Below, in pieces: positions 1 through 64,000 of a DNA stretch of 64,000 nt. Numbering within the stretch: the stretch's first letter is position 1; each line of letters opens with the position of its first letter. The translations under genes were made by a program, and so were the position numbers. This DNA comes from Bryopsis sp. KO-2023. Taxonomy: Eukaryota; Chlorophyta; Ulvophyceae; Bryopsidales; Bryopsidaceae. Below the pieces are notes generated by a model that made no database searches, was not told the origin of the DNA, and saw only the letters and a program-made list of their open reading frames with translations. The stretch covers positions 4,092,001-4,156,000 of the forward strand of contig BSYQ01000001.1 in NCBI GenBank assembly GCA_030272585.1, in the 5' to 3' direction.

Positions 1-2682
1 CTCGATGTGAAAGTGTATTGCTGTCCTTCATCCAGCTCCTCCCTCATCGAATGGCCGGCGGCAGCAAAGCCGGGACTGACATAAGCTCCAACAGTGATGG
101 GGTGCTCCGCCACACCTAACCATCCCAAGCACACTCTCTCTCAAACTTGAGAAAATGTAACACCCTTTCCACAGGAAATCCCTCACCACATCAATTCATC
201 GAATTCAAGGATAAGAATTATGAGTTCGCAGGAATCAAAAGGGCCGCCGATATCATTTTCACCCTCTGTCATCATGGACCTTTTTTTTGGCGCTTTCTTG
301 GGGGAAGCTGTATTTTTTTGAGAATACCGTCCGTAGATGGTCGGCTGTGAAGCATGTGGCACTCACCAGGTCCTCCAAGGGTTGTCATCCCAGGACCAGA
401 GTTTCCAGCAGAAGCAACAAACACGATGTTGTGCTTGTTGGTCAAATCCTTCAGTAGCTCGATGAATCGGCCTCCGTTCGGAATCGCAATGCACTCTCCG
501 TAGCTCATGTTGCACAAATCCACTTTGTGCTCCAGAGCAGCCACAATCGCCCTGGTCATCCCTGGACCTGTCTCGATGCTCCCCAAGCGGGTGTCACCGA
601 TTTTGCAAGATATGATTTGACACCCTGAATCCCCCCACAAAAAAGAAAAAGAAAAAGAAAACATCATTCAAATCCGTATTCTTCACCCCCCCAAAAAAAA
701 ATTCACTATTCAAACGCAATTTCTTCTTCAACCCCTCCAAAAAACAAAAACACACAACAAACAGAAATGAAAGCGAGGAGCTGTGTGGGGATTTGTCTGC
801 ATACCGGGGGCGATTCCGTTTAGCTCTGGATTGTCAGGGTGGTTGGCACCCACGATGCCAGCTACGTGGGTCCCATGCATGATGATGTCCACCACGATGC
901 ACAACACATTTCCCTCTTCATAAATGTTGCAAGCGAAATTGCACGCATCGATGGCACTGAAGGTGCCGTATTTTCGCTCGTCTCTGAAGTTCGTCAAAGG
1001 AACGAAGTCTGCCAAAAGCCCCTCCGCGGAATCGGGCTCGTACATGTCCGAAGTGTCAAGTGCAGCCCTCCACTTGTCCCCATCATGCCACACCACGCAG
1101 TCAATAATTGGTCCTGCGTGGAGCACATGGAAATAAATGAGATGTCTGGATTAAAATTCTGACACATTTCGCTCTAGAATGTAACAAGCGCCATCTCCTC
1201 CACTAGCTACTCAAAAAGAATAAAAACAGGTGCATGGCCGTTTGCCAACTTTTGAAAGCCAGAAAGAAATAAACAACATACCGACATCATTCAGCTTTTC
1301 CATCATGGACAAGAGCAGCTTGACTCTGGATTCGAGCTCGCCCCTCTCCTTCTTTTTGTCATCATCGCCAGAAACATCGGGATTCGCGGTGTCGAATTTT
1401 GCCAAAGCGGCGGAAGCTTCCGCCACCGCTGCCCTCTGCTTCTCCTGGAAGCTCTTCAGACGGTGAGATTTTAGCCGGGGAACGAGCCCCGAGCACACGA
1501 GTTCGAAAACATGTTTCGATCCGATGTGCCATTTCCCTGTGCCAAAAATAGAATGCAGAATTAAGAATCACTGCCTTTAGCAAGTCCCTTTTGGGCCATC
1601 ATCGGGATAATTACTAAAACTTGCCCTGCTCCTCTGTTCAGTGAATCGACCTATCAACAGCAGATGATGATCAATCGCACTTGAAAATCATAAGAAAGAG
1701 ATTGAGAGGGAGCATGCAATGCTTTCTGATCCTATTGATGTGCTCAAACGTTAGGGAAAGAAAGAGTTTTGCATAGCATAGAAAACACTGCACCTGAGGG
1801 ATTCTTCCACTCTGAGTTCACTTTCAATTTTCGACCAGTGAGTCCGGTCAAGCATCCATCTTCATCGAGCTCCACCACTTTGGATGTGTCTACATCCCCA
1901 GATCCGGTGCCATCAAGCACATCAATGATCTGCATGAATCATATCAGGTAAAGCTTAGCAACCACACTATATCTCATCGTTCGATCGGATTTGTTTCTTG
2001 GGCTTTTCTGTCAGGAAATTTATTTTCTTAAAGCTGCAGAGATCCCCACCTTGGGCTTCCCGTCCGAAGTGACTTGCAAACCACTGGCTCCTGTAAACAG
2101 AGGGGCGATAATCAGAAGCTTTTTCCACATCACTCGATCACCATGCATTAATGTCTGAAATCACAAGATAGTTGCATAAAGCTCTTGCATGCATTGATGT
2201 TATGATTTCCAAGGGAGGCTCATTTTGGGCCCTGGTTTAATGGTGGGGGTACATCCTGACTGACCTGGATCCACCCCAGTGTCAAAAATTGCCACCACAG
2301 TTCCCCTTCCATCGAATTCTGGATGCTCCTGTCTCACCAAACAGACGTCAGTTTTCGTAACAACAGCTCATACAACATAAAGAGAAAGCATAGGTGAACA
2401 TAAGCCACCGACCTTCATAAACTTCAAAGCACCGGTTTCCTCCTTGGGCATAGCGCCCGCGAAGTAGCTGGCTCCGATCTCTTTCGCAGTCATCTCCGGT
2501 TGACGCTCGATAACGGCGCGACGTTGGGTCGATCTGGAAGTCGAGGCGATCGGCCTTAAGCAGCCCTGCTTTCGATTCACGCTTGGCAGCCTTGAGCGTA
2601 GAAACGACCGCGAACAAAGCCCTTTCGTTGGTTTCGCAGCGATCACACCCAAACGATAACACTGCGACCAAACGAAGGCCAT
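1..2682 (-). CDS. TPP2: Tripeptidyl-peptidase II, N-terminal part (runs off the window)
   Basis: Large cytosolic subtilisin-type serine exopeptidase that removes tripeptides from peptides released by the proteasome. I can join eight exons on the minus strand, roughly 2682-2413, 2328-2265, 2090-2051, 1930-1795, 1539-1282, 1112-805, 624-367 and 115 to the window edge, all with GT-AG borders. The catalytic Asp motif FDTGVDPG is in exon 2, and the His motif HGTHVAG is at about 900. The oxyanion-region motif SAGNSGPG is at about 400. The catalytic Ser lies outside the window. Segments such as VVWHDGDKWRAALDT and CKIGDTRLGSIETG read closer to plant than animal TPP2 (from memory). The chosen ATG at 2682 adds about 75 residues rich in Arg and Ser before the conserved PKEETGA start; an internal Met (MTAKEIG) could start a shorter form. 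It is head-to-head with RPC4. Confidence 0.93.
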
Positions 2683-3080
2683 TTTACTTCAGCAGACCAA
2701 CATCACACGCATCAAGCCAGGATTATTTGTCCGACAGAAACGCCGCGCGAGCGCCATTATTCACCTGATCTTTGACATTCAAAGAGTAACCGACGAAGTG
2801 CTTTTTTTAGAGAGGGCAGTTTTTTTTTCTGCACGCAGATTCCGAGCGAATCTGAATTTTGTTTTTTCGAAGCTTCTTGCTGTTTCTGATATCTTCACTA
2901 GCCGCCTCTTATTCGTAGACCTCCACGTTTCGTTTCGTTTCACTTTTGGAGGCTTCGTCAAAAAGGTGTGTTTTTAGTGTGACCTTGCAGTAAAATTGGC
3001 ATTCTTGGACCACCAGTGCTTCATTTTGGGAGTCCTGTTTTTGGATATTTTTCAGGAAGAGAGAGAGTTGAGGCAAAAAA
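2683..3080. promoter_or_regulatory. Shared upstream region of TPP2 and RPC4
   Basis: About 400 bp separate the start codons of the divergent TPP2 and RPC4 genes. The stretch is A/T-rich with T-runs near 2805 and 2823. It holds no open frame that I would call a gene. It must contain both promoters and 5' UTRs; I cannot point to a specific element. Confidence 0.5.
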
Positions 3081-4190
3081 ATGTTGAGTCCTGGGCAAGG
3101 TGGTGGCGAAGAGCCACCACCTGACAAAAAAAAGCCCCAAAAGATGAGATTTGCACCTGTTGTAAAAAAGAAGAAAGACAAGAAAAAGAGCGACAAGGAG
3201 AAGAAAAAGAAGGATGTGGTGGCGGGAGGGGATACGGGGAACAACACCGCAGCTTTCCGAGAGCTGATGGAATTCGTGCAATCGGAAGCTTCCTGGAAAA
3301 GGGGGGATGACAGGAGTTACAGGACTGTGCAGATGGGGTCTGTGGCGTTCGGGGCTAGAGACCAATCAGGAGCAGCTGGTGGTCAAGGCAGTCGTGGGGC
3401 TTGGGGTGGTGGCGGAGCAGGGGGTGGGGGGAGCAGTGGTGCTGAGCCATCGATTGCTGGGTTGAAATCGGAGGTCAAAGGTGTGAAGAAGGGCAAAGCC
3501 AAGCGTGGGGAGGTTTCCCCCAGGGAACATCCTGTAGACTTTTCCTCGTATTATCCCACATTTCTTCCGATATCTGGAGATCCCATTGGTCCTAGCGCTA
3601 GTGAACGGCTGGTGAAAGATTTGGTGGTGGGGAGCGATTCCGAGGGGGAAAGCTGCAATGCTGCCGAGGAGTTGAGGCTGGATGGGTCAGATTCAGGGAT
3701 GATGCTGTTTCAACTCCCAGGTTTGTTACCTGTGGCTGCCCCATCCAAGGAGTTTGACAAAGTGAAAAAGAAAGGCAACCAATCCGCCCAGGACTCCGAC
3801 TGCGAAGAGCCCAGAAAAGAGGCAATGAAAACCAAGGATCTTCCAGGAGGGAGGATAGGCAAGCTGATGGTGTTCAAGAGTGGGAAAGTCAAGATGAGAA
3901 TCGGGGACGCTCTGGTGGATGTTTCGCCTGGGGTGGAATATCCTTTCAGACAAGAGGTGGTGGCGGTGAACCTGGAGGATGGGGAAGGCAGGGGTCATTG
4001 CGTTTCGATGGGACATGTGGAAAGCAGAGCTTTATGCACATTGGACATGTTTCAGTTGCTTTCGGAGGAGGCTCTACCCGATTTTCGATCTTTGTATGCA
4101 CGGCAGGATAAGCCCGAAGAGGTGGAAACTGGCCTCGAGCCAGATAAAAGTACTCCAAGGATGGATAAAATGGATGAGGACCCAACATAG
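3081..4190 (+). CDS. RPC4: DNA-directed RNA polymerase III subunit RPC4 (RPC53/POLR3D family)
   Basis: Subunit of nuclear RNA polymerase III that works with RPC5 in initiation, termination and recycling on tRNA and 5S genes. It is a single exon of 369 codons starting at an ATG just upstream of a short proline stretch. The N-terminus has the family's basic block (MRFAPVVKKKKDKKK, residues about 22-36). A Gly-rich low-complexity section follows (about 100-120). The diagnostic RPC4 C-terminal domain covers about residues 255-340: GGRIGKLMVFKSGKVKMRIG, then DVSPGVEYPFRQE, then a GHVESRALCTLD strand. This matches the human order of a K-SG-V-hydrophobic-G motif, a DVS-G motif and a GH--hydrophobic-C-D motif. 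The middle is disordered and Ser/Asp-rich, as is usual. No intron is needed, unlike most neighbours. Confidence 0.85.
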   Translation: MLSPGQGGGEEPPPDKKKPQKMRFAPVVKKKKDKKKSDKEKKKKDVVAGGDTGNNTAAFRELMEFVQSEASWKRGDDRSYRTVQMGSVAFGARDQSGAAGGQGSRGAWGGGGAGGGGSSGAEPSIAGLKSEVKGVKKGKAKRGEVSPREHPVDFSSYYPTFLPISGDPIGPSASERLVKDLVVGSDSEGESCNAAEELRLDGSDSGMMLFQLPGLLPVAAPSKEFDKVKKKGNQSAQDSDCEEPRKEAMKTKDLPGGRIGKLMVFKSGKVKMRIGDALVDVSPGVEYPFRQEVVAVNLEDGEGRGHCVSMGHVESRALCTLDMFQLLSEEALPDFRSLYARQDKPEEVETGLEPDKSTPRMDKMDEDPT

Positions 4191-4783
4191 GAAAGGAGTT
4201 CTTTTACATTGTTTTTCTTTTTTTTTGTCTTTTTTTGGACGTCTCAAGACTGCAAAGAAAAAAATTAATGTGGGGGGAAAGATAACCCTTAAGGGTGGCA
4301 GAGCTATGAAAACGAGACATTTCTGGCATTGGAGGGATATTCATTTTTTATAATAAAAAATGCGTTCACATGTAGCATATTAGGCAGAGAACTCAAATCT
4401 GAAATCCCACCGACCCCATTTTTTTTTATGATTTCACTCGATGACTCATTACTGCAAAACTTTTTCAGCATCAAACTCTTGACAATTTATCAAAACATTG
4501 TTACATAGGGACCAAGCAGCTGTTGTACATATATATAAAACAAAGCGACACAGAGCGCACAAAAAAAACCATAATCTCAAAAAGTGTTCACCAAAATTCA
4601 GTAACATGCTTTCCCATCACGCGTTCACTTGGCTGCGTTTTCCTTCCTCCTGTGCAAGCATCCACACCCACACATCGAAACAACCCCTATTGAAAGTGGT
4701 CTTTCCAGTACCTTGTTTGTTCACTTGTTATTTTTGGGGGGGAGGGGGGCAGGAGAAGACCCCTGAATCTCATTCTTTTGTTC
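4191..4783. other. Intergenic, between RPC4 and the lumen-protein gene (convergent 3' ends)
   Basis: A/T-rich spacer between two convergent genes. It contains T-runs at about 4210-4235 and 4420, and a G-run near 4735-4748. No coding exon is supported. It presumably holds the 3' UTR and polyadenylation site of RPC4 and, on the other strand, that of the lumen protein; an AATAAA for the latter lies at about 4803-4798. Confidence 0.5.
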
Positions 4784-5380
4784 CTATGCTCTCTGTTTTA
4801 TTCCAGTGTTCAATGTGAAAAAATGTCTTTGCAGAAGACTCCCTACTTCATTTCTACAATGTGTCGGGGGACCAGGACTCGAACCCACCTGTCTGCTGTG
4901 GATGTTTGGAGTTTTGTCCTCTGAAACAGCAAACTTGCTATCCTCAAAGGCAGACTCCTCCACTCCGGTGGTTTTCATATCTTCGGCCGCCTCCCTCAGC
5001 GCTCGCTTCCTCTCCAGCTTCCTGACACAGGTGACGCTTCCCGCTAAGACGAGAACGTCGCAAACACACCGAAATTCTCGACATGCTACCACCACACTCA
5101 CGCTTTCTTAGCAGCATCGACGTCGACGGCTGCAGCAGGACCCGCAACCAACGCGGTCGAAGCAAGCAGGCCCAGGAAGACGTCTCTGCGAGCACGTCTA
5201 TCCGTTCAGAACAGAAGCAATCCCAGTAGGACTGATTTAAGCACCTTGGGTCTTTACTTTTCCACACCTTCGGTTAGCTTCCGGATGTCGAGGCCCCGCT
5301 CGCACAGCTGGTGCTCTAGTTTTGCTAAGGCGCGAGGAGGAAGTGAGAGGGAGGCGCGAACAGAGCGTTTGCGACACCAT
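4784..5380 (-). CDS. Small thylakoid-lumen protein with twin-arginine (TAT) signal, function unknown
   Basis: Three exons (5380-5268, 5197-5102, 5021 onward) join in frame. The first 40 or so residues are Ser/Arg/Ala-rich without acids (MVSQTLCSRLPLTSSSRLSK, ending in a VRAG-like site), a typical stroma transit peptide of a primary plastid. Exon 2 then encodes a twin-Arg motif (RARRDVFLG), a hydrophobic core (LLASTALVAG) and the site GPAAA, i.e. a TAT lumen signal. The mature chain is short, about 55-60 residues, charged and helical (KLERKRALREAAEDM), ending SEDKTPNIHSRQ. The end is uncertain. Splicing after that Gln to the AG near 4855 gives stop almost at once, while read-through gives about 30 more residues to 4784. 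I do not recognise the family. A photosystem-associated lumen role is inference from targeting alone. It is divergent from the FAD synthase gene. Confidence 0.7.
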
Positions 5381-5590
5381 CACGAAAATCAATCACAGGA
5401 CGCCAGGAGGTCCAGGTTCGAATTTGTAGGACTGCTGTTCGGCGCCCAGCTGGTGATTAGTCACGATTGCGAGATATCCCATGTGCCAGCAATGTATATT
5501 CCCTTCAGCTTCATTGATCGTATCGTTTTTTCGCTATCCCTTCGCTTGGCTTTAGCTTCTGAACTGGAATCTGCTTAGAATTCTTTAAAC
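5381..5590. promoter_or_regulatory. Shared upstream region of lumen-protein and FAD synthase genes
   Basis: Only about 210 bp separate the two divergent start codons, so both promoters must sit here or overlap the neighbouring 5' exons. No TATA-like element stands out in a fixed position. Called from gene arrangement only. Confidence 0.45.
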
Positions 5591-8500
5591 ATGGACGTCC
5601 TGAACGCTATGGCTTCTTGCAGCGACGCGCACCTCAAGGCGAAAGTCGAACACGCTCTGAATATTCTAAAGCGGGCGTGCGTCCTCTACAGGTGAGCCTG
5701 GATGGACTCTTCCACAGATTGGGTGGCTCACCTATCTCACCTCCCTGGGATTCCTTAGATCTCCTGTGGAGTGTTTGTTCATCGTTTTCGGTGTTTCTAA
5801 CGTTGAATTTCGCACGTTCGGTTTCGCAGCCCGGAGCACGTCGCGATGAGTTTCAATGGGGGAAAGGACTCAACTGTGCTGCTCCATCTATTGAGAGCAG
5901 CCTTAACCCGCTATGGCGCGGAAAACGGTGAGATTCCCCGCGTCGAAGTTGCTTCATTCGCACGTCGCTCAGGTTGACGACCGAGGGAGGAGTCCTTTAA
6001 CGCTCGCGTTTATTTTTTATTTTTTGAGCCTGTGATGCATCCACAGGAGGCATTATTGCTGCAAAATCTTTCATATTCTTTCAACCAAACGACTTCATCG
6101 AGATTCGCGACTTTGCGCACGAGATGGATCGGAGGTGATGCCCCCATGACGTCCCAAAATGTTCCTCCCCCATTCCCAATGCTTTGGGCTTAGAATAGGC
6201 TCCATTCAAAAAAGACATCAAAAGAGCAATGTCAATTCTGTGGGGCGGCATTGGCTTTTTTTTCTTTTGAGGAATCTTAGGAGTCTGTATTCACTTGAGA
6301 AGGTCGCTATGGCTGTACACCTGGGGCCTGTTTCAAGTCTCAATCAATGAGCTGTTCATGCGTACCATCATTCTTCTGGAGGTTTCCTCTTCTTTTGAAA
6401 GGGCCACATCGCATCGAGGCAGCCCCTCCACTGTGCAAATCAGTCAATATGGCCCCACTTGCCACCATTTGAAAGCTTTTTTTGAAATCCGAGTTCATTA
6501 TTGTATTTTTTGATGTTCGACGAATGAATAACTCGGAACTTTGTTGGGAACATGACAGATTTCGATTTCTATTTTGCTGATTGGCAGGTATTCCTTAAAT
6601 CTTGACTACTTGGAGGGGCCCTTCAAGGAAGGGCTCGAAAAATACATCGCGAACAACCAAATAAAGGCAGTGGTGCTTGGGACAAGAAGGTATTTCACGA
6701 AAATCCATCATCAACAACCCACAGATCATTGAAAGATTGTAGTGGAAATACGCCACACCAGCAAGGGTGTATATCGAAGATTGGAGATGCTTTGTGTGAA
6801 GGGGTGACCCGAATGCTCCCGGCCAGGGCTTCTTTTGTCCGAGCAGCGATGGCTGGCCACCCTTTATGAGAATCAACCCAATTCTGGATTGGAGCTACCA
6901 AGACGTTTGGGCATTTTTGCGACTTCTTGAGGTCCCCTACTGCCGTCTGTACAATATGGGCTATACATCGGTGGGAGGCACCAACAACACTCATCCAAAC
7001 AAGTGAGGTTTCAACCGTGCGAAACTTGGGGCTGGAAAGCTGGGCAGTCGATGATTGATGAATGTGAAAAAGCTTGGTGCATGGGGATGATGTGCTGCTT
7101 TTTTTTTTCTTTCAGTGCCCTGCTAAAGGAAGATGGCACATTCGCACCCGCTTATCTATTGGCGGACAGTCGTCTGGAGCGATCTTGCCGAGCAATGGTG
7201 AAAATAACTGAACCGCTGTGAATCACATCACCAGAATATCCCTGAAATCAGTACATCGTTCCTTCATGTATTGTGAAATATTGCAAGAGAAATAACAGCC
7301 AAGGAAGGTGAAGATATGTTGTTGTGGGTTTCGATGGTTATCTGGGAATGGGGGTGGGACAGTGTTTTGATGTGGTGAACATGTTTTGCTGCAGGTGTCC
7401 AGAGCACCCTCTGATTCTGCTGGCCACACCAGAAATGCTGGTATAATTGCGATCGGAGACGAATTGTTATCAGGAGAGGTACACACCACTACACACCAGC
7501 AAAACAAGTTCTAACTTTTTTTTTCTTCTTTTTTTTGGGGTGGGGCTTGCATTTTGGATCCACCGGCTTCAATGCACACAGTCGTGTCTGAAACGTTTCG
7601 GTGGCCCATGACGACTGCGTGTTCCTCTTGGTGTTGCAGTCTTGAGAGCTCCTAAAGTTGGCCATGCATCTCTATTTGAAGGTAGAAGACACAAACACAA
7701 ACGCAAACTTCCTGTGCCAAGAGCTGAAGAGCATTGGCTGGAGAGTTCAAAAGGTGAATGCACGTCTGATGTTCTCTTTTACCCCTCCCACACACACACC
7801 CTGCTCAATGCATCTTTTGAGCTAGACAATCAGTATGGTTTGTGGTGTTGGGTTTTTTGTGTAGGTGGTGTTTGTCGGTGACGACATCCGAGCTATTGCT
7901 GAGGAAGTTCGAAGTCTTTCAGCGTCTTGTGATTTGGTCATTACATCAGGAGGGGTGGGCCCCACTCTGGATGATGTAACTATGGATGGCATCGCCAGAG
8001 CTATGGATGCATCCCTAGCCAGGTATACCTTCGCTCGCTATTTGCTGGTTGAAACCACCAGATGGTAGTTCCCCCCATTGTTCTCTCGAAGTCAACGTTT
8101 CGAATAAACTGAACCTTAGAATGAAGCTGAGTGTGTCGCAGTAGTGTTTGCTCACCATGACTGAGTCACGCAGGCATCCAGTGCTTGAGGAGCGGATCAG
8201 GGGACATTTTGGTGAAAACGTGACCGAGGCTCACCTCAAGATGGCGGAGGCACCGAACGGGTGAGAAAAACAACAACAAAAGGAGTGAAATTCCTGCTCT
8301 TTCGTACCACATTTGGGTACTGTGCAGGGAATCATACTTCTCTCGAACATCCATAGGGCTGCAGAAAATGCAGCCCTTCCAACATCTGATTCTCAAAAAG
8401 GGGGCTTCACGCAGTGGAAGATAGCAATTCCTGATGTGTGGATGTTCTGGAGGGACGTTTTAGTTTTAAGTCATGCTTCAAATTTTTTTGCCCAGAATCG

Positions 8501-9173
8501 AGATCATCGACGCTCCTGCAGGCAAGAATGGTGCTGGCTGCCCCCCGCCACCATTTCCTCTTTTTCGGTGTGGAAATGTCTACGTATTTCCAGGTTGGTA
8601 ATTGATTGCAGACTGTGGCAGTAGTCCTCCTTCATTCATGAGGCATTTTCGGTCGAACTGACCACCAGGAGGGTCTGTTGTAGGGGCACCTCAGGGCTGC
8701 CGGGAAAAGTGGGGGACGCTGAAGAAACACCTTGTTGAGGGAGAGCTTTTGCCACCCTTCCACACCGTGGTCATTAAACTCAGCGATGCTGAAGATATCC
8801 AAGAAGGGCCCATTCTAGACACCGTTGCGGAAGAGATCGGTGTGGATGTGGAGCTCAGCAGACATCCAGTGAGAGGGTCCAAAAAACTGGTTTTACCTGC
8901 ATAAGGAACATATATCCTGTACGAACGCGAGAAAGCCCTCTCCTTCTTTATTTTGCCTTTGTTTAGTTATTAGGATTTTTTTTTTCGTGTTGAGCGCATG
9001 GATGAGGTGTACTTGAATTTGTTTCTGAGTTTCTTTTAACTTTGGATTCGCAGATTTCCAATCAAGAGGACAATGCTGGAATGTTGGTCTGTCTGGAGTC
9101 CAACGACAAGACTCAGTTGGAAGCTGCTTATCAAATTCTGAAGGGGCGACTCCCCCCAGGTTTGATCCTTTGA
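5591..9173 (+). CDS. FLAD1: FAD synthase: PAPS-reductase-type adenylyltransferase plus MoCF-like domain
   Basis: Makes FAD from FMN and ATP. Thirteen exons join without a frame break to about 491 residues. The N-terminal half is the FAD synthase (PAPS reductase-like) domain, with the PP-loop SFNGGKDSTVLLHLL in exon 2, VVLGTRR in exon 4, and PFMRINPILDWSYQDVW then YNMGYTSVGGTNNT in exon 5. The C-terminal half is a molybdopterin-binding-like (MoCF/CinA) domain, with GIIAIGDELLSGE (exon 7), DTNTN (exon 8) and ITSGGVGPTLDDVT (exon 9). The order is the reverse of human FLAD1 and matches the plant arrangement as I recall it. An alternative splice from about 9158 to an AG at 9305 would replace the last residues (GLIL) with a tail beginning DSILKEEKQ. 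No targeting peptide is evident, so cytosolic action is likely. Confidence 0.93.
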
Positions 9174-10425
9174 TTGTACACATCCGCCCGGGGGGAAGAT
9201 TTTGACTTATTTTTAAACCGTATTTTGAACGACTTTTGGATCGAATGGCATCTAAAAATAAATAAATAAATATATATAAAACTAAAGATGTGTGTGGATT
9301 TGCAGATTCGATTTTAAAGGAAGAGAAACAAGTAAACAGCTGGATTCACGGTCGAGGAAGTGGGTTTCGCCTTAATTCCATCGGAGTCCGGACAAACCCC
9401 CGACATGGTCGCTGAGGCAAGAATGCATACGAATGCATGGTTTGTATGGTGGCACGGATCCAATGCAGGGTTGGGTAGTTAGGAGTGAGTAATGTTTCCA
9501 GGTGATCAGCGACCGTAGGATGAGGCTCGCCATAGGGAATCATTACGTTGACCACTGTGACTGACAGGGGAAGAAGACGACGGAAAGGGGGGGGGGAGGA
9601 GACCTTAGGGTTGTTCATTTGGAATGTGGCAGTTGTGCAAAAAGAATTGTGGGTTGGTTCGATTACCGAAACCACCATACAAACAAGAAAAATCGGAAGC
9701 CATCGAATTGAAGGTGGTCTTCTGTCCATCCATTATTTACACAGAACTTGTATTGAGGAAGCAGATATAGATATGTCGTAACTTACTGACGGTCCAGGCT
9801 GGTCCTGGCTGAAGTTCAGTGATGCAGAAAGGAGAGATAGGTCGGGGTTGCCGTTTCGGAATGCCAAATGAAACAAGGGGGATTGGAAAATCAACAATGT
9901 ACCAAAGGTCCAAATGATTCCTGTGGGTTTTTTTTCTGTTTGCTTATTTTTTAAATCTCTCGAGGTATTTCTCGATTCGTGTTTTTTTTTTTACTTTTAT
10001 CTTGTAGGATTGGTTAATTGGACTGGACGTCTGTTGTTTTCTTCTTCTTTTGCCATTTTGTGATGTCCTGGCTGAATTACACAACTTTTGGTTCATTAAT
10101 CCATTATTGCTCAATTATACCGATTCTGAATAATCAATCCAACCATCCACTTTAGTAAATTGGTTAAATTGGCTTTACCCCTCTGGACCCCACCAGACCC
10201 CTCGCTCGAATTTCCTCAGGGGTAAAACTGCTTTTTTTCTACCAATCTTGGAGTGCAGATTCCTAAAATTCCAATTTTGTAGTGCTTATGAATTCGCCAT
10301 CTTGCAGCTCATTTCTCTCCTTACTGCCATGCGCCAAGAGATGACGTCTTTGTGCGACACGGTCAAATGGTGGCGCGAATTTCGTTTTTCTGTGTTCGAG
10401 CGCAGCGGGGCTATTTTCGGGAACG
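9174..10425. other. Intergenic, about 1.25 kb
   Basis: Spacer between FAD synthase and the transporter. An AATAAATAAATAAATA stretch at about 9257-9272 is a likely 3' processing signal for FAD synthase. T-runs occur near 9930 and 9980. The open frames here lack splice-supported partners and resemble no family I know. A possible extra FAD synthase exon begins near 9306. Confidence 0.45.
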
Positions 10426-12316
10426 ATGTTTGCGCTGGGGAGGAAGAGGGTTGTCGACGTCGGCGCGTGGTTTGCAAACGTGTCCACGTCTGTGATCATC
10501 GTTTTCGTCAACAAAGTGCTGATGGGCAGCTCGGGCTACGGGTTCAAGTTCGGTGGGTGGTTTTCGCCAAAGTTGTCTCGCTACGGTTTGGGAACACTTG
10601 TCTGGAGTGGGGCTGATTGACTTCGACTGTCAACACAGCAACCACTCTGTCTGCGCTGCATTTCCTGGCGTGCACCGCCAGCATTTGGTCAGTGCAAGCA
10701 GCTGGTTTCGCGAAGTCGGTCTCGTTGCCGTGGGCAGGTGAGTCTGTCAAAGCAGTTCTGATCGGCGATCCCGACGTGCTCACCATCTCGTCGTCGTGCT
10801 TTCTCACTCTCTGTGATCTGTTCGCAGAGCGCTTGAAGTTCGCTGCGATCGCCGCAACATCCATCGCAAGCTTGAACCTGTCCCTGCTCTTGAACACCGT
10901 CGGTATTTATCAGGTGCGTCTCTTGCGTCTCTGCTTGCAGCGCCGCACAGCCGATCGTCCTGTCCCCTGCCGTGTTTTGATCGAAAGTGCTGACAATTGT
11001 TGGCAGGTTGCAAAGCTGTTGATCATCCCGTTCGTGTGTGCGGTGGAGTGGCTATGGTTGGGTCGTTCTCTCACGACGCCAGCGCTGCTGTCAGTCGTGA
11101 CGGTCGTCATAGGCGTTGCAACAGTGTGAGTGACAGAACAAAACCGCCAAAACAGCAGCCTGAAAACAGCAAATACACATTTTTCAACGTGAATGCAAGC
11201 TTCCGAACGAGAATCGACGGAGTGAGCGAAAGCGTGTGGTGATTTTTTGCTTCAGGACGGTGAACGATATGTCCGTCGGCCCTCGGGGTCTCCTCGTCGC
11301 TGCTGTTTCCGTTTTGACGAGCGGAATGCAACAGATCATGTGCGGCAGATTGCAGAACAAATGGAAAATGTCGTCCCACGAGCTCTTGTCGAACACCGCC
11401 CCCGTTCAAGTGAGTTTTTTCTTCGAAATTTGATGCCTTTGTCGATTCTGTTGGCAAACAAGGCACATTTTTTCAACAGGCGCATGCCAGGGCTGATTGC
11501 GTGGAAGCGGTTGCATCACATGTTGAAAAAGCAACACAAATTAGCAGATTCTACTCTGATTTTGACAACACTGTATTGTGTTGATTTCAATTAAGGGCAT
11601 CGCGCTCTTGATGGTGGGTCCCTTAGTTGACCATTTGACAACAGGAGCCTGGGTCCATCAGTTCATCTTCTCACAGGGTGCAATCAATCTCTTGATTGTA
11701 TCCTCGACAGTGGCAGTTGGTGTCAATCTCAGCCAATTTCTGTGCTTGGGACGATTTACAGCCCTCACCTTCCAGGTTGGTAGAGATATGACCGCATACT
11801 TTTCCACGAACTCAATCACTGTTGGTTCTGTTTCCCGGAGCCACCCCTGTTTAACATGATTGTTCATTTCAAGGTGCAACGCTCTTTTCCCTCATTTAGA
11901 ATAATTATTTACATATATAATTCACAAAACTCAATAAACTCAAAGTATTGAATTCTTGCCAGGTTCTGGGGCACTTCAAAACGATTCTGGTCTTACTTGG
12001 AGGATGGTACTTCATGGGCGAGACGATTGCCCCGAGACAGATCTGGGGGATGATGTTGGCCGTCAGTGGAATGATAGGATATGGGATTGCCAAGGCAGGG
12101 CAGGCTGCTGATAGGCCAAACTCCAACCTCAGACCTCCACCCAGACCGAAGCAAAGCAAAGCAACGCATAAACCTTTGGATGGCGGTGCCAGTGTTGACT
12201 TTTGGGGTAACGAAAATCAAGGGGATGCTGGAAACAGGCTGAACATTCATGAGTTGGAGAGGCTCATGGGAAGCGGGAATAGTCAGGTGCTCTTGGAGCA
12301 TTTTGAAAAGAAATGA
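10426..12316 (+). CDS. Golgi nucleotide-sugar transporter of the plant UDP-sugar (UUAT/URGT-type) group
   Basis: Member of the drug/metabolite transporter superfamily that exchanges a UDP-sugar for UMP across the Golgi membrane to feed wall polysaccharide synthesis. Seven exons (10426-10552, 10639-10737, 10828-10913, 11007-11125, 11256-11409, 11596-11775, 11963-12316) sum to 372 codons plus stop. About ten hydrophobic helices are present. Family landmarks in order: VIIVFVNKVLM, TTLSALHFL, SLNLSLLLNTVGIYQ, VAKLLIIPFVCAVEWL, an ELLSNTAPVQ segment, VGVNLSQFLCLGRFTALTFQ, then VLGHFKTILVLLGGW. These match the plant UUAT/URGT/UXT group; the exact sugar cannot be read from sequence. The hydrophilic C-terminal tail of about 60 residues (Pro-rich, then NRLNIHELERLMG) is longer than I expect and is probably cytosolic. 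Confidence 0.88.
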
Positions 12317-13396
12317 AGATAGAAATATGTGGAAGTAGGTAGCAATGTATGTCCGCGAAGGCTCATGGATGCAGGATGATCTGTGTGGCAGTCGTAATTG
12401 TGGGGGAAAATATACATTAGAAAGAAGTCTTATCAGGATGCTTTGCTTTATATTTGCCATTGACAAAACTTCGAGGCAAAGCATATGGGATCCTGAGTAG
12501 CAGTTAAAAAGAATCTGATGTTTTCGAAACCTTGAAATGTAAAAAGTAGGAGCTCATGGTGAAGTGGTGGTGCTTTATGTTCTTGTTTTGTTTGCTAATC
12601 AGAATTGCAATTTTTACCATCATCATCATCATCACTAAAATCATAATTGCCAAGCAAACCACCTAACACCCTGAACACTCTTGCCGTCGCCTCGGGCAAC
12701 ATGAGGCTTCTCACAGCCATGGTCACTGTTCACCGACAGATGATCTAGTCTTCGAAGGGAATCTCAATTGGGGGACACAATTTTCAAAACTGTGTCCCCC
12801 AACTCCTGATAGGCGTTGTCAAGGGACTTGTTACAACTTAGGTTTTTTCTGATGGGATTTTTTTTCAGAACTAACCCTTTAGTGGGCGCATTTCAACGAG
12901 ATGAAATGCATTAGAAGCAATAACCTTCTGGTGTGGTGATGAAAAATGGAAAGCTTGTGAAATCCCCTTACAAATTTGTGACACCCTCTAATCCCAATAA
13001 AAAATTACTTCAAACATTCGCATGTTGTGAAGTGTATATAAAATCAGCTTAAATTTGCTTTTGTTCGGTGACTTTTTCTTGCGACACAAAAAAAACACAC
13101 AGGAAGATTGGCAACACTCGTATTTTTCTTTGCTTGTTAAGAAGGGCAATAAAAAAATGACTGTCCTCTTTTTCGAAACGCTGGAGTCTCGTTAAACAGA
13201 GAATCACTTGTTCTACCCAACCCCCTCGAACTCGATCGAATCAGTCCCTCTCTTCTTAGCAACAAAATAACATTTATATGTACCTGAACCCGTAGAACCC
13301 TCTGGCCTGTGCTAAAACCCAACCCAACACCCCTCTTTCCTCGCCTCCTCTATTGTTACAAACCCCTTCTGTCACCTACCCGACTGGAACCTCCAC
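12317..13396. other. Intergenic, about 1.1 kb between convergent genes
   Basis: Contains the 3' regions of the transporter (+) and the calcium channel (-). An ATC microsatellite (CATCATCATCATCATCA) lies at about 12619-12635. A short inverted pair, TTGGGGGACACA at about 12770-12781 and TGTGTCCCCCAA at about 12791-12802, can form a hairpin. No coding exon is supported. Confidence 0.45.
12770..12802. repeat. Short perfect inverted repeat (hairpin)
   Basis: A 12-base arm followed by its exact complement after a 9-base loop in the 3' intergenic region between the convergent transporter and channel genes. It could be a processing or stability element of one of the two transcripts, or chance. No flanking target-site duplication was noted. 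Confidence 0.5.
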
Positions 13397-16300
13397 TCAT
13401 GTATTTTCCCCTGCGACCAACCCCTCACTCGCTTCAAGCGAAGAACCAGCCCTTGAGCGAGTTGGCTCAGAAACCTGTTCCACCGCTACTTTCCCTTGAC
13501 CGTAGAAATTGCCTCCCAGTAACTTGAATATTTTTTTCATCTGTGTCCACACCATGCCACCCCCTTCCTTCCTTTCGCCTGGATCAGCGATTTCGCTTGA
13601 ATCTCCATCTACTTTTGCTGAGCCTAGGAGCCCCTTGCTGGCCATCTCTTCGTTGAACCCCTCGATCACTTCTTTCATTTGGTGTCGTGCAAGGAAACCA
13701 CGCACCGCAGCTTGCACGTACAAAGCAGCGTAGAAGTGAGCAGCCGTATACTTGGGGAACTGAAGGTCGTCTGGCAGTCTGGGATACATCTTCTCGTGAA
13801 TCTTGTGTTCTTCGTCCTCTGGCAGCTGTGTTCCCGCCACTCGACCGGCGAGCGCGTGCAGAGTTTCAAGGAAATGCACTTTGTTGTTTCTGTTTGGGAT
13901 GTCGACGGACATTATGATATTTTGAATGGCGGCGGGCCCACCATTCGTCCCCCTTGTACCCAAAGGTGGGGAAAGCTCTGAGATCAGGGTGGATAATTTA
14001 ACTGTGGGAATATAGCAGGTGGCGTCAGGGTCCAGATCAGACCACACCTGAAAACAGGCAACCGTAATAGATTCAATGGTCGTGGATCGAATGCTGGTAG
14101 CTCAAGCAACCCATTTTTCTGAAAGCGCTCATCAGAGCGGCGGGAAACCGTACCTCCATGAACCAAAGCAAGTGTCCTCTTCCCACAGGCATCTCCTCAT
14201 TTTGCGATGTGGATTGGAAGTTGTCGAGAATAACAGCTATGACCAGGTTGAGCAGAATGAAAGCGCACACCACAACAAATACGCAAAAGTATAAGATCGC
14301 AGCTATCTCGTGGGGAGTGCATTTGTCCTCGTATGCATTGACGGGCAGATCACCGAGAATCGGATCCCCTTTGGAAAAATAGTGTCCGGCTGCATACGTT
14401 GTGCCATCGCTGGTCACTGTGTTTTCCTTCAGAAGAACGCAGTCCTTGGTCCTCATGCAATCGTGCATTATTCCGTTCCAAGACTCCCCCGTTGCCATCC
14501 GAAACAGCAACAGCAAAGCTTGAGGAAACGTTTCGAAATTTGCGTGCCTGTCAAGGAAGTCTCCATGGCGGATGTTTCCGAATAGGTTCATGCCCATGAT
14601 CGCAAATATGAAGAAGAAGAGGAACAACACACTTCCCACATTCACCAACGCAGGGAGAGAGTGAACCAGTGTTTGGAAAAGGGTGCGCAGCCCCTTGGCC
14701 TTGGGTATCAGACGGAACATACGTGCCACTCGAAATACTCGCAGCAACGATACAACAGGCACTTGCTCGTCAGAGGATATGTCGACAACAATCCCAATTA
14801 TCGAGAAAACCACGACTGAGAAGTCAAAAGCGTTCCATGCATCCTGCAAATCAAACAAGACAGTTCAGACACGGGAGTTCTTTCCACACGCGCCGCCACC
14901 TGCCGCCTCAAAAAAACAACTCAACATACACAGGACACACCTTGAAGTAAGTTTCTACGCCCAAAGCGAAGAGCTTCACAGCCGCCTCAATTGTGAAAAA
15001 CCCAGTGAAGGTGACCCCAGCCAGGAACAGCAGTTTCGTCCAAAACTCCGTCATATCCGCGTGCTGCATGGCCATGAAGAGGATGTTCAGCATTATCATC
15101 GCCATGACAGAGGCATCGAATTTCCTGGAGGTCACAACTTTGAAGACCTTCCTTCTGAACAGGTTCTCTGGAGGAGTGCATTGTCGATAAGGTCGTGTTG
15201 CCGCCAGCAGCTTTTGAACGTGAAGCCATTGCTCTTGTTCAGCTGTCAGCAGAAGCGATCTACCCTCTTGCTTTTGTTGCATCTCGTTGAACTGGTCACA
15301 AACGGGGATCCAACAAGGGGTTCAATTGCAGCTTGCGTCAAAAATGATTCATTTTAGAGGGCGGGAAGTGAACGATCTCGCATTGGTGCTGAAGAATATG
15401 GCTCGGGGATGAAAGGCGGCGGCTGGAGTTCCCTTACCTTGTCGATTGTGACACCAACGAACAGGTTCAGCACGAAAAACGATCCAACGATGATGAAAAG
15501 CACGAAGAAGATGCAGATGTATGGATTGTTGTTGTATACTGGCTGCTGATCGACACCCACAGCATCGATGCCATCGTACATTATCGCCATCCACATTTCC
15601 AAAGTGGCCATTTCGAAGAGGGTCAACATCGCCAACCCAATGTTATCGAAGTTGACATTTCTGTTCACCCACCTGCCCATCCAACGAGGAGATGCAATCA
15701 TTTTTGAATGTTGGTTTTTGTGAGTTCAGTTGGGGAAGCCTTTGTTGTCAGGAATCTTTGTTTTCTGTTGTGCTTGGGTTGGTGATTGTGGTTGCATACT
15801 TGTGCTGTATTTCGTAGGGTGGAACCTCCACCCCAATGCTTGAGTGATAGGCTGAAGATGTTATCGTGTGGTTGGATTCCTCACACCATTGACGATCAAT
15901 GGTTGATCCTTCCGGTAAAACTTCTGTAGCATCGATCCTCTTCCCTGACTGGTCCATACAATAGTAGTACCTACCCTACATACAGCAACAGGTTCATTTT
16001 GTCTGACGAAGCCGATCCACATGCACGTCCCATCATCTGAAAGTGAACTGATGTCAGCAATGGCTTTTTACTCACCTTCAGAAGGTTGATGCCGAGAATC
16101 CCAAAGATGAGGAAAAACAGCAAGCACACCAGAAGAACATTGAAAATCGGGGGAATGCTCTGGAACAGAGCATTGACCACGACTTTCATTCCTTCGTTCC
16201 GGCTTGCTACACGGATCGGCCTCAACGCTCGAAGCGTTCTCAAAGCCCTCAATGAAGTCAGCTGGGAGCTGTTTGGGCCCACAAGCAAGATGATCCCCAC

Positions 16301-19300
16301 CACCACGATGACAAAATCCAGCACATTCCACGGGTTCCGTAGGTAGCTGCCTTTGCCATTGAAAGCGAACCCATACACGAAAATCTTGAGCATGGCTTCC
16401 ACAGCAAACACCACCACGAAGCCTGTGTCCGCTGCTGTGAGAACACGGTTGAATGTGCTGTCTGGATCCAGAGTGGGAGAGTCCAGGGCCAAGATGATCG
16501 AAGAAGCACAGATCAGAGCAATGATCACATGCTCAAAATTTCTATGCCCCACAATCAATGCCAAGTGAAGGCGAACGGTGTTGCTCGGAGTGAACAAGAA
16601 CAAGGTCTTGCCCTCCAACGTATCTCGAATGACTTGGAGCCTGGACTGTGTTTCAGCGGAAGCCCTCGACATGTGCGACAAAGATCTAGTGACGGTGGAT
16701 TTCTTGACCTGGGGCTCGTTCCCCTGTGGCGCCTCCTCCCTTCTTTCCTCGTTCTCTTCATATGCAGCCCCTATCAAACTGTTGTAGGTCAGGGAAGCAT
16801 CTGAAATGGGCGGCAGCTCGATCTTTCCAGATTCATGCTCTTCGTCACTCTCATCAGAGGACCCCTCCGTGTCCCCACTGACCCCAGCAAAATTGTCCAG
16901 CAATATCGCTAAAAATAGATTCAGAATGATGTAGTTTCCGAGCACCACCAGCATGATGAAATACACGGCTGCCAGGTCTGTCGTTGATCGCATTCCATCA
17001 TACATGACAGCGTTCCAATCTTCCCCCGTCAGGATCTGGAAAATCGTAATCACCGACCAGAAGATGTTGTCGAAATTATGCCTGGAAACGGACGATTTCC
17101 CCACATGAGCGAGGTACTGGGTTTGACTTCCTCCCTCCTCCCCCCTGGGGAACTTCTCACAATATGCCATACTGTTGTAAGGCGCTCCTGGGGCGGACAC
17201 CCAGCTGCCCACCTCATCCGTGCTGCATCGTACGTAGCAATCATAATGCTTCGGGCAATCTTTCAAAGGATCCAGCCCGGGTGGACAGACGGCCTCCGAT
17301 CCGGCGACCGTGTCGCAGAATTGAAACTGAAATCCGAAGAGCTGCATCCCGAGCAGAGCTGTGATGAAAATGAACAGCAGAAGGATCAAGGACAGGTATG
17401 CGATCGACGCCAAACTCTTGAATATCGTGTTGATGATTTTGTTCAGCTCCTTCCAGGATCTCGCCAGCTTGAACACCCGCATCAGTCTGAATGTCCTGAG
17501 AATGGACAGCGACCCCCCAAGTCCGCTGGTGTTGGGTATGAGCGTGATCAGGATCTCAATGAGACTGGCGATCACCACCACCCCATCGAACACGTTCATT
17601 TTATCCTCTATGTAGCCCCTCAACTGCAGTCCGACCACCTTGACCACCATCTCGAACGCGAAATAGGTGGTCAGGATGAGATTCACATTCTCTGAAATGG
17701 TGCCCTGCCAATCAGGCATCCCGTGGTGCTCCGCCGCCATCACAATCGTGTTTATGACGATCAGGATCATTGTCAATATCTCGAATTTCGGGTTCTTCTG
17801 TATTCGGTAGCACCACCTCGCGATCCTGTATCGGTGGACCACCGGGATTTGAAAATCGACATCGTGTGAATAAGTCGATGATCTTCTGCCCTCCCTGCCA
17901 CACTCGTCCCCGATAAAATCGTTCTCAGCATCCGAATTGGTGAAGTAGAGATACAAGACCGCCAACGCCAGATTCACCGCGAAAAAGGACCCAAACACGA
18001 TGAGAACCGTGAAATATATCCAGACGAAAGGGCTCGATGAATCTTGAATGCTGTACATGATGTTGACCCAGCCCTCCAACGAGATGCATTGGAAAATGGT
18101 GAGCCATGCCCACAGGATGCTGTCGAAGCTGGTGATTCCGAAATTGGGGTTTCCCGTCTTGGTGCAAAACAGTCCATGAGGATAGGCTTCGCTGGGGCCT
18201 GGGCAGCTCCTTCCAGCTCCCCTGGTGCCTCCTGTCGCCAGGAAATCCCCCCCGTCCAGAGACCAGGCGATATCCGCGGTCATTTTACCACTACACACTT
18301 GATCCATCTCTTGGGACGGCACGACGTACGTGATGTTATGCAGGTTTTCTGCATCCAAATTGGACGGGTAGGCACATCTAAACATTCAAGCGCATTCACA
18401 TGTTTTATATATTTCCTTGGCTGTTCACGTAACTATAAGAGAAGAAGAAGTCACTTGGCTGGTCCAGTCTCGTTCAACATCCAAGAAAAAAAACATCAAT
18501 GCACAATGATATGTGTTGGGCCGGAGGGGATCCACTTTCCCAAACATGCTTTTTATTGAAAAAACAACAATTTGAGCATGGGCAAACCACAAATCATACC
18601 ACCCACATGATGATAATATGATGATATCTATGCCCATTGATTTGACAATTAACAAAAAAAGGCCACTCATGTTTAAGAGAAAGATTGGAAAAATGTGGAG
18701 AGGTCGGACAGGCACCGAAAAACAGGATGACAGGAGGTTCACCTGTTCTCCAGAATTCCTGCAAAAAGCTGGACCCCGACGATGCCAAAGATAAAGAAAG
18801 CAAATGCACAGAGGATCATCACATCCAAAAGCATGGGGAGAGACTTCAAAAGAGTAACCACCAAAACCTGCCATAAGAACACCACACGCACAAACACGTT
18901 AATAACAACTTTGCTATTGAACAAATCCGTCATCCACAACTGCAAACACTACCAGAAACTCCTTCTCCCTTTCAACCGCCCCCCTCCCCCGAAAAAAAAG
19001 AAAAGAAAAACAAATATATATATACTAATAAGTAACAATAATACTGATAAAAAATAAGGAAGAAAACCGATCCCTCCTCTCTGAATTTCTGCAGCTCATT
19101 TTGTTTTTTGTTTTTGGATTACCCAACAAGCATTTTTCTTTTTTAGTAATCAAAAAAAAAAGAAAAAAAAGGGGTACAAATGTTGCAGTCATTGGATTTT
19201 GTGGAGTGTCACGAGCGGCTCAATGTGCTTACCAAGCTCTCGTCCTACCCGCATGCCTTCAATGCCCGTGATCGTTCTCAAGGGACGAAATACCCTCACA

Positions 19301-20242
19301 ACACGAATGGCGGTGTAGTTCCCAAACGAAGGGAAAAACGTCAGCCAACCCAGAACCACCACAGTGAAATCCATCATGTTCCACCCTGCACGAAAGAAAA
19401 AAACAAAATCTAACCACTCATGGATCATCGAACTCGCCGTTTTTTTTCTCGAAAAACAAATCAGTAAAAACCTTGAATGAAAAACAAGCACTGAAACAAA
19501 ACTGGAGCCGAGCAGTTTGACTGATACCCTGGATATTATTATTATTCAGAACCCACCGTCTCGCAAGTAGGTCCCTGGTGCCAGGACAAACCCCATGGCT
19601 AGAATCTTTATCAGCATCTCCATCGTGAACAGAGCAAGAAACACGTATTCAAAAGGATCCAGTGCTTGACCCAGGTTCGTGTCTTTGAAGTTTGCACGTT
19701 TGCTGTCCATGGCCAAGGTTATGCAGTTGCCGATGATCAGAAGAAGGACCCCCCTCTCAAAGTACTTGGATTTCGTGATTTGGATGAGCCGCCGACGGAT
19801 GGGATTATCGATGCTGATGAAAAAGAGGGCATATTTCGGTACATCGAATGCCGCTTCCTTAACAAAAGAAAAACACACACCCAGTATTAACCAGCTCAAC
19901 CATTTTTTAATAAAGTGGAAAAACAAAACAGGGATCGTGGGTGTGAGTCAGGGTGGTTTTGACGTTTAAAAAAAATGCAGGACCTCTCCATCTGTTCAAT
20001 GATGGTAACTCCCACCCCACCTCTGAACTGCTCGTGTCTTCTATCCCCCAGATTCCAGGGTCGTCCATCCAGAGTGCTGATGCATTGGGATCCTCATCGA
20101 ATTCTGCACCTTCCGAAGCCAGGCTCCTTTCACGATGGGGTCCTGGGTGTGATGTGTTTCTTCCAGTGATTTCATCGCTTTCAATGGTGGTCGATCTTTT
20201 TCTTTGTCCGATGTGCACGATTGCTGCTTTCCCCGTCTTCAT
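13397..20242 (-). CDS. Four-domain voltage-gated calcium channel, pore-forming alpha-1-type subunit
   Basis: Ten exons join in frame to about 1,700 residues: about 20242-20021, 19857-19557, 19385-19249, 18867-18743, 18377-16076, 15975-15887, 15672-15438, 15291-14941, 14843-14154 and 14047-13397. There are four repeats of six helices. Arg-bearing S4 segments are visible: [13 protein letters not shown] (I), [16 protein letters not shown] (II), [15 protein letters not shown] (III), [16 protein letters not shown] (IV). Pore loops read ISLEGW, LTGEDW, ATLEMW and ATGESW, giving Glu at all four filter positions, the Ca2+-selective ring; Na+ channels differ. The tail has an EF-hand-like [13 protein letters not shown] segment and an IQ-like motif ([13 protein letters not shown]), a likely calmodulin site. 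The start ATG follows an in-frame stop. The fifth exon alone covers the repeat I pore to repeat III S5. Related channels drive flagellar and wounding responses in algae; location here is unknown. Confidence 0.93.
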
Positions 20243-20669
20243 TGCACTGAATGAATGCCCTTTTCAGCATCCTGGGTTCGAAACAGCAGAGTGGGGAGAT
20301 CAGCAACAACAAGAAGCGTTTTTTTTTCTTATTTTTTTGAGGTTTCGTGGCCCACATCAAATTCAATCTCCATTTTTTGGTAAATACACTCATTCACCAT
20401 ATTAAACCCAAATCTTAATTTTCTTAGAGGCCTCCAATCCAACAGTCATGGACTCTTGGTAAGTTTGGGTGCATGGGGTTAAGTTTTTCTGGGGGTGAAC
20501 CCGCCATGGATCGCTGTCTTTTTTAGCCCAACAACAATGGATATCGACCCAGATGAGCTCGGACGCGGGATATTCTGCATTCGATTCTTTCTTATAAGAT
20601 GCCACAAACTCTGAACAAAACTCGACTTAGGGTTTTCGCCCCCTCGCCGTCTGATCATTTTTCGGACGA
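20243..20669. other. Upstream region of the calcium channel gene
   Basis: About 430 bp between the channel start (-) and a possible small gene (+). T-runs are near 20323 and 20520. Short open frames on both strands have no recognisable content. It likely holds the promoters of both genes. Confidence 0.4.
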
Positions 20670-20998
20670 ATGCAGAGCAACTCCTACCCATTCGCGAACG
20701 CTCTGGTTTCTTTTTTTTTTTTTTCGTGATTCGTGTCTAGGCCGAGTTAGCTGACGAGCGTGGGGGCGTCAAGTTCCCTCAATATCTGCCGGCCAACGGT
20801 TTGCTCTTAGTGCTCAACAACGAAACGGCCACGTCATCAACTCTAGAAAAAGGCGTCGAATTCGGCAGCGGAGACAGAAATCCTCAACCCCGCTCGAGCG
20901 AGATCAAGAAGTTCATGCACAACAGGAGTTCGGTCAAAATCTTACATAATCCAGTCCTGAATTCACACAAGGTTGAATCTGCAACACCTACAACTTAA
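20670..20998 (+). CDS. Possible small two-exon gene, function unknown
   Basis: An ATG at 20670 opens a short exon (MQSNSYPFANAL) that ends at a GT followed by a T-rich 30-40 base stretch and a TAG acceptor near 20740. The next exon continues in frame (AELADERGGVKFPQYLPANG...) to a stop at 20998, about 95 residues in all. The second exon has coding-like composition and an SSEIKKFMHNRSSVKILHNP segment, but no family comes to mind. The intron would be unusually short. It ends 37 bases from the PEX1 stop codon on the other strand. It may be a fragment of a longer gene or not a gene. Confidence 0.35.
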
Positions 20999-21034
20999 CC
21001 CACATTTTCCTACTACTCATTCCCCTGACCCATA

Positions 21035-24000
21035 TCAAGCTAATGTGGCCCTTCTTCCCACATTCCCTAACAGCACAGCCTTGTTTTCAGCTTCGCTCCG
21101 GTCTTCTTTGAATCGACCATACAGCCCCTCCAATCTAGCAATCTCATCCGCCGAAACAGAAGGCCTCACACTGGTCAACGCTGCCTCGAAATCCACCGAG
21201 CCAATCTGAATCTCCTGTGGGGTCTCCTCCTCCACAGCTGGCTGCCGTTCCAAAAACGTATTAACGGCATTGAGGTGGGCTTCAGACAAGAGTGCACTGA
21301 GGTCAGCCCCAGTAAAACCTTCCGTTCTCTCAGCGAGGTCACCCAGCAGGATTTCCTCAGAGATGTGCAATTTTCTTGACAAAGCATGCAGAATTTCCTT
21401 GCGGTCTGTTTGACTGGGCAAGGGACAATGCACCCATCGATCGAGTCTTCCTGGGCGAAGCAATGCAGGGTCTATGAGGTCTGGTCGAGAGGAGGCAGCT
21501 ATCACACAAACGCCTTGCAGTCCCTCCACTCCATCCAATTCTGTGAGCAGCTGATTTACGACCCTGGTCACATGAGCCCATGTTACGCCTCTACCAATTA
21601 AAGAACCCCCAAAAAGTTCATCAAGAAACCGAAAACCGTGCGAGAAGGTCATGGCAAAAAAATTTTCCTTTCCCCCAAAAAAGAGGTGCAGCTTCAGAGA
21701 AGGCATCTCAATGAGAAAAGCTACCGACACAATTCGCTGATTCTTAAGCCAAAGGCTTTTCTTGCAGTTGACCAGGGATATACACAAATTGCAGTGTTCT
21801 ATCATTGACATGTCACCTGTCCGAGACCCCAGTGGAGTCGTGGCCTCTTGCAGGGGCCAAAGCTTCAAATTCGTCGAAAAATAGCACGCAGGGTGCACAA
21901 GATGCCGCCCTCTCAAACACCCCCCTCACAGCAGCCTCACTGGCCCCAATATACTTGTTGAACAGCTCGGGTCCCTTGACACTGATGAGTCTGACATGCA
22001 TCGCCTTGACTGCAGCAAGAACAGCATATGTTTTTCCACAGCCGGGCGGCCCAAACAGAAGAACCCCGGTTCGGAGTCGCAGCGGACAGAGAGCCATGAG
22101 GCTGCTGAATTGAATTGGCAGTTGGACTGCTTCTTGAAGCACTGCCCTCACTGCATGCAACCCACCGACATCTTCCCATCCATGGATGTCAGACTGACCT
22201 ACAAATTTCCCCCACCATGGTATATTCAACACATTTTAAGCCAGGCGCTGGGAAAAACCAATGGATGTACTTCAAGGAATGGAAAAACGAAGCCCAGGGA
22301 TGGTGTGCTGGGCGTGTGAATCCATCCCATTAGAATTTCTGTTAAAAATAGAGCTGTGTTCACAAGAAAGGTCATATCAAGTTTGGATCATGGAGTGTTG
22401 TTTTCAAATGGCAGCTATTTGCCCACCAGGGTCATCCGAAGCATCCCAAAATGCAGCCGGTTTGAACCCATCTCTCGCCTTCTGGATGTCCCCTTCTCCA
22501 ACAGCCCACGCACACCCCTTTCGGCTTGATTCATCAGGTCGATAAGCTCTCATCTTCTCCACCAAATGTTGTCGAACTGTTCTGTCTGCCAGCGTGACCA
22601 GATCTCCAGCTTCATACCCAGTTCCCCATACAGATATGTCCTGAATATGTATGCATTCAAAAAATCAGATCAAATTCGCACACCCTTCGCAGTTTCTGGG
22701 AGGTCCCCATTTTCAAACATTTCCCCACACAGGCTCAAGAAGAAAGAAAGCAGAATATATATTCCAGGTCGGACAACGGGAAAGCTTAATTTCACAGGAT
22801 GAAATTTGTGCAATGCCTGCATTCTGCTGGCTGGAGCGAGGTGTCTCCATTCACCTTGAGGGGCATCCCGGAAAGCTTTCCCCCTTGTCCTTTGATGGTT
22901 TTTGCAAAGATGTCTGATCTGCTGACAGAATTATGTGCCGGCAGTGAAACATGGTACCCAAGAAGTCCAGAAGATCGAAGCTCCTCAGACAAGCCATCCA
23001 ACGATTCACAGGTGGCCACAAAAACAATCGGTCGGCCTGACAACAGAGGAGAAAAACTCAGGGCACAAAAAAGGGTGCAAAAATATCACTTGCATCGTCT
23101 GGAGGGAAAATTTCCTGGCTATTCATTTCAGCTGCCAGGGTGGGGTCAGCTCTACTCAATTCCACCCAAGAATCACACACCATTCGTCGCACACTGAATG
23201 GCATCCACCATCCACACCGCCAGGGTAGAACTCTCAGCATCATTCGCAGCCCTTTCTTCTGTATTGCTTGCAGGGCAGACCACGTCCAAGTCATCAAATA
23301 TAACAATCCCCGGAGATTTCTCCAAACACCCCGTGACCACGTGAGAAACGAAACTCCGAATAGGGCCACCATTTCCAGATGCTGGCTTGTCGACAGGGAC
23401 ATCGTTGAACGATACATACTGGACAGATGCATGGATTTGGGCATCCAAATACATGGCTCTGGCAAGCCCTGACACAAAGCTCGTCCTCCCGGACCCCCTC
23501 GATCCAGTCACAAGCACCCCCGTAGGCCAAACACGATCACAGCCAACATCTTCCACACTGAGGATTGGATCTGGACTCAATGAAGGCCGAACATGGGCAG
23601 CCACTCCCTCCAGCTCGTCGTTTAGCCAGGGAGGGGGGGTCAGGCAGGCAAGTTCGGTGGGGAACGCCACCGCATCCAATTTTTCGATGCTGAACACTTT
23701 TTCGATTGTGACTGTGGATGCACCTGATCTGACCGCCTCCAAGAAGTTATATTCCGATAGCAAGCACACGTCTTCCACAGGGAAATCAAGGTTCTGGGCC
23801 CCTTTGTTTATTTCTATCAAGTAAATGAACTCTTGCCGGGATCCTAGATTTTCAGCCTCAACAGACTTCACAGCCATGTGCACGATCGATCCACTGTGAA
23901 TTGCTAGTCGGTCCAAGTTTTCGTCCCGGCTGGATAATCGCCGTGCAATTTCCAGCTGAGATGACACCCATGCTGTAATGAAGCTCTTGAGCACTGGCTT

Positions 24001-24894
24001 CAGACTATCGATTTGACAGTCTTTCAACGGTCCATTGGCTTCACCAACCATACGGCCACTGCCACCCTCCAAAGTTTTCTGGCTGCTCTTTTTCCCACCA
24101 CCCTGATCATTTTCTGATGATTTTTCATGAAAGGACACCGGGTGCAGACCCATCTTTCCTCCCAATTTTCCATCATCCGGAATTCGACAGAGCTTCACCC
24201 TCACATACTCAAACACATCCACCTCCAGGCATTTTCGGACGGCACTGGTCACTAGCAAATGTCCCAAGGGAGCTAAAGGGCTAACAATCGCCACCATCAT
24301 CAATCTTTGCACCTTGTCGCTGACTTCTCCATCCTCCACCTCTTTGTCTGACTCAACACAGACCACATCCCCTTCCCCAATTCCTAAAGCTTGGGCCGAA
24401 CGCTCGCACATCAAACAAGACGTGGTGATCAAGCTCTGGACCTCCACCATGCCACCCTCCTTCTCAGATCCCCCAGCATCTTTCGCCATCCCATTCTGAG
24501 GTTTAGTCATGTCATCCGGGAGGTTTAAGGTTCCTACAAATTGCTCTCTAGTGTACAATTCAGAATCCCCTTCCAGCAATCTGAGCCAACCCCATTCTCC
24601 GTCGACTAGTTCTGTTGCCGGTTCATCTGTGAAAGGGGGCTTGACACAGCTCTGAATTTCCTCAGTTTCGTGACTTGGTTTTTCTCTGGGCCCCATATCG
24701 GAGAACACCTCCAATTCAGTGGAGTGTCCCAGTCGACCGATCGGCCCAGGCACCACCCCGGCGGTTTTCAGAATGAATGGAGCTTGATTTCGCAAATACA
24801 GAGGGAATGCTTGCCCAGAGAACACTGCCCCGACCTGTTCAAGGACAAAAAACTGCTAAATATATGATATTTGATCCTTAAGCAACGCAGATCC

Positions 24895-24925
<31 letters not shown>

Positions 24926-25767
24926 AACGGACCCAAAGAAGATGAACAACATAAAAATTGCATCATAGCCATTTACGCCATGGTCAGATTTGCTCATCCC
25001 ACAAGAATGCCATTTTGAATTCCCACAACGCACAAAAAAAACCTAGGTAGTTTGCATTCTTCACCTGATTGAGAATGGTTTCTTCCATCGTCCCCTGCTC
25101 CATTGTCAGAACCTCCAAATCTGTGCCAGACTGTAATGTGATTTGTGCACGGGAGGCTGCAGGGACATCGTAGCATACTTCTAGCTGCAGCCTCGATCCA
25201 CTACGAATCCCAAGGAGTCGTGCCAAATCGTGTGGAATTTCGACATAATCGTTCCCACAGCTTCCGCCACCCCAACAAACGTATTGCCCTTTGGAATCTG
25301 CAATGGTATTGTACAAAAAGGCATCTTAGTTTCCATTCGGGACAATGGAATGGAATGTGCACTCTTTGTGCTGGGATTCAGCATTTTTTAAGTTTGCAAT
25401 TTGAATGGGCCGGCGGCGGCATCTAACTGTGCATTTCATGGAGCTTGGCTGTAATTAGTTTGCTGGATAAGAAGCCATCAATCACGATTCTCAGCTTGCC
25501 TGGTTTCTCCAAATTGTGAATTTTGATTACAGCAGGCAGCTGCGTGTTTTGTTGAAACAATCGGTCCGCTAGATAAACCGGTAAGGAAATCCAGCAATCT
25601 CTTCTTGGAACGGTTTGCGCCACAGGGACCGGACTCCTGTCTTATGCGTTCGGAAAAAAAACCTGCTGAGTTTCACCCCCTGCAGGAATGCATTTCGCGA
25701 AATCGAAAATAAAAGCATCCACCAACCTTGAGGTCCATCGAGCAGCGAAACTGTCGAGAATATCCAT
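21035..25767 (-). CDS. PEX1: Peroxisome biogenesis AAA-ATPase PEX1
   Basis: With PEX6 it forms the heterohexamer that pulls ubiquitinated PEX5 receptor off the peroxisomal membrane. The start ATG at 25767 ([13 protein letters not shown]) splices to an exon with [13 protein letters not shown], the PEX1 N-terminal signature. The double-psi barrel region follows ([21 protein letters not shown]). The largest exon (24834-23182) carries the rest of the N domain and the D1 ATPase: Walker A-like GSRGSGRTS, Walker [10 protein letters not shown]2 has Walker A GPPGCGKT, Walker [14 protein letters not shown] and [17 protein letters not shown] with its arginine fingers. The linker includes [16 protein letters not shown]. 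The D1 Walker A has Arg where Lys is expected. The join between exons 2 and 3 (25450-25310) and the one near 22790-22640 are unsure. Confidence 0.92.
24893..24926. repeat. C-run followed directly by A-run, in a PEX1 intron
   Basis: About 23 C residues pass directly into about 11 A residues on the plus strand. On the transcribed strand of PEX1 this reads as a T-run then a G-run inside the intron between the N-domain exons. Similar composite tracts recur across the window. Confidence 0.9.
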
Positions 25768-26252
25768 CGAGATTTATGTTTTTCTGGAGAGGCCCCAATG
25801 AAGTTCCACAAAAAACAAACTCGACACGTTTGTCTGGGATGGAGATGATGTTGGTCCAAATGGACTGGATGAAAAGAACGGGCGGTGCTCTTGGTTTTAT
25901 TTTTGCCACCTCAAATGCTCAGCCAAGAGTTGTTGCAGTTGTATATTTTTTCACTTCTTTTGGGGGGATTGGATGGGTTGGAGGACACACGATTGAATGG
26001 AGGGCCCACAAGAACAAGCAATCAAATGCTCGAGAAAAACAAATCTCCAGTTTCATCTGGTGGAGTCTGCATTACATTTCTAATGAATCTCTTTATACAA
26101 GTTACCCCCACCTGGACAAAGCAATTGAGAGCCCCCCCACACACACACAAACCCTGGACGTTAATCAATGGCCTGCTTTGTACCCAAACTGCATCAGGAA
26201 AACCCCACTTCGCATCAATATGTCCCATCAATCAGACAACGAAAAGGTGCCA
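25768..26252. other. Spacer between PEX1 and the next minus-strand gene
   Basis: About 480 bp upstream of PEX1 and downstream of the 26.3-29.6 kb gene; both are on the minus strand. It holds the PEX1 promoter and the 3' end of the upstream gene. An open frame on the minus strand passes through 25909-25767 but shows no known domain. I see nothing else. Confidence 0.4.
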
Positions 26253-29200
26253 TCATTGCCGGATGATGTCTACATTGAACACCCCTGGATCCCGCACAAA
26301 CTTTCGTCCCTCTAATTCTGACCTCATTGCAACAGCAGCCACGGATGCCACCATCCCAGCCACATGAGAACTTCCATCAATCGAATCCTCATTGAGCGAA
26401 TAGGAACAAGAGCAATCATATTGGCATTCCCTCCGCAGACAATTGTGTGTGTCGTCATCCTCATCCTGGACACTGTTTCTTGAGTTGGTCGATGGACCCT
26501 CGTCCTTGCTGATCCCTTCTTCATCGAGGGCCCCCCTCATGTCAGAGGAGCAGCCCAATTCAGCTTCCAGTCGCTTCCCTGGCTCCTTTTCCAACAAGTT
26601 CATCAACGATTCAGAGAGGTCGGACTCCGATTGATCATCCACCAAGAATGAGCTGATTGGTATGCCATTGCCCTGCCGTTTTGCATGTGAATAGCCGGAT
26701 GAAGTTGCAGGCAGGCCCCTTGATGTGAAAACGTTTGTATTCGCATCCCTGGGAGGCTTTTCGCTTATTCTAGGAGCCCCAGTATTCACATCCAACAATT
26801 CTGCCAAGTTCCTGGACAGCTCGACCTCCAAATCTCGAACCTCTTGGGATGTCTGTGCTTGATGTTCCGTAGTCTGTCTGTCAGCTTCCACATTTGCCTG
26901 TGCTCGAAGAAATTCACTGTTGATGGTCCCATCGGAGCTGTGTTTCTGATCAGAAAATCCAAGTTCCAGGTTCGAGCCAAAGGCAACCTTGCGAACAGAG
27001 TTCAGGTGTTTATCCACTGCTTCAGCATCAGCATCGGGAAGATCATCCACGGAGGATTCCATTACATCGTCGTCTGCCCGGAGGATGCCTCTGGCCACGA
27101 GTTGCATGTGTTGCTCCTCGATCAATCTTTCCAACTCTGCCAGCGATTCCAATGAATTTCGACTCTCCTCTTGTCCTTTTCCTTTCTCATTGGTGGCATG
27201 GTTCACATGCTGAAGTGTAAATCTTGCAGGACTTGGGAATGGCATCAGAACAGACTTCTCAATACTGGTCCCGCATGCTTGTCGTGGGGTTGATGTGGAT
27301 GGTGCCAAACTGCATCTTGGAATATCGAAATCATGACTCAGGTCCAACACATCCCTGACTGATTCAGAGCGAAAACTAACCCCCGGGATCGAATCTGTTG
27401 GTATCATGCCACCAACAGGAAAGCTTTGGGTCGTCGCTGGCTGATCTTCTTGTCGACTTCCCATCCCATGTGCTGATGACAGACATTCTTTGTGTGGCGT
27501 TCCTTCTAACCCCGAAGAAATATGCACAGAGCTCCCAAATGGTCCCGATTTTGCAAGATTTCTCGCGCTGATGCTGTCACTGGCCCCCACAGGTTTCACT
27601 CCAATCGGATCTTGTGGATCGTTCGATGTTGCTCTGAATGTAGCTGGTGGAATTTCTTGGATGTGTGGAGTCGATAAGAAATCCCCTCTTGTTGAAGGGT
27701 TCGAAGAGTGTTGCGGCTCATGCTTGTGATGGTTTGATTTTATGGTTGATATGGAATTGGGATTCAGCGATGCATCCCCATAGTCTGAATGCAGATCAGG
27801 GGATGAAGTCCTTTCACCGGTGCTTGCAGAAGTTGTGGCGGATGATTCTGATTCTCTTCTGAGTGGTAGTTCAGAATGAGGTCTCTTGGTGTATATGGCT
27901 GTCAAATCTAGGGCTTCCCTTGGTGACCCCTCTTCCCCTGAAGTTGAAAACAATGCCATTCTACTCACATGTTTCGCATCACCCCAGTTTACTTTCTGAG
28001 TTTAGTCATCTTTGAGGAGCGCCACTCCTCAAACTGTGTTGCAAATGTGTTGCTTTCACTGATTCTTATCAGGAAAAACTTCGATCATTCCCTTACCTGA
28101 GGTGTTGCTCCCCACTCTTTGAGGGGCTTTGTTCTTTTTCTTCTTTTTCTTTGTCTTCTTCTTGTTCTTGACAGGCTTCCCGATTGTCCAAGTTTTCCCT
28201 CTGCTTGAATCTGTGCTCACACTTCGACCTACACCCTCTTTCTTTTTCCCAACTGCACTTTTTCTTTGGCGTGGCCCCGGGCTCACCCTTGCTTTGGACG
28301 ACACTCTTTTTCCCCTCCCATACTCTTCAGAATCGGCCACATCCACATGAATTCCCAGCGAAACCAACGATACGTTGGACGAGGATGTCTGGAGTGAAGG
28401 GGCATCCTCAGATTTCCTTCCATAGCCATATTTTCCATGAGAATTTCTGTTCTCCGTTTGGACCCCGGCATCACAAATAGTCTGACATTGAGCATCCCTG
28501 GTGGACCTCACAGAATCCGTCGATTCTCTGTGGACTTTGTGATCAACATTTTGTTGGTGTCCACCATGGGCATTTCTAGAGCAAGGAGGACTTTGAAAGC
28601 TTCTTTGCAAATATCTCCAAGGCACTGACGGAGCATGGACGCGACGGCTGCTGTACGGATTCACGAGAGAGGGAGGCCCCTGCAGATGATTTCGAATTTA
28701 CTCCACTCACATTCACACACAGGTGGTTTTCTGTTGACTTCTAGTTTGAATTTCTTGTGTGCTTTTCCCATGGAAATCATGGTTAAATCTTCCTGAATTC
28801 TGGGCTTTTTGGAGTTTGTATGAGCGAAAGGTCACAAAGCACAGTTGAACAATTAACCTGCCCTATCCTGTACTTCACATTGGGCATATATCAGTATATA
28901 TATATATCTCCCCCCCCCCAATTCATGACTTAGGTTGAATGCCACACACGAATAAAAAAATGCTAATGAAAGCATTGTGTTAATCAGAAGTACAAAACAT
29001 GTGAGGAATGGTGTTGCAATTGACTCGTATTCTTTTCCTTGTTGTTTATATCATCAGTTGATTCCTCTCCCTCCCCAGGAGTGTTCGTGCATTTGATACA
29101 TAATTTTAGTTTGATAAATTGAACTTGTTTATGAGAAATTGTCCACATAATGGTGACCTGATAGTGCAGCTCCTGGTATTGGCCTTCTTCCCCTTCTCCT

Positions 29201-29595
29201 TCTCGCACTTCAGGGAAAAGGTCAGGACTATTGAACTGCAGTCTCCTCGTGGGAAGCTTCCCTTTGGCGAGTTCAGCCATGACGTCGATCTCTGGGCAGA
29301 ACTCCTTGTTCAGCCTCACTTTTACCCCCACGTTTCCCTTTTTCACTCGCAGAGGTTTCAGGTGATTTTCAGGAATCAGTTTGACGTCCGAGTTGATGGG
29401 AGGGGCTCGTGCGGATGACATCGCGACCACGTACGGAATGGGACTCTCGGGAGGCCTGAAGAAAGAGGGTGAGCCCTCGTAGCGAGAGTACGCCGAAGGG
29501 CCGGGCGACCTCCGAGACTGCCCAAATTTGTTTTGGTTGTTGTCTCCCTCGGCTCCTCTCGCGATATTGCATCCACCGACGTACTCCCAGCCCAT
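26253..29595 (-). CDS. Large disordered protein with basic linker and short coiled coil, function unknown
   Basis: Three exons (29595-29158, 28679-28097, 27937-26253) join in phase to about 901 residues. Exon 1 has an ordered-looking segment (MGWEYVGGCNIARGAEGDN at the start; later KGNVGVKVRLNKEFCPEIDV). Exon 2 ends in a Lys-rich run (KPVNKKKTKK-like, about 28200-28130). Exon 3 is Ser/Thr/Asp-rich with one predicted helix (SLESLAELERLIEEQHMQL). The very C-terminus (AGMVASVAAVAMRSELEG) is hydrophobic and could be a helix or membrane-associated patch. The frame stays open upstream of 29595 to about 29690 without an ATG, so a 5' exon may be missing. No domain is recognised. The Ser-rich character suggests a scaffold or phosphoprotein, which is inference. 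Confidence 0.65.
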
Positions 29596-30170
29596 CGTGG
29601 CTCTCAAGCGAGAACCCCTCAAGACAGCACCGCACTGACTGTCCACAAATTTCTGAACCTCGGGATCCCGACGACTCCGAAGTCACGAGTGTGAAGCCAG
29701 AAAAAGATGAGGTATTCCGATAAAGACTATGTTGACCTTTTCGCAGTGGAAGCTTGCTGGAAAGTTAACGAGTTCACTCCCGACGTCTTTGGGTCGCGTC
29801 GTGGTTTCTGGCACTTCTCGAGTACTTTCGGGTTCAGTGGTATGGATTTTGAGTGAACTGCGTTTGCAGGCCGATGCAGCCCCCAGCCCAGTGAAGTATT
29901 TTGAATTGCTGCATGGAATTCAAATTCTTTTACATCAAGAAATAACCGACCTCTTACCCAAAAGCAAACAAAAAGGGCATGAGCAAATGTACATGTTGGA
30001 TCATACCCCAACCCCACAATTTCTTTCCCACCACTGCCACCCAACTGAGACCTCAACCCTGGACAACACATATTTATAACTAACCAAACGCCCTTGTGTG
30101 CTTAATAAGCTGGCGAAATCCCAACCTGACCCGTATCACAAAATTATGTAGCCTCTTCATACAAAGATAT
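29596..30170. other. Intergenic or missing 5' exon of the preceding gene
   Basis: Spacer between two minus-strand genes. The minus strand from about 29880 to 29740 is open, with a GT donor near 29738 and an AG near 29671 that would splice in phase into the 29.6 kb exon, but it lacks an ATG. On the plus strand a short frame near 29710 has no partner. Left unassigned. Confidence 0.35.
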
Positions 30171-33100
30171 TCAGTCCAAGTCGCTGACAGTTTCTTCTCC
30201 AGTGGTGACACCACGAGTAGAATCGGGAACTGAAGGAACTTGGACCGGAGTCGAGGACGGAAGTGCAACTACAGCTGGTACTGGGGCTGGGGGAGGAACA
30301 ACAGGAGGCGGCGGAGGTGGAGGAGGAGGAGGAGGTGGAGGAGGTGGAGGTGGAGGGGGTAGAAGAGCAGAAGTGACAGAAGGAGGGGACTCAATTGCTG
30401 GACGTCGTACCACCACTGAAACAAAACGAGAAATGTGTCAGGTTCTTTTCACTCAAAAAGACATTCCAAGACCGTAACAGGGAAAAACCTCTCAACATTT
30501 CGTCTTGATTTGCTTATACTTAGAAGAGAGAACACCCAAACATGTACCTGGTTCAACAGCTGGCTCTTGATTTTCGTCTCCAAATCCAGGAGGCAGGGTC
30601 ACCCTGGGAGGCTCTTGAACAATTTCATCATCCTCTGGCTCCCGCACAACAGGTGCTGTTACCCTTGGAGGTCTGATATCCACTGGCTCCGTCAGGACGG
30701 CATCGTTATACCCCTCCTCCTCGTCCTCGTCTTCGTCTGAAATCAATGGGTCGACTGGTGCTAAAACAGTCTCCTCAGCAGGCTCCGGCTCCTCTACGGC
30801 CTCCACTGGTGTGGGAACTGGCAATCTCGGGGGCTGAGGGAAAACTAGATCAATCGCAGGCTCTTCTTCGATAGGAGTAGGAGCAACGGAAATGGGTTCA
30901 ACCGCACTGGGGGTTATCTCCACCTCTCCAACTGGGGCTCCAACTGGGGCTCCAACTGGGGCTCCAACTGGGGCTCCAAATGGATTGAAAAAGGGTTCAA
31001 CCACGCTGGGGGTGATCTCCACCTCTGGGGCTGGGGCTCCAAATGGATTGAAAAAGGGTTCAACCGCGCTGGGGGTGGTCTCCACCTCTGGGGCTGGGGC
31101 TTCGAATTCCTCGGTCAAATCAAAAGGAGTTGTGTTTACAAATGCAGAGAAAGCGAATGGGAGATATTCGGGGGGCACGTTGTCCTCACGAGATCTGGAA
31201 CAAACACAAAGAGAATCACAAGCCTGGCATCGGCTGATGAGCCTTTGTAGGATCCACCCAACAACCCCCTCTATTAGTGCTGCTGGCTAAACATAGATTC
31301 CTTATTTCATCCCGTAAAGAAAAATATACAGACAAGATTATGCATTGTGCTCACTTTTCGAGTCTCGAGGCTGGCACAGAATCGTAGAGCGCCTGGATGT
31401 CATCGCCAGTGAGTGCCTCGTTGAATATGGAGATCTGAGCAATTTTCCCCTCGAAATGCCTCTCGGGGTGGCTGTCTTGCCTTCCGCAGATTAGAATGGG
31501 ACTGTCGGGTGTGAATGGTGCCCCGCCAGGCACCTCCAGATCTCCTGCTCAACCAAAAACAAGAATTATACAGATCCAACCATGAGCATGCCTGTGGGAA
31601 AACCACCCCACTCTGGTGGCTCATCAAAATCCTTCCTGGAAGAATCTCCTTTCCTGAATTTTTTTTTAGATCAGTGTTTTCTTAAATTCTCGACTGGATG
31701 GCAGGCCCTCACGCTCACCGCCTGAGTCCTCAATAGATTCTTCGTCAACGCTTCCAACAAGCTGTGCATCCAAGTAGAGCTTGAACCCAGTTTCACCAAA
31801 GGGGTTGGTTGTGACGGTGACCATGTGCCAATTCCCATCAGTCACGTTGACTAGGGAATCTCTTTTGATCAGCTCCGTCACACCCACCAAGCCGTCGGAG
31901 TCCACATACACTTCATCCAAGGCATCATCGGAATCCTAAAATTACATTTCAAAAAAAAGACAAAAATGGTGAATATCAATCATCGGCTTGGCAGCATTGC
32001 ACCAGCTCCTACACACTAAAAAAGGCTTGCAGATGGTGGTGGTGATTCAGATCATATGACTTTACCTTATAAATTGCCCTCAAAAGCCCGAAGGATGCAT
32101 GCTGGCTTTCAGCCAAGTATATGCTGAGTTGTTCACCCCAGAGGGTCCTTTCAGGGAAAATGGACTGCTGGGAGAACAGATATTGGAAAAAAGGCCCCTT
32201 CAAGTTCGAGGCTCTGAACCATAAGCTCACTGCGAGTTCACCAGAGTTGCCATAATCAAATCTGTCGAGAATTATCATACTCAAGTTCTTTTGGGAGCAC
32301 TTGAACACACTGAAAATAAACACACACACACAGCCACACTCAGCCACCAAAATTCTAACTTGCTGCCGACACCAGTACTTCAGGAAGAAAATTCCAGAAA
32401 ATAAAAAAAAAAACAGCACACAGATGTGCGTACATATAAACAGATTCATGTTGCTGAAGCATAAACACACCTCCCAAACACATCATCCTCCTCGATTGCA
32501 ACCCTGAGAGGTAGGCCTGAGAATTGAGGAACCGGCCACGATCTCGTATCGCCCCCTGTGAACGGGAAATAGGCAAGGGGTATCGGAGTGTCTGCACCGG
32601 GCCCCACCTCAATTTCTCCAACTGGAGTCTCGGCACACACTCCGTTTTGCACTTTTGCCTTTGAGGAAGATCTCGCCATGGTTTTCACCAAGTCGAAGTG
32701 AAGGGCCGCGCATGTGTTGTCCTCCCCACAGTCATCACCATCTAGGTTCAGCAAGAAATAAGCAAATTTTTGCTCAAGACATTGAACCAAGAAAAAAAAT
32801 TATCTGAATAAACAGCACTGGATCATCACAAGAACCCACCCCCGCAAAACTTCGCCCTGTCTGCAAAATCTTGGACTCTAAAACTGTTGAGGTTTCCTCT
32901 CCCCCTTTTGAAATCCTCCAGCTCATCCGGGTCCAGCTTCTTCTCGAAAGTTTTCTCCACTGCTGGATCCAATCTGAAAAATTCCAGAGCGTCCCGTGAC
33001 GCGCTCCCACTGCTTGCCCTTGCATTGTACAAATGTCTGACTTCGTCCTCGGTCAGACTCACATCGAAAATCGACAGGTGAGTAATGGAGCCATCGAAAT

Positions 33101-35590
33101 GCCTCTTGGGGTTGCTGTCCACCCGCCCACACAGGAAAATATTCCCGTCGGCAAATATGGGGTGTCCACCATGCGGTTCTAAAAATAGCACGACCAGACA
33201 TCAAGAGTTCTTCAATCACAGAACACCCCACCCCACTTTCCATACAAGAAAAAAAGAGACGAGCAATCCTGTCCACATATATATAGAATACTGAACCCAA
33301 CAGTGAGCATAGTTTATCGTACAAAAGCTGGCACTGCAAACTCACTGCTCTTGGCTGGAGTTTCTGCAACGAGTTCGCCATCGATGAAGATTCTGTATCC
33401 TTTTTTGGATTTCCCATGCAAAGTGGTCACAGTGAGCATGTGCCAATCCTCGTCATCCAGATCAGCGTGCTCTTGTTCCCCTGATCGTTGGGTGTCCCGA
33501 TTCACTCGGCCATCAGAGTCCAAGTAGTAAGTGGCACCCCCATCATCGGAATCCTAAAAAAAATTCCATCAAAGATCTAGAAAAATCCACACAATAACCA
33601 TGATATTACCGAATGTGGTGCTGTGCCGGCACCCCAGTGATATCGGTGAAAAAATTCTCCAGTGTTTTCAAGCATGGCGATGATTCATTTTTTTTTTCAA
33701 ATTTCGAAATGTGGTTGATGAATGTGAATTTCCTGTTGATGTGTTGAGGCATTGATAAAACTTTGTCACCCACTGTCGCAAGAAAAACAATTTTCACGGA
33801 TTTTTGAAAGGACTGTAGAACTGCGAATGTACCTGAAGCATGACCCTAACAAGACCCTCTGAAGCATGGAAGCTCTCAGGAACATATATGTGAATCTGTC
33901 AAAATCCAAAAAGCAAAACAAAAAAAAATTGAAAAGAAAAATACAAGAAAAAATATATTTGCAAGAGACATCACGTGCAGGGTACTCCCAATAATCAATT
34001 GAAAAAAAAACTTGTTTGTTGAAAAAAGCTACAGATTTATTTCACTTCCACTCATTGTTTTTTCAAGGCTTTCGTTTCGACTTCATTCAGGTCACAGCCT
34101 CCCAAATGCATCGCTATGATTTTTTTTTTAGTTTTTTTACCTGGTTGGCCAAATCCCAGGGAGCCCCGATGAGTTGGGCATTGGCCAGTGAGGTGACTGA
34201 AAAAATATACTGGAATGCGTTGCCCACCAACGAGGTGTCTTTATCCCTCTTTATCCACATATTGATCGTCAAGGAGCCCTCACGGCCAAAAGGAACACTC
34301 GGTAAAGCAACCACTGGAAGTGCCTCTGGAAACCAACAGGGAGAAAAACAGCATGCACATTTGCTACGCGAAAAGTTAAACTGGAAATAAACACAATAAA
34401 AGTAGATAGTATACACAGAAAGAAAAAAAACACATAAATTTTGAAAAATTATGTGTATTTGTTATTAGACAATGGTGAGTATCTTTCGCAAAGCATGCCT
34501 CTGACAATTTTGCTACAGAAATTGGTACAGAAGAAATCAGAACCTTGGTTTTCATTTTAAAATAAATCAAAGAAATTTCCATGAGGTGGCTACAGCCCCC
34601 CCCTCCCAACCCCCACCCCAACCTTGATTGCAATGAAACACGCTTCCGAATTCGGGATCCATTCTCCATTCAATGTTCGTTGCGGCTCCGGCATAACGAC
34701 TTTGTGGCCAAGAAGCCAGGGAGCCCCCAGTCAGAGGAAAATATGCAATAGGGCTGGGAAATGTCGATGTTTCGGACGGAATCACGACACCCCCCACCGG
34801 GATAGCAGCACAAACGCCTGCGTAGAACCATATCATCAAAATTACTTTTAAAAACGAGTTCGAAGGAAATACGAAGATCTGTGAGTTCACCTGCCAACAG
34901 CCGTTACGTTTGTTTTTTTGGGGGTCTGACAAGGGGAAGAGGAAAAGTAACGAATCCAAAAAGCACAAGGCTGGTTTGCGTAGCTCTGAGAAATCAGCAA
35001 CCAGCTGAAAGAGAAGCAAACCAAATCACTTGACCCCCCCAAAACCACTGATCTATCAGTTGTTCACCATTTGATTGATCCGCTGCGGGGGCACACACTT
35101 CTCCCGAACTGCATGCATCTAATTCCTCATCCAAAAAGCAAGGCTGGAGATCATCAGGTTCAGCCGCAGGGGGCAGCGAGAGTGCCTCTCCAGGCAACAA
35201 GTTGACGCCTCGAGAACTCTGATCAGCAACACATGTCAATCACATTAAAAAAACAAACCCTAGCATTGCATTTGAAACAAGAAAACGAATTCAGCTAAAT
35301 AATCCCTTGATTCTGCAGTTTGGAAGGAAGTCGATCGATTGAAAGAATCATGGCACGTACCAACTGCTGCAAGCTGCGAGAATTGTGGTCCGCACGGAGC
35401 TCTTCTCCTGATGCAACGATCGATCCAAACAGAAACCTCAGCAAAACTTCATTGCAGAGGATAGCGGTCGCCCTGAACGGAGCGCATACACACCGTGAAT
35501 CGGTGCTGTTGTACACGCTAAAATTGCAAGGATGACCGCCGGCGCCAATGCGCGGGTGATCTTCCGCATGGGTTCAGCCACCAAAGGCAT
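30171..35590 (-). CDS. Secreted protein with two LamG-like (concanavalin-fold) domains and a repetitive Pro/acidic tail
   Basis: Multi-exon minus-strand gene. The first exon (35590-35492) encodes a signal peptide: KITRALAPAVILAILACTTA. It splices in phase to an exon at 35218 (SSRGVNLLPGEALSLPPAAE). Two copies of a LamG/jelly-roll module follow, each spread over about five exons. Copy 1 is about 34850-32840 (PIAYFPLTGGSLASWP, DDEDWHMLTVTTLHG, CGRVDSNPKRHFDGSITHLS, EVRHLYNA). Copy 2 is about 32790-31350 (PLAYFPFTGGDTRSWP, DGNWHMVTVTTNPFGE, CGRQDSHPERHFEGKIAQIS, DIQALYDS). An acidic Pro-rich region with tandem repeats comes next, then a run of about 19 prolines and an end at TVSDLD. LamG domains bind glycans or proteins; a cell-wall or extracellular-matrix role is inference. 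There is no membrane anchor. Confidence 0.8.
30304..30362. repeat. GGA/GGT trinucleotide tract encoding poly-proline (minus strand)
   Basis: Imperfect GGN repeats on the plus strand; read on the minus strand they are CCN codons for an unbroken run of about 19 Pro, followed by VVPPPAPVPAVVALPSS. It sits near the C-terminus of the LamG protein. Mixed third bases show that the proline run is kept at protein level and not as a pure DNA microsatellite. Confidence 0.9.
30926..31097. repeat. Coding minisatellite: four 12-bp units and two 63-bp units
   Basis: Four exact copies of a 12-base unit (CTCCAACTGGGG, 30926-30973) encode GAPV on the minus strand. Two 63-base units (about 30972-31034 and 31035-31097) encode 21-residue repeats of the form APEVE-TPS-VEPFFNPFG. 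A third, partial copy with the same core (EVEITPSAVEP) lies at 30890-30925. All unit lengths are multiples of three, so length changes keep the frame. Part of the LamG protein tail. Confidence 0.9.
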
Positions 35591-37240
35591 TTTCGAAACG
35601 GCACGCTACGCGATAGCGTGGTGAAGAGTTTGGCTACGATAGCTTCCCGCTCCAGCCTTTCAGATAAGCAGGGGCTCCTGCTCTTTGCTCCAAGTCACAT
35701 CGTGGAAGGTTTGTGGGTCATGCTCGACTTGACGCCCTGACTTAAGCGGGGCTGGAATGTGGAACTGGCTTCCGCTTGATTCACTGGGTAGATTTTCTGA
35801 GCAATAAACGTGGAGCATATCCAATTTTTGCCATATTCGTGCAGGGCACGAATGGGTAAAAAATCTTCTGGACGCTGGCACCCAACAATGGCACACCTGA
35901 CTGGAAGAGCATTCTTGATGCATGGATATTTGAAAGTCATCACACCCTAGCTCTGTCACAGACTCTGGCGGCGGCGCAAGTGACAGGCGCTTCAGGAAGA
36001 AGTGTGATGCGCTTGTTGGTTACTTTGCTGGGGGCGAGCGTTTGCTCTTCAACACGACCGCGGCTTTGCTGCATTGCTGGGTGCTCTTCCACCACCAAGC
36101 ATGCAGCTCGTTGAACATGTTCGCGTGTGAATCTTTCGATGGGCGACGGCGTCACCCAAATAATTCGTGTGATACAGGCCACGTAACCGCAATTATACAT
36201 GCTGTACATTAGCTGAGAACGGGCCGCAGCGGATCCGCCGACTTTTCTTGTAGTTTTGCACATACGCCCGCGGACGAAAAGTTCGCGCTCTGTGTGAAAA
36301 GGAAGGGTGTGGAGGGATTTGATGCTCTCGGTGCGCATCGAGGTGCAACGAGAAAGACGGAAATAGGGTGGGGAGGATGACACGCTGAGAGCGACTTTCA
36401 CATACGAATCGGCGGATGATCGTGGCGACTTCACGATTCTTTTTAGGGGTAGCGCTCGAGAACGATTTTGCTGTTGTTGGCGATGGCCACGGAGATAGCA
36501 CGCGCAGCAGCGGCAGGGTAGGGGCATCACTTGATAATTCTATTCGAAACAGATGAAGGACGGGAGTTGGGCTTCGGGTTTTCTTTTAAGGGGGTTTGGG
36601 TGCCGTTGTTGGGCGAACCTTTGCGGGGTTGACGCTCGAACAATTTCCAAACGATCATGGGACGTCGAGCGAGAATACGAGCGAAACGTGGGGACTCTCG
36701 AGGACGACGGCTGGACGGTTGGCGTCGATGAAACGAGCGCTCCAGGTCCAGCTTCTGCCAAAGGCTTTTCTTTTTTAGCTTTTTTATTTCCCTTGTGAAA
36801 AGTTTAGCCAAGTAACCCCAAGTTTCGGGAGGGTCGCAACTATGTTTTATCGCTTTCTATGGGGAGCTTGTCCTGCTGCAGCGTTTTGGTTGACGAACCC
36901 CCATTAAGCGCGTTTCAGTTTACCGAGTTCTCAAGTGCTTTTCACAACTAGGACTCTTTGGGTGGGTCTAACCCGGCTGAGTGGTTTTGCGACGGCGTCG
37001 TCTTTCACACTGAACACCCCTTTTGCTCAGTTTCACAAGAGCCCGGACCGCTGCCGGCCGTGAGGGGTGTACTTGATCGATTAGCAAACGGATTTCCTTC
37101 CCGATGGCGAAGCTGCGATATTTCAAATTATGGTAGATACTGACAGGAGGCGGATGCCGCGATTCGTCCTGCTTTAGTTCTACCGCAGAGAAATTTGAAG
37201 CGGGTTGATTTATTATTTTGATCGCTGCCTGTACTCATCG
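35591..37240. other. Unresolved 1.65 kb region
   Basis: Upstream of the LamG gene (-) and of the coiled-coil gene (+). It is GC-richer than other spacers and has several open frames on both strands. Those I weighed are a minus frame 35959-35660 (containing PARIWQKLDMLHVYCSENL), a minus frame 36530-35940, an Arg-rich minus frame about 36808-36527, and a plus frame about 35940-36210. None has a start codon and splice sites that agree, and none matches a family I know. A 5' exon of the coiled-coil gene may lie at about 36950-37130, ending at a GT near 37132. Confidence 0.4.
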
Positions 37241-40221
37241 ATGCGTCTCCATCAAGCACACATCCCTCCATCCCTCCCTAGGCTTTTGTTTTTTAAATTT
37301 TTTGGCTCTGTTCCAGATTCCTCAACAGCAACCACCCCTCCGCCATCTGAGGAGATAGAACCGAGCCCTGTCAGTCTGTCGGACGCAGATTCCATGCCGA
37401 ACAACAGGCTGAGAGTGCTCGACGAGCACATGAGCGAATTAAATTCCAAACTCACGGCATTAACTGATGAACTCCGGAGAGCCACAACGGAGAGAACGGA
37501 GCTGGTCAATAGCTTCGAAATGACACATGCATCGGAAGCTCAGAGCAGTGACTTCCATGACAGACTCACGGGCTTGCGACCCGTTTCACTGGCCAGCGAT
37601 ACGGCATCGCAACATGAAAAAGAGCCTGACTGTCGCATGATGCCTCTGGGAGGGCATTCGAGACATGACAGTAGCTGCAATCCTGATTCAGGGACCGCTG
37701 TTGGCGAAGATGGGGAAATTAGATATACTGATGAAATGGCACGCTCGCCTGGCACCAGTAACACACACCAGATGGGCGACAGGATAATATTTGAGCAGAT
37801 GCTAGAGATGGGGGAGGGGGAATTTGTCATGGATGATGAGATCGATGACATTTCAGATGTCAATTTGAACGGACTCGGTGATGGGGATCTACCCACACCC
37901 AGAGCAATTCCCCATCCCGATGCATTTGGACTAGATATGTTGGCTGGTGAGAGCGATTCGGGGGCGTTGGACGGGTTGAGCGAAGTCGGAGTGGATATGG
38001 AGGAGGATGACGACTGTGGTGATGATCTGGAGGATCCAGGATCTTTAGATGTCGCTAATCCTCCCTTCACTCCGATGGAGACCCCGGCAGCAGCACCCAA
38101 TTCCTCAAATGCTTGGGAAAACGAGTTTGGGGAGAATTTTGATGACGATAATCCATGTAGATGGCTGTCGAATAAAACATTTGGTGGCAGTCCCAGCAGC
38201 AGTGGCACCAGCCCCACGGAGCCCTCCGATGTGGAAGAAGAAGAAGAAGAGTCGAGCATTCAGTTTCGCACAACCCACGTGGCTCTCTTAGAACGGGCGA
38301 ATCGGGCCAACAGTCTTTCGTACGAGCTGGAACAGACGAGGTTGGCGCTCGAGGACGCGCTGAGCCAGCTGGAATTCACCACTGAGCGAATGATTACTTA
38401 CAAGAAGTCTTTACAGTCAGAGCAGGTCAATGCAGCCGAGGCGGCGGCCAAGCACGAAGCTGAACTGAACAAGGCAACCTCATCGTATTTCATCATGTTC
38501 TGTCGGCTTCAAAAGTCGCAGGCGAGGGTCACAGAACTGGAGGAAGAGAACGCTGGGCTCAGACACGGAAACACCATACCAGACTGGGAGGGGGATTGTA
38601 TGGATGGCGGTGGGGAACTTTTGACTTCGACCGTCGGAGGTGAATGTGAAGAGGACGTGGAGGGGCAGGATGATTTGGAGGAGGAGGGGGGGGAAGGGCA
38701 GGAGCTAGCTGGCAAGGATGGCAGGGAAGAACTGACCAAATTTGTAGGGGATTTGTGCGAGTCGGGGCCTTCGCACGAACACCATGACCAGGACGAGTCA
38801 TTACCTTCGACCAGCTCTGACAGCACAATCAGATCTACACACGATACACATGCACAGGTGAAAAAGAGAAAAATGCTCAGAAACTGCACAAGTGGGGATT
38901 TTGTCTTGGCCGGTGGGTGCCTCATTCCAAAGAGCAATGGGGGAACGGAAGTGAAAATGTGCAATGTCATATTAACATGCCCCGATTTTTTTCTTGGAGA
39001 GGATGCCTGGGGGAGGGAGGGGGGAGAGGAGATGATGCCAATTCTGGATGCCAATTCTGGATGACAATTCTGTATGAGAGGAGTGTGGGTTGTGCAGGAC
39101 GAAACAGCTGTTAATAATCATCCACTGCATGAAGCATTGTCGCGTACGATGCGACAACTGCTGGATGCCGAGGCTCGGGGAGATCGTTTGCAGAGGCAAG
39201 TCGACCATTTGCGGTCGCAGCTGACAAGCAGCAAGAGCACTTCAACACAGACAAGCGGCTCGCAGCCGAGTTCCTCCATGGAAGCGTCCCAGGAGGTAAA
39301 AAAGGTGATTTACAAGAAAGGAGTAGCACCCAAGCAAACTGGCGGTTGACCGAAGAGGTTTTCTCAATTGGTTTGTGGATACCATTTAGGAATAGAAAAC
39401 GAGGGGACGCGTGAAAATTCCCCTCTGTATAGGAAAGCGAAGTTCTGTTTTGTTGAATCCATAATTGAGATAAATGGAATGAACCCATATCGCCTTTGTG
39501 GAAAGAAGAAAAAATTGAAAGAAAATCAATGGAACGAACCCCCCCCCCCCCCCCCCCCCCCTCCCTCCAAAAAAAAGAAATATGAGGGAAGGAAGAAAGA
39601 AAGAAGCAAGAAGAAAAAAAAGAAAAGAGGTTGGAATGAAACGAGCGTTGTCGTTTTCTGGAGCTGCCTGTTTTCATTGAACGTAGAAGAGATGCATGTA
39701 GGAAGGAAATAAATGACCGATAGAGTAGCTAGATAGATGATTTTGTCTTTCCCTTTCTTTGTGTGCTCTTTCCAGCTGTGAGTCTCCGATTCCTACACAG
39801 CGTTGCCGATCGTCGTCACCCCTCCTTCCACAAGAACAACCACAACAACTTCTTCATCATCTTCTATTCTTCTTGATTTTTTTTTTCCCCTTTTTCTCTT
39901 TTTTTTTTTACTGCTGGGGCTAATGGGACTTTTTTTTTTTCGTCATCTTTCTTTGATTTGTTTTTTTTTTGTCTTTCTTTTTGAAACATTTTCTTCTGGG
40001 GGACGTCGTTATGTTCTTTCGTTTTCTTTTTATGTCGTTTCGAAAAACAGGCTCAAGCTGAGGTCAAAAGGTTGGAAGGCCGGTTGCAAAAAGTGGAGGG
40101 CGAATTAGAATCGAGCAAGGAGGCAAAAACCCAGCTGGATAAAGACAATCGTAAATCTAAAAAAGAAATAAAGGGAGCCAAGCGGGGCAATGGTGAGGGG
40201 CGAGCTCCGCGATGGCGTTGA
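37241..40221 (+). CDS. Acidic coiled-coil protein, function unknown
   Basis: Three exons (to 38857, 39098-39295, 40051-40221) join in phase; with the ATG at 37241 the product is about 661 residues. Heptad-rich stretches are RVLDEHMSELNSKLTALTDE early on, a middle segment (LEQTRLALEDALSQLEFTTE), and the last two exons (RLQRQVDHLRSQL; KRLEGRLQKVEGELESSKEA). Between them lie Asp/Glu-rich disordered blocks (DMEEDDDCGDDLEDPG). The end is Lys/Arg-rich. The start is uncertain. A CAG at about 37316 looks like an acceptor, so the codons before it could be intron and a 5' exon further upstream could carry the ATG. It resembles tethering or cytoskeletal coiled coils in composition only. The second intron is long (about 755 bp) and T-rich. 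Confidence 0.7.
39539..39577. repeat. C-run (about 23) followed by an A-rich run, in an intron
   Basis: A run of C from about 39539 to 39561 passes through CTCCCTCC into an A-run. It lies in the last intron of the coiled-coil gene and has the same C-then-A layout as the tract at 24.9 kb. Confidence 0.9.
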
Positions 40222-42625
40222 GGGGGAAAAAAGAAAGAGAGAGAGAAAAGAAAAGAAAAAAGAGAAAGAAAGAAAAAACAGTTTTATATATAAGACGAAG
40301 GAAGAATTAAAAAAAGACTTTTCTAAAGGGGAAGGGGGGATTGAGAACGAGTTTTGGGGGAGGGGAGGGGAGAAACTGAAGAAAAGAACAAAAAGTTAAA
40401 AAAGGTTTGAGAGAGAGATAGAGAGTGTGCGCGTTTTTTTTAGAAAGAAGAGAGGTTTTTTAAAAAAGAAAACAAGACGAAATTCCAAAAAAAAAAAGGA
40501 AGGAAAAAAAAAAAGAGAACACTCGCAACCGTTAACAACGACAAGTTTAAAGAAGGAAAAAACAAAAAAAAAGGGGTTACTCGATTTTTAAGGAAAAAAA
40601 TGTTATATAAGAAAGTATGAACACCACCATCATAGAAGAAAAAAAAAAGGAAGAGAAAAACAAAACAAGAGCCTTTGTGATAAGAAGGGGAAAAAAAAGA
40701 GATGTGTTTTTTTCTTTTCGACATATATTTATGGCAGAACTTGTAAAGAAACAAAGAAAAGAAAACAGAAAAGTATGGATATGTTCTTTTTTTTTATGAA
40801 TGGGGAAAAAAAATAGGGGCCCCAAAGTTTTCCTGAGGCCTCCATTGGGTTTATTTTGCAAGTCGTAAGGAAAAAAAAAATTAAAAAATATCAGTTTCAA
40901 CATGGTGGTGGTCTCTCTTCTGGGTTTTTTTACATTTTCTTTGGTTCTTTTCTTTATTTTCTCGTTTTCAAAAAAAAAAAAGATGAGAGAGGAAAAAACT
41001 GAGCAGAGTCTCCAAAACTGGAAAAATAAAAAGGGGAAAAAAATATATATATACATTGAACTTTCCCACAGGAAGCTTTTTCTTGTTTTTTTTTTTTGGT
41101 CAAAAATCAAGAATCAAGGCTCTGTTAAAACCCTGGTAAGATATTAGTGGGGGGAAGTGAACAAAAAAAAAATTATGTCAGGGGTTCGGTCTTGGTTCGA
41201 GGTGTTTTTTTTTCCTTTTTTTCTCTTTTTATTCGGACACCATAATCAAAGTTTCTACAACATAACCCAAACAAAAAAACAAAAAAAATCAGAACAGAAA
41301 CGAAAAGAAAAAAAAAATTGGGAAATTTCGATGGAAGAAAACAGAAAAAAGAGAAAGAAATATATCTATCTGCATAAACAACAAAAAAAAGGAGAAAAAA
41401 AAAAGTGGAGGCCATATGACTTCTTTTACGGTTCGTGTTTGGTTTCTGCTTTTTTCTTCTTTTTTTTGGAGTACTTTTTATAAGGGTTATTTTAAGAGGG
41501 GTGGCAAAATTTTGCAGCCCCAGATATTGAGTCACGTTTCTTACGGAGGGGTAATGCTTGTGTGCTTGGCTCAATGCGTTTGGCACCTTTTGGCACGTGC
41601 CATGTATGTGTTTCATTTGCAGGCGATTTTTATTTTTTTTATTTTCCAATACATTGTTCTTTGCAATCTCAACGGCACAAGCAACACGGACATGCCTTTT
41701 TTCTTTGTTTTTTGTTTTGTCCTTTTCAAATTTGTGAAGGCGGGAAAATCATGTCGGCGTGTGGTTTGTGAAATGTTTTTTTTTCTTTTCTTTTTTTTTC
41801 TCACAGAAGAAAAAGCAAATTTCTTTTTTTTAAATGAGTGGAGATCTGGGTTTCTCCACCAAGGAGAGTTTGAAAAAAGAAAAAGAGAGGGGGAAAAGAG
41901 TGAGGAGAAAAAAAAAGTGAGATTGCTGGAATTTATGTGGAATGTCGTTTGCTTTTTGCATATCGTACGAAAAATGTGAGGTATGATTTTCACAGAATTA
42001 GGGTACTGTTTAAGAAGACAGAACAAAAAGAAGAAAAAAAAAACAAAAAAAAAACAGAAAAGACTCTTTGGTTTGTCAGGATTATTTACGGTGTAATTTT
42101 GGCAGTGGAATGGGGTGGCGGAATTGAAAATCATCTTCACTGCATTTATTTTTGTGAATTTTTTTTGTCCCTTTAGTGATGTAAAAACTTAAGAATGGCC
42201 ATGCCAGGTCTGGTTGATGTCTGTTTTCCCCACGAGTTGAGCTGGATTGCTCAGTCAGGTGGTTCTCCAGTTCGTTTGTGTGAGGTTGAATGAGCTAGGC
42301 AAGGGCAGTGTGAAAACAATTCAGTGGACATGTTGATTTCCCCTGGGGGGACTCACTGGTTTTCAAGTACTGCACATGTCCAGAGCATCTGCCACCCACC
42401 AACCCAATCTCACACTGTCAATGAGCGGGAGGGGTTTTCATTCCTCCTTTCTCCAGAAAAAAACAACCGCTCGCAATAAATATGAGATTGCTCGATGTCG
42501 GTTATTCGCAATCGGATTGATTGGGTGGCGGTTTTTAGCATCACGTGATCCCGTTTACCACCCATTGAAGCGCATGTTGGTAGCATTTGCTTGTGTGGGG
42601 TGCAACATTTCCCCAGCCCGTCGAC
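40222..42625. other. 2.4 kb homopurine/homopyrimidine spacer without genes
   Basis: From about 40220 to 41120 the plus strand is mostly A and G with very few pyrimidine interruptions (for example 40218-40420 and 40450-40560). From 41190 to 42060 it alternates T-rich and A-rich blocks. The long apparent reading frames here are artefacts of A/T runs (Lys and Phe strings). From 42180 to 42625 composition returns to normal and the stretch leads into the Der start; it likely holds that promoter. Confidence 0.6.
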
Positions 42626-45600
42626 ATGCCCAGCGTTTGGCTGCGACATGCATTCACCGCAGTTGGAAGTTTTGCACGATTGGGGAGATCTCTCAGCTCC
42701 ACTCCGGCGGCGACTTTGGATGGATCACTCCCTGTGGTGAGCGGGCATGCCATGTCGACGTCTCTGCATTGTTTCTTCCTTCCAAATATTTCAACTCCAT
42801 GAAGAGATTTTTTGTTGTACGACCCAGCTAGGCCCGTGTCGGAGCAAACGCTGAACAACATATATTTACAGCCAGTTACCAAGCTTTTGTTCTCTTTGTA
42901 GAAAACGAATACATGAATTTCAATTTTCTATGATGATAGGGTCCATTGATAGTTGCCAACTCATGGTGGAACAAAAAGTCGTGATCATCACAAAAAATAG
43001 GACCAGCAAATATCGATTACTTGAAAAAACCAAGTCTGTGCGATTTTCTGCTTCAGGTTGCCATAGTCGGGCGTCCTAATGTCGGGAAATCTGCACTTTT
43101 CAACAGGCTGGTGAAGCGGAGAGATGCCTTGGTAAGAAAACCTTCACCGGATATTGAGAGATGTGGGATGTGTGTTTAAGCTTTTGACCGCTTAAACGGA
43201 GGATCAAGTGTGCACTTCATCCCCCCCCCCCCCCCTTTTAAGAATTCAACTAAGAAATTTAATTAAATTAAGAAGTCCTGAAGGAGAAAAGTGAATGAGA
43301 GCGCTGCTGGCAGATGAGATAAGTGGTTATGATCACTGTTTCGATCAGGTTTATAACACTCCACATAGCCACGTTACTCGAGATTACAAGGTTGGACTGG
43401 CAATGTTGGGGGACCTCAAATTCTCGGTGGTGGATACATCAGGATTTGAGCCAGAAATGACGACAGAAACAATACAGGTACAGACAGACAGATTTAAAAA
43501 ATACAGGCAGGACCCCTGATCCGTTCAGTTTTCTGATGGATTTTTTTTTCTTGATTTGGAACCACGATTTCGATTCATTCTGCAGGCACGTGCCACGCTG
43601 ATGACAGCTCATTTGATGGAGAAAGTCGACATCGCTCTCTTTCTTTTGGACTGCAGGTCGGTTGGTTGAGCGTCTTTTTCATCGCCAATGTTTTCATGAT
43701 GCTGGGTTTTTTCTGTATTGAATAGATATCTGTATATATGTGTATGTATGTTTCTCTTTACTTTTACTTTTTTTGTTTGTGACGAAAGATATTTTTCTGG
43801 CTCCAATGGATCAAATTTTAGTTCTTCTTTTTTTCATTGCAGGCAAGGACTTACTCCTGTGGATGAGGGGGTCACGGCTTGGCTTCGGAAACGGTGCTCC
43901 TATCTGCATGTGATTTTGGTTGCAAACAAGGCGGAGGGCATCTCAGGATCCCAACGATCACGTAGGTAGGATTCTCCCCCCGGGCTGCATTGTGCAAATT
44001 GCCAACACGAAAAAATACTCGGAAAAGGCTCACGCTCCTTCATTCCCTTACTTTTCATTGCTGAAAAAGGATCAAGTTGAGGTCCTCATCAAGAAGAGCT
44101 GAATTTCGAATATTATATATATATATATACATATGTATATGGGGTTGAATTTCGAATTTCGAAGTCAGATAGTGGTATTGTGTGTGGGGTGGGATGAAAG
44201 GATCGTCAGCCTGGTTAGATCGAAGTGGTGAAATGTGGGGTGGGCATGTGGTGTTGCAGAGATTCAATCAACGATGGCGGAGAGCTTGAAACTGGGTTTC
44301 GGGGAGCCCGTGGGTATTTCGGCAGAAACTGGGGAAGGCATGACGGATCTGTATGCAGCCATCCAACCCCACATAGACCTGTTCATGAGGAGCAAGGAAG
44401 AGGCTGAAGAAAAGGAAAGCCCGACAACAGTGGAAGCCACAGCTAATGAAAACCCAGCAGAATCGACAACAGAGGAGGCAAAGGGACTAAATGAAACAAT
44501 AGATTCCCTGAAAGAAACTGTGAACTCAGCAGATTTGATCGACGAAGTGGTCCAGGTTGGGAAGAAACCAGTGCCCAGAGAAACCAAAACCGTCGAAGAT
44601 CGAAACCTGAAAATTGCAATCATGGGAGTCCCCAATGTGGTAAGGGACTGGTGGCGTTGTATAGGTGTTTTTGTGCTGGTTGTGGTGGATATTGTTTCAT
44701 TGAGGAAATGTTAATTGAAGGGTGCTGATGCTTTTGTAGGGTAAGTCCACTTTGATGAATCGCCTTCTAGGCAGGGAGCGCAGCATCATCGGTAAGAAAA
44801 ACAAAACAAAACAAAGAAACAGCCATCAGCTTTGTCCAAATTTCTTATGACAAGGGAATTGCTAGCAGTGCAATCGGAAGGTGCTGAAACACTGCTGGCA
44901 TCGTGGACTGTCTTTCAACGTCACCCAGATAGATGGCCGATTGATTATTTTTTTCTTCCTTGTTTGAAAACAGGTCCTGAGCCTGGTCTGACCCGTGATG
45001 CCGTTCGAGACAGTTTCACGTTCCAGGATTTTTCGGTGGAAATTGTGGACACCGCAGGGTGGATGCGAAGAACCAGGATGAGCGATGTCGACGAAAGCGG
45101 TGGGAAATTGGCTTTCGTTTCGCAGCACAAAGCCAAAGACTCCATGAATTTCTGCCACGTAGTGGTCCTGGTGGTGGATGTTGCTGCTGCAATGGAGAAC
45201 AGCCTGGTGGGCAATTTCTGCAAGTTTTCAAATCAGCGTTGTGCATTTTCATGTGGTTTGAGGACGGACTTTTTGACATGGCTGCTGTTTTGGTTGCTGG
45301 TTTGTTCCTGGGGTGCAGCAGATATTTCTAACCGCTTAAAACCCCCACCCTCACAGAATTCTGGACCGGAATTCTGAATCCTGTGCTGGTTGAATGGATT
45401 GTTATGGTTTATTTTCTTCTTACTGAATCCAGATCATGTTGAGACGAGAGCTGTCATTGGCCGGAGAAATTTTAGAGGAGGGCCGAAACCTCGTTGTGGT
45501 TTTGAACAAAATCGATGCTGTTCCACCTGATGCTCGGAAACGAATACAGGACGAATTTCCATCCAAGGTGAAATACATTTACATTTTTTTATTTTTTTTC

Positions 45601-46400
45601 AGTTTACATCAACAGCTGGTTGGCACCCCTGTTCTGAGGTTTGTCATTAAATTTGATTTGAGGCGTCTAACAAGTGTGAAAATGGATGCGGTCCAGGTGT
45701 CAAAAATTCTTCACGAAATGGATGGGCTGCCTTGTTGGTGTATTTCTGCGAAGACTGGTGAAGGATTGGAGAAGTTGATGCCCTCTGTGGTTGAATTGTA
45801 CAGAAAATGGAACAAGAGGTAAGTCGGCCAACACAGGGATCAACCTTTCAGAAGCATGCATGTGGTTTTCTGAATTTGCTACAAGATCATGCTGCATGCA
45901 CATCGAAGTGTCAAGATTCTGTGGCTTCCTCTCGAACCTCGATCGATTGTTGGATTGAGTGTCAGAGTAGAAATTTACTTTATATTTAGCTCTTAGTGAA
46001 AATAATCGAAAATATATATATATATGTTTTCGAACTCAAATTATCATTACCTTTTTTTGTGATTTTTGTGTGGACCAGGGTGTCGACTCCAAACCTGAAT
46101 CGATGGATGAGAGAGCTCGACCTTCAGACGAGCGTAAAGGGAATGGCATCTGGGGGTTCCGACAGAGTCAAATTTGTCGCTCAATCGAAAATCCGCCCCC
46201 CCACATTCAAGCTCCAAGTGTCTGGAAGCAAGGGCCTCACGAAGACTCAACATCGGACTCTGATCAGGTCCCTGCGAAAGAATTTCGATTTTGCTGGGGT
46301 GCCAGTTCGGCTTCTGGTCGTGAATAAGAAATGGAAGGAGGCTGGGAGTACAAGCCCTCGCTTTCCGTTGCAGCCACGCATGGCGGCAAAATCAAGATAG
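42626..46400 (+). CDS. DER: Organelle-targeted double GTPase Der (EngA)
   Basis: Two tandem Ras-like GTPase domains plus a KH-like domain; Der aids 50S ribosome assembly in bacteria and plastids. Eleven exons (42626-42736, 43057-43131, 43349-43477, 43586-43656, 43843-43961, 44260-44639, 44740-44791, 44974-45206, 45433-45567, 45697-45818, 46079-46400) sum exactly to 583 codons. The first 35 residues ([20 protein letters not shown], then RSLSSTPAA) form a basic, acid-free presequence for mitochondrion or plastid. Domain 1: G1 GRPNVGKS, G3 DTSG, G4 NKAE. Domain 2: G1 GVPNVGKS, G3 DTAGW, G4 NKID, G5 SAKTGEG. The C-terminal domain has [13 protein letters not shown] and [13 protein letters not shown]. 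The inter-domain linker is about 75 residues and very acidic. The first G4 has Glu in place of Asp. Confidence 0.94.
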
Positions 46401-49400
46401 GGGTTTTGCGGGGGGGGGGGGGGGGTCCTGTTATAATGGACTTCTCATCAGTGTTCTCGGGGAAGAGTCATTCATGTTTGGGTTTGCAACATTGTTCGTA
46501 CACACCAAAACATTTTATTTTTTGATAGGAAAAAACAGAGGTGCAGTGGTGAGACTGTGTAGAGATATGAGGTCCATGTCAATTTTTAATTTTTGGAGTT
46601 CAAAAATCATACGAGGGAAGTTGATGAGAGTTTGCAGCATACATTACCACCCCTGAGGAAATTCCTCTTCAGAATCCTCAGAATCTTAACATTTTACATT
46701 TTACAACAGTTCAGGTGCACGCCTGGATTTCCACATGAAATCATTGATTGATACAACTTCCCTCCCCCTTGTTGGATTGATACAACTTCCCTCCCCCCTG
46801 TTGGATACGACACGCATACAAACACTGAAACGACTTATCACTCCTCATACATTTTTTTGAAACCACATCGTTGATGTTATTTTTTTTTATCGATCGATCG
46901 TCTGATTATGAAATCATCAACTTACTCGTTCCCACTTTTTTTGGTTCCCTTTTTTTTTAAAAAGGGGGGGTTGCATGCATGTCTGACCCACCCATCATCC
47001 CCTTTTCAATCAAACCCCCTCCCTATTCTTTGATCCTATTTCCTTCATTTTCTGTCTCTTCTCTTTCCCCTCCAGCGATGTCCCCAAAACAAAAAATTTC
47101 AAAAAGAGATAAAATCATATTGAGATGAGATGAAGAGGAAAGGAAAAAGGAGGATTGAAAACTAATCTACATTCCCCCCTGCTTCACAAAATTGTACCGC
47201 AGCTTTTTTCCTTTTTTTAAAAATCCTACATGCGGAGTTCTATTGATACTCGCATATTCTTCCTCCCACCCGCTGTCACGAACCCCTCCCCAGCCAGGAA
47301 CCTTGCATCTTGAAACATGCATGTTTGGAACCCAATTGAAAAACATAAAAAAATCCTTTTATATACACGTGCTTGCATAACTTTTTTTCCCTTTCGAAAA
47401 AAAGGATCCAAAAGGATGTTTTCTTTGGGAAAACACACCGTCAGTATTTTATCATCCCATAAATTATTTCTGGAAGTTCCTAGGATCAAGAGTGTGACTT
47501 CACGAGGGGCCCCTCTCCCCCCCCCCCCCAAAAAAAAAAGTTATCAAAATTATCGACGAAACAAAATGCTCATACAAGAAGCACAAATCCCATGACTTCG
47601 TGTCTTTTTTTTCGGAAACCCAACAAAAAAAAATGTATCAAGAGTGTGACATGACAAAGAAGCGTGACAGTTGTTTGATTCGAACATGAAAAACATCCCA
47701 TTTCTTATTTTTGTTTTTCGTTTTTTTTATATGTATTTTTTCAAGTAAAAACGTTTCATCTTACAAATCGACATTTCCAAATTTCCACAACCCTACAGCT
47801 TCTGCAGTGAAAATGTCCTTCAGCTCTTTCTTTCAAGTTGTTTGCCCCCCTGCTTTTTAAATGCTTCTCTGTTTCTTTCTTAACCTCCCCACCCCCCCCC
47901 CCTTTTCAAATATTCAAACATGATATTCGAATTCGAGGAAAAAAATAAATATAACCTTGCAGTCCAAGAAGCACCTTTTCACATATGTCTGCTGTGCATA
48001 TTATCAGGACTACCCCCACCCCCCCCCCTCCCCCAAAAAAAAATCCAAAAAGGATTAACAATTCAAACACAAAAATCGAACGATACCTCCCTTTCTTCAC
48101 GAAAACAAAAAAAAGAGTCCGTTTGCAGTCCGAACTGCAACAGCTGCTTTTTTTTATTTTCCAACATATTTTTGAGGTTTAATATAACTAACACACAGCA
48201 TGGTGTCTGGAAAAAAAAAAGAAAATGAAAAAGAAAGGCTGGATTGAATTCCTCTATCCTTCTAGTAGTTTTTTTTTTTTTTTAGATTTTTTTTGAATTT
48301 GTTTTTTTTGTCGAAAAACACTGATTGTACCCGCATTGAGCATCAGGCTGGAAAGTCAGTTTACTACCACCTTTTGAATTTCCTCCTTGAAAAACCTACC
48401 CCTTCTTTTGTAAGGGTTTCTCAATTTTTTGTCTTTCCAAGAAACTGACTTTCCACATAGACATACCCAAATTTAAACCCAAAAGGACCTGACACAAAAA
48501 AAAAGAAGGAAAAAAACGCCCAGAATTAAATCCCTGAATAACCCACAGTGAACACCACATCTCGCGAAATGACATATTACCCAAACTGATTCCCATCCTT
48601 AAAAAGCCCCCCCCCCCCCTTTTCTTTTTCCCCCCATCCTTCTGGTGAGGTGTAAGTGCATGTTTCTTTTTTTTATCAATCGTATTTTCTTGTTTTTTCT
48701 TAATGACATATATTCCTTCATCCTGAGCACCTATCCACTAACGAACAACAATTCCAAAAAAAAAGAGGCAAAGCAATATAAAAAAAACTATCGAAAAACG
48801 CTTTTTTTTAACACGTTATAAATGACACGATTAACCCGAATGCACTGCCCTCAGGGTTTTCTTTTTTTCTTTGTTTTTATCAACCATTTTGAACCCTCAT
48901 CATCTTTCGGGGGAGGGAAAAAAAAGGGAAAAAAAATACGTTCCCCACGTTAATCTGATTCCAAAAATATGGACCCGAAACATGGATCAATTTCATTTCA
49001 TTTCCCTTTCCTTTTACCACCCACCCCCCAAAAAAGCAGAGCAAGCATTTTTTTTTTCTTTTTTCCCCCGTGGTAAATCTCTCCATCTTGGATAAAAACA
49101 CTCTTTTCTTTCTGATTTTCAGGCTTACCACATTTTTTTTGGAAATTTTTTTTTTTGCCACCTTTTCTCTCTTTTCCAACCCCCTGGAAAAAATTCCCAA
49201 AATCCCCAAAATCCCCGATCATTCCATTTCAGCCAGAACACCTGATATGCAGAACCAATTGCATTGCCTTTTTTTTCTATGCATTTCTTCCGCCAAGGCT
49301 AACCAAAAAAAAAAACTCGCAACACGAACAAAATAAAAAAGCAAAAAGAAATGACAAAACAAAAAAAAGGCAACAGACTGCTCAGATGCCTTTAAACTTC

Positions 49401-50339
49401 CCACTCAACTACGAAATTGAGTTTATTGTATTTCTTTTGCTCAAACTTCCTTTCTTTTTCTACCACCTCGAATATTTTGAATATTTTTTTCACGCCCCGA
49501 AGCCGATTTGGGTTCTTCCAGAGGGGGGGAAAAGAAAAGGTAAAAAAAACCCAAAAAAATGCCAGCAATCCCAAAACAGAAAATGAACACCCAAACTGCA
49601 CCCACGTAAATCAAAAAAAAAAAAGGTTTGGAGAAAGCAGAGCTCCTCACCTTGCAAAAAGAACTCTCATTATTTTTTTTTCCCCTTTCAAAAGTAAAAA
49701 CAAGCCAGATCACACACGATTGGTTTTTTTAATTAATGATTTCTTCCATTGAAATATATACCTGGCACTAAAAACACTTGCATACAGCTCAAAAAGAAAA
49801 AAAGAAAAAAAAACGCACTTGTATGTCCAAAAAAAAATGAATGGCTCATTGTCTACACTCCTCCTTGAATGTAAAAATTCTTTTTCGAACGATCAATGCC
49901 CAACGGCTTCTCCCTCCTCTTTTTTTTAAATCCCTTTTCTTTATGTTTTTTTTCCCCTTTAGAAAATGCACACCAATTATGCCAATCACTAGTGCCTATA
50001 TTCCTCTTTGCTTTTTTTTTTCTTTGGGAATTTTTTTTTACCACTTCAAGCCAAACCCCCCAAATAAAACAAAAAAGCACCATAACTTATAATTTGAAGA
50101 ACAAAACAAACAAACAGAGGATCACCGATCGAGCACTGACAGATCTTCTCAGCCCTTTTTTCCAATTCATAAGATATCCACGCTACACACGTAAAAATAT
50201 GCAGGACTTATATGTTTTTCAAAAACAACAGAGAAAAAAAAACACTAACCCATCAATTCTGATGCGGTTGAAACACTTTCAATTGTTTTTTCTCTTTTTC
50301 TTCTTCTTCTTTTTCCAGCCAACCTAGTATTGAGCACTC
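46401..50339. other. 3.9 kb gene-free low-complexity DNA
   Basis: A/T-rich with many homopolymer runs: G-run 46410-46425, C-then-A runs near 47517-47539, 48018-48043 and 49021-49036, C-run near 48606. Long open frames here are Phe/Lys-rich shadows of the runs. I see no exon with plausible splice borders, no RNA gene and no mobile element. It separates the Der gene from the 3' end of a PPR gene. Confidence 0.55.
46747..46804. repeat. Two-copy 29-bp tandem repeat
   Basis: Two adjacent 29-base units (46747-46775 and 46776-46804) beginning ATTGATACAACTTCCCTCCC; they differ by one base. Downstream of Der, in non-coding DNA. Confidence 0.9.
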
Positions 50340-51383
50340 CTATCCACTTGAGTGAGAAATGACATGTGGAGGCAACAGCAAGATCCTGCCGTCGATCACG
50401 AAAGAAGCTCCTTGGACCGACCCTGAGGAGGAGGAGTCCGACTCCAGGCACGTTTCAGCATACTCCAGCGTGCTGCTGTCCACCGCGATGCTCCAGGACC
50501 ACATGTGATTCAAGACATCCAACACTTGATCCTGGGTGCCCCCGTTGATAAGATTCCTCAGCAAAGAATTCATCGTGTCGGCCTCCAGAGGCACGCCAGC
50601 GGTGCGCATTTCGTCGAAGAGCTGATGCGCCATGTCTGTCAATCGACCCGCCTCCAGCACAAGCATCAGAGCATGAATCGTTCCCGACTCCGCGCGCCGC
50701 CCCAGTTGCTGCATTTTCATGAAAAACGCGAGCCCCTTTCGAACCTCACCCACGTAAGCGCAGTACTCGAGGAACCCAGCGTACGCTTGAGCTGGGCCTG
50801 GAATGCCCTTATCGTGGAGCTCGTTCAGGATTTCCTCTGCGCGACCCCAGGTGCCGCTCTTTACGCAGATTTCTACCACGCAGAACAGGGTGGCTCTGTC
50901 GGGTTCGATGTCCGCCTCCACCATTTCGTGGAAAAATTCCAATGCTGTGGTGTAGAGCCCTCCTCGCTCGCACGCAGCGATCACGGCGCTGTAGGTCACC
51001 CTCGACGGTTTGCACTCCGGATCGAACCGTGCGTCCTCCTTCATCTCGTCAAAGTACTGCAGCGCCAGGCCCCACTGCCCTGCGTTATTGAAAGCGGATA
51101 TCATAGCGGAGTAGGTGTATTTGTTCGGCTTCAGGGGAGTGATCGACTCTGAGTCGGGGCATATCATGGATTCGAACACCTCGATCGCCTTTTCCCACTG
51201 GCCCAAGCCACCGCACATGACGATCAATTTGGTGAAGGCTGGCTCTTTCGGACCGAACGTGCAAGTCTCGATCCATTTGCGCACTTCGCCCGTTCCAACA
51301 TTCGCCACCATGATCGCTCTCTTCAGCGAGTTCATGTCTGGCGCAGGACCAGATTTCAAAGCCGATGCACGCCTCCTTCCCAT
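50340..51383 (-). CDS. Pentatricopeptide repeat (PPR) protein 1
   Basis: PPR proteins bind organelle RNA through tandem 35-residue helical hairpins. This one is a single exon of 347 residues from the ATG at 51383 (MGRRRASALKSGPAPDMNSL). Recognisable repeats include PNKYTYSAMISAFNNAGQWG, SRVTYSAVIAACERGGLYTT and PDRATLFCVVEICVKSGTWG, then weaker ones down to about residue 300. It has no DYW or E extension. The reading frame stays open upstream of the ATG with a basic, Ser-rich run, so a longer targeting region or a 5' exon is possible. It is a clear paralogue of the PPR gene at 56.4-57.7 kb, sharing the head segment (DMNSLK...GTGEVRKWIETCTF versus DMDTLK...GTGDVREAIRSCTF). Target organelle is unknown. 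Confidence 0.88.
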   Translation of the reverse strand: MGRRRASALKSGPAPDMNSLKRAIMVANVGTGEVRKWIETCTFGPKEPAFTKLIVMCGGLGQWEKAIEVFESMICPDSESITPLKPNKYTYSAMISAFNNAGQWGLALQYFDEMKEDARFDPECKPSRVTYSAVIAACERGGLYTTALEFFHEMVEADIEPDRATLFCVVEICVKSGTWGRAEEILNELHDKGIPGPAQAYAGFLEYCAYVGEVRKGLAFFMKMQQLGRRAESGTIHALMLVLEAGRLTDMAHQLFDEMRTAGVPLEADTMNSLLRNLINGGTQDQVLDVLNHMWSWSIAVDSSTLEYAETCLESDSSSSGSVQGASFVIDGRILLLPPHVISHSSG

Positions 51384-53682
51384 GGCTGCGAATGAACGTA
51401 TCGAAAAAACACTTTTTTTTTTACCACGACGGGCAATATGTGATAAAGACTCGAGACAATATTTATGGGGGGAAGGAGCACGAGAGCAGCGTGTAATGGG
51501 GAGGAAAAAATCGCTCCGTTTTTTGTGCCGGGTAACATCGGACCCCGTGGTCCGGATACTAGAGAGCTCGCGTTTGATGCGACAATGAAGCCTTTCCTCG
51601 GATGCGTTGGAGTTTTTTGTGGTGGCTACTCTCCACGCTCGGCCCAGCCAACCTCCCCCTACCACAATGAGTTCACAAACGCACACATAACCTGCCAATC
51701 GACGCCTGCAATGTGGCCTGTCGTGTGCTCAACCACGTCGCTTGATGCGAACCAGACCTCATCGTCGGCTCTGTTATGCACGCTCCAACGTTCAGGGGTC
51801 ATCACAGGATTTCCGTGATCACCGCCACAGCACCAAGTGGCGGCTGCGGCTGCGGTTGATGGCTGTTCGCGATTGCAATTTGCAGGAATATATATTGGGC
51901 TGAGCATTTATACACCACAGACAGACAAACACAAACAGATATATGATATGGAATGGTAACGCCTCGGGACGTCGAAGGTGTTCGTTTGCGAAGAATCAAC
52001 TTGAGGGGTTTTCCACAAAGCTGTATCGTCTCAGGACATTTTCGAGAGGGGCACGGGTGAATTGGGAAGAAACGAGGAGAAAATAGGGAATTTTGAGCAG
52101 ACTGTTCATGTGGGTGGGTGGGTGTGGTGTGCTTCCATTGAGGATCATGCGTTCAAATAATCATGCTTGGCTCTGCTTACAATTCCACACCAAGGTAACA
52201 AAAATCCCATTTTTTGATTGGCTCTGAGGCACAACCAAGCAGCGACCTACCCGTGTTGTCCAAAATGCTGTTTATTCCAACAGATTTTCCCTGATCCCAA
52301 ATCGTTCCCCTGACAATGCCGAAATCCTAATCACCCACCTACCTTCTGTAATTCTTTTTTTTTTTTCCTCAGTTCAGAAATTTTGCAACAAAAAGAAAAA
52401 AAAAGGAAAAAAAAAGAAACAAAAAAAAAACACCAGGTCAATGCTGGTCAATAATTGGAGTTCCAAATATTTTGTTCGCTTTTGATAAGTTCTCCCAAAA
52501 TCTTTTTCGCGTTTTTTTGATCAAATCAATATTCCTACCATTTTACTGCTACACATGTCGATACACATGTATAATATGCATTCCTGTGGTTTCCCCCCCC
52601 TCCCCTTTCCCCCCCCCATTTCAAATCAGTAAATGCAAAAGCTGGACTTCCTATCGATTATTTTTCCAACTTCGACAAACCTTTCTTATCGGGCATCACA
52701 CAAAATAAAGGTATAAAAAAAAGATGGTTTTAAAAAAGAAAAGAAAAGGATTTAACATATATAATCAAAAAAAAAACAAGCAAGACTAACCAACCGACGG
52801 AAGAACCCTTTCTCTGTGAAACATTCCCCCCCTCCCACCCCAAATAACCCCCTTTTCTCCCCTTTTTTTCTTTCTTTTTTTCTCTTTTTTCTCCTCTTGA
52901 TTTTTCTCCCCTTCTTGCATCCTGGTTAGTTTTTTTTTTCTTTTTTCTTTTTTTTTTGCCTCTTTTCGACCTTTAAAATTCACAAGGCCCATGATCACAT
53001 CCATTTGTATATACAGAAGATATATAAACATATTAATATAACGACAGAGATATATATGTGTATATATATATATATTTCCCCTTGAGCCCAAGAAAAAAAA
53101 AATGAAAAAAAAAAGAAAAGTAAAAAAACAAGAAGAAGAAAAAAAAAGCCTCAAAATGATAGTATTAATCACCTCCTGATTTAGAACAGTAATTTTCATT
53201 CCACACATCCTTGATTCAGGGAAGGTCTTTTCAAAAGTAGTAATAGCAATGCTTCTTTTTGTGTTTTTTTTTTGTTCGTCTTTCTTTTATTCAGAACAAT
53301 TAGTCATGTCACACAGACCTCATTCACGCTGTTATTGCAGATTATTTGATCACACATCAGCAATAAAAAGAAAAAGCGCCACTGTCGAGACTTGTCAAAT
53401 ACTCCCATTTTAGCTCGTGTTTTTGATTGAATATTTCCAGAGAAAAAAAACAGACCTTGCCCATCCTGAGAGAAAAAAACAAAACAAACAAAAAAAATAA
53501 TCAACATTGTCATGACAGACATAGAGCTGGGCGTAAATATCACTGTGCGAATGAACAAGGTTGCCTGGAGCTTCCAGCCTCTGCGCAATTCATATTGAAC
53601 CATAATAATCATTACTATCCATTTCTTTATCTACATCCCAAACCCACATTATGAATAACTATCCATTTCTTTATTTAAATCC
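51384..53682. other. 2.3 kb spacer upstream of PPR protein 1
   Basis: 51384-52000 has ordinary composition and presumably the PPR promoter. 52350-53300 is dominated by A-, T- and C-runs and a (TA)n-like stretch near 53049-53076. No supported exon. The 3' end of the NPF-motif gene enters at 53683. Confidence 0.5.
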
Positions 53683-54927
53683 CTAAAACCCACATTTTCC
53701 AACCTGAAATGCCCCCACTTTATAAAAACAAGTCGAAAAAAAAACTTGAAAAACTTCAGTCGCTCACCAGTTCTCCTGCCAATGGTCATCGCCAGTGCAG
53801 ACTCACATTCACTTCGTCCTCGTCGCCGGATGGTTTGTGAGCTTCGATCGGCGGGAAAAATACGGGCTGCTCGAATCCAGCGTTCAATGACATCGGCGAC
53901 GCCCAGCAACCACTCTCGGACGTCAAACAAGGTTCGGGTTGTTGATTCTGCGGCTCGCAATCGCTGCCCGCCAGCTTCTGACAATTTAATTCGATGAATC
54001 GGGTGTAGTCGATATCTAAAAATGAGCACAGCTGCGAATCCATCAGAGCGTCTTTCTCGAACTCGCTCCGCGCTTCGACGGAATCGCTGTCGGAATCGCT
54101 GTCCAACAAACTTGGGCTCTCCGATCGCAGCGAATCTGGCGACGGTTGTTTTACTAACAACTCCGTTACGTCTTGGGGTCCAGCGGAACCGCTGGCTCGA
54201 ACAGCGTGGCGAGGTAACTGTGGTGCTCTCGGAATCAAGCTTGGTCTTGGTGGTACGCCGGGGCAACGGGGACGATTCCCTTGCTCCGGCGGCTTGTTTT
54301 CTGGTGCTTGACTGCGCTGGTTGGGGCCGGATGAAGACTCGAAAGGATTCTGATTGGTTCGGGTCAAGTCGTCAAATTCGGAGGCTACGTCGGCCACCGA
54401 GCTGCCAAAACTGGACTCGATAAAAAACACGTCTTCGCTCAACGACGACCTCGGAGAGGAGGGCTGCCACGAGTCACGTGGAGGCGCCTCCCCCTGCGAA
54501 AAATTATCTTGAGTGAGAATCGTCCAAGATCGGGTGCTGGACAAGGGAGAGTCCAAAGCTCTAGGGCTCGCGCTCCCAGAGAGGCAAGCTGTGAAGCACT
54601 TGCCCCATTCGAAAGGGTTCCTGACCCTTTTTTCCTTATCTGCGATTTCCTGATCGAAAAACACAAGCAGCAAAAAACGTCGGTTAGGGCAAGGTACAGC
54701 GGCTCCAGGGCTTCACACCCCGACATAGCCCACAGCTTTCGATAACGCCCACAGAACGAGAAACTGCGAACAGGGTCCGCTACCTTCATTTTGCCGTTGA
54801 GGTGTGCGGACTTGGCGAACAGAGAAACCATGAGCCTGCAGCACCCATCGCGAGACATATGGAGTCCGAGGCAAGTGATGTGAGGCGCCCCCTCGGAAGA
54901 GGCTGAGCAAGAAGAAGATATCATCAT
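53683..54927 (-). CDS. Disordered protein with NPF motifs, function unknown
   Basis: Three exons (54927-54784, 54649-53807, 53703-53683) join in phase to 335 residues; the last exon encodes only VGKCGF and stop, with an AATAAA 14 bases after the stop. The N-terminal 48 residues are Cys/Ser-rich (HITCLGLHMSRDGCCRLMVS). Two NPF tripeptides occur (RNPFEWGK, NQNPFESS), the classical ligand of EH domains in endocytic adaptors. There is a Pro/Arg-rich centre and a Ser/Asp cluster (LLDSDSDSDSVEARS). A role in membrane traffic is only inference from the NPF motifs. The gene lies between the two PPR paralogues, all on the same strand. Reading through the first intron is also open, so the donor at 54783 is a prediction. 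Confidence 0.65.
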
Positions 54928-55101
54928 TGTACATTGACAGTACGGATCGATGGTGGACAATTTTCCGTGAGACTCACATTTTCATCGTTGCGACAAGACG
55001 CGCGTCGAGGTACGACGAAGCCAATACTTTGGAGGACGGTGTGGGGAGAAAAAACGCACAGCAACACAACCGATGATGTGTCCCCAAGCGATCCACCAGC
55101 G

Positions 55102-55281
55102 ATGGAGCTCGGAAATTGCAGTGTGATCGCGCGCGAGCTGGAGCAGTGTTTCTTTTCTTCTTACCCAGTGAGGAAAGTTACAACAAAAAACGACGAAGCC
55201 CTTCGCAGCAGCTTCCCACACATAACCCCCTCTGTTGGAACCCTCTCCACCCATGCCCAACAAAATCAGTTCACCCAATGA
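55102..55281 (+). CDS. Possible short open frame, divergent from the NPF gene
   Basis: An ATG at 55102 opens 59 codons (MELGNCSVIARELEQCFFSS, then YPVRKVTT...). A GT donor follows after about 22 codons (CCA|GTGAGG), so this may instead be the first exon of a gene whose other exons I cannot find. The first 22 residues look like a real helix with two Cys ten apart. Weak support. Confidence 0.2.
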   Translation: MELGNCSVIARELEQCFFSSYPVRKVTTKNDEALRSSFPHITPSVGTLSTHAQQNQFTQ

Positions 55282-56431
55282 AACCCTCCACATAACTGCT
55301 TTTCGACCCCCCAAAAAAACCCACTGAAACTGTGTACGATGAATCCTCCACCCTTCCAATTTCAAACTCTCGAGAAAAAAAAAAACACTCTCCGTATCGA
55401 GCTCGAGATGAAGTAAGACAAAAACCACATCGAGCCATTTCACAGGAACACAGGACTCTGGCTAAAATCAATGCATACAAAACTTTGACCGGGCCCAACC
55501 TCCGCCAGCCAGGAGTCCTTCTGTTCCATCAAATTGTCTTCATATAAATATCACCAAGCATTCAAACAAAAGTTTTCCCCCCAAACACATTTTTTTCCAA
55601 TCATAGTCCATCCATTGATGCTTCTAACTTAGGAGGGAAAACATCACCACGAGAAAAAACCAAGTTCTCTTCAAATTTCTCCATTTTGAATTGTATTTTT
55701 CAACCCCAACATTTTTTTTTTCTGTTTCTTTAGATATGTTTATATATCTTGAGATATGATCTTGAATCCTTGACCCACCGTACGAGAACCACGCACGGCA
55801 AACTATTACCCCCAAAACTGCAGGCAAAAAAAATGCAGTCTGTGCATTTTGTAACTACCAACCGAAGACGTCTGCGCCGTCTCAGAAAATATATATTGTG
55901 CGACACTACTGCAATTAAAAAAAAAAGTTTCTTGGTCTTGAAACTGCAAAGCGGATGATTGATCCACAAGGTTGAAAATCGAGACCGGTAAAAGAAGGCA
56001 CCCCTCGATTTCCAAACATATAAATGCATTTTTCTTTTCGTTTTTTTTCCCCTTGTGATCCAGCACCCCTTCTAACAGTGCCAGCCCCTGTCACTCCAAC
56101 ACCTGCCGCGAATGACAGTAGCCGCACTTTTTCTTTTCCATTATTCAACCTACCCAAACAGTCTTTTTGTTTCTTTTTTTTTCTGATTGTTTTGTTTTTT
56201 TCCCCCCTCTCCCTTTTGAAAAAGTCTTTTCACAATATTCCACAACAATACTGCAAAATACCTAAAAACGGATCAATACATTTTCTTCACGGCTCGTGAA
56301 ATTATGACAAAAGGCCTAAAAAGGTACAAACAAAACACTGATGGTGCTGAGGATGCGGGCAAGTCCCCCTGGCTCCACCCCATTGCCCTGACATTCCCCA
56401 CACAGCACAGAAACCCCCAAGAATTATATGA
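55282..56431. other. 1.15 kb spacer downstream of PPR protein 2
   Basis: A/T-rich with runs near 55705, 55918, 56041 and 56175. The longest open frames lack splice support. A small inverted CTTGTG...CACAAG-type arrangement and scattered ATATAT stretches are present; no gene or RNA is supported. It contains the PPR 2 3' UTR. Confidence 0.4.
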
Positions 56432-57678
56432 TCACTCCCCACACACCAAAAAGTGTGCTGCAAGATTGTGCTTCCCCGCAGCCCTGCAAGCTTCTGCAAC
56501 CACCCCCAGCGATTCACGGCAAGGTAACAAGCCGGATCGATGCATCCCTTGCAGCACACTCAAGGAGCATTGCCAGCGCCCGGCCGCAGCCAAGAGCGAC
56601 AATGCCATGTTATAGGTTTTCCCATCGATGGGCATCCCACTGCCCTCCATCGAATTCAGCAAGTCCATGGCGTAAGAGTCCTGACCTCCGGCCAACAGGC
56701 CGCTCATCAGCGCTCGACAGCAGTGTACATCGGGCTGAATCCCGGCCATTTGCATGGTCAGGAAAATATCCACCGCCTCCCGGTAGCTCTCAGCGGTGGC
56801 GTAATGCATCAACAGTTCGTAATAGATTCCCAACGGAGCGGCGAAGCCACGGCGATGCGCATCGTCCAGTATATCTGTGGCCATGGAAAACTGTTTGCTT
56901 TTCATGCAGGACCAGAGCACGCAGGAGTACGTCGCCTGGTCCGGCACGACACGCGCTGCTTTCATCTCGCCGAACTTGGCTATGGCTTCATCGTACATAC
57001 TGCCGCGTTCGCAAGCAGCGATGACCGCGCCATACGAGACCTGCAGCGTGCAGCACAAACATAAATATATTGCAGCACTGTTTCACACGCAACGAACACT
57101 CGACGAACCATCGCTGAACAGCGACCGGCACAGATTTCTTCCATCTGCAGCCACGGTACCGCTCGGAACAACGGAAGTCTTGATTCATCACAATACCCAC
57201 CCACCTGGTTTGGTCGACATCCCGGGTCGCTCTTTGACGCCTTCTGCATAGCGTAGAACACCTCCAGCGCCCGTTTCCACGCACCGCAACAGGAGCACGC
57301 GGTGATCAGGGCAGAGTACGTGTACTTGTTAGGTCTCATCCCCCTCACCACTTTCATAGCTTCGAACACCTCCATGGCTTTGCGCAAGTCCCCCATGCGA
57401 CCAGCCAACTCAATCAGCGCGGTGAACGCCTGCTCGCGCGGCTTGAAAGTACACGACCTGATGGCCTCTCTGACGTCCCCGGTCCCGGACTTGGCGGCAA
57501 CGATTCGGATCTTCAACGTATCCATATCCCAGGCGGATTTGTTCAAGTCCTTCGAGAAAAAACTGAACCCGAGCTCCAATCCTCGGTTGAGTTCGCCGCC
57601 CTTCGCCCTATTTCTCGGTCGACCAGCGCCGGGAGACCTGCTCTCGTTACGAAAGCCTTTCACATATCCAGGAGCCAT
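56432..57678 (-). CDS. Pentatricopeptide repeat (PPR) protein 2
   Basis: Paralogue of PPR protein 1. Two exons (57678-57205 and 57040-56432) join in phase to 360 residues. The N-terminus is basic (MAPGYVKGFRNESRSPGAGR). Repeats include PNKYTYSALITACSCCGAWK, then after the intron VSYGAVIAACERGSMYDEA, PDQATYSCVLWSCMKSKQFS, PLGIYYELLMHYATAESYRE, PDVHCCRALMSGLLAGGQDS and GKTYNMALSLLAAAGRWQCS. There is no DYW or E domain. The intron falls between two repeats (after CRPNQ); the matching place in PPR 1 (CKPSR then VTYSAV) is uninterrupted. It is divergent from the DysF-lipase gene. An organelle RNA-processing role is inferred from the family. Confidence 0.88.
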
Positions 57679-57965
57679 TGTTCGACGGATGTTTTTTTTT
57701 TTTTTTCTGTCTCTTTCTTCCAACCGAACTCGAAGAGAGAGGCTCGTTCCTCGTCGACCGTCCCCGACCCGAAAGCAGCAAAAACTCGACGTGCACGTGG
57801 CTCCACAATGCACAACCGCCTTTTTTTCTCTTTTTTCCCCTCCCATAAGCCATGTCGGATCACCCGGATCCATTCAAAATCGCTGAGCAATTTTCTGTAA
57901 TAAACGTACCGTTCCAGAATGGAACTACGTAAGCCTCGTTTCACGCTTTTTTCTCTCTTGTACAG
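57679..57965. promoter_or_regulatory. Shared upstream region of PPR protein 2 and the DysF-lipase gene
   Basis: About 290 bp separate the divergent start codons. A T-run lies at about 57691-57706 close to the PPR start. No defined element is recognised; the call is from gene arrangement. Confidence 0.45.
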
Positions 57966-60900
57966 ATGGAGGCAGAAAGACGGATGGATCACGTCTGGGA
58001 AAATCAGCGCTGCTACGGCTTGCTGGGCTGGTAAAGGAAGTTGCTGTTGTGTTGCAGCCCTGTTTTTATTTCCCCAACCCCACCCCCTTTCCCTTAGTAA
58101 AATTATAGACTCAGAAACAGTCAGGTGTCCATGTGATCTATCATCACAGAGGAGTGCTGCACTGTTTTGATCGGGAACAAATATGGTTTTACCCTTCCCA
58201 CACCATGTGGGGTGAATCCTTCTGGAGAGCCCATTCCTCAGTTGCTGTTTCATGATGTCCAGGTTTCCCCCCCATTTCGATCTGCCACAGTTCACAGACG
58301 GTTCAGGGGCTGCAGTGCAGTTCAAAGAAGGGGAGGATCCGAATTCATCCAATAATTGGCGATGCGAAGTTTCCTTGCACACAGATTCGGAGGGCTGGCT
58401 GTACAGCACCGGGTTTTCTCGCATCGGCGTGCCCAGGGAAGGAGGCCGAGCATCGAAACGAGCCACAGATTCTGTCCGACGGAGAAAGTGGATGACAGTT
58501 GCTGAGGTGAGTGTCAGAAATGGACACAGGGTTTCCATTTTGATGCTTTTTTATTTCCCCATGGGTTGAGTGTGGCTGTTTCCACCGCCAATTTTTGACA
58601 GGGCCAAGTAAATGCACCCTCTATTCCTGCTCGTAAGAAGCGGAGCTTGATGCTCTATCGGTAAGCAGTTGAGGATATGGCTTCCATCACCAACTTGTGT
58701 TATCCTTTTGTTTTTGCTACTCGATAGTGGTGATTCCAGATCGTCTGATGCAGGGGGCTGCGGGCATTCGTTGGAATGTTTTCTGGTGGGTGGATCTGTC
58801 CTGTAGGTAGCATCTTTCTATTTGTTTAAATTGGAATATATGCATCATGGAGCTAAGGTGCCTGCTGGAAAAATTTTCTGACACGTTTTTCGTCTTTCGC
58901 TGGCTCCAGAGGTACTGCAGCGCCGGCAAATATGGGAGGTTTTGCCCTGGGATCCTGGAGCTTGGTTGGTCGTCCATGCCGAGCACCAAGAATATATCAA
59001 GTAGGGCTGTAGCTGTTCACTAGGGAAAAAAATGACATTAATTTTGTTCACAGAAAAGTGCAAGTATCCACCAGCTTCAAACCCGTGGTCGTTGAATGAG
59101 GGGCGAAGCTTCAGAATGTGTCAGTACTTAGTCAGCAATGCTTCATGTAGGGCCCTGCTGTCTCTGGAGGCTGCGATAAAGAAATGTGCGCTTTCCACGG
59201 AAGCAGTGTCAAAAGAGTTGATGTTGGAAATCGAGTGCGGTGCCGTGCACTCCCGGGCTGCGTATGGCTACGTTCTCTGGGCAGGTCACATGGAGTCGGT
59301 GGATGCTGTGGTGATGTTGCACACAGTTCACAACAAATAGTAAGTGCCCTCTACATTCAATAAATTATTCATTCGAAGAAGTTTTGCCCAGGGCTTGTGC
59401 AGTCAACCCTGATGGGTGGCTCTGGTAGCATATTTCACACACTGGCATGGCTGGTCAATGCATAGATATTGGTGAATGTATTGGAGGCAATGCTGTGGTT
59501 TGATTTTTTTGGCTGAAATCGCCCAGTGGTTCCATTTCTGGGTGACAACCATCTCTTTACCAAGCATTTTTGATGTTGGTTTAGTTTCGATCCGGTCACC
59601 GGTGCATCAGGCGAAGCCAATCGAAAAGCGGTGTGTGCTCTAGCTGACATTGAGGAGGAGGATGTCTTGATGGCCGAGTGGGGCAACAGTCAGTATCGCC
59701 CTTGTCACTACGTGGCTATTGACAGGAAGAGGCGCAGAGTGATGGTTGTGATCAGGTAATGAAATCTGGAAATGTGGGGTGTCAGAAAGGGGGGGGGTGA
59801 GACGGGTTTTAATTGTGGATTTGATTTTTGGGCCAGGGGTTCTCTGGAAACGGGGGATGTGATAACGGATGTGACAGGGCAGCCTCTGAGCGTCACTATT
59901 GGAGGAACCTCTGGAACGGTGCACATCGGAGTGATGTCGGCTGCGACCTATGTGCAGTGCAGCATTCAAGATGCACTGAAGGAGGCCGCGGAGAAAGTTC
60001 CAGGGTGGCCTCTGCTGATCACTGGACATTCTCTGGGAGGTGAGTAATCAGTTCACCAATATTTCGGTAGATTCTGTATGTTTGTTTTTCTTTTCTCAAC
60101 AATAGAACGTCTGTTTGCACAGATTTTCTCTGTCCATTTAATCTGGAGGTACGTTTTTTCGTTTCAGGTGGAGTCGCAGTCCTGTTGACTATGCTGCTCA
60201 GAGAGGAGGGGTCTCTGAATTTCAAGACTGTCCGGGGTGTTGGAATCGGCCCTGCCTCAGGTAAAAAACTGTGTTTTTTTTCTTGAATTCTTCCTTTTCC
60301 CAGCTCTCTGAACAGGTCCCCGAATGGAGTTTTGTCCAGAAACTTAACCTTCGTCGAATAAGTTTTGAGAAATCAGCACACTGGATATTCCTCAGTTTCT
60401 TGCTTGTTGTGGAGCAGTGGTGTCAGAGGAACTGGCTGAGCAATGTCGGGGATTTTTCACTTCGGTGATCAATCGGAGTGACGTTGTTCCACGCCTGAGC
60501 TGTGCAAGCGTAGAAGCTCTGCTGTTGGAACTGACAAATGCCAGCCCTGCCACGAAAGCAGTTCAAGGGCTCGTCCAATCAGCCACCTCTGCACTGCAAT
60601 CACTCAAAGAAAAGTGAGCTTCAGGGGGGCATTTTGTCGATTTGGCATCAGAAATGTGAAAAACTGTGTTTCCAGCGGGTCATTCCTTCTGCTCTGTGCT
60701 TGCAGCAGCGGTCTTTGTTTCATGCTTTTTGGGGGTGCGAACCGTTGCTCATATCAAGATCCAGGGTGTGCTTTTTAGGTTGTTTGAGGATAGTTTCAAG
60801 GAGCTGCCCCACTATGTTCCATCCGCAAGGGGAGGGTCCATGACCAAGCCAGGGTTCAAGGGACTGATGCCTTTGTTCCAGGATGAAGACGCAATTAAAC

Positions 60901-62099
60901 GCGCTGCCAAAGCTGCTCAAGATGCACTGGATGTGCCACAAATCAAGGTCATTGAAATGCAAACACCCAAAAAAACCCCAAGCCAGCTACCAGAGGTCCA
61001 AGCAGAAATCCCGGTTGCTGAGAAGACTGGTACGTTGGCTTTTTCCCAACACATCAGGCACTGGTTCACTCTATGGGGATGCATAATTAGTCATAGAAAC
61101 TTGAGTTTGTGTTGGCTGGATTCTAATCATGCTTAACAAGAAAACGGATGGCTAGTATTGTTATCTACACTAAGAAATGAAGAGGTTTGGTGAACTGGAC
61201 GTGGTTTCCTAGCAGCAAGCTCAAAAGACCCCAAGGCGATGGACAATTTGGTGTTCCCTGGTGGCAGTGGGTCCTTCACGCCCATGCACCCAGCAGGGGA
61301 TGCTTATTGGATCATATCGGTGCTCGAGGATGGTGAAAAATCAAAGAAGAAACAGGAGCCTGATTGGTGGGATAAGCTGCAAAGCTGGGGAAAAGAAAAA
61401 CTCTTCAGATCCGGGTCGCAGACCGACCTTTCTGAAGGAATCGGCAGTGGGGAGCTGAAAGGCTGCGCGTCCAGAGATTTGGAGTGGATCGATAAATGGA
61501 TCAAGGAACGGTTGCAGGAGGTACGCCCTATCAGGAAGCTTTCCATTTGTTTCGTGATGCTCAATCTCTCTCCAGATTGATTTTATGGTGAATAATAAAT
61601 AATTCTAATTATAAATAACAATTATTATTCTAATTATAAATAATAATAAGTATTATTATTATAACATTTTCCAGGTGCTCGATGAGGGCGAGGGCAAACA
61701 GAATGATCCTGAAATACCTGTGGTGGAATCTGTCCCCTGCGAGCCTCCCAGGATTGATGCCGACATGGCAAGACCCACCAACCATTCCGAGGAGGAGAAG
61801 CAGGATCAAGAAGCTGCTGCTTTACCAAGGTATTCGCCCCCCCCAACCTCTTTCTTCAGAAATTAGACCCCCCCTCAATTTTCTCTGTGTTGGGTTGGGT
61901 TCTCTTGCCGAGATGGATAGTGTTGGTGCTTGTTGATTCACTTCTGGTGAGTTGTGTTGTTCGGGTGCTGCAGGAGGGTGGTTTTGCTTGAAGCTGATAG
62001 TAAGACTTTCGAGCGGATCTTGGTCAACCCAGACATGATCAACGACCATCTCCCCAATGCATATTTGGCCTCCATACAGATGTTGGTGAAAGACATGTA
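57966..62099 (+). CDS. DysF-domain and class 3 (DAGL-type) lipase fusion protein
   Basis: About fourteen exons, roughly 780 residues. The N-terminus is a DysF module (as in dysferlin, Tectonin/TECPR proteins and fungal peroxins): VWENQRCYGLLGWFPP splits across exons 57966-58030 and 58263-58506, then WRCEVSLHTDSEGWLYSTGF and DSVRRRKW. After a basic linker comes a lipase resembling diacylglycerol lipase: MAEWGNSQYRPCHYVAIDRK, VMVVIRGSLETGDVITDVTG, the nucleophile elbow ITGHSLGG (about 60025), GVGIGPAS, NRSDVVPRLS with the likely acid residue, and a C-terminal FPGGSGSFTPMHPAGDAYWI with a candidate His. It ends INDHLPNAYLASIQ. No transmembrane helix is obvious. It probably hydrolyses acylglycerols or phospholipids at a membrane recognised by DysF; that is inference. 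Exon joins near 58730-58990 and 60615-60780 are the least certain. Confidence 0.82.
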
Positions 62100-62231
62100 G
62101 GGGGGAAAACTTTCAACTATTGTTGATTAATTAACTATTCGTAGATTAATCGATTTGTGGAAATCCTGCTCTGGGCCGATTTGAGCTGTTCTGGTTTTGG
62201 GGATGTGGAAACTGTAAAATGTTGATGTACA

Positions 62232-63438
62232 ATGGGGGATTCAATACGTGTTGGCCATGCTTTCTATGGAATGCATGCGTGCGTTACATTCGAGCACTCG
62301 TTCCCTGAGGCCAATCGCATCTTCTGTTTCCGTTCAGACCAACATCGGTTTGTTGTTTCAGCTTTGGGAAGCTCGAGCCGATTACACATGCCTCTCTGGC
62401 AATCATCAGCGCAAGATAACTTTCGCTCCACACATCTAAAGCAGAACATACCGCAACCCAGCTCATCTCCTTCTGGAACTCGAAAAGTAAAACGCGCGGA
62501 ATCCAGTCCCATCTTTGATCTGCCCGCGCAACGAGCAGGGGATTTCCAAAAGGTTAATGAAGTTACCCAGCCCCGCCACCCAGGCAGCCCTTACCTCTAC
62601 AGCTCAAAATACTTTGGGGTGGCACATGGTCAGCTGGGCATACTGACAACGAGAAAGGTAGGTCAGCGGGGCCTTTGACTGACGAAACTGGAGGGAGCGG
62701 AATGGAACCGAAATGAAAGAAATCCCAAGGATTTGCATTTTGATGGGCGGTTGTGTATCGCTTGCCTCCCATGTGATGATTTCCATGCATTTCAGGAGCT
62801 ACCCCACAAGTGGACCGAAGTGGAGCGCACGTATTTGCCCCACCCCCCACACCTGAAACTCGATTCCGAGGTGCGGGCCTTGAAATGGTTACAGCCAAAC
62901 ACGCTCAGCACGCACCGTCTCGTAACCAAGGGGTTGCCCCGTTTCGCTTGCGCAGGAAGTCAGGGCGATCAGTCCCTATCGACCCGATGCCAATTGCGTC
63001 GAGCAGAATTTCTGTCCTGACGATTCTCCAAGTGTCAACCGCAAGGATGGTGAATCCACCACTAAAAACCCAGCTTCCACTCTCGTGGATGGCGTGGAAA
63101 ACGCTCTAGGGAACGAGTGGATTAATGGGGGTCGAGCCCATGGCCGTTTCCTCAGGTCCTCGCAGCGTCCAGAATCCTGGAGCCGGGATTCGAACTCGAC
63201 GCGATCTCCAGTGTGCCAGCCGAGGCGTGCGAAGTCGAGAGTGGAGTACGCTGATGTAGCGACACGCACGGAATCTCCATCGAGTCCTTCGTCGATGCTG
63301 CCAGGGTTCGGGGGCAGCAAGCTTCGACATTGTGGCAAAACTCAAAAGAAACAGAAACAGAGACCACACACGAGTCCGTCAAGAGGGAGTCGTCTGTCTG
63401 GCCGGATATCCCCAAGAAGTCCCCGAAGCATCGCGTAG
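62232..63438 (+). CDS. Unidentified Ser/Arg-rich protein
   Basis: It starts at an ATG 132 bases after the lipase stop (MGDSIRVGHAFYGMHACVTF). Exon 1 runs to about 62658, ending GQLGILTTRK before a GTAGGT donor. Exon 2 starts after the AG at about 62796 (ELPHKWTEVERTYLPHPP). From there two readings exist. One goes straight to a stop near 63018. The other uses an intron of about 40 bases (GT near 62921, AG near 62957) and continues EVRAISPYRPDANCVEQNFC to a stop at 63438 with a basic, Ser-rich tail. I prefer the second because the frame stays open for 480 bases. No domain is recognised. The short intron is a weak point. Confidence 0.5.
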
Positions 63439-64000
63439 TGCAACCAGTTTCAGCATGGATAATACACCACGATCGACAGCTGAGCGCACCGTGTTTTGAA
63501 CTTTGGGAGGTTTTTTGGAGAGGGTGGCTAATCGATCAATGTTAGGAAACGAAGGTTTGTTTTTGGTTTTTGCAACAGGAAATAGATTTCCTCCCCCCAC
63601 CCCACCGCCATCGACCCTTTAAAGTTCTGGACTCGTATAGAAAAGTGGAAAGCATATCTTACACGATACCCCCCCTCAATCACCAGTAAAGAAGAAAAAA
63701 AAAGCCCTCCCAATGTTTGTTTCGCCCCCTTCGCCTTCCTCCACCACAATTCAGGGAAACCAATCAGAAACTTGTCCCCCTGCATCCCGATTAAAAGTTG
63801 AGTAAATCATCCAAATTTTTATTTTGTTTTTTCATTTCCTTTTTCGGAAAATCCGTCTCATTCCCCCCAAAAAAACCATTGGGAAAAACTTGTCCACTGA
63901 ACACAACCATCTTCCTAGCTCCCTCAATAAGGTCAAACTCTGCTTATCACCCCGCAGAAAATCAAAGAGGAAAAAAAAAAGGCAAATCAAAGAGAAAAAA
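63439..64000. other. Spacer at the window end
   Basis: A/T-rich with A-runs near 63697 and 63973 and pyrimidine-rich tracts. Nothing recognisable; it may contain the 3' UTR of the preceding gene. Confidence 0.4.

What the first reader, a model, noticed from the sequence alone, without database searches (positions are those of the whole stretch)
57966..62099. DysF domain fused to a DAGL-type lipase
One gene links a peroxin/dysferlin (DysF) module at the N-terminus to a complete-looking class 3 lipase with GHSLGG, an acid-residue motif and a candidate His. DysF domains are known in peroxisome-size peroxins, dysferlins and tectonin proteins; I do not recall them fused to a lipase. Membrane recognition coupled to lipid hydrolysis, perhaps at peroxisomes or at wound sites, would be new for a green alga. 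PEX1 and a Ca2+ channel lie in the same window, but that is probably chance.
Basis: partly seen in the sequence, partly recalled or inferred. Interest (0 to 1): 0.72.

Follow-up and report, generated by a model that had tools for sequence, protein, structure and literature searches.

The report
Lipid-sensing domain joined to algal lipase
In a giant-celled green seaweed, probably Bryopsis, one gene appears to join a short domain of a membrane-lipid-recognising type (DysF) to a diacylglycerol-lipase-type enzyme, a pairing that would let the enzyme be aimed at particular membranes, but no transcript was available to prove that the two halves are one protein.

Summary
A 14-exon GT-AG gene model (57966-62100, +) reads through 768 codons without a stop. 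Its second half is a clear class 3 lipase (Pfam Lipase_3, 1.7e-20) of diacylglycerol lipase (DAGL) type, with Ser, Asp and His placed. The N-terminus is a divergent, shortened DysF domain: Pfam does not find it and a profile of two human DysF domains does not separate it from shuffles. It is recognised through a canonical DysF domain of the same genome: tblastn E 2e-4, 41%; 32.6 bits against 13.3 for the best of 5,000 shuffles. The join is supported, not proven: exon 2 meets exon 5 in frame without exons 3-4, but exon 3 has no codon support and many open models exist. The genome is a siphonous green alga, almost certainly Bryopsis. No peroxisomal motif or strongly hydrophobic segment. Most likely a soluble DAGL recruited to phosphatidic-acid-rich or damaged membranes. 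Five paper searches showed no DysF-lipase fusion (the last two uninformative). No other eukaryotic genome could be searched.

The parts
57852..57928 (+). possible upstream first exon (alternative start ATG 57852; donor GTAAGC at 57929, acceptor before 57980), uncertain
   Evidence: open joined reading printed; no transcript data
57966..58030 (+). exon 1: MEAERRMDHVWENQRCYGLLG(W), start of the DysF-like domain (ENQR motif)
   Evidence: donor CTG|GTAAAG
58263..58506 (+). exon 2: rest of the DysF-like domain (FTDGSG, W..EV, DSEGWLY, RRRKW)
   Evidence: codon score +33.5 bits; donor GAG|GTGAGT
58602..58660 (+). exon 3, linker, unsupported by codon use and uncertain
   Evidence: codon score -2.1 bits; another frame +3.0 once stops are set aside; boundaries vary among top models
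58728..58785 (+). exon 4, linker, uncertain (acceptors 58740 and 58754 appear in equally good models)
   Evidence: codon score +6.4
58910..59000 (+). exon 5, linker; joins exon 2 in frame with or without exons 3-4
   Evidence: codon score +7.3; 11 of the 12 best models end an exon at 59000 and resume at 59054, the exon start varying
59054..59339 (+). exon 6, region before the lipase core
59585..59755 (+). exon 7, start of lipase core
59837..60039 (+). exon 8, lipase core with catalytic GHSLG(G), Ser390
   Evidence: Lipase_3 match
60168..60260 (+). exon 9, lipase core
   Evidence: within the Lipase_3 match; codon score +10.2, another frame +10.9 with two stops
60418..60613 (+). exon 10, SDVVPRLS with catalytic Asp445 (acceptor 60415 also possible; 3-base difference, same frame)
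   Evidence: acceptor chosen by inspection
60779..61029 (+). exon 11, insert between Asp and His
61213..61520 (+). exon 12, FPGGSG...YWIISV, candidate equivalent of the LYPAGRILHLV segment of L021
   Evidence: codon score +57.0; equivalence by inspection, the alignment does not pair the two
61675..61829 (+). exon 13, acidic stretch
61974..62100 (+). exon 14, ILVNPDMINDHLP with catalytic-His candidate His752, and stop codon
   Evidence: aligned to MSRSMVGDHFVPRY of L021
62213..62217 (+). TGTAA, possible poly(A) signal, only sense copy in 57900-62400
   Evidence: 57966-62300: 1 found, 3.6 expected; 105 of 1,000 random runs have 1 or none; its use in green algae is recalled

Best explanation
One gene of a Bryopsis-like siphonous green alga encodes a soluble protein of about 730-770 residues: a short, divergent DysF domain (about residues 8-103), a weakly defined linker (about 104-190), and a diacylglycerol-lipase-type alpha/beta hydrolase with Ser390/Asp445/His752 (768-residue numbering). 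The DysF domain most likely docks the enzyme on membranes rich in phosphatidic acid or showing packing defects (damaged, or at ER-organelle contacts), so that the lipase removes an acyl chain from diacylglycerol made there. Shown: the domain order in the DNA, the lipase family, the triad motifs, the DysF similarity. Inferred: one transcript, catalytic activity, the lipid bound, the site and the physiological role.
For: Open 14-exon GT-AG model; good donor right after the DysF domain (GAG|GTGAGT, 7.7 bits with a matrix that did not include it); exon 2 to exon 5 in frame even without exons 3-4; codon score best in the chosen frame for 12 of 14 exons with stops set aside. Lipase_3 1.7e-20; solved fungal lipases match at 3.1e-8; the best lipase matches elsewhere in the genome are two DAGL-like genes, L021 (30%) and L022 (40%) over the matched stretches. 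DysF similarity; the bridge domain is canonical: Pex24p 2.2e-10, TECPR1 8p5p 4.7e-7, dysferlin 1.7e-4. Highest 19-residue hydropathy is 1.7, at the nucleophile elbow. Lipid binding of DysF: Pex30, Pex31 and human dysferlin DysF float with phosphatidic-acid liposomes (PMC12101077 and PMC12101078, passages); TECPR1 DysF binds sphingomyelin and is needed to reach damaged lysosomes (PMC10481663, passages). The Pex30 insertion loop, four hydrophobic residues flanked by two Trp, has a look-alike here (Tyr17-GlyLeuLeuGly-Trp22); this matching is my inference.
Against: No RNA evidence. The DysF domain is divergent: not detected by Pfam or in the PDB, not separated from shuffles by a human-only profile, and lacking the P-x-GWEW block (14-column gap). 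Most basic residues of the Pex30 lipid loop seem absent, and in one study the Pex30, Pex31 and dysferlin DysF domains were tested at high phosphatidic acid (40%), so phosphatidic acid need not be the ligand. Exon 3 has no codon support and the linker is ambiguous. No homologue was found in the virus and prokaryote collections, the only others I could search.
Confidence: 0.47

Rival explanations
1. Two neighbouring genes: a small DysF-like protein (exons 1-2 or 1-4) and a separate DAGL-type lipase that starts in exon 5 or 6.
For: The linker is the weakest part: exon 3 scores below zero, and reading on past exon 2 to the stop at 58569 is only mildly uncoding (-2.6 bits over 20 codons; the -10.1 is mostly the stop penalty). 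In-frame ATGs exist in exon 5 (SSMPSTKN) and at 59032. DysF proteins without the membrane region of the Pex23 family exist (Spo73; PMC8172628 passages).
Against: No sense TGTAA between 57966 and 62212 and no AATAAA or ATTAAA at 58.5-59.0 kb (weak); good donor at the end of the DysF domain; exon 5 is best coded in the frame that joins exon 2.
Confidence: 0.23
2. The N-terminus is not a DysF domain but an unrelated Trp/Arg-rich stretch that resembles one.
For: Not found by Pfam or in the PDB; human-only profile no better than the best of 5,000 shuffles; GWEW block missing; the model of exon 2 alone has low confidence (mean pLDDT 54.3).
Against: 41% identity to a canonical DysF domain of the same genome, E 2e-4, 32.6 bits against 13.3 for the best of 5,000 shuffles; motif order ENQR ... 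D.EGW.Y ... RRR.W is kept.
Confidence: 0.12
3. Correct fusion, but the DysF part is a protein-binding or regulatory module (for example tethering or inhibiting the lipase) and does not sense a membrane lipid.
For: Only part of the Pex30 lipid-contact pattern is kept (inference and the sequence); the Arg/Trp stack of dysferlin was predicted to serve contacts with other proteins (PMC12101077, passage).
Against: Lipid binding is reported for Pex30, Pex28, Pex29, Pex31, dysferlin and TECPR1 DysF domains.
Confidence: 0.15

Closest known systems
Diacylglycerol lipases (DAGL alpha/beta type; in this genome probably L022 on C9 and L021 on C11)
   Same: Class 3 lipase core, GHS(L/M)GG, D-VVP acid motif, long insert, C-terminal His in an M-x-x-DH motif (against L021)
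   Different: No strongly hydrophobic N-terminal segments; a DysF-like domain instead. That animal DAGLs have N-terminal membrane segments is recalled
TECPR1 (DysF + tectonin repeats + PH)
   Same: DysF domain used to reach damaged membranes (PMC10481663, passages)
   Different: No lipase described; two DysF domains and beta-propeller repeats, PH; its DysF keeps a WEW block that is missing here
Pex30 / Pex23 family and Spo73
   Same: DysF domain on a cytosolic part; Pex30 DysF binds phosphatidic acid
   Different: Pex23-family proteins carry several transmembrane parts (Spo73-like ones usually not) and no lipase is described; Pfam Pex24p does not match the window protein
Dysferlin / myoferlin
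   Same: DysF domain; dysferlin inner DysF binds phosphatidic acid
   Different: C2 domains and a membrane anchor; no lipase described
DysF-containing, possibly VPS13-like gene of the same genome (L018, C6:5722380)
   Same: Nearest DysF relative found, 41% in the matched stretch
   Different: Near a VPS13_VAB-like stretch (2.2e-4, 20.3 bits, below its cut-off of 22.6); canonical DysF

Membership tests
Class 3 lipase (Pfam Lipase_3) | profile score above the curated cut-off | tested here: met
   73.8 bits against 22, E 1.7e-20, residues 322-453 of the 769-residue model
Diacylglycerol lipase type | Ser-Asp-His triad with the His in a C-terminal M-x-x-DH motif after a long insert | tested here: met
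   S390, D445, H752; all three aligned with L021; that L021 is a DAGL and the human DAGL residues are recalled
Diacylglycerol lipase type | N-terminal transmembrane domain (animal DAGL; recalled) | tested here: not met
   best 19-residue hydropathy window 1.7, at the nucleophile elbow; no dedicated predictor was run
Diacylglycerol lipase type | hydrolysis of diacylglycerol | not testable with these tools
   needs an enzyme assay
DysF domain | ENQR first strand, D-x-EGW-x-Y and RRR-x-W at the end | tested here: met
   alignment
DysF domain | central P-x-GWEW block | tested here: not met
   14-column gap against L018
DysF domain | significant similarity to a known DysF domain | tested here: met
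   only through L018: E 2.1e-4 genome-wide, 32.6 bits; to Pfam, PDB and a human-only profile not significant
DysF domain | DysF fold | tested here: inconclusive
   exon 2 alone, single sequence, mean pLDDT 54.3
Pex24p / Pex23 peroxin family | Pfam Pex24p match over the cut-off, with the membrane part | tested here: not met
   no match at E up to 1; no strongly hydrophobic segment outside the lipase core

The most novel reading that the evidence does not exclude
A single-chain membrane-damage lipase: in a giant coenocyte that survives cutting by making new membrane around extruded cytoplasm, the DysF part senses phosphatidic acid or packing defects at the wound and the DAGL part converts local diacylglycerol into monoacylglycerol and free fatty acid, remodelling the new membrane and releasing a lipid wound signal.
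Probability: 0.1. Interest if true: 0.75.

Novelty: new variant of a known kind. Interest (0 to 1): 0.42.

Why it matters
DysF domains have recently been shown to bind lipids (PMC12101077, PMC12101078, PMC10481663; passages), but how that binding is turned into an output is open. A natural fusion of a DysF domain to a lipid hydrolase would suggest one output directly, and Bryopsis, with its striking wound repair (PMC3252328, passages), would be a good place to test it. If the fusion is real it also shows DysF outside peroxins, ferlins and tectonin proteins.

Tried and rejected
Peroxisomal targeting: no PTS1 or PTS2 pattern. Membrane anchoring: no strongly hydrophobic stretch besides the nucleophile elbow. 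Alternative splice model B (exon 4 skipped, exon 5 in another frame, acceptor 59059): open, but its acceptor scores -1.5 bits and exon 5 scores lower in both other frames. A first enumeration of linker models used a wrong start frame and too strict a site filter; one search replaced it. The scoring rewards extra introns (no intron penalty), so I do not use its ranking of exon-3/4 variants (model A ranks 9 of 2,176). The codon scores penalise stops by about 7.5 bits each, which flattered the model; one search repeats them with stops set aside and I use those. The noncoding background in both is the base composition of this model's own introns, so it is not independent. Relatives in virus and prokaryote collections: none confirmed (0 of 10 pattern matches; 0 of 102). 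Other DysF-like places in the genome, by eye: C11:1776289 (L020) looks like a decayed copy of the L018 exon; C6:2015008 (L019) shows no DysF motif. NCBIfam gave only a match far below its cut-off (12.9 of 320 bits). The fold of exon 2 alone was too poor to search with. Paper searches were uninformative (59: 'dysf' also matched 'dysfunction', 769 papers, 10 listed).
Full report
What is there. Reading the + strand from 57966 to 62100, I built a 14-exon model in which 13 of 13 introns are GT-AG and the joined exons give 769 codons without a stop before the last. Moving exon 10 to the CAG acceptor three bases downstream (60418) gives 768 codons, used for numbering below. Codon usage was trained on seven long frames of this genome against the base composition of the model's own introns. 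With stops penalised the chosen frame is best in 14 of 14 exons and 37 of 39 intron frames score below -5 bits, the other two -1.3 and +7.8. With stops set aside it is best in 12 of 14 exons (not 3 and 9), and 33 of 39 intron frames are below zero. Exon 3 has no codon support.

The lipase half. Pfam Lipase_3 matches residues 322-453 at 1.7e-20, 73.8 bits against a cut-off of 22. Solved fungal lipases match at 3.1e-8. In the genome the best lipase matches outside the locus are a DAGL-like gene on C11 (L021, 30% over residues 285-469) and one on C9 (L022, 40% over 372-465). L022 has hydrophobic stretches upstream of its lipase frame (by eye). Aligned to L021, the nucleophile is Ser390 (GHSLGG), the acid Asp445 (SDVVPRLS) and the His His752 (MINDHLP against MVGDHFVP). 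So it is DAGL-type in sequence; activity is untested.

The DysF half. Pfam finds nothing in the N-terminal 137 residues at E up to 1 and the PDB nothing at E up to 10. A profile of human TECPR1 and dysferlin DysF gives 12.2 bits, just behind the best of 5,000 shuffles (12.4). By itself that would not support the claim. But the genome holds a canonical DysF domain (C6:5722380, L018), the only Pex24p match found in it (2.4e-8): 2.2e-10 in the frame, TECPR1 8p5p 4.7e-7, dysferlin 1.7e-4. The window protein matches it at E 2.1e-4 over the whole genome, 41% identity over residues 53-101, and at 32.6 bits against 13.3 for the best of 5,000 shuffles. A three-sequence profile that includes it gives 32.1 bits against 14.7 for the best of 20,000 shuffles, and with it the exon 2 frame is the only one of 1,032 window ORFs among the seven best rows. 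The motif order ENQR, W..EV, DSEGWLY, RRRKW is kept, but the P-x-GWEW block is missing. I call it a divergent, shortened DysF domain. Exon 2 alone, folded without relatives, gave a poor model (mean pLDDT 54.3) with two long strands.

Are the halves one gene? For: a good donor directly after the DysF domain; exon 2 and exon 5 are in the same phase, so the join is open with exons 3-4 (768 aa) or without them (729 aa); 11 of the 12 best linker models end an exon at 59000 and resume at 59054; the only sense TGTAA in 57900-62400 lies 113 bases after the stop, where 3.6 would be expected in 57966-62300 (105 of 1,000 random runs have one or none), and the AATAAA/ATTAAA copies are at 59359, 60894 and 61594, not between the halves. 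Against: 2,176 open linker models pass my loose filter, so openness is cheap; exon 3 is unsupported; reading on past exon 2 is only mildly uncoding (-2.6 bits without the stop); exon 2 to exon 6 without exon 5 is out of frame. I put one transcript at about 0.7 (0.75). The start may be ATG 57966 or, with one more exon, ATG 57852.

The organism. Contig C28 (91,672 bases) carries rbcL whose PDB matches include 1gk8 near the top (that 1gk8 is Chlamydomonas is recalled), and C27 (356,152 bases) carries cox1 in pieces. A light-harvesting exon is identical at 120 of 122 positions, by my count in the printed alignment, to Bry-Lhcb1, a siphonaxanthin light-harvesting protein (8hlv; second in the table behind a multi-domain LHCI chain, 9vfj_2, that is less alike per domain). 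The genome is therefore a siphonous green alga, almost certainly Bryopsis. B. hypnoides has a 408,555-base mitochondrial genome (PMC11852573, abstract), so a very large one is in keeping with the genus.

How it may work. DysF domains of Pex30, Pex31 and dysferlin float with phosphatidic-acid liposomes, at 10% in one study and 40% in the other, and Pex30 uses aromatic and basic residues of one end of the domain (PMC12101077, PMC12101078, passages). TECPR1 uses its N-terminal DysF and sphingomyelin to reach damaged lysosomes (PMC10481663, passages). In the window protein the loop that seems to match is R15-C-Y17-GLLG-W22-F: aromatic residues flank four residues as in Pex30, but most basic residues are absent, so the ligand is open (my inference). 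Without a strongly hydrophobic segment or peroxisomal motif the enzyme is probably cytosolic and recruited. Acting on diacylglycerol next to phosphatidic acid would fit ER-lipid droplet contacts or wound sites. Bryopsis protoplasts survive without a membrane for 10-20 minutes and then make membranes and wall de novo (PMC3252328, passages), which makes the wound idea attractive, but no data on this gene support it.

Known or new. Five paper searches combined DysF or related words with lipase or algae. None listed a paper about such a fusion; 32 and 59 returned unrelated papers, and the three papers were seen only in the listing. PMC8172628 (passages) has no 'lipase'. An algal table of autophagy genes lists Pex24p with a kinase in Volvox and several Lipase_3 proteins; the two passages seen hold no Pex24p-Lipase_3 pair (PMC3407069). 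The virus and prokaryote collections gave no relative. Other eukaryotic proteomes could not be searched, so I call it a new variant of a known kind, with that limit.

Surroundings. A PPR gene starts on the opposite strand at about 57680, 170-290 bases from this gene's start, suggesting a shared promoter region.

Noticed in passing
L018:4369-4776 and 7103-8185 (G000:C6:5722380 region): A gene with a canonical DysF domain near a VPS13 adaptor-binding-like stretch (VPS13_VAB 2.2e-4, 20.3 bits, cut-off 22.6): possibly a VPS13-type lipid-transfer protein with a DysF domain (8 frames scanned, 6 without a match).
   Followed up: partly
L020 (G000:C11:1776289 region): What looks like a decayed copy of the L018 DysF exon, with stops and frame breaks (by eye).
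   Followed up: no
L001-L008 and others (C8, C12, C14, C16): Eleven Lipase_3 places, L021 not counted, lie in open frames of 670-884 aa. Six of the eight loci held were compared and are 35-65% identical; L002 and L007 were dropped because the script took a wrong frame. An expanded lipase family.
   Followed up: partly
window 15974-18385 (-): Cation-channel frame, Ion_trans 3.7e-120 in three stretches.
   Followed up: no
window 3072-4187 (+): RNA polymerase III subunit RPC4-like frame, 2.3e-25.
   Followed up: no
window 50343-51728 (-) and 56432-57681 (-): PPR-repeat frames; the second pair lies head-to-head with the DysF-lipase gene.
   Followed up: no
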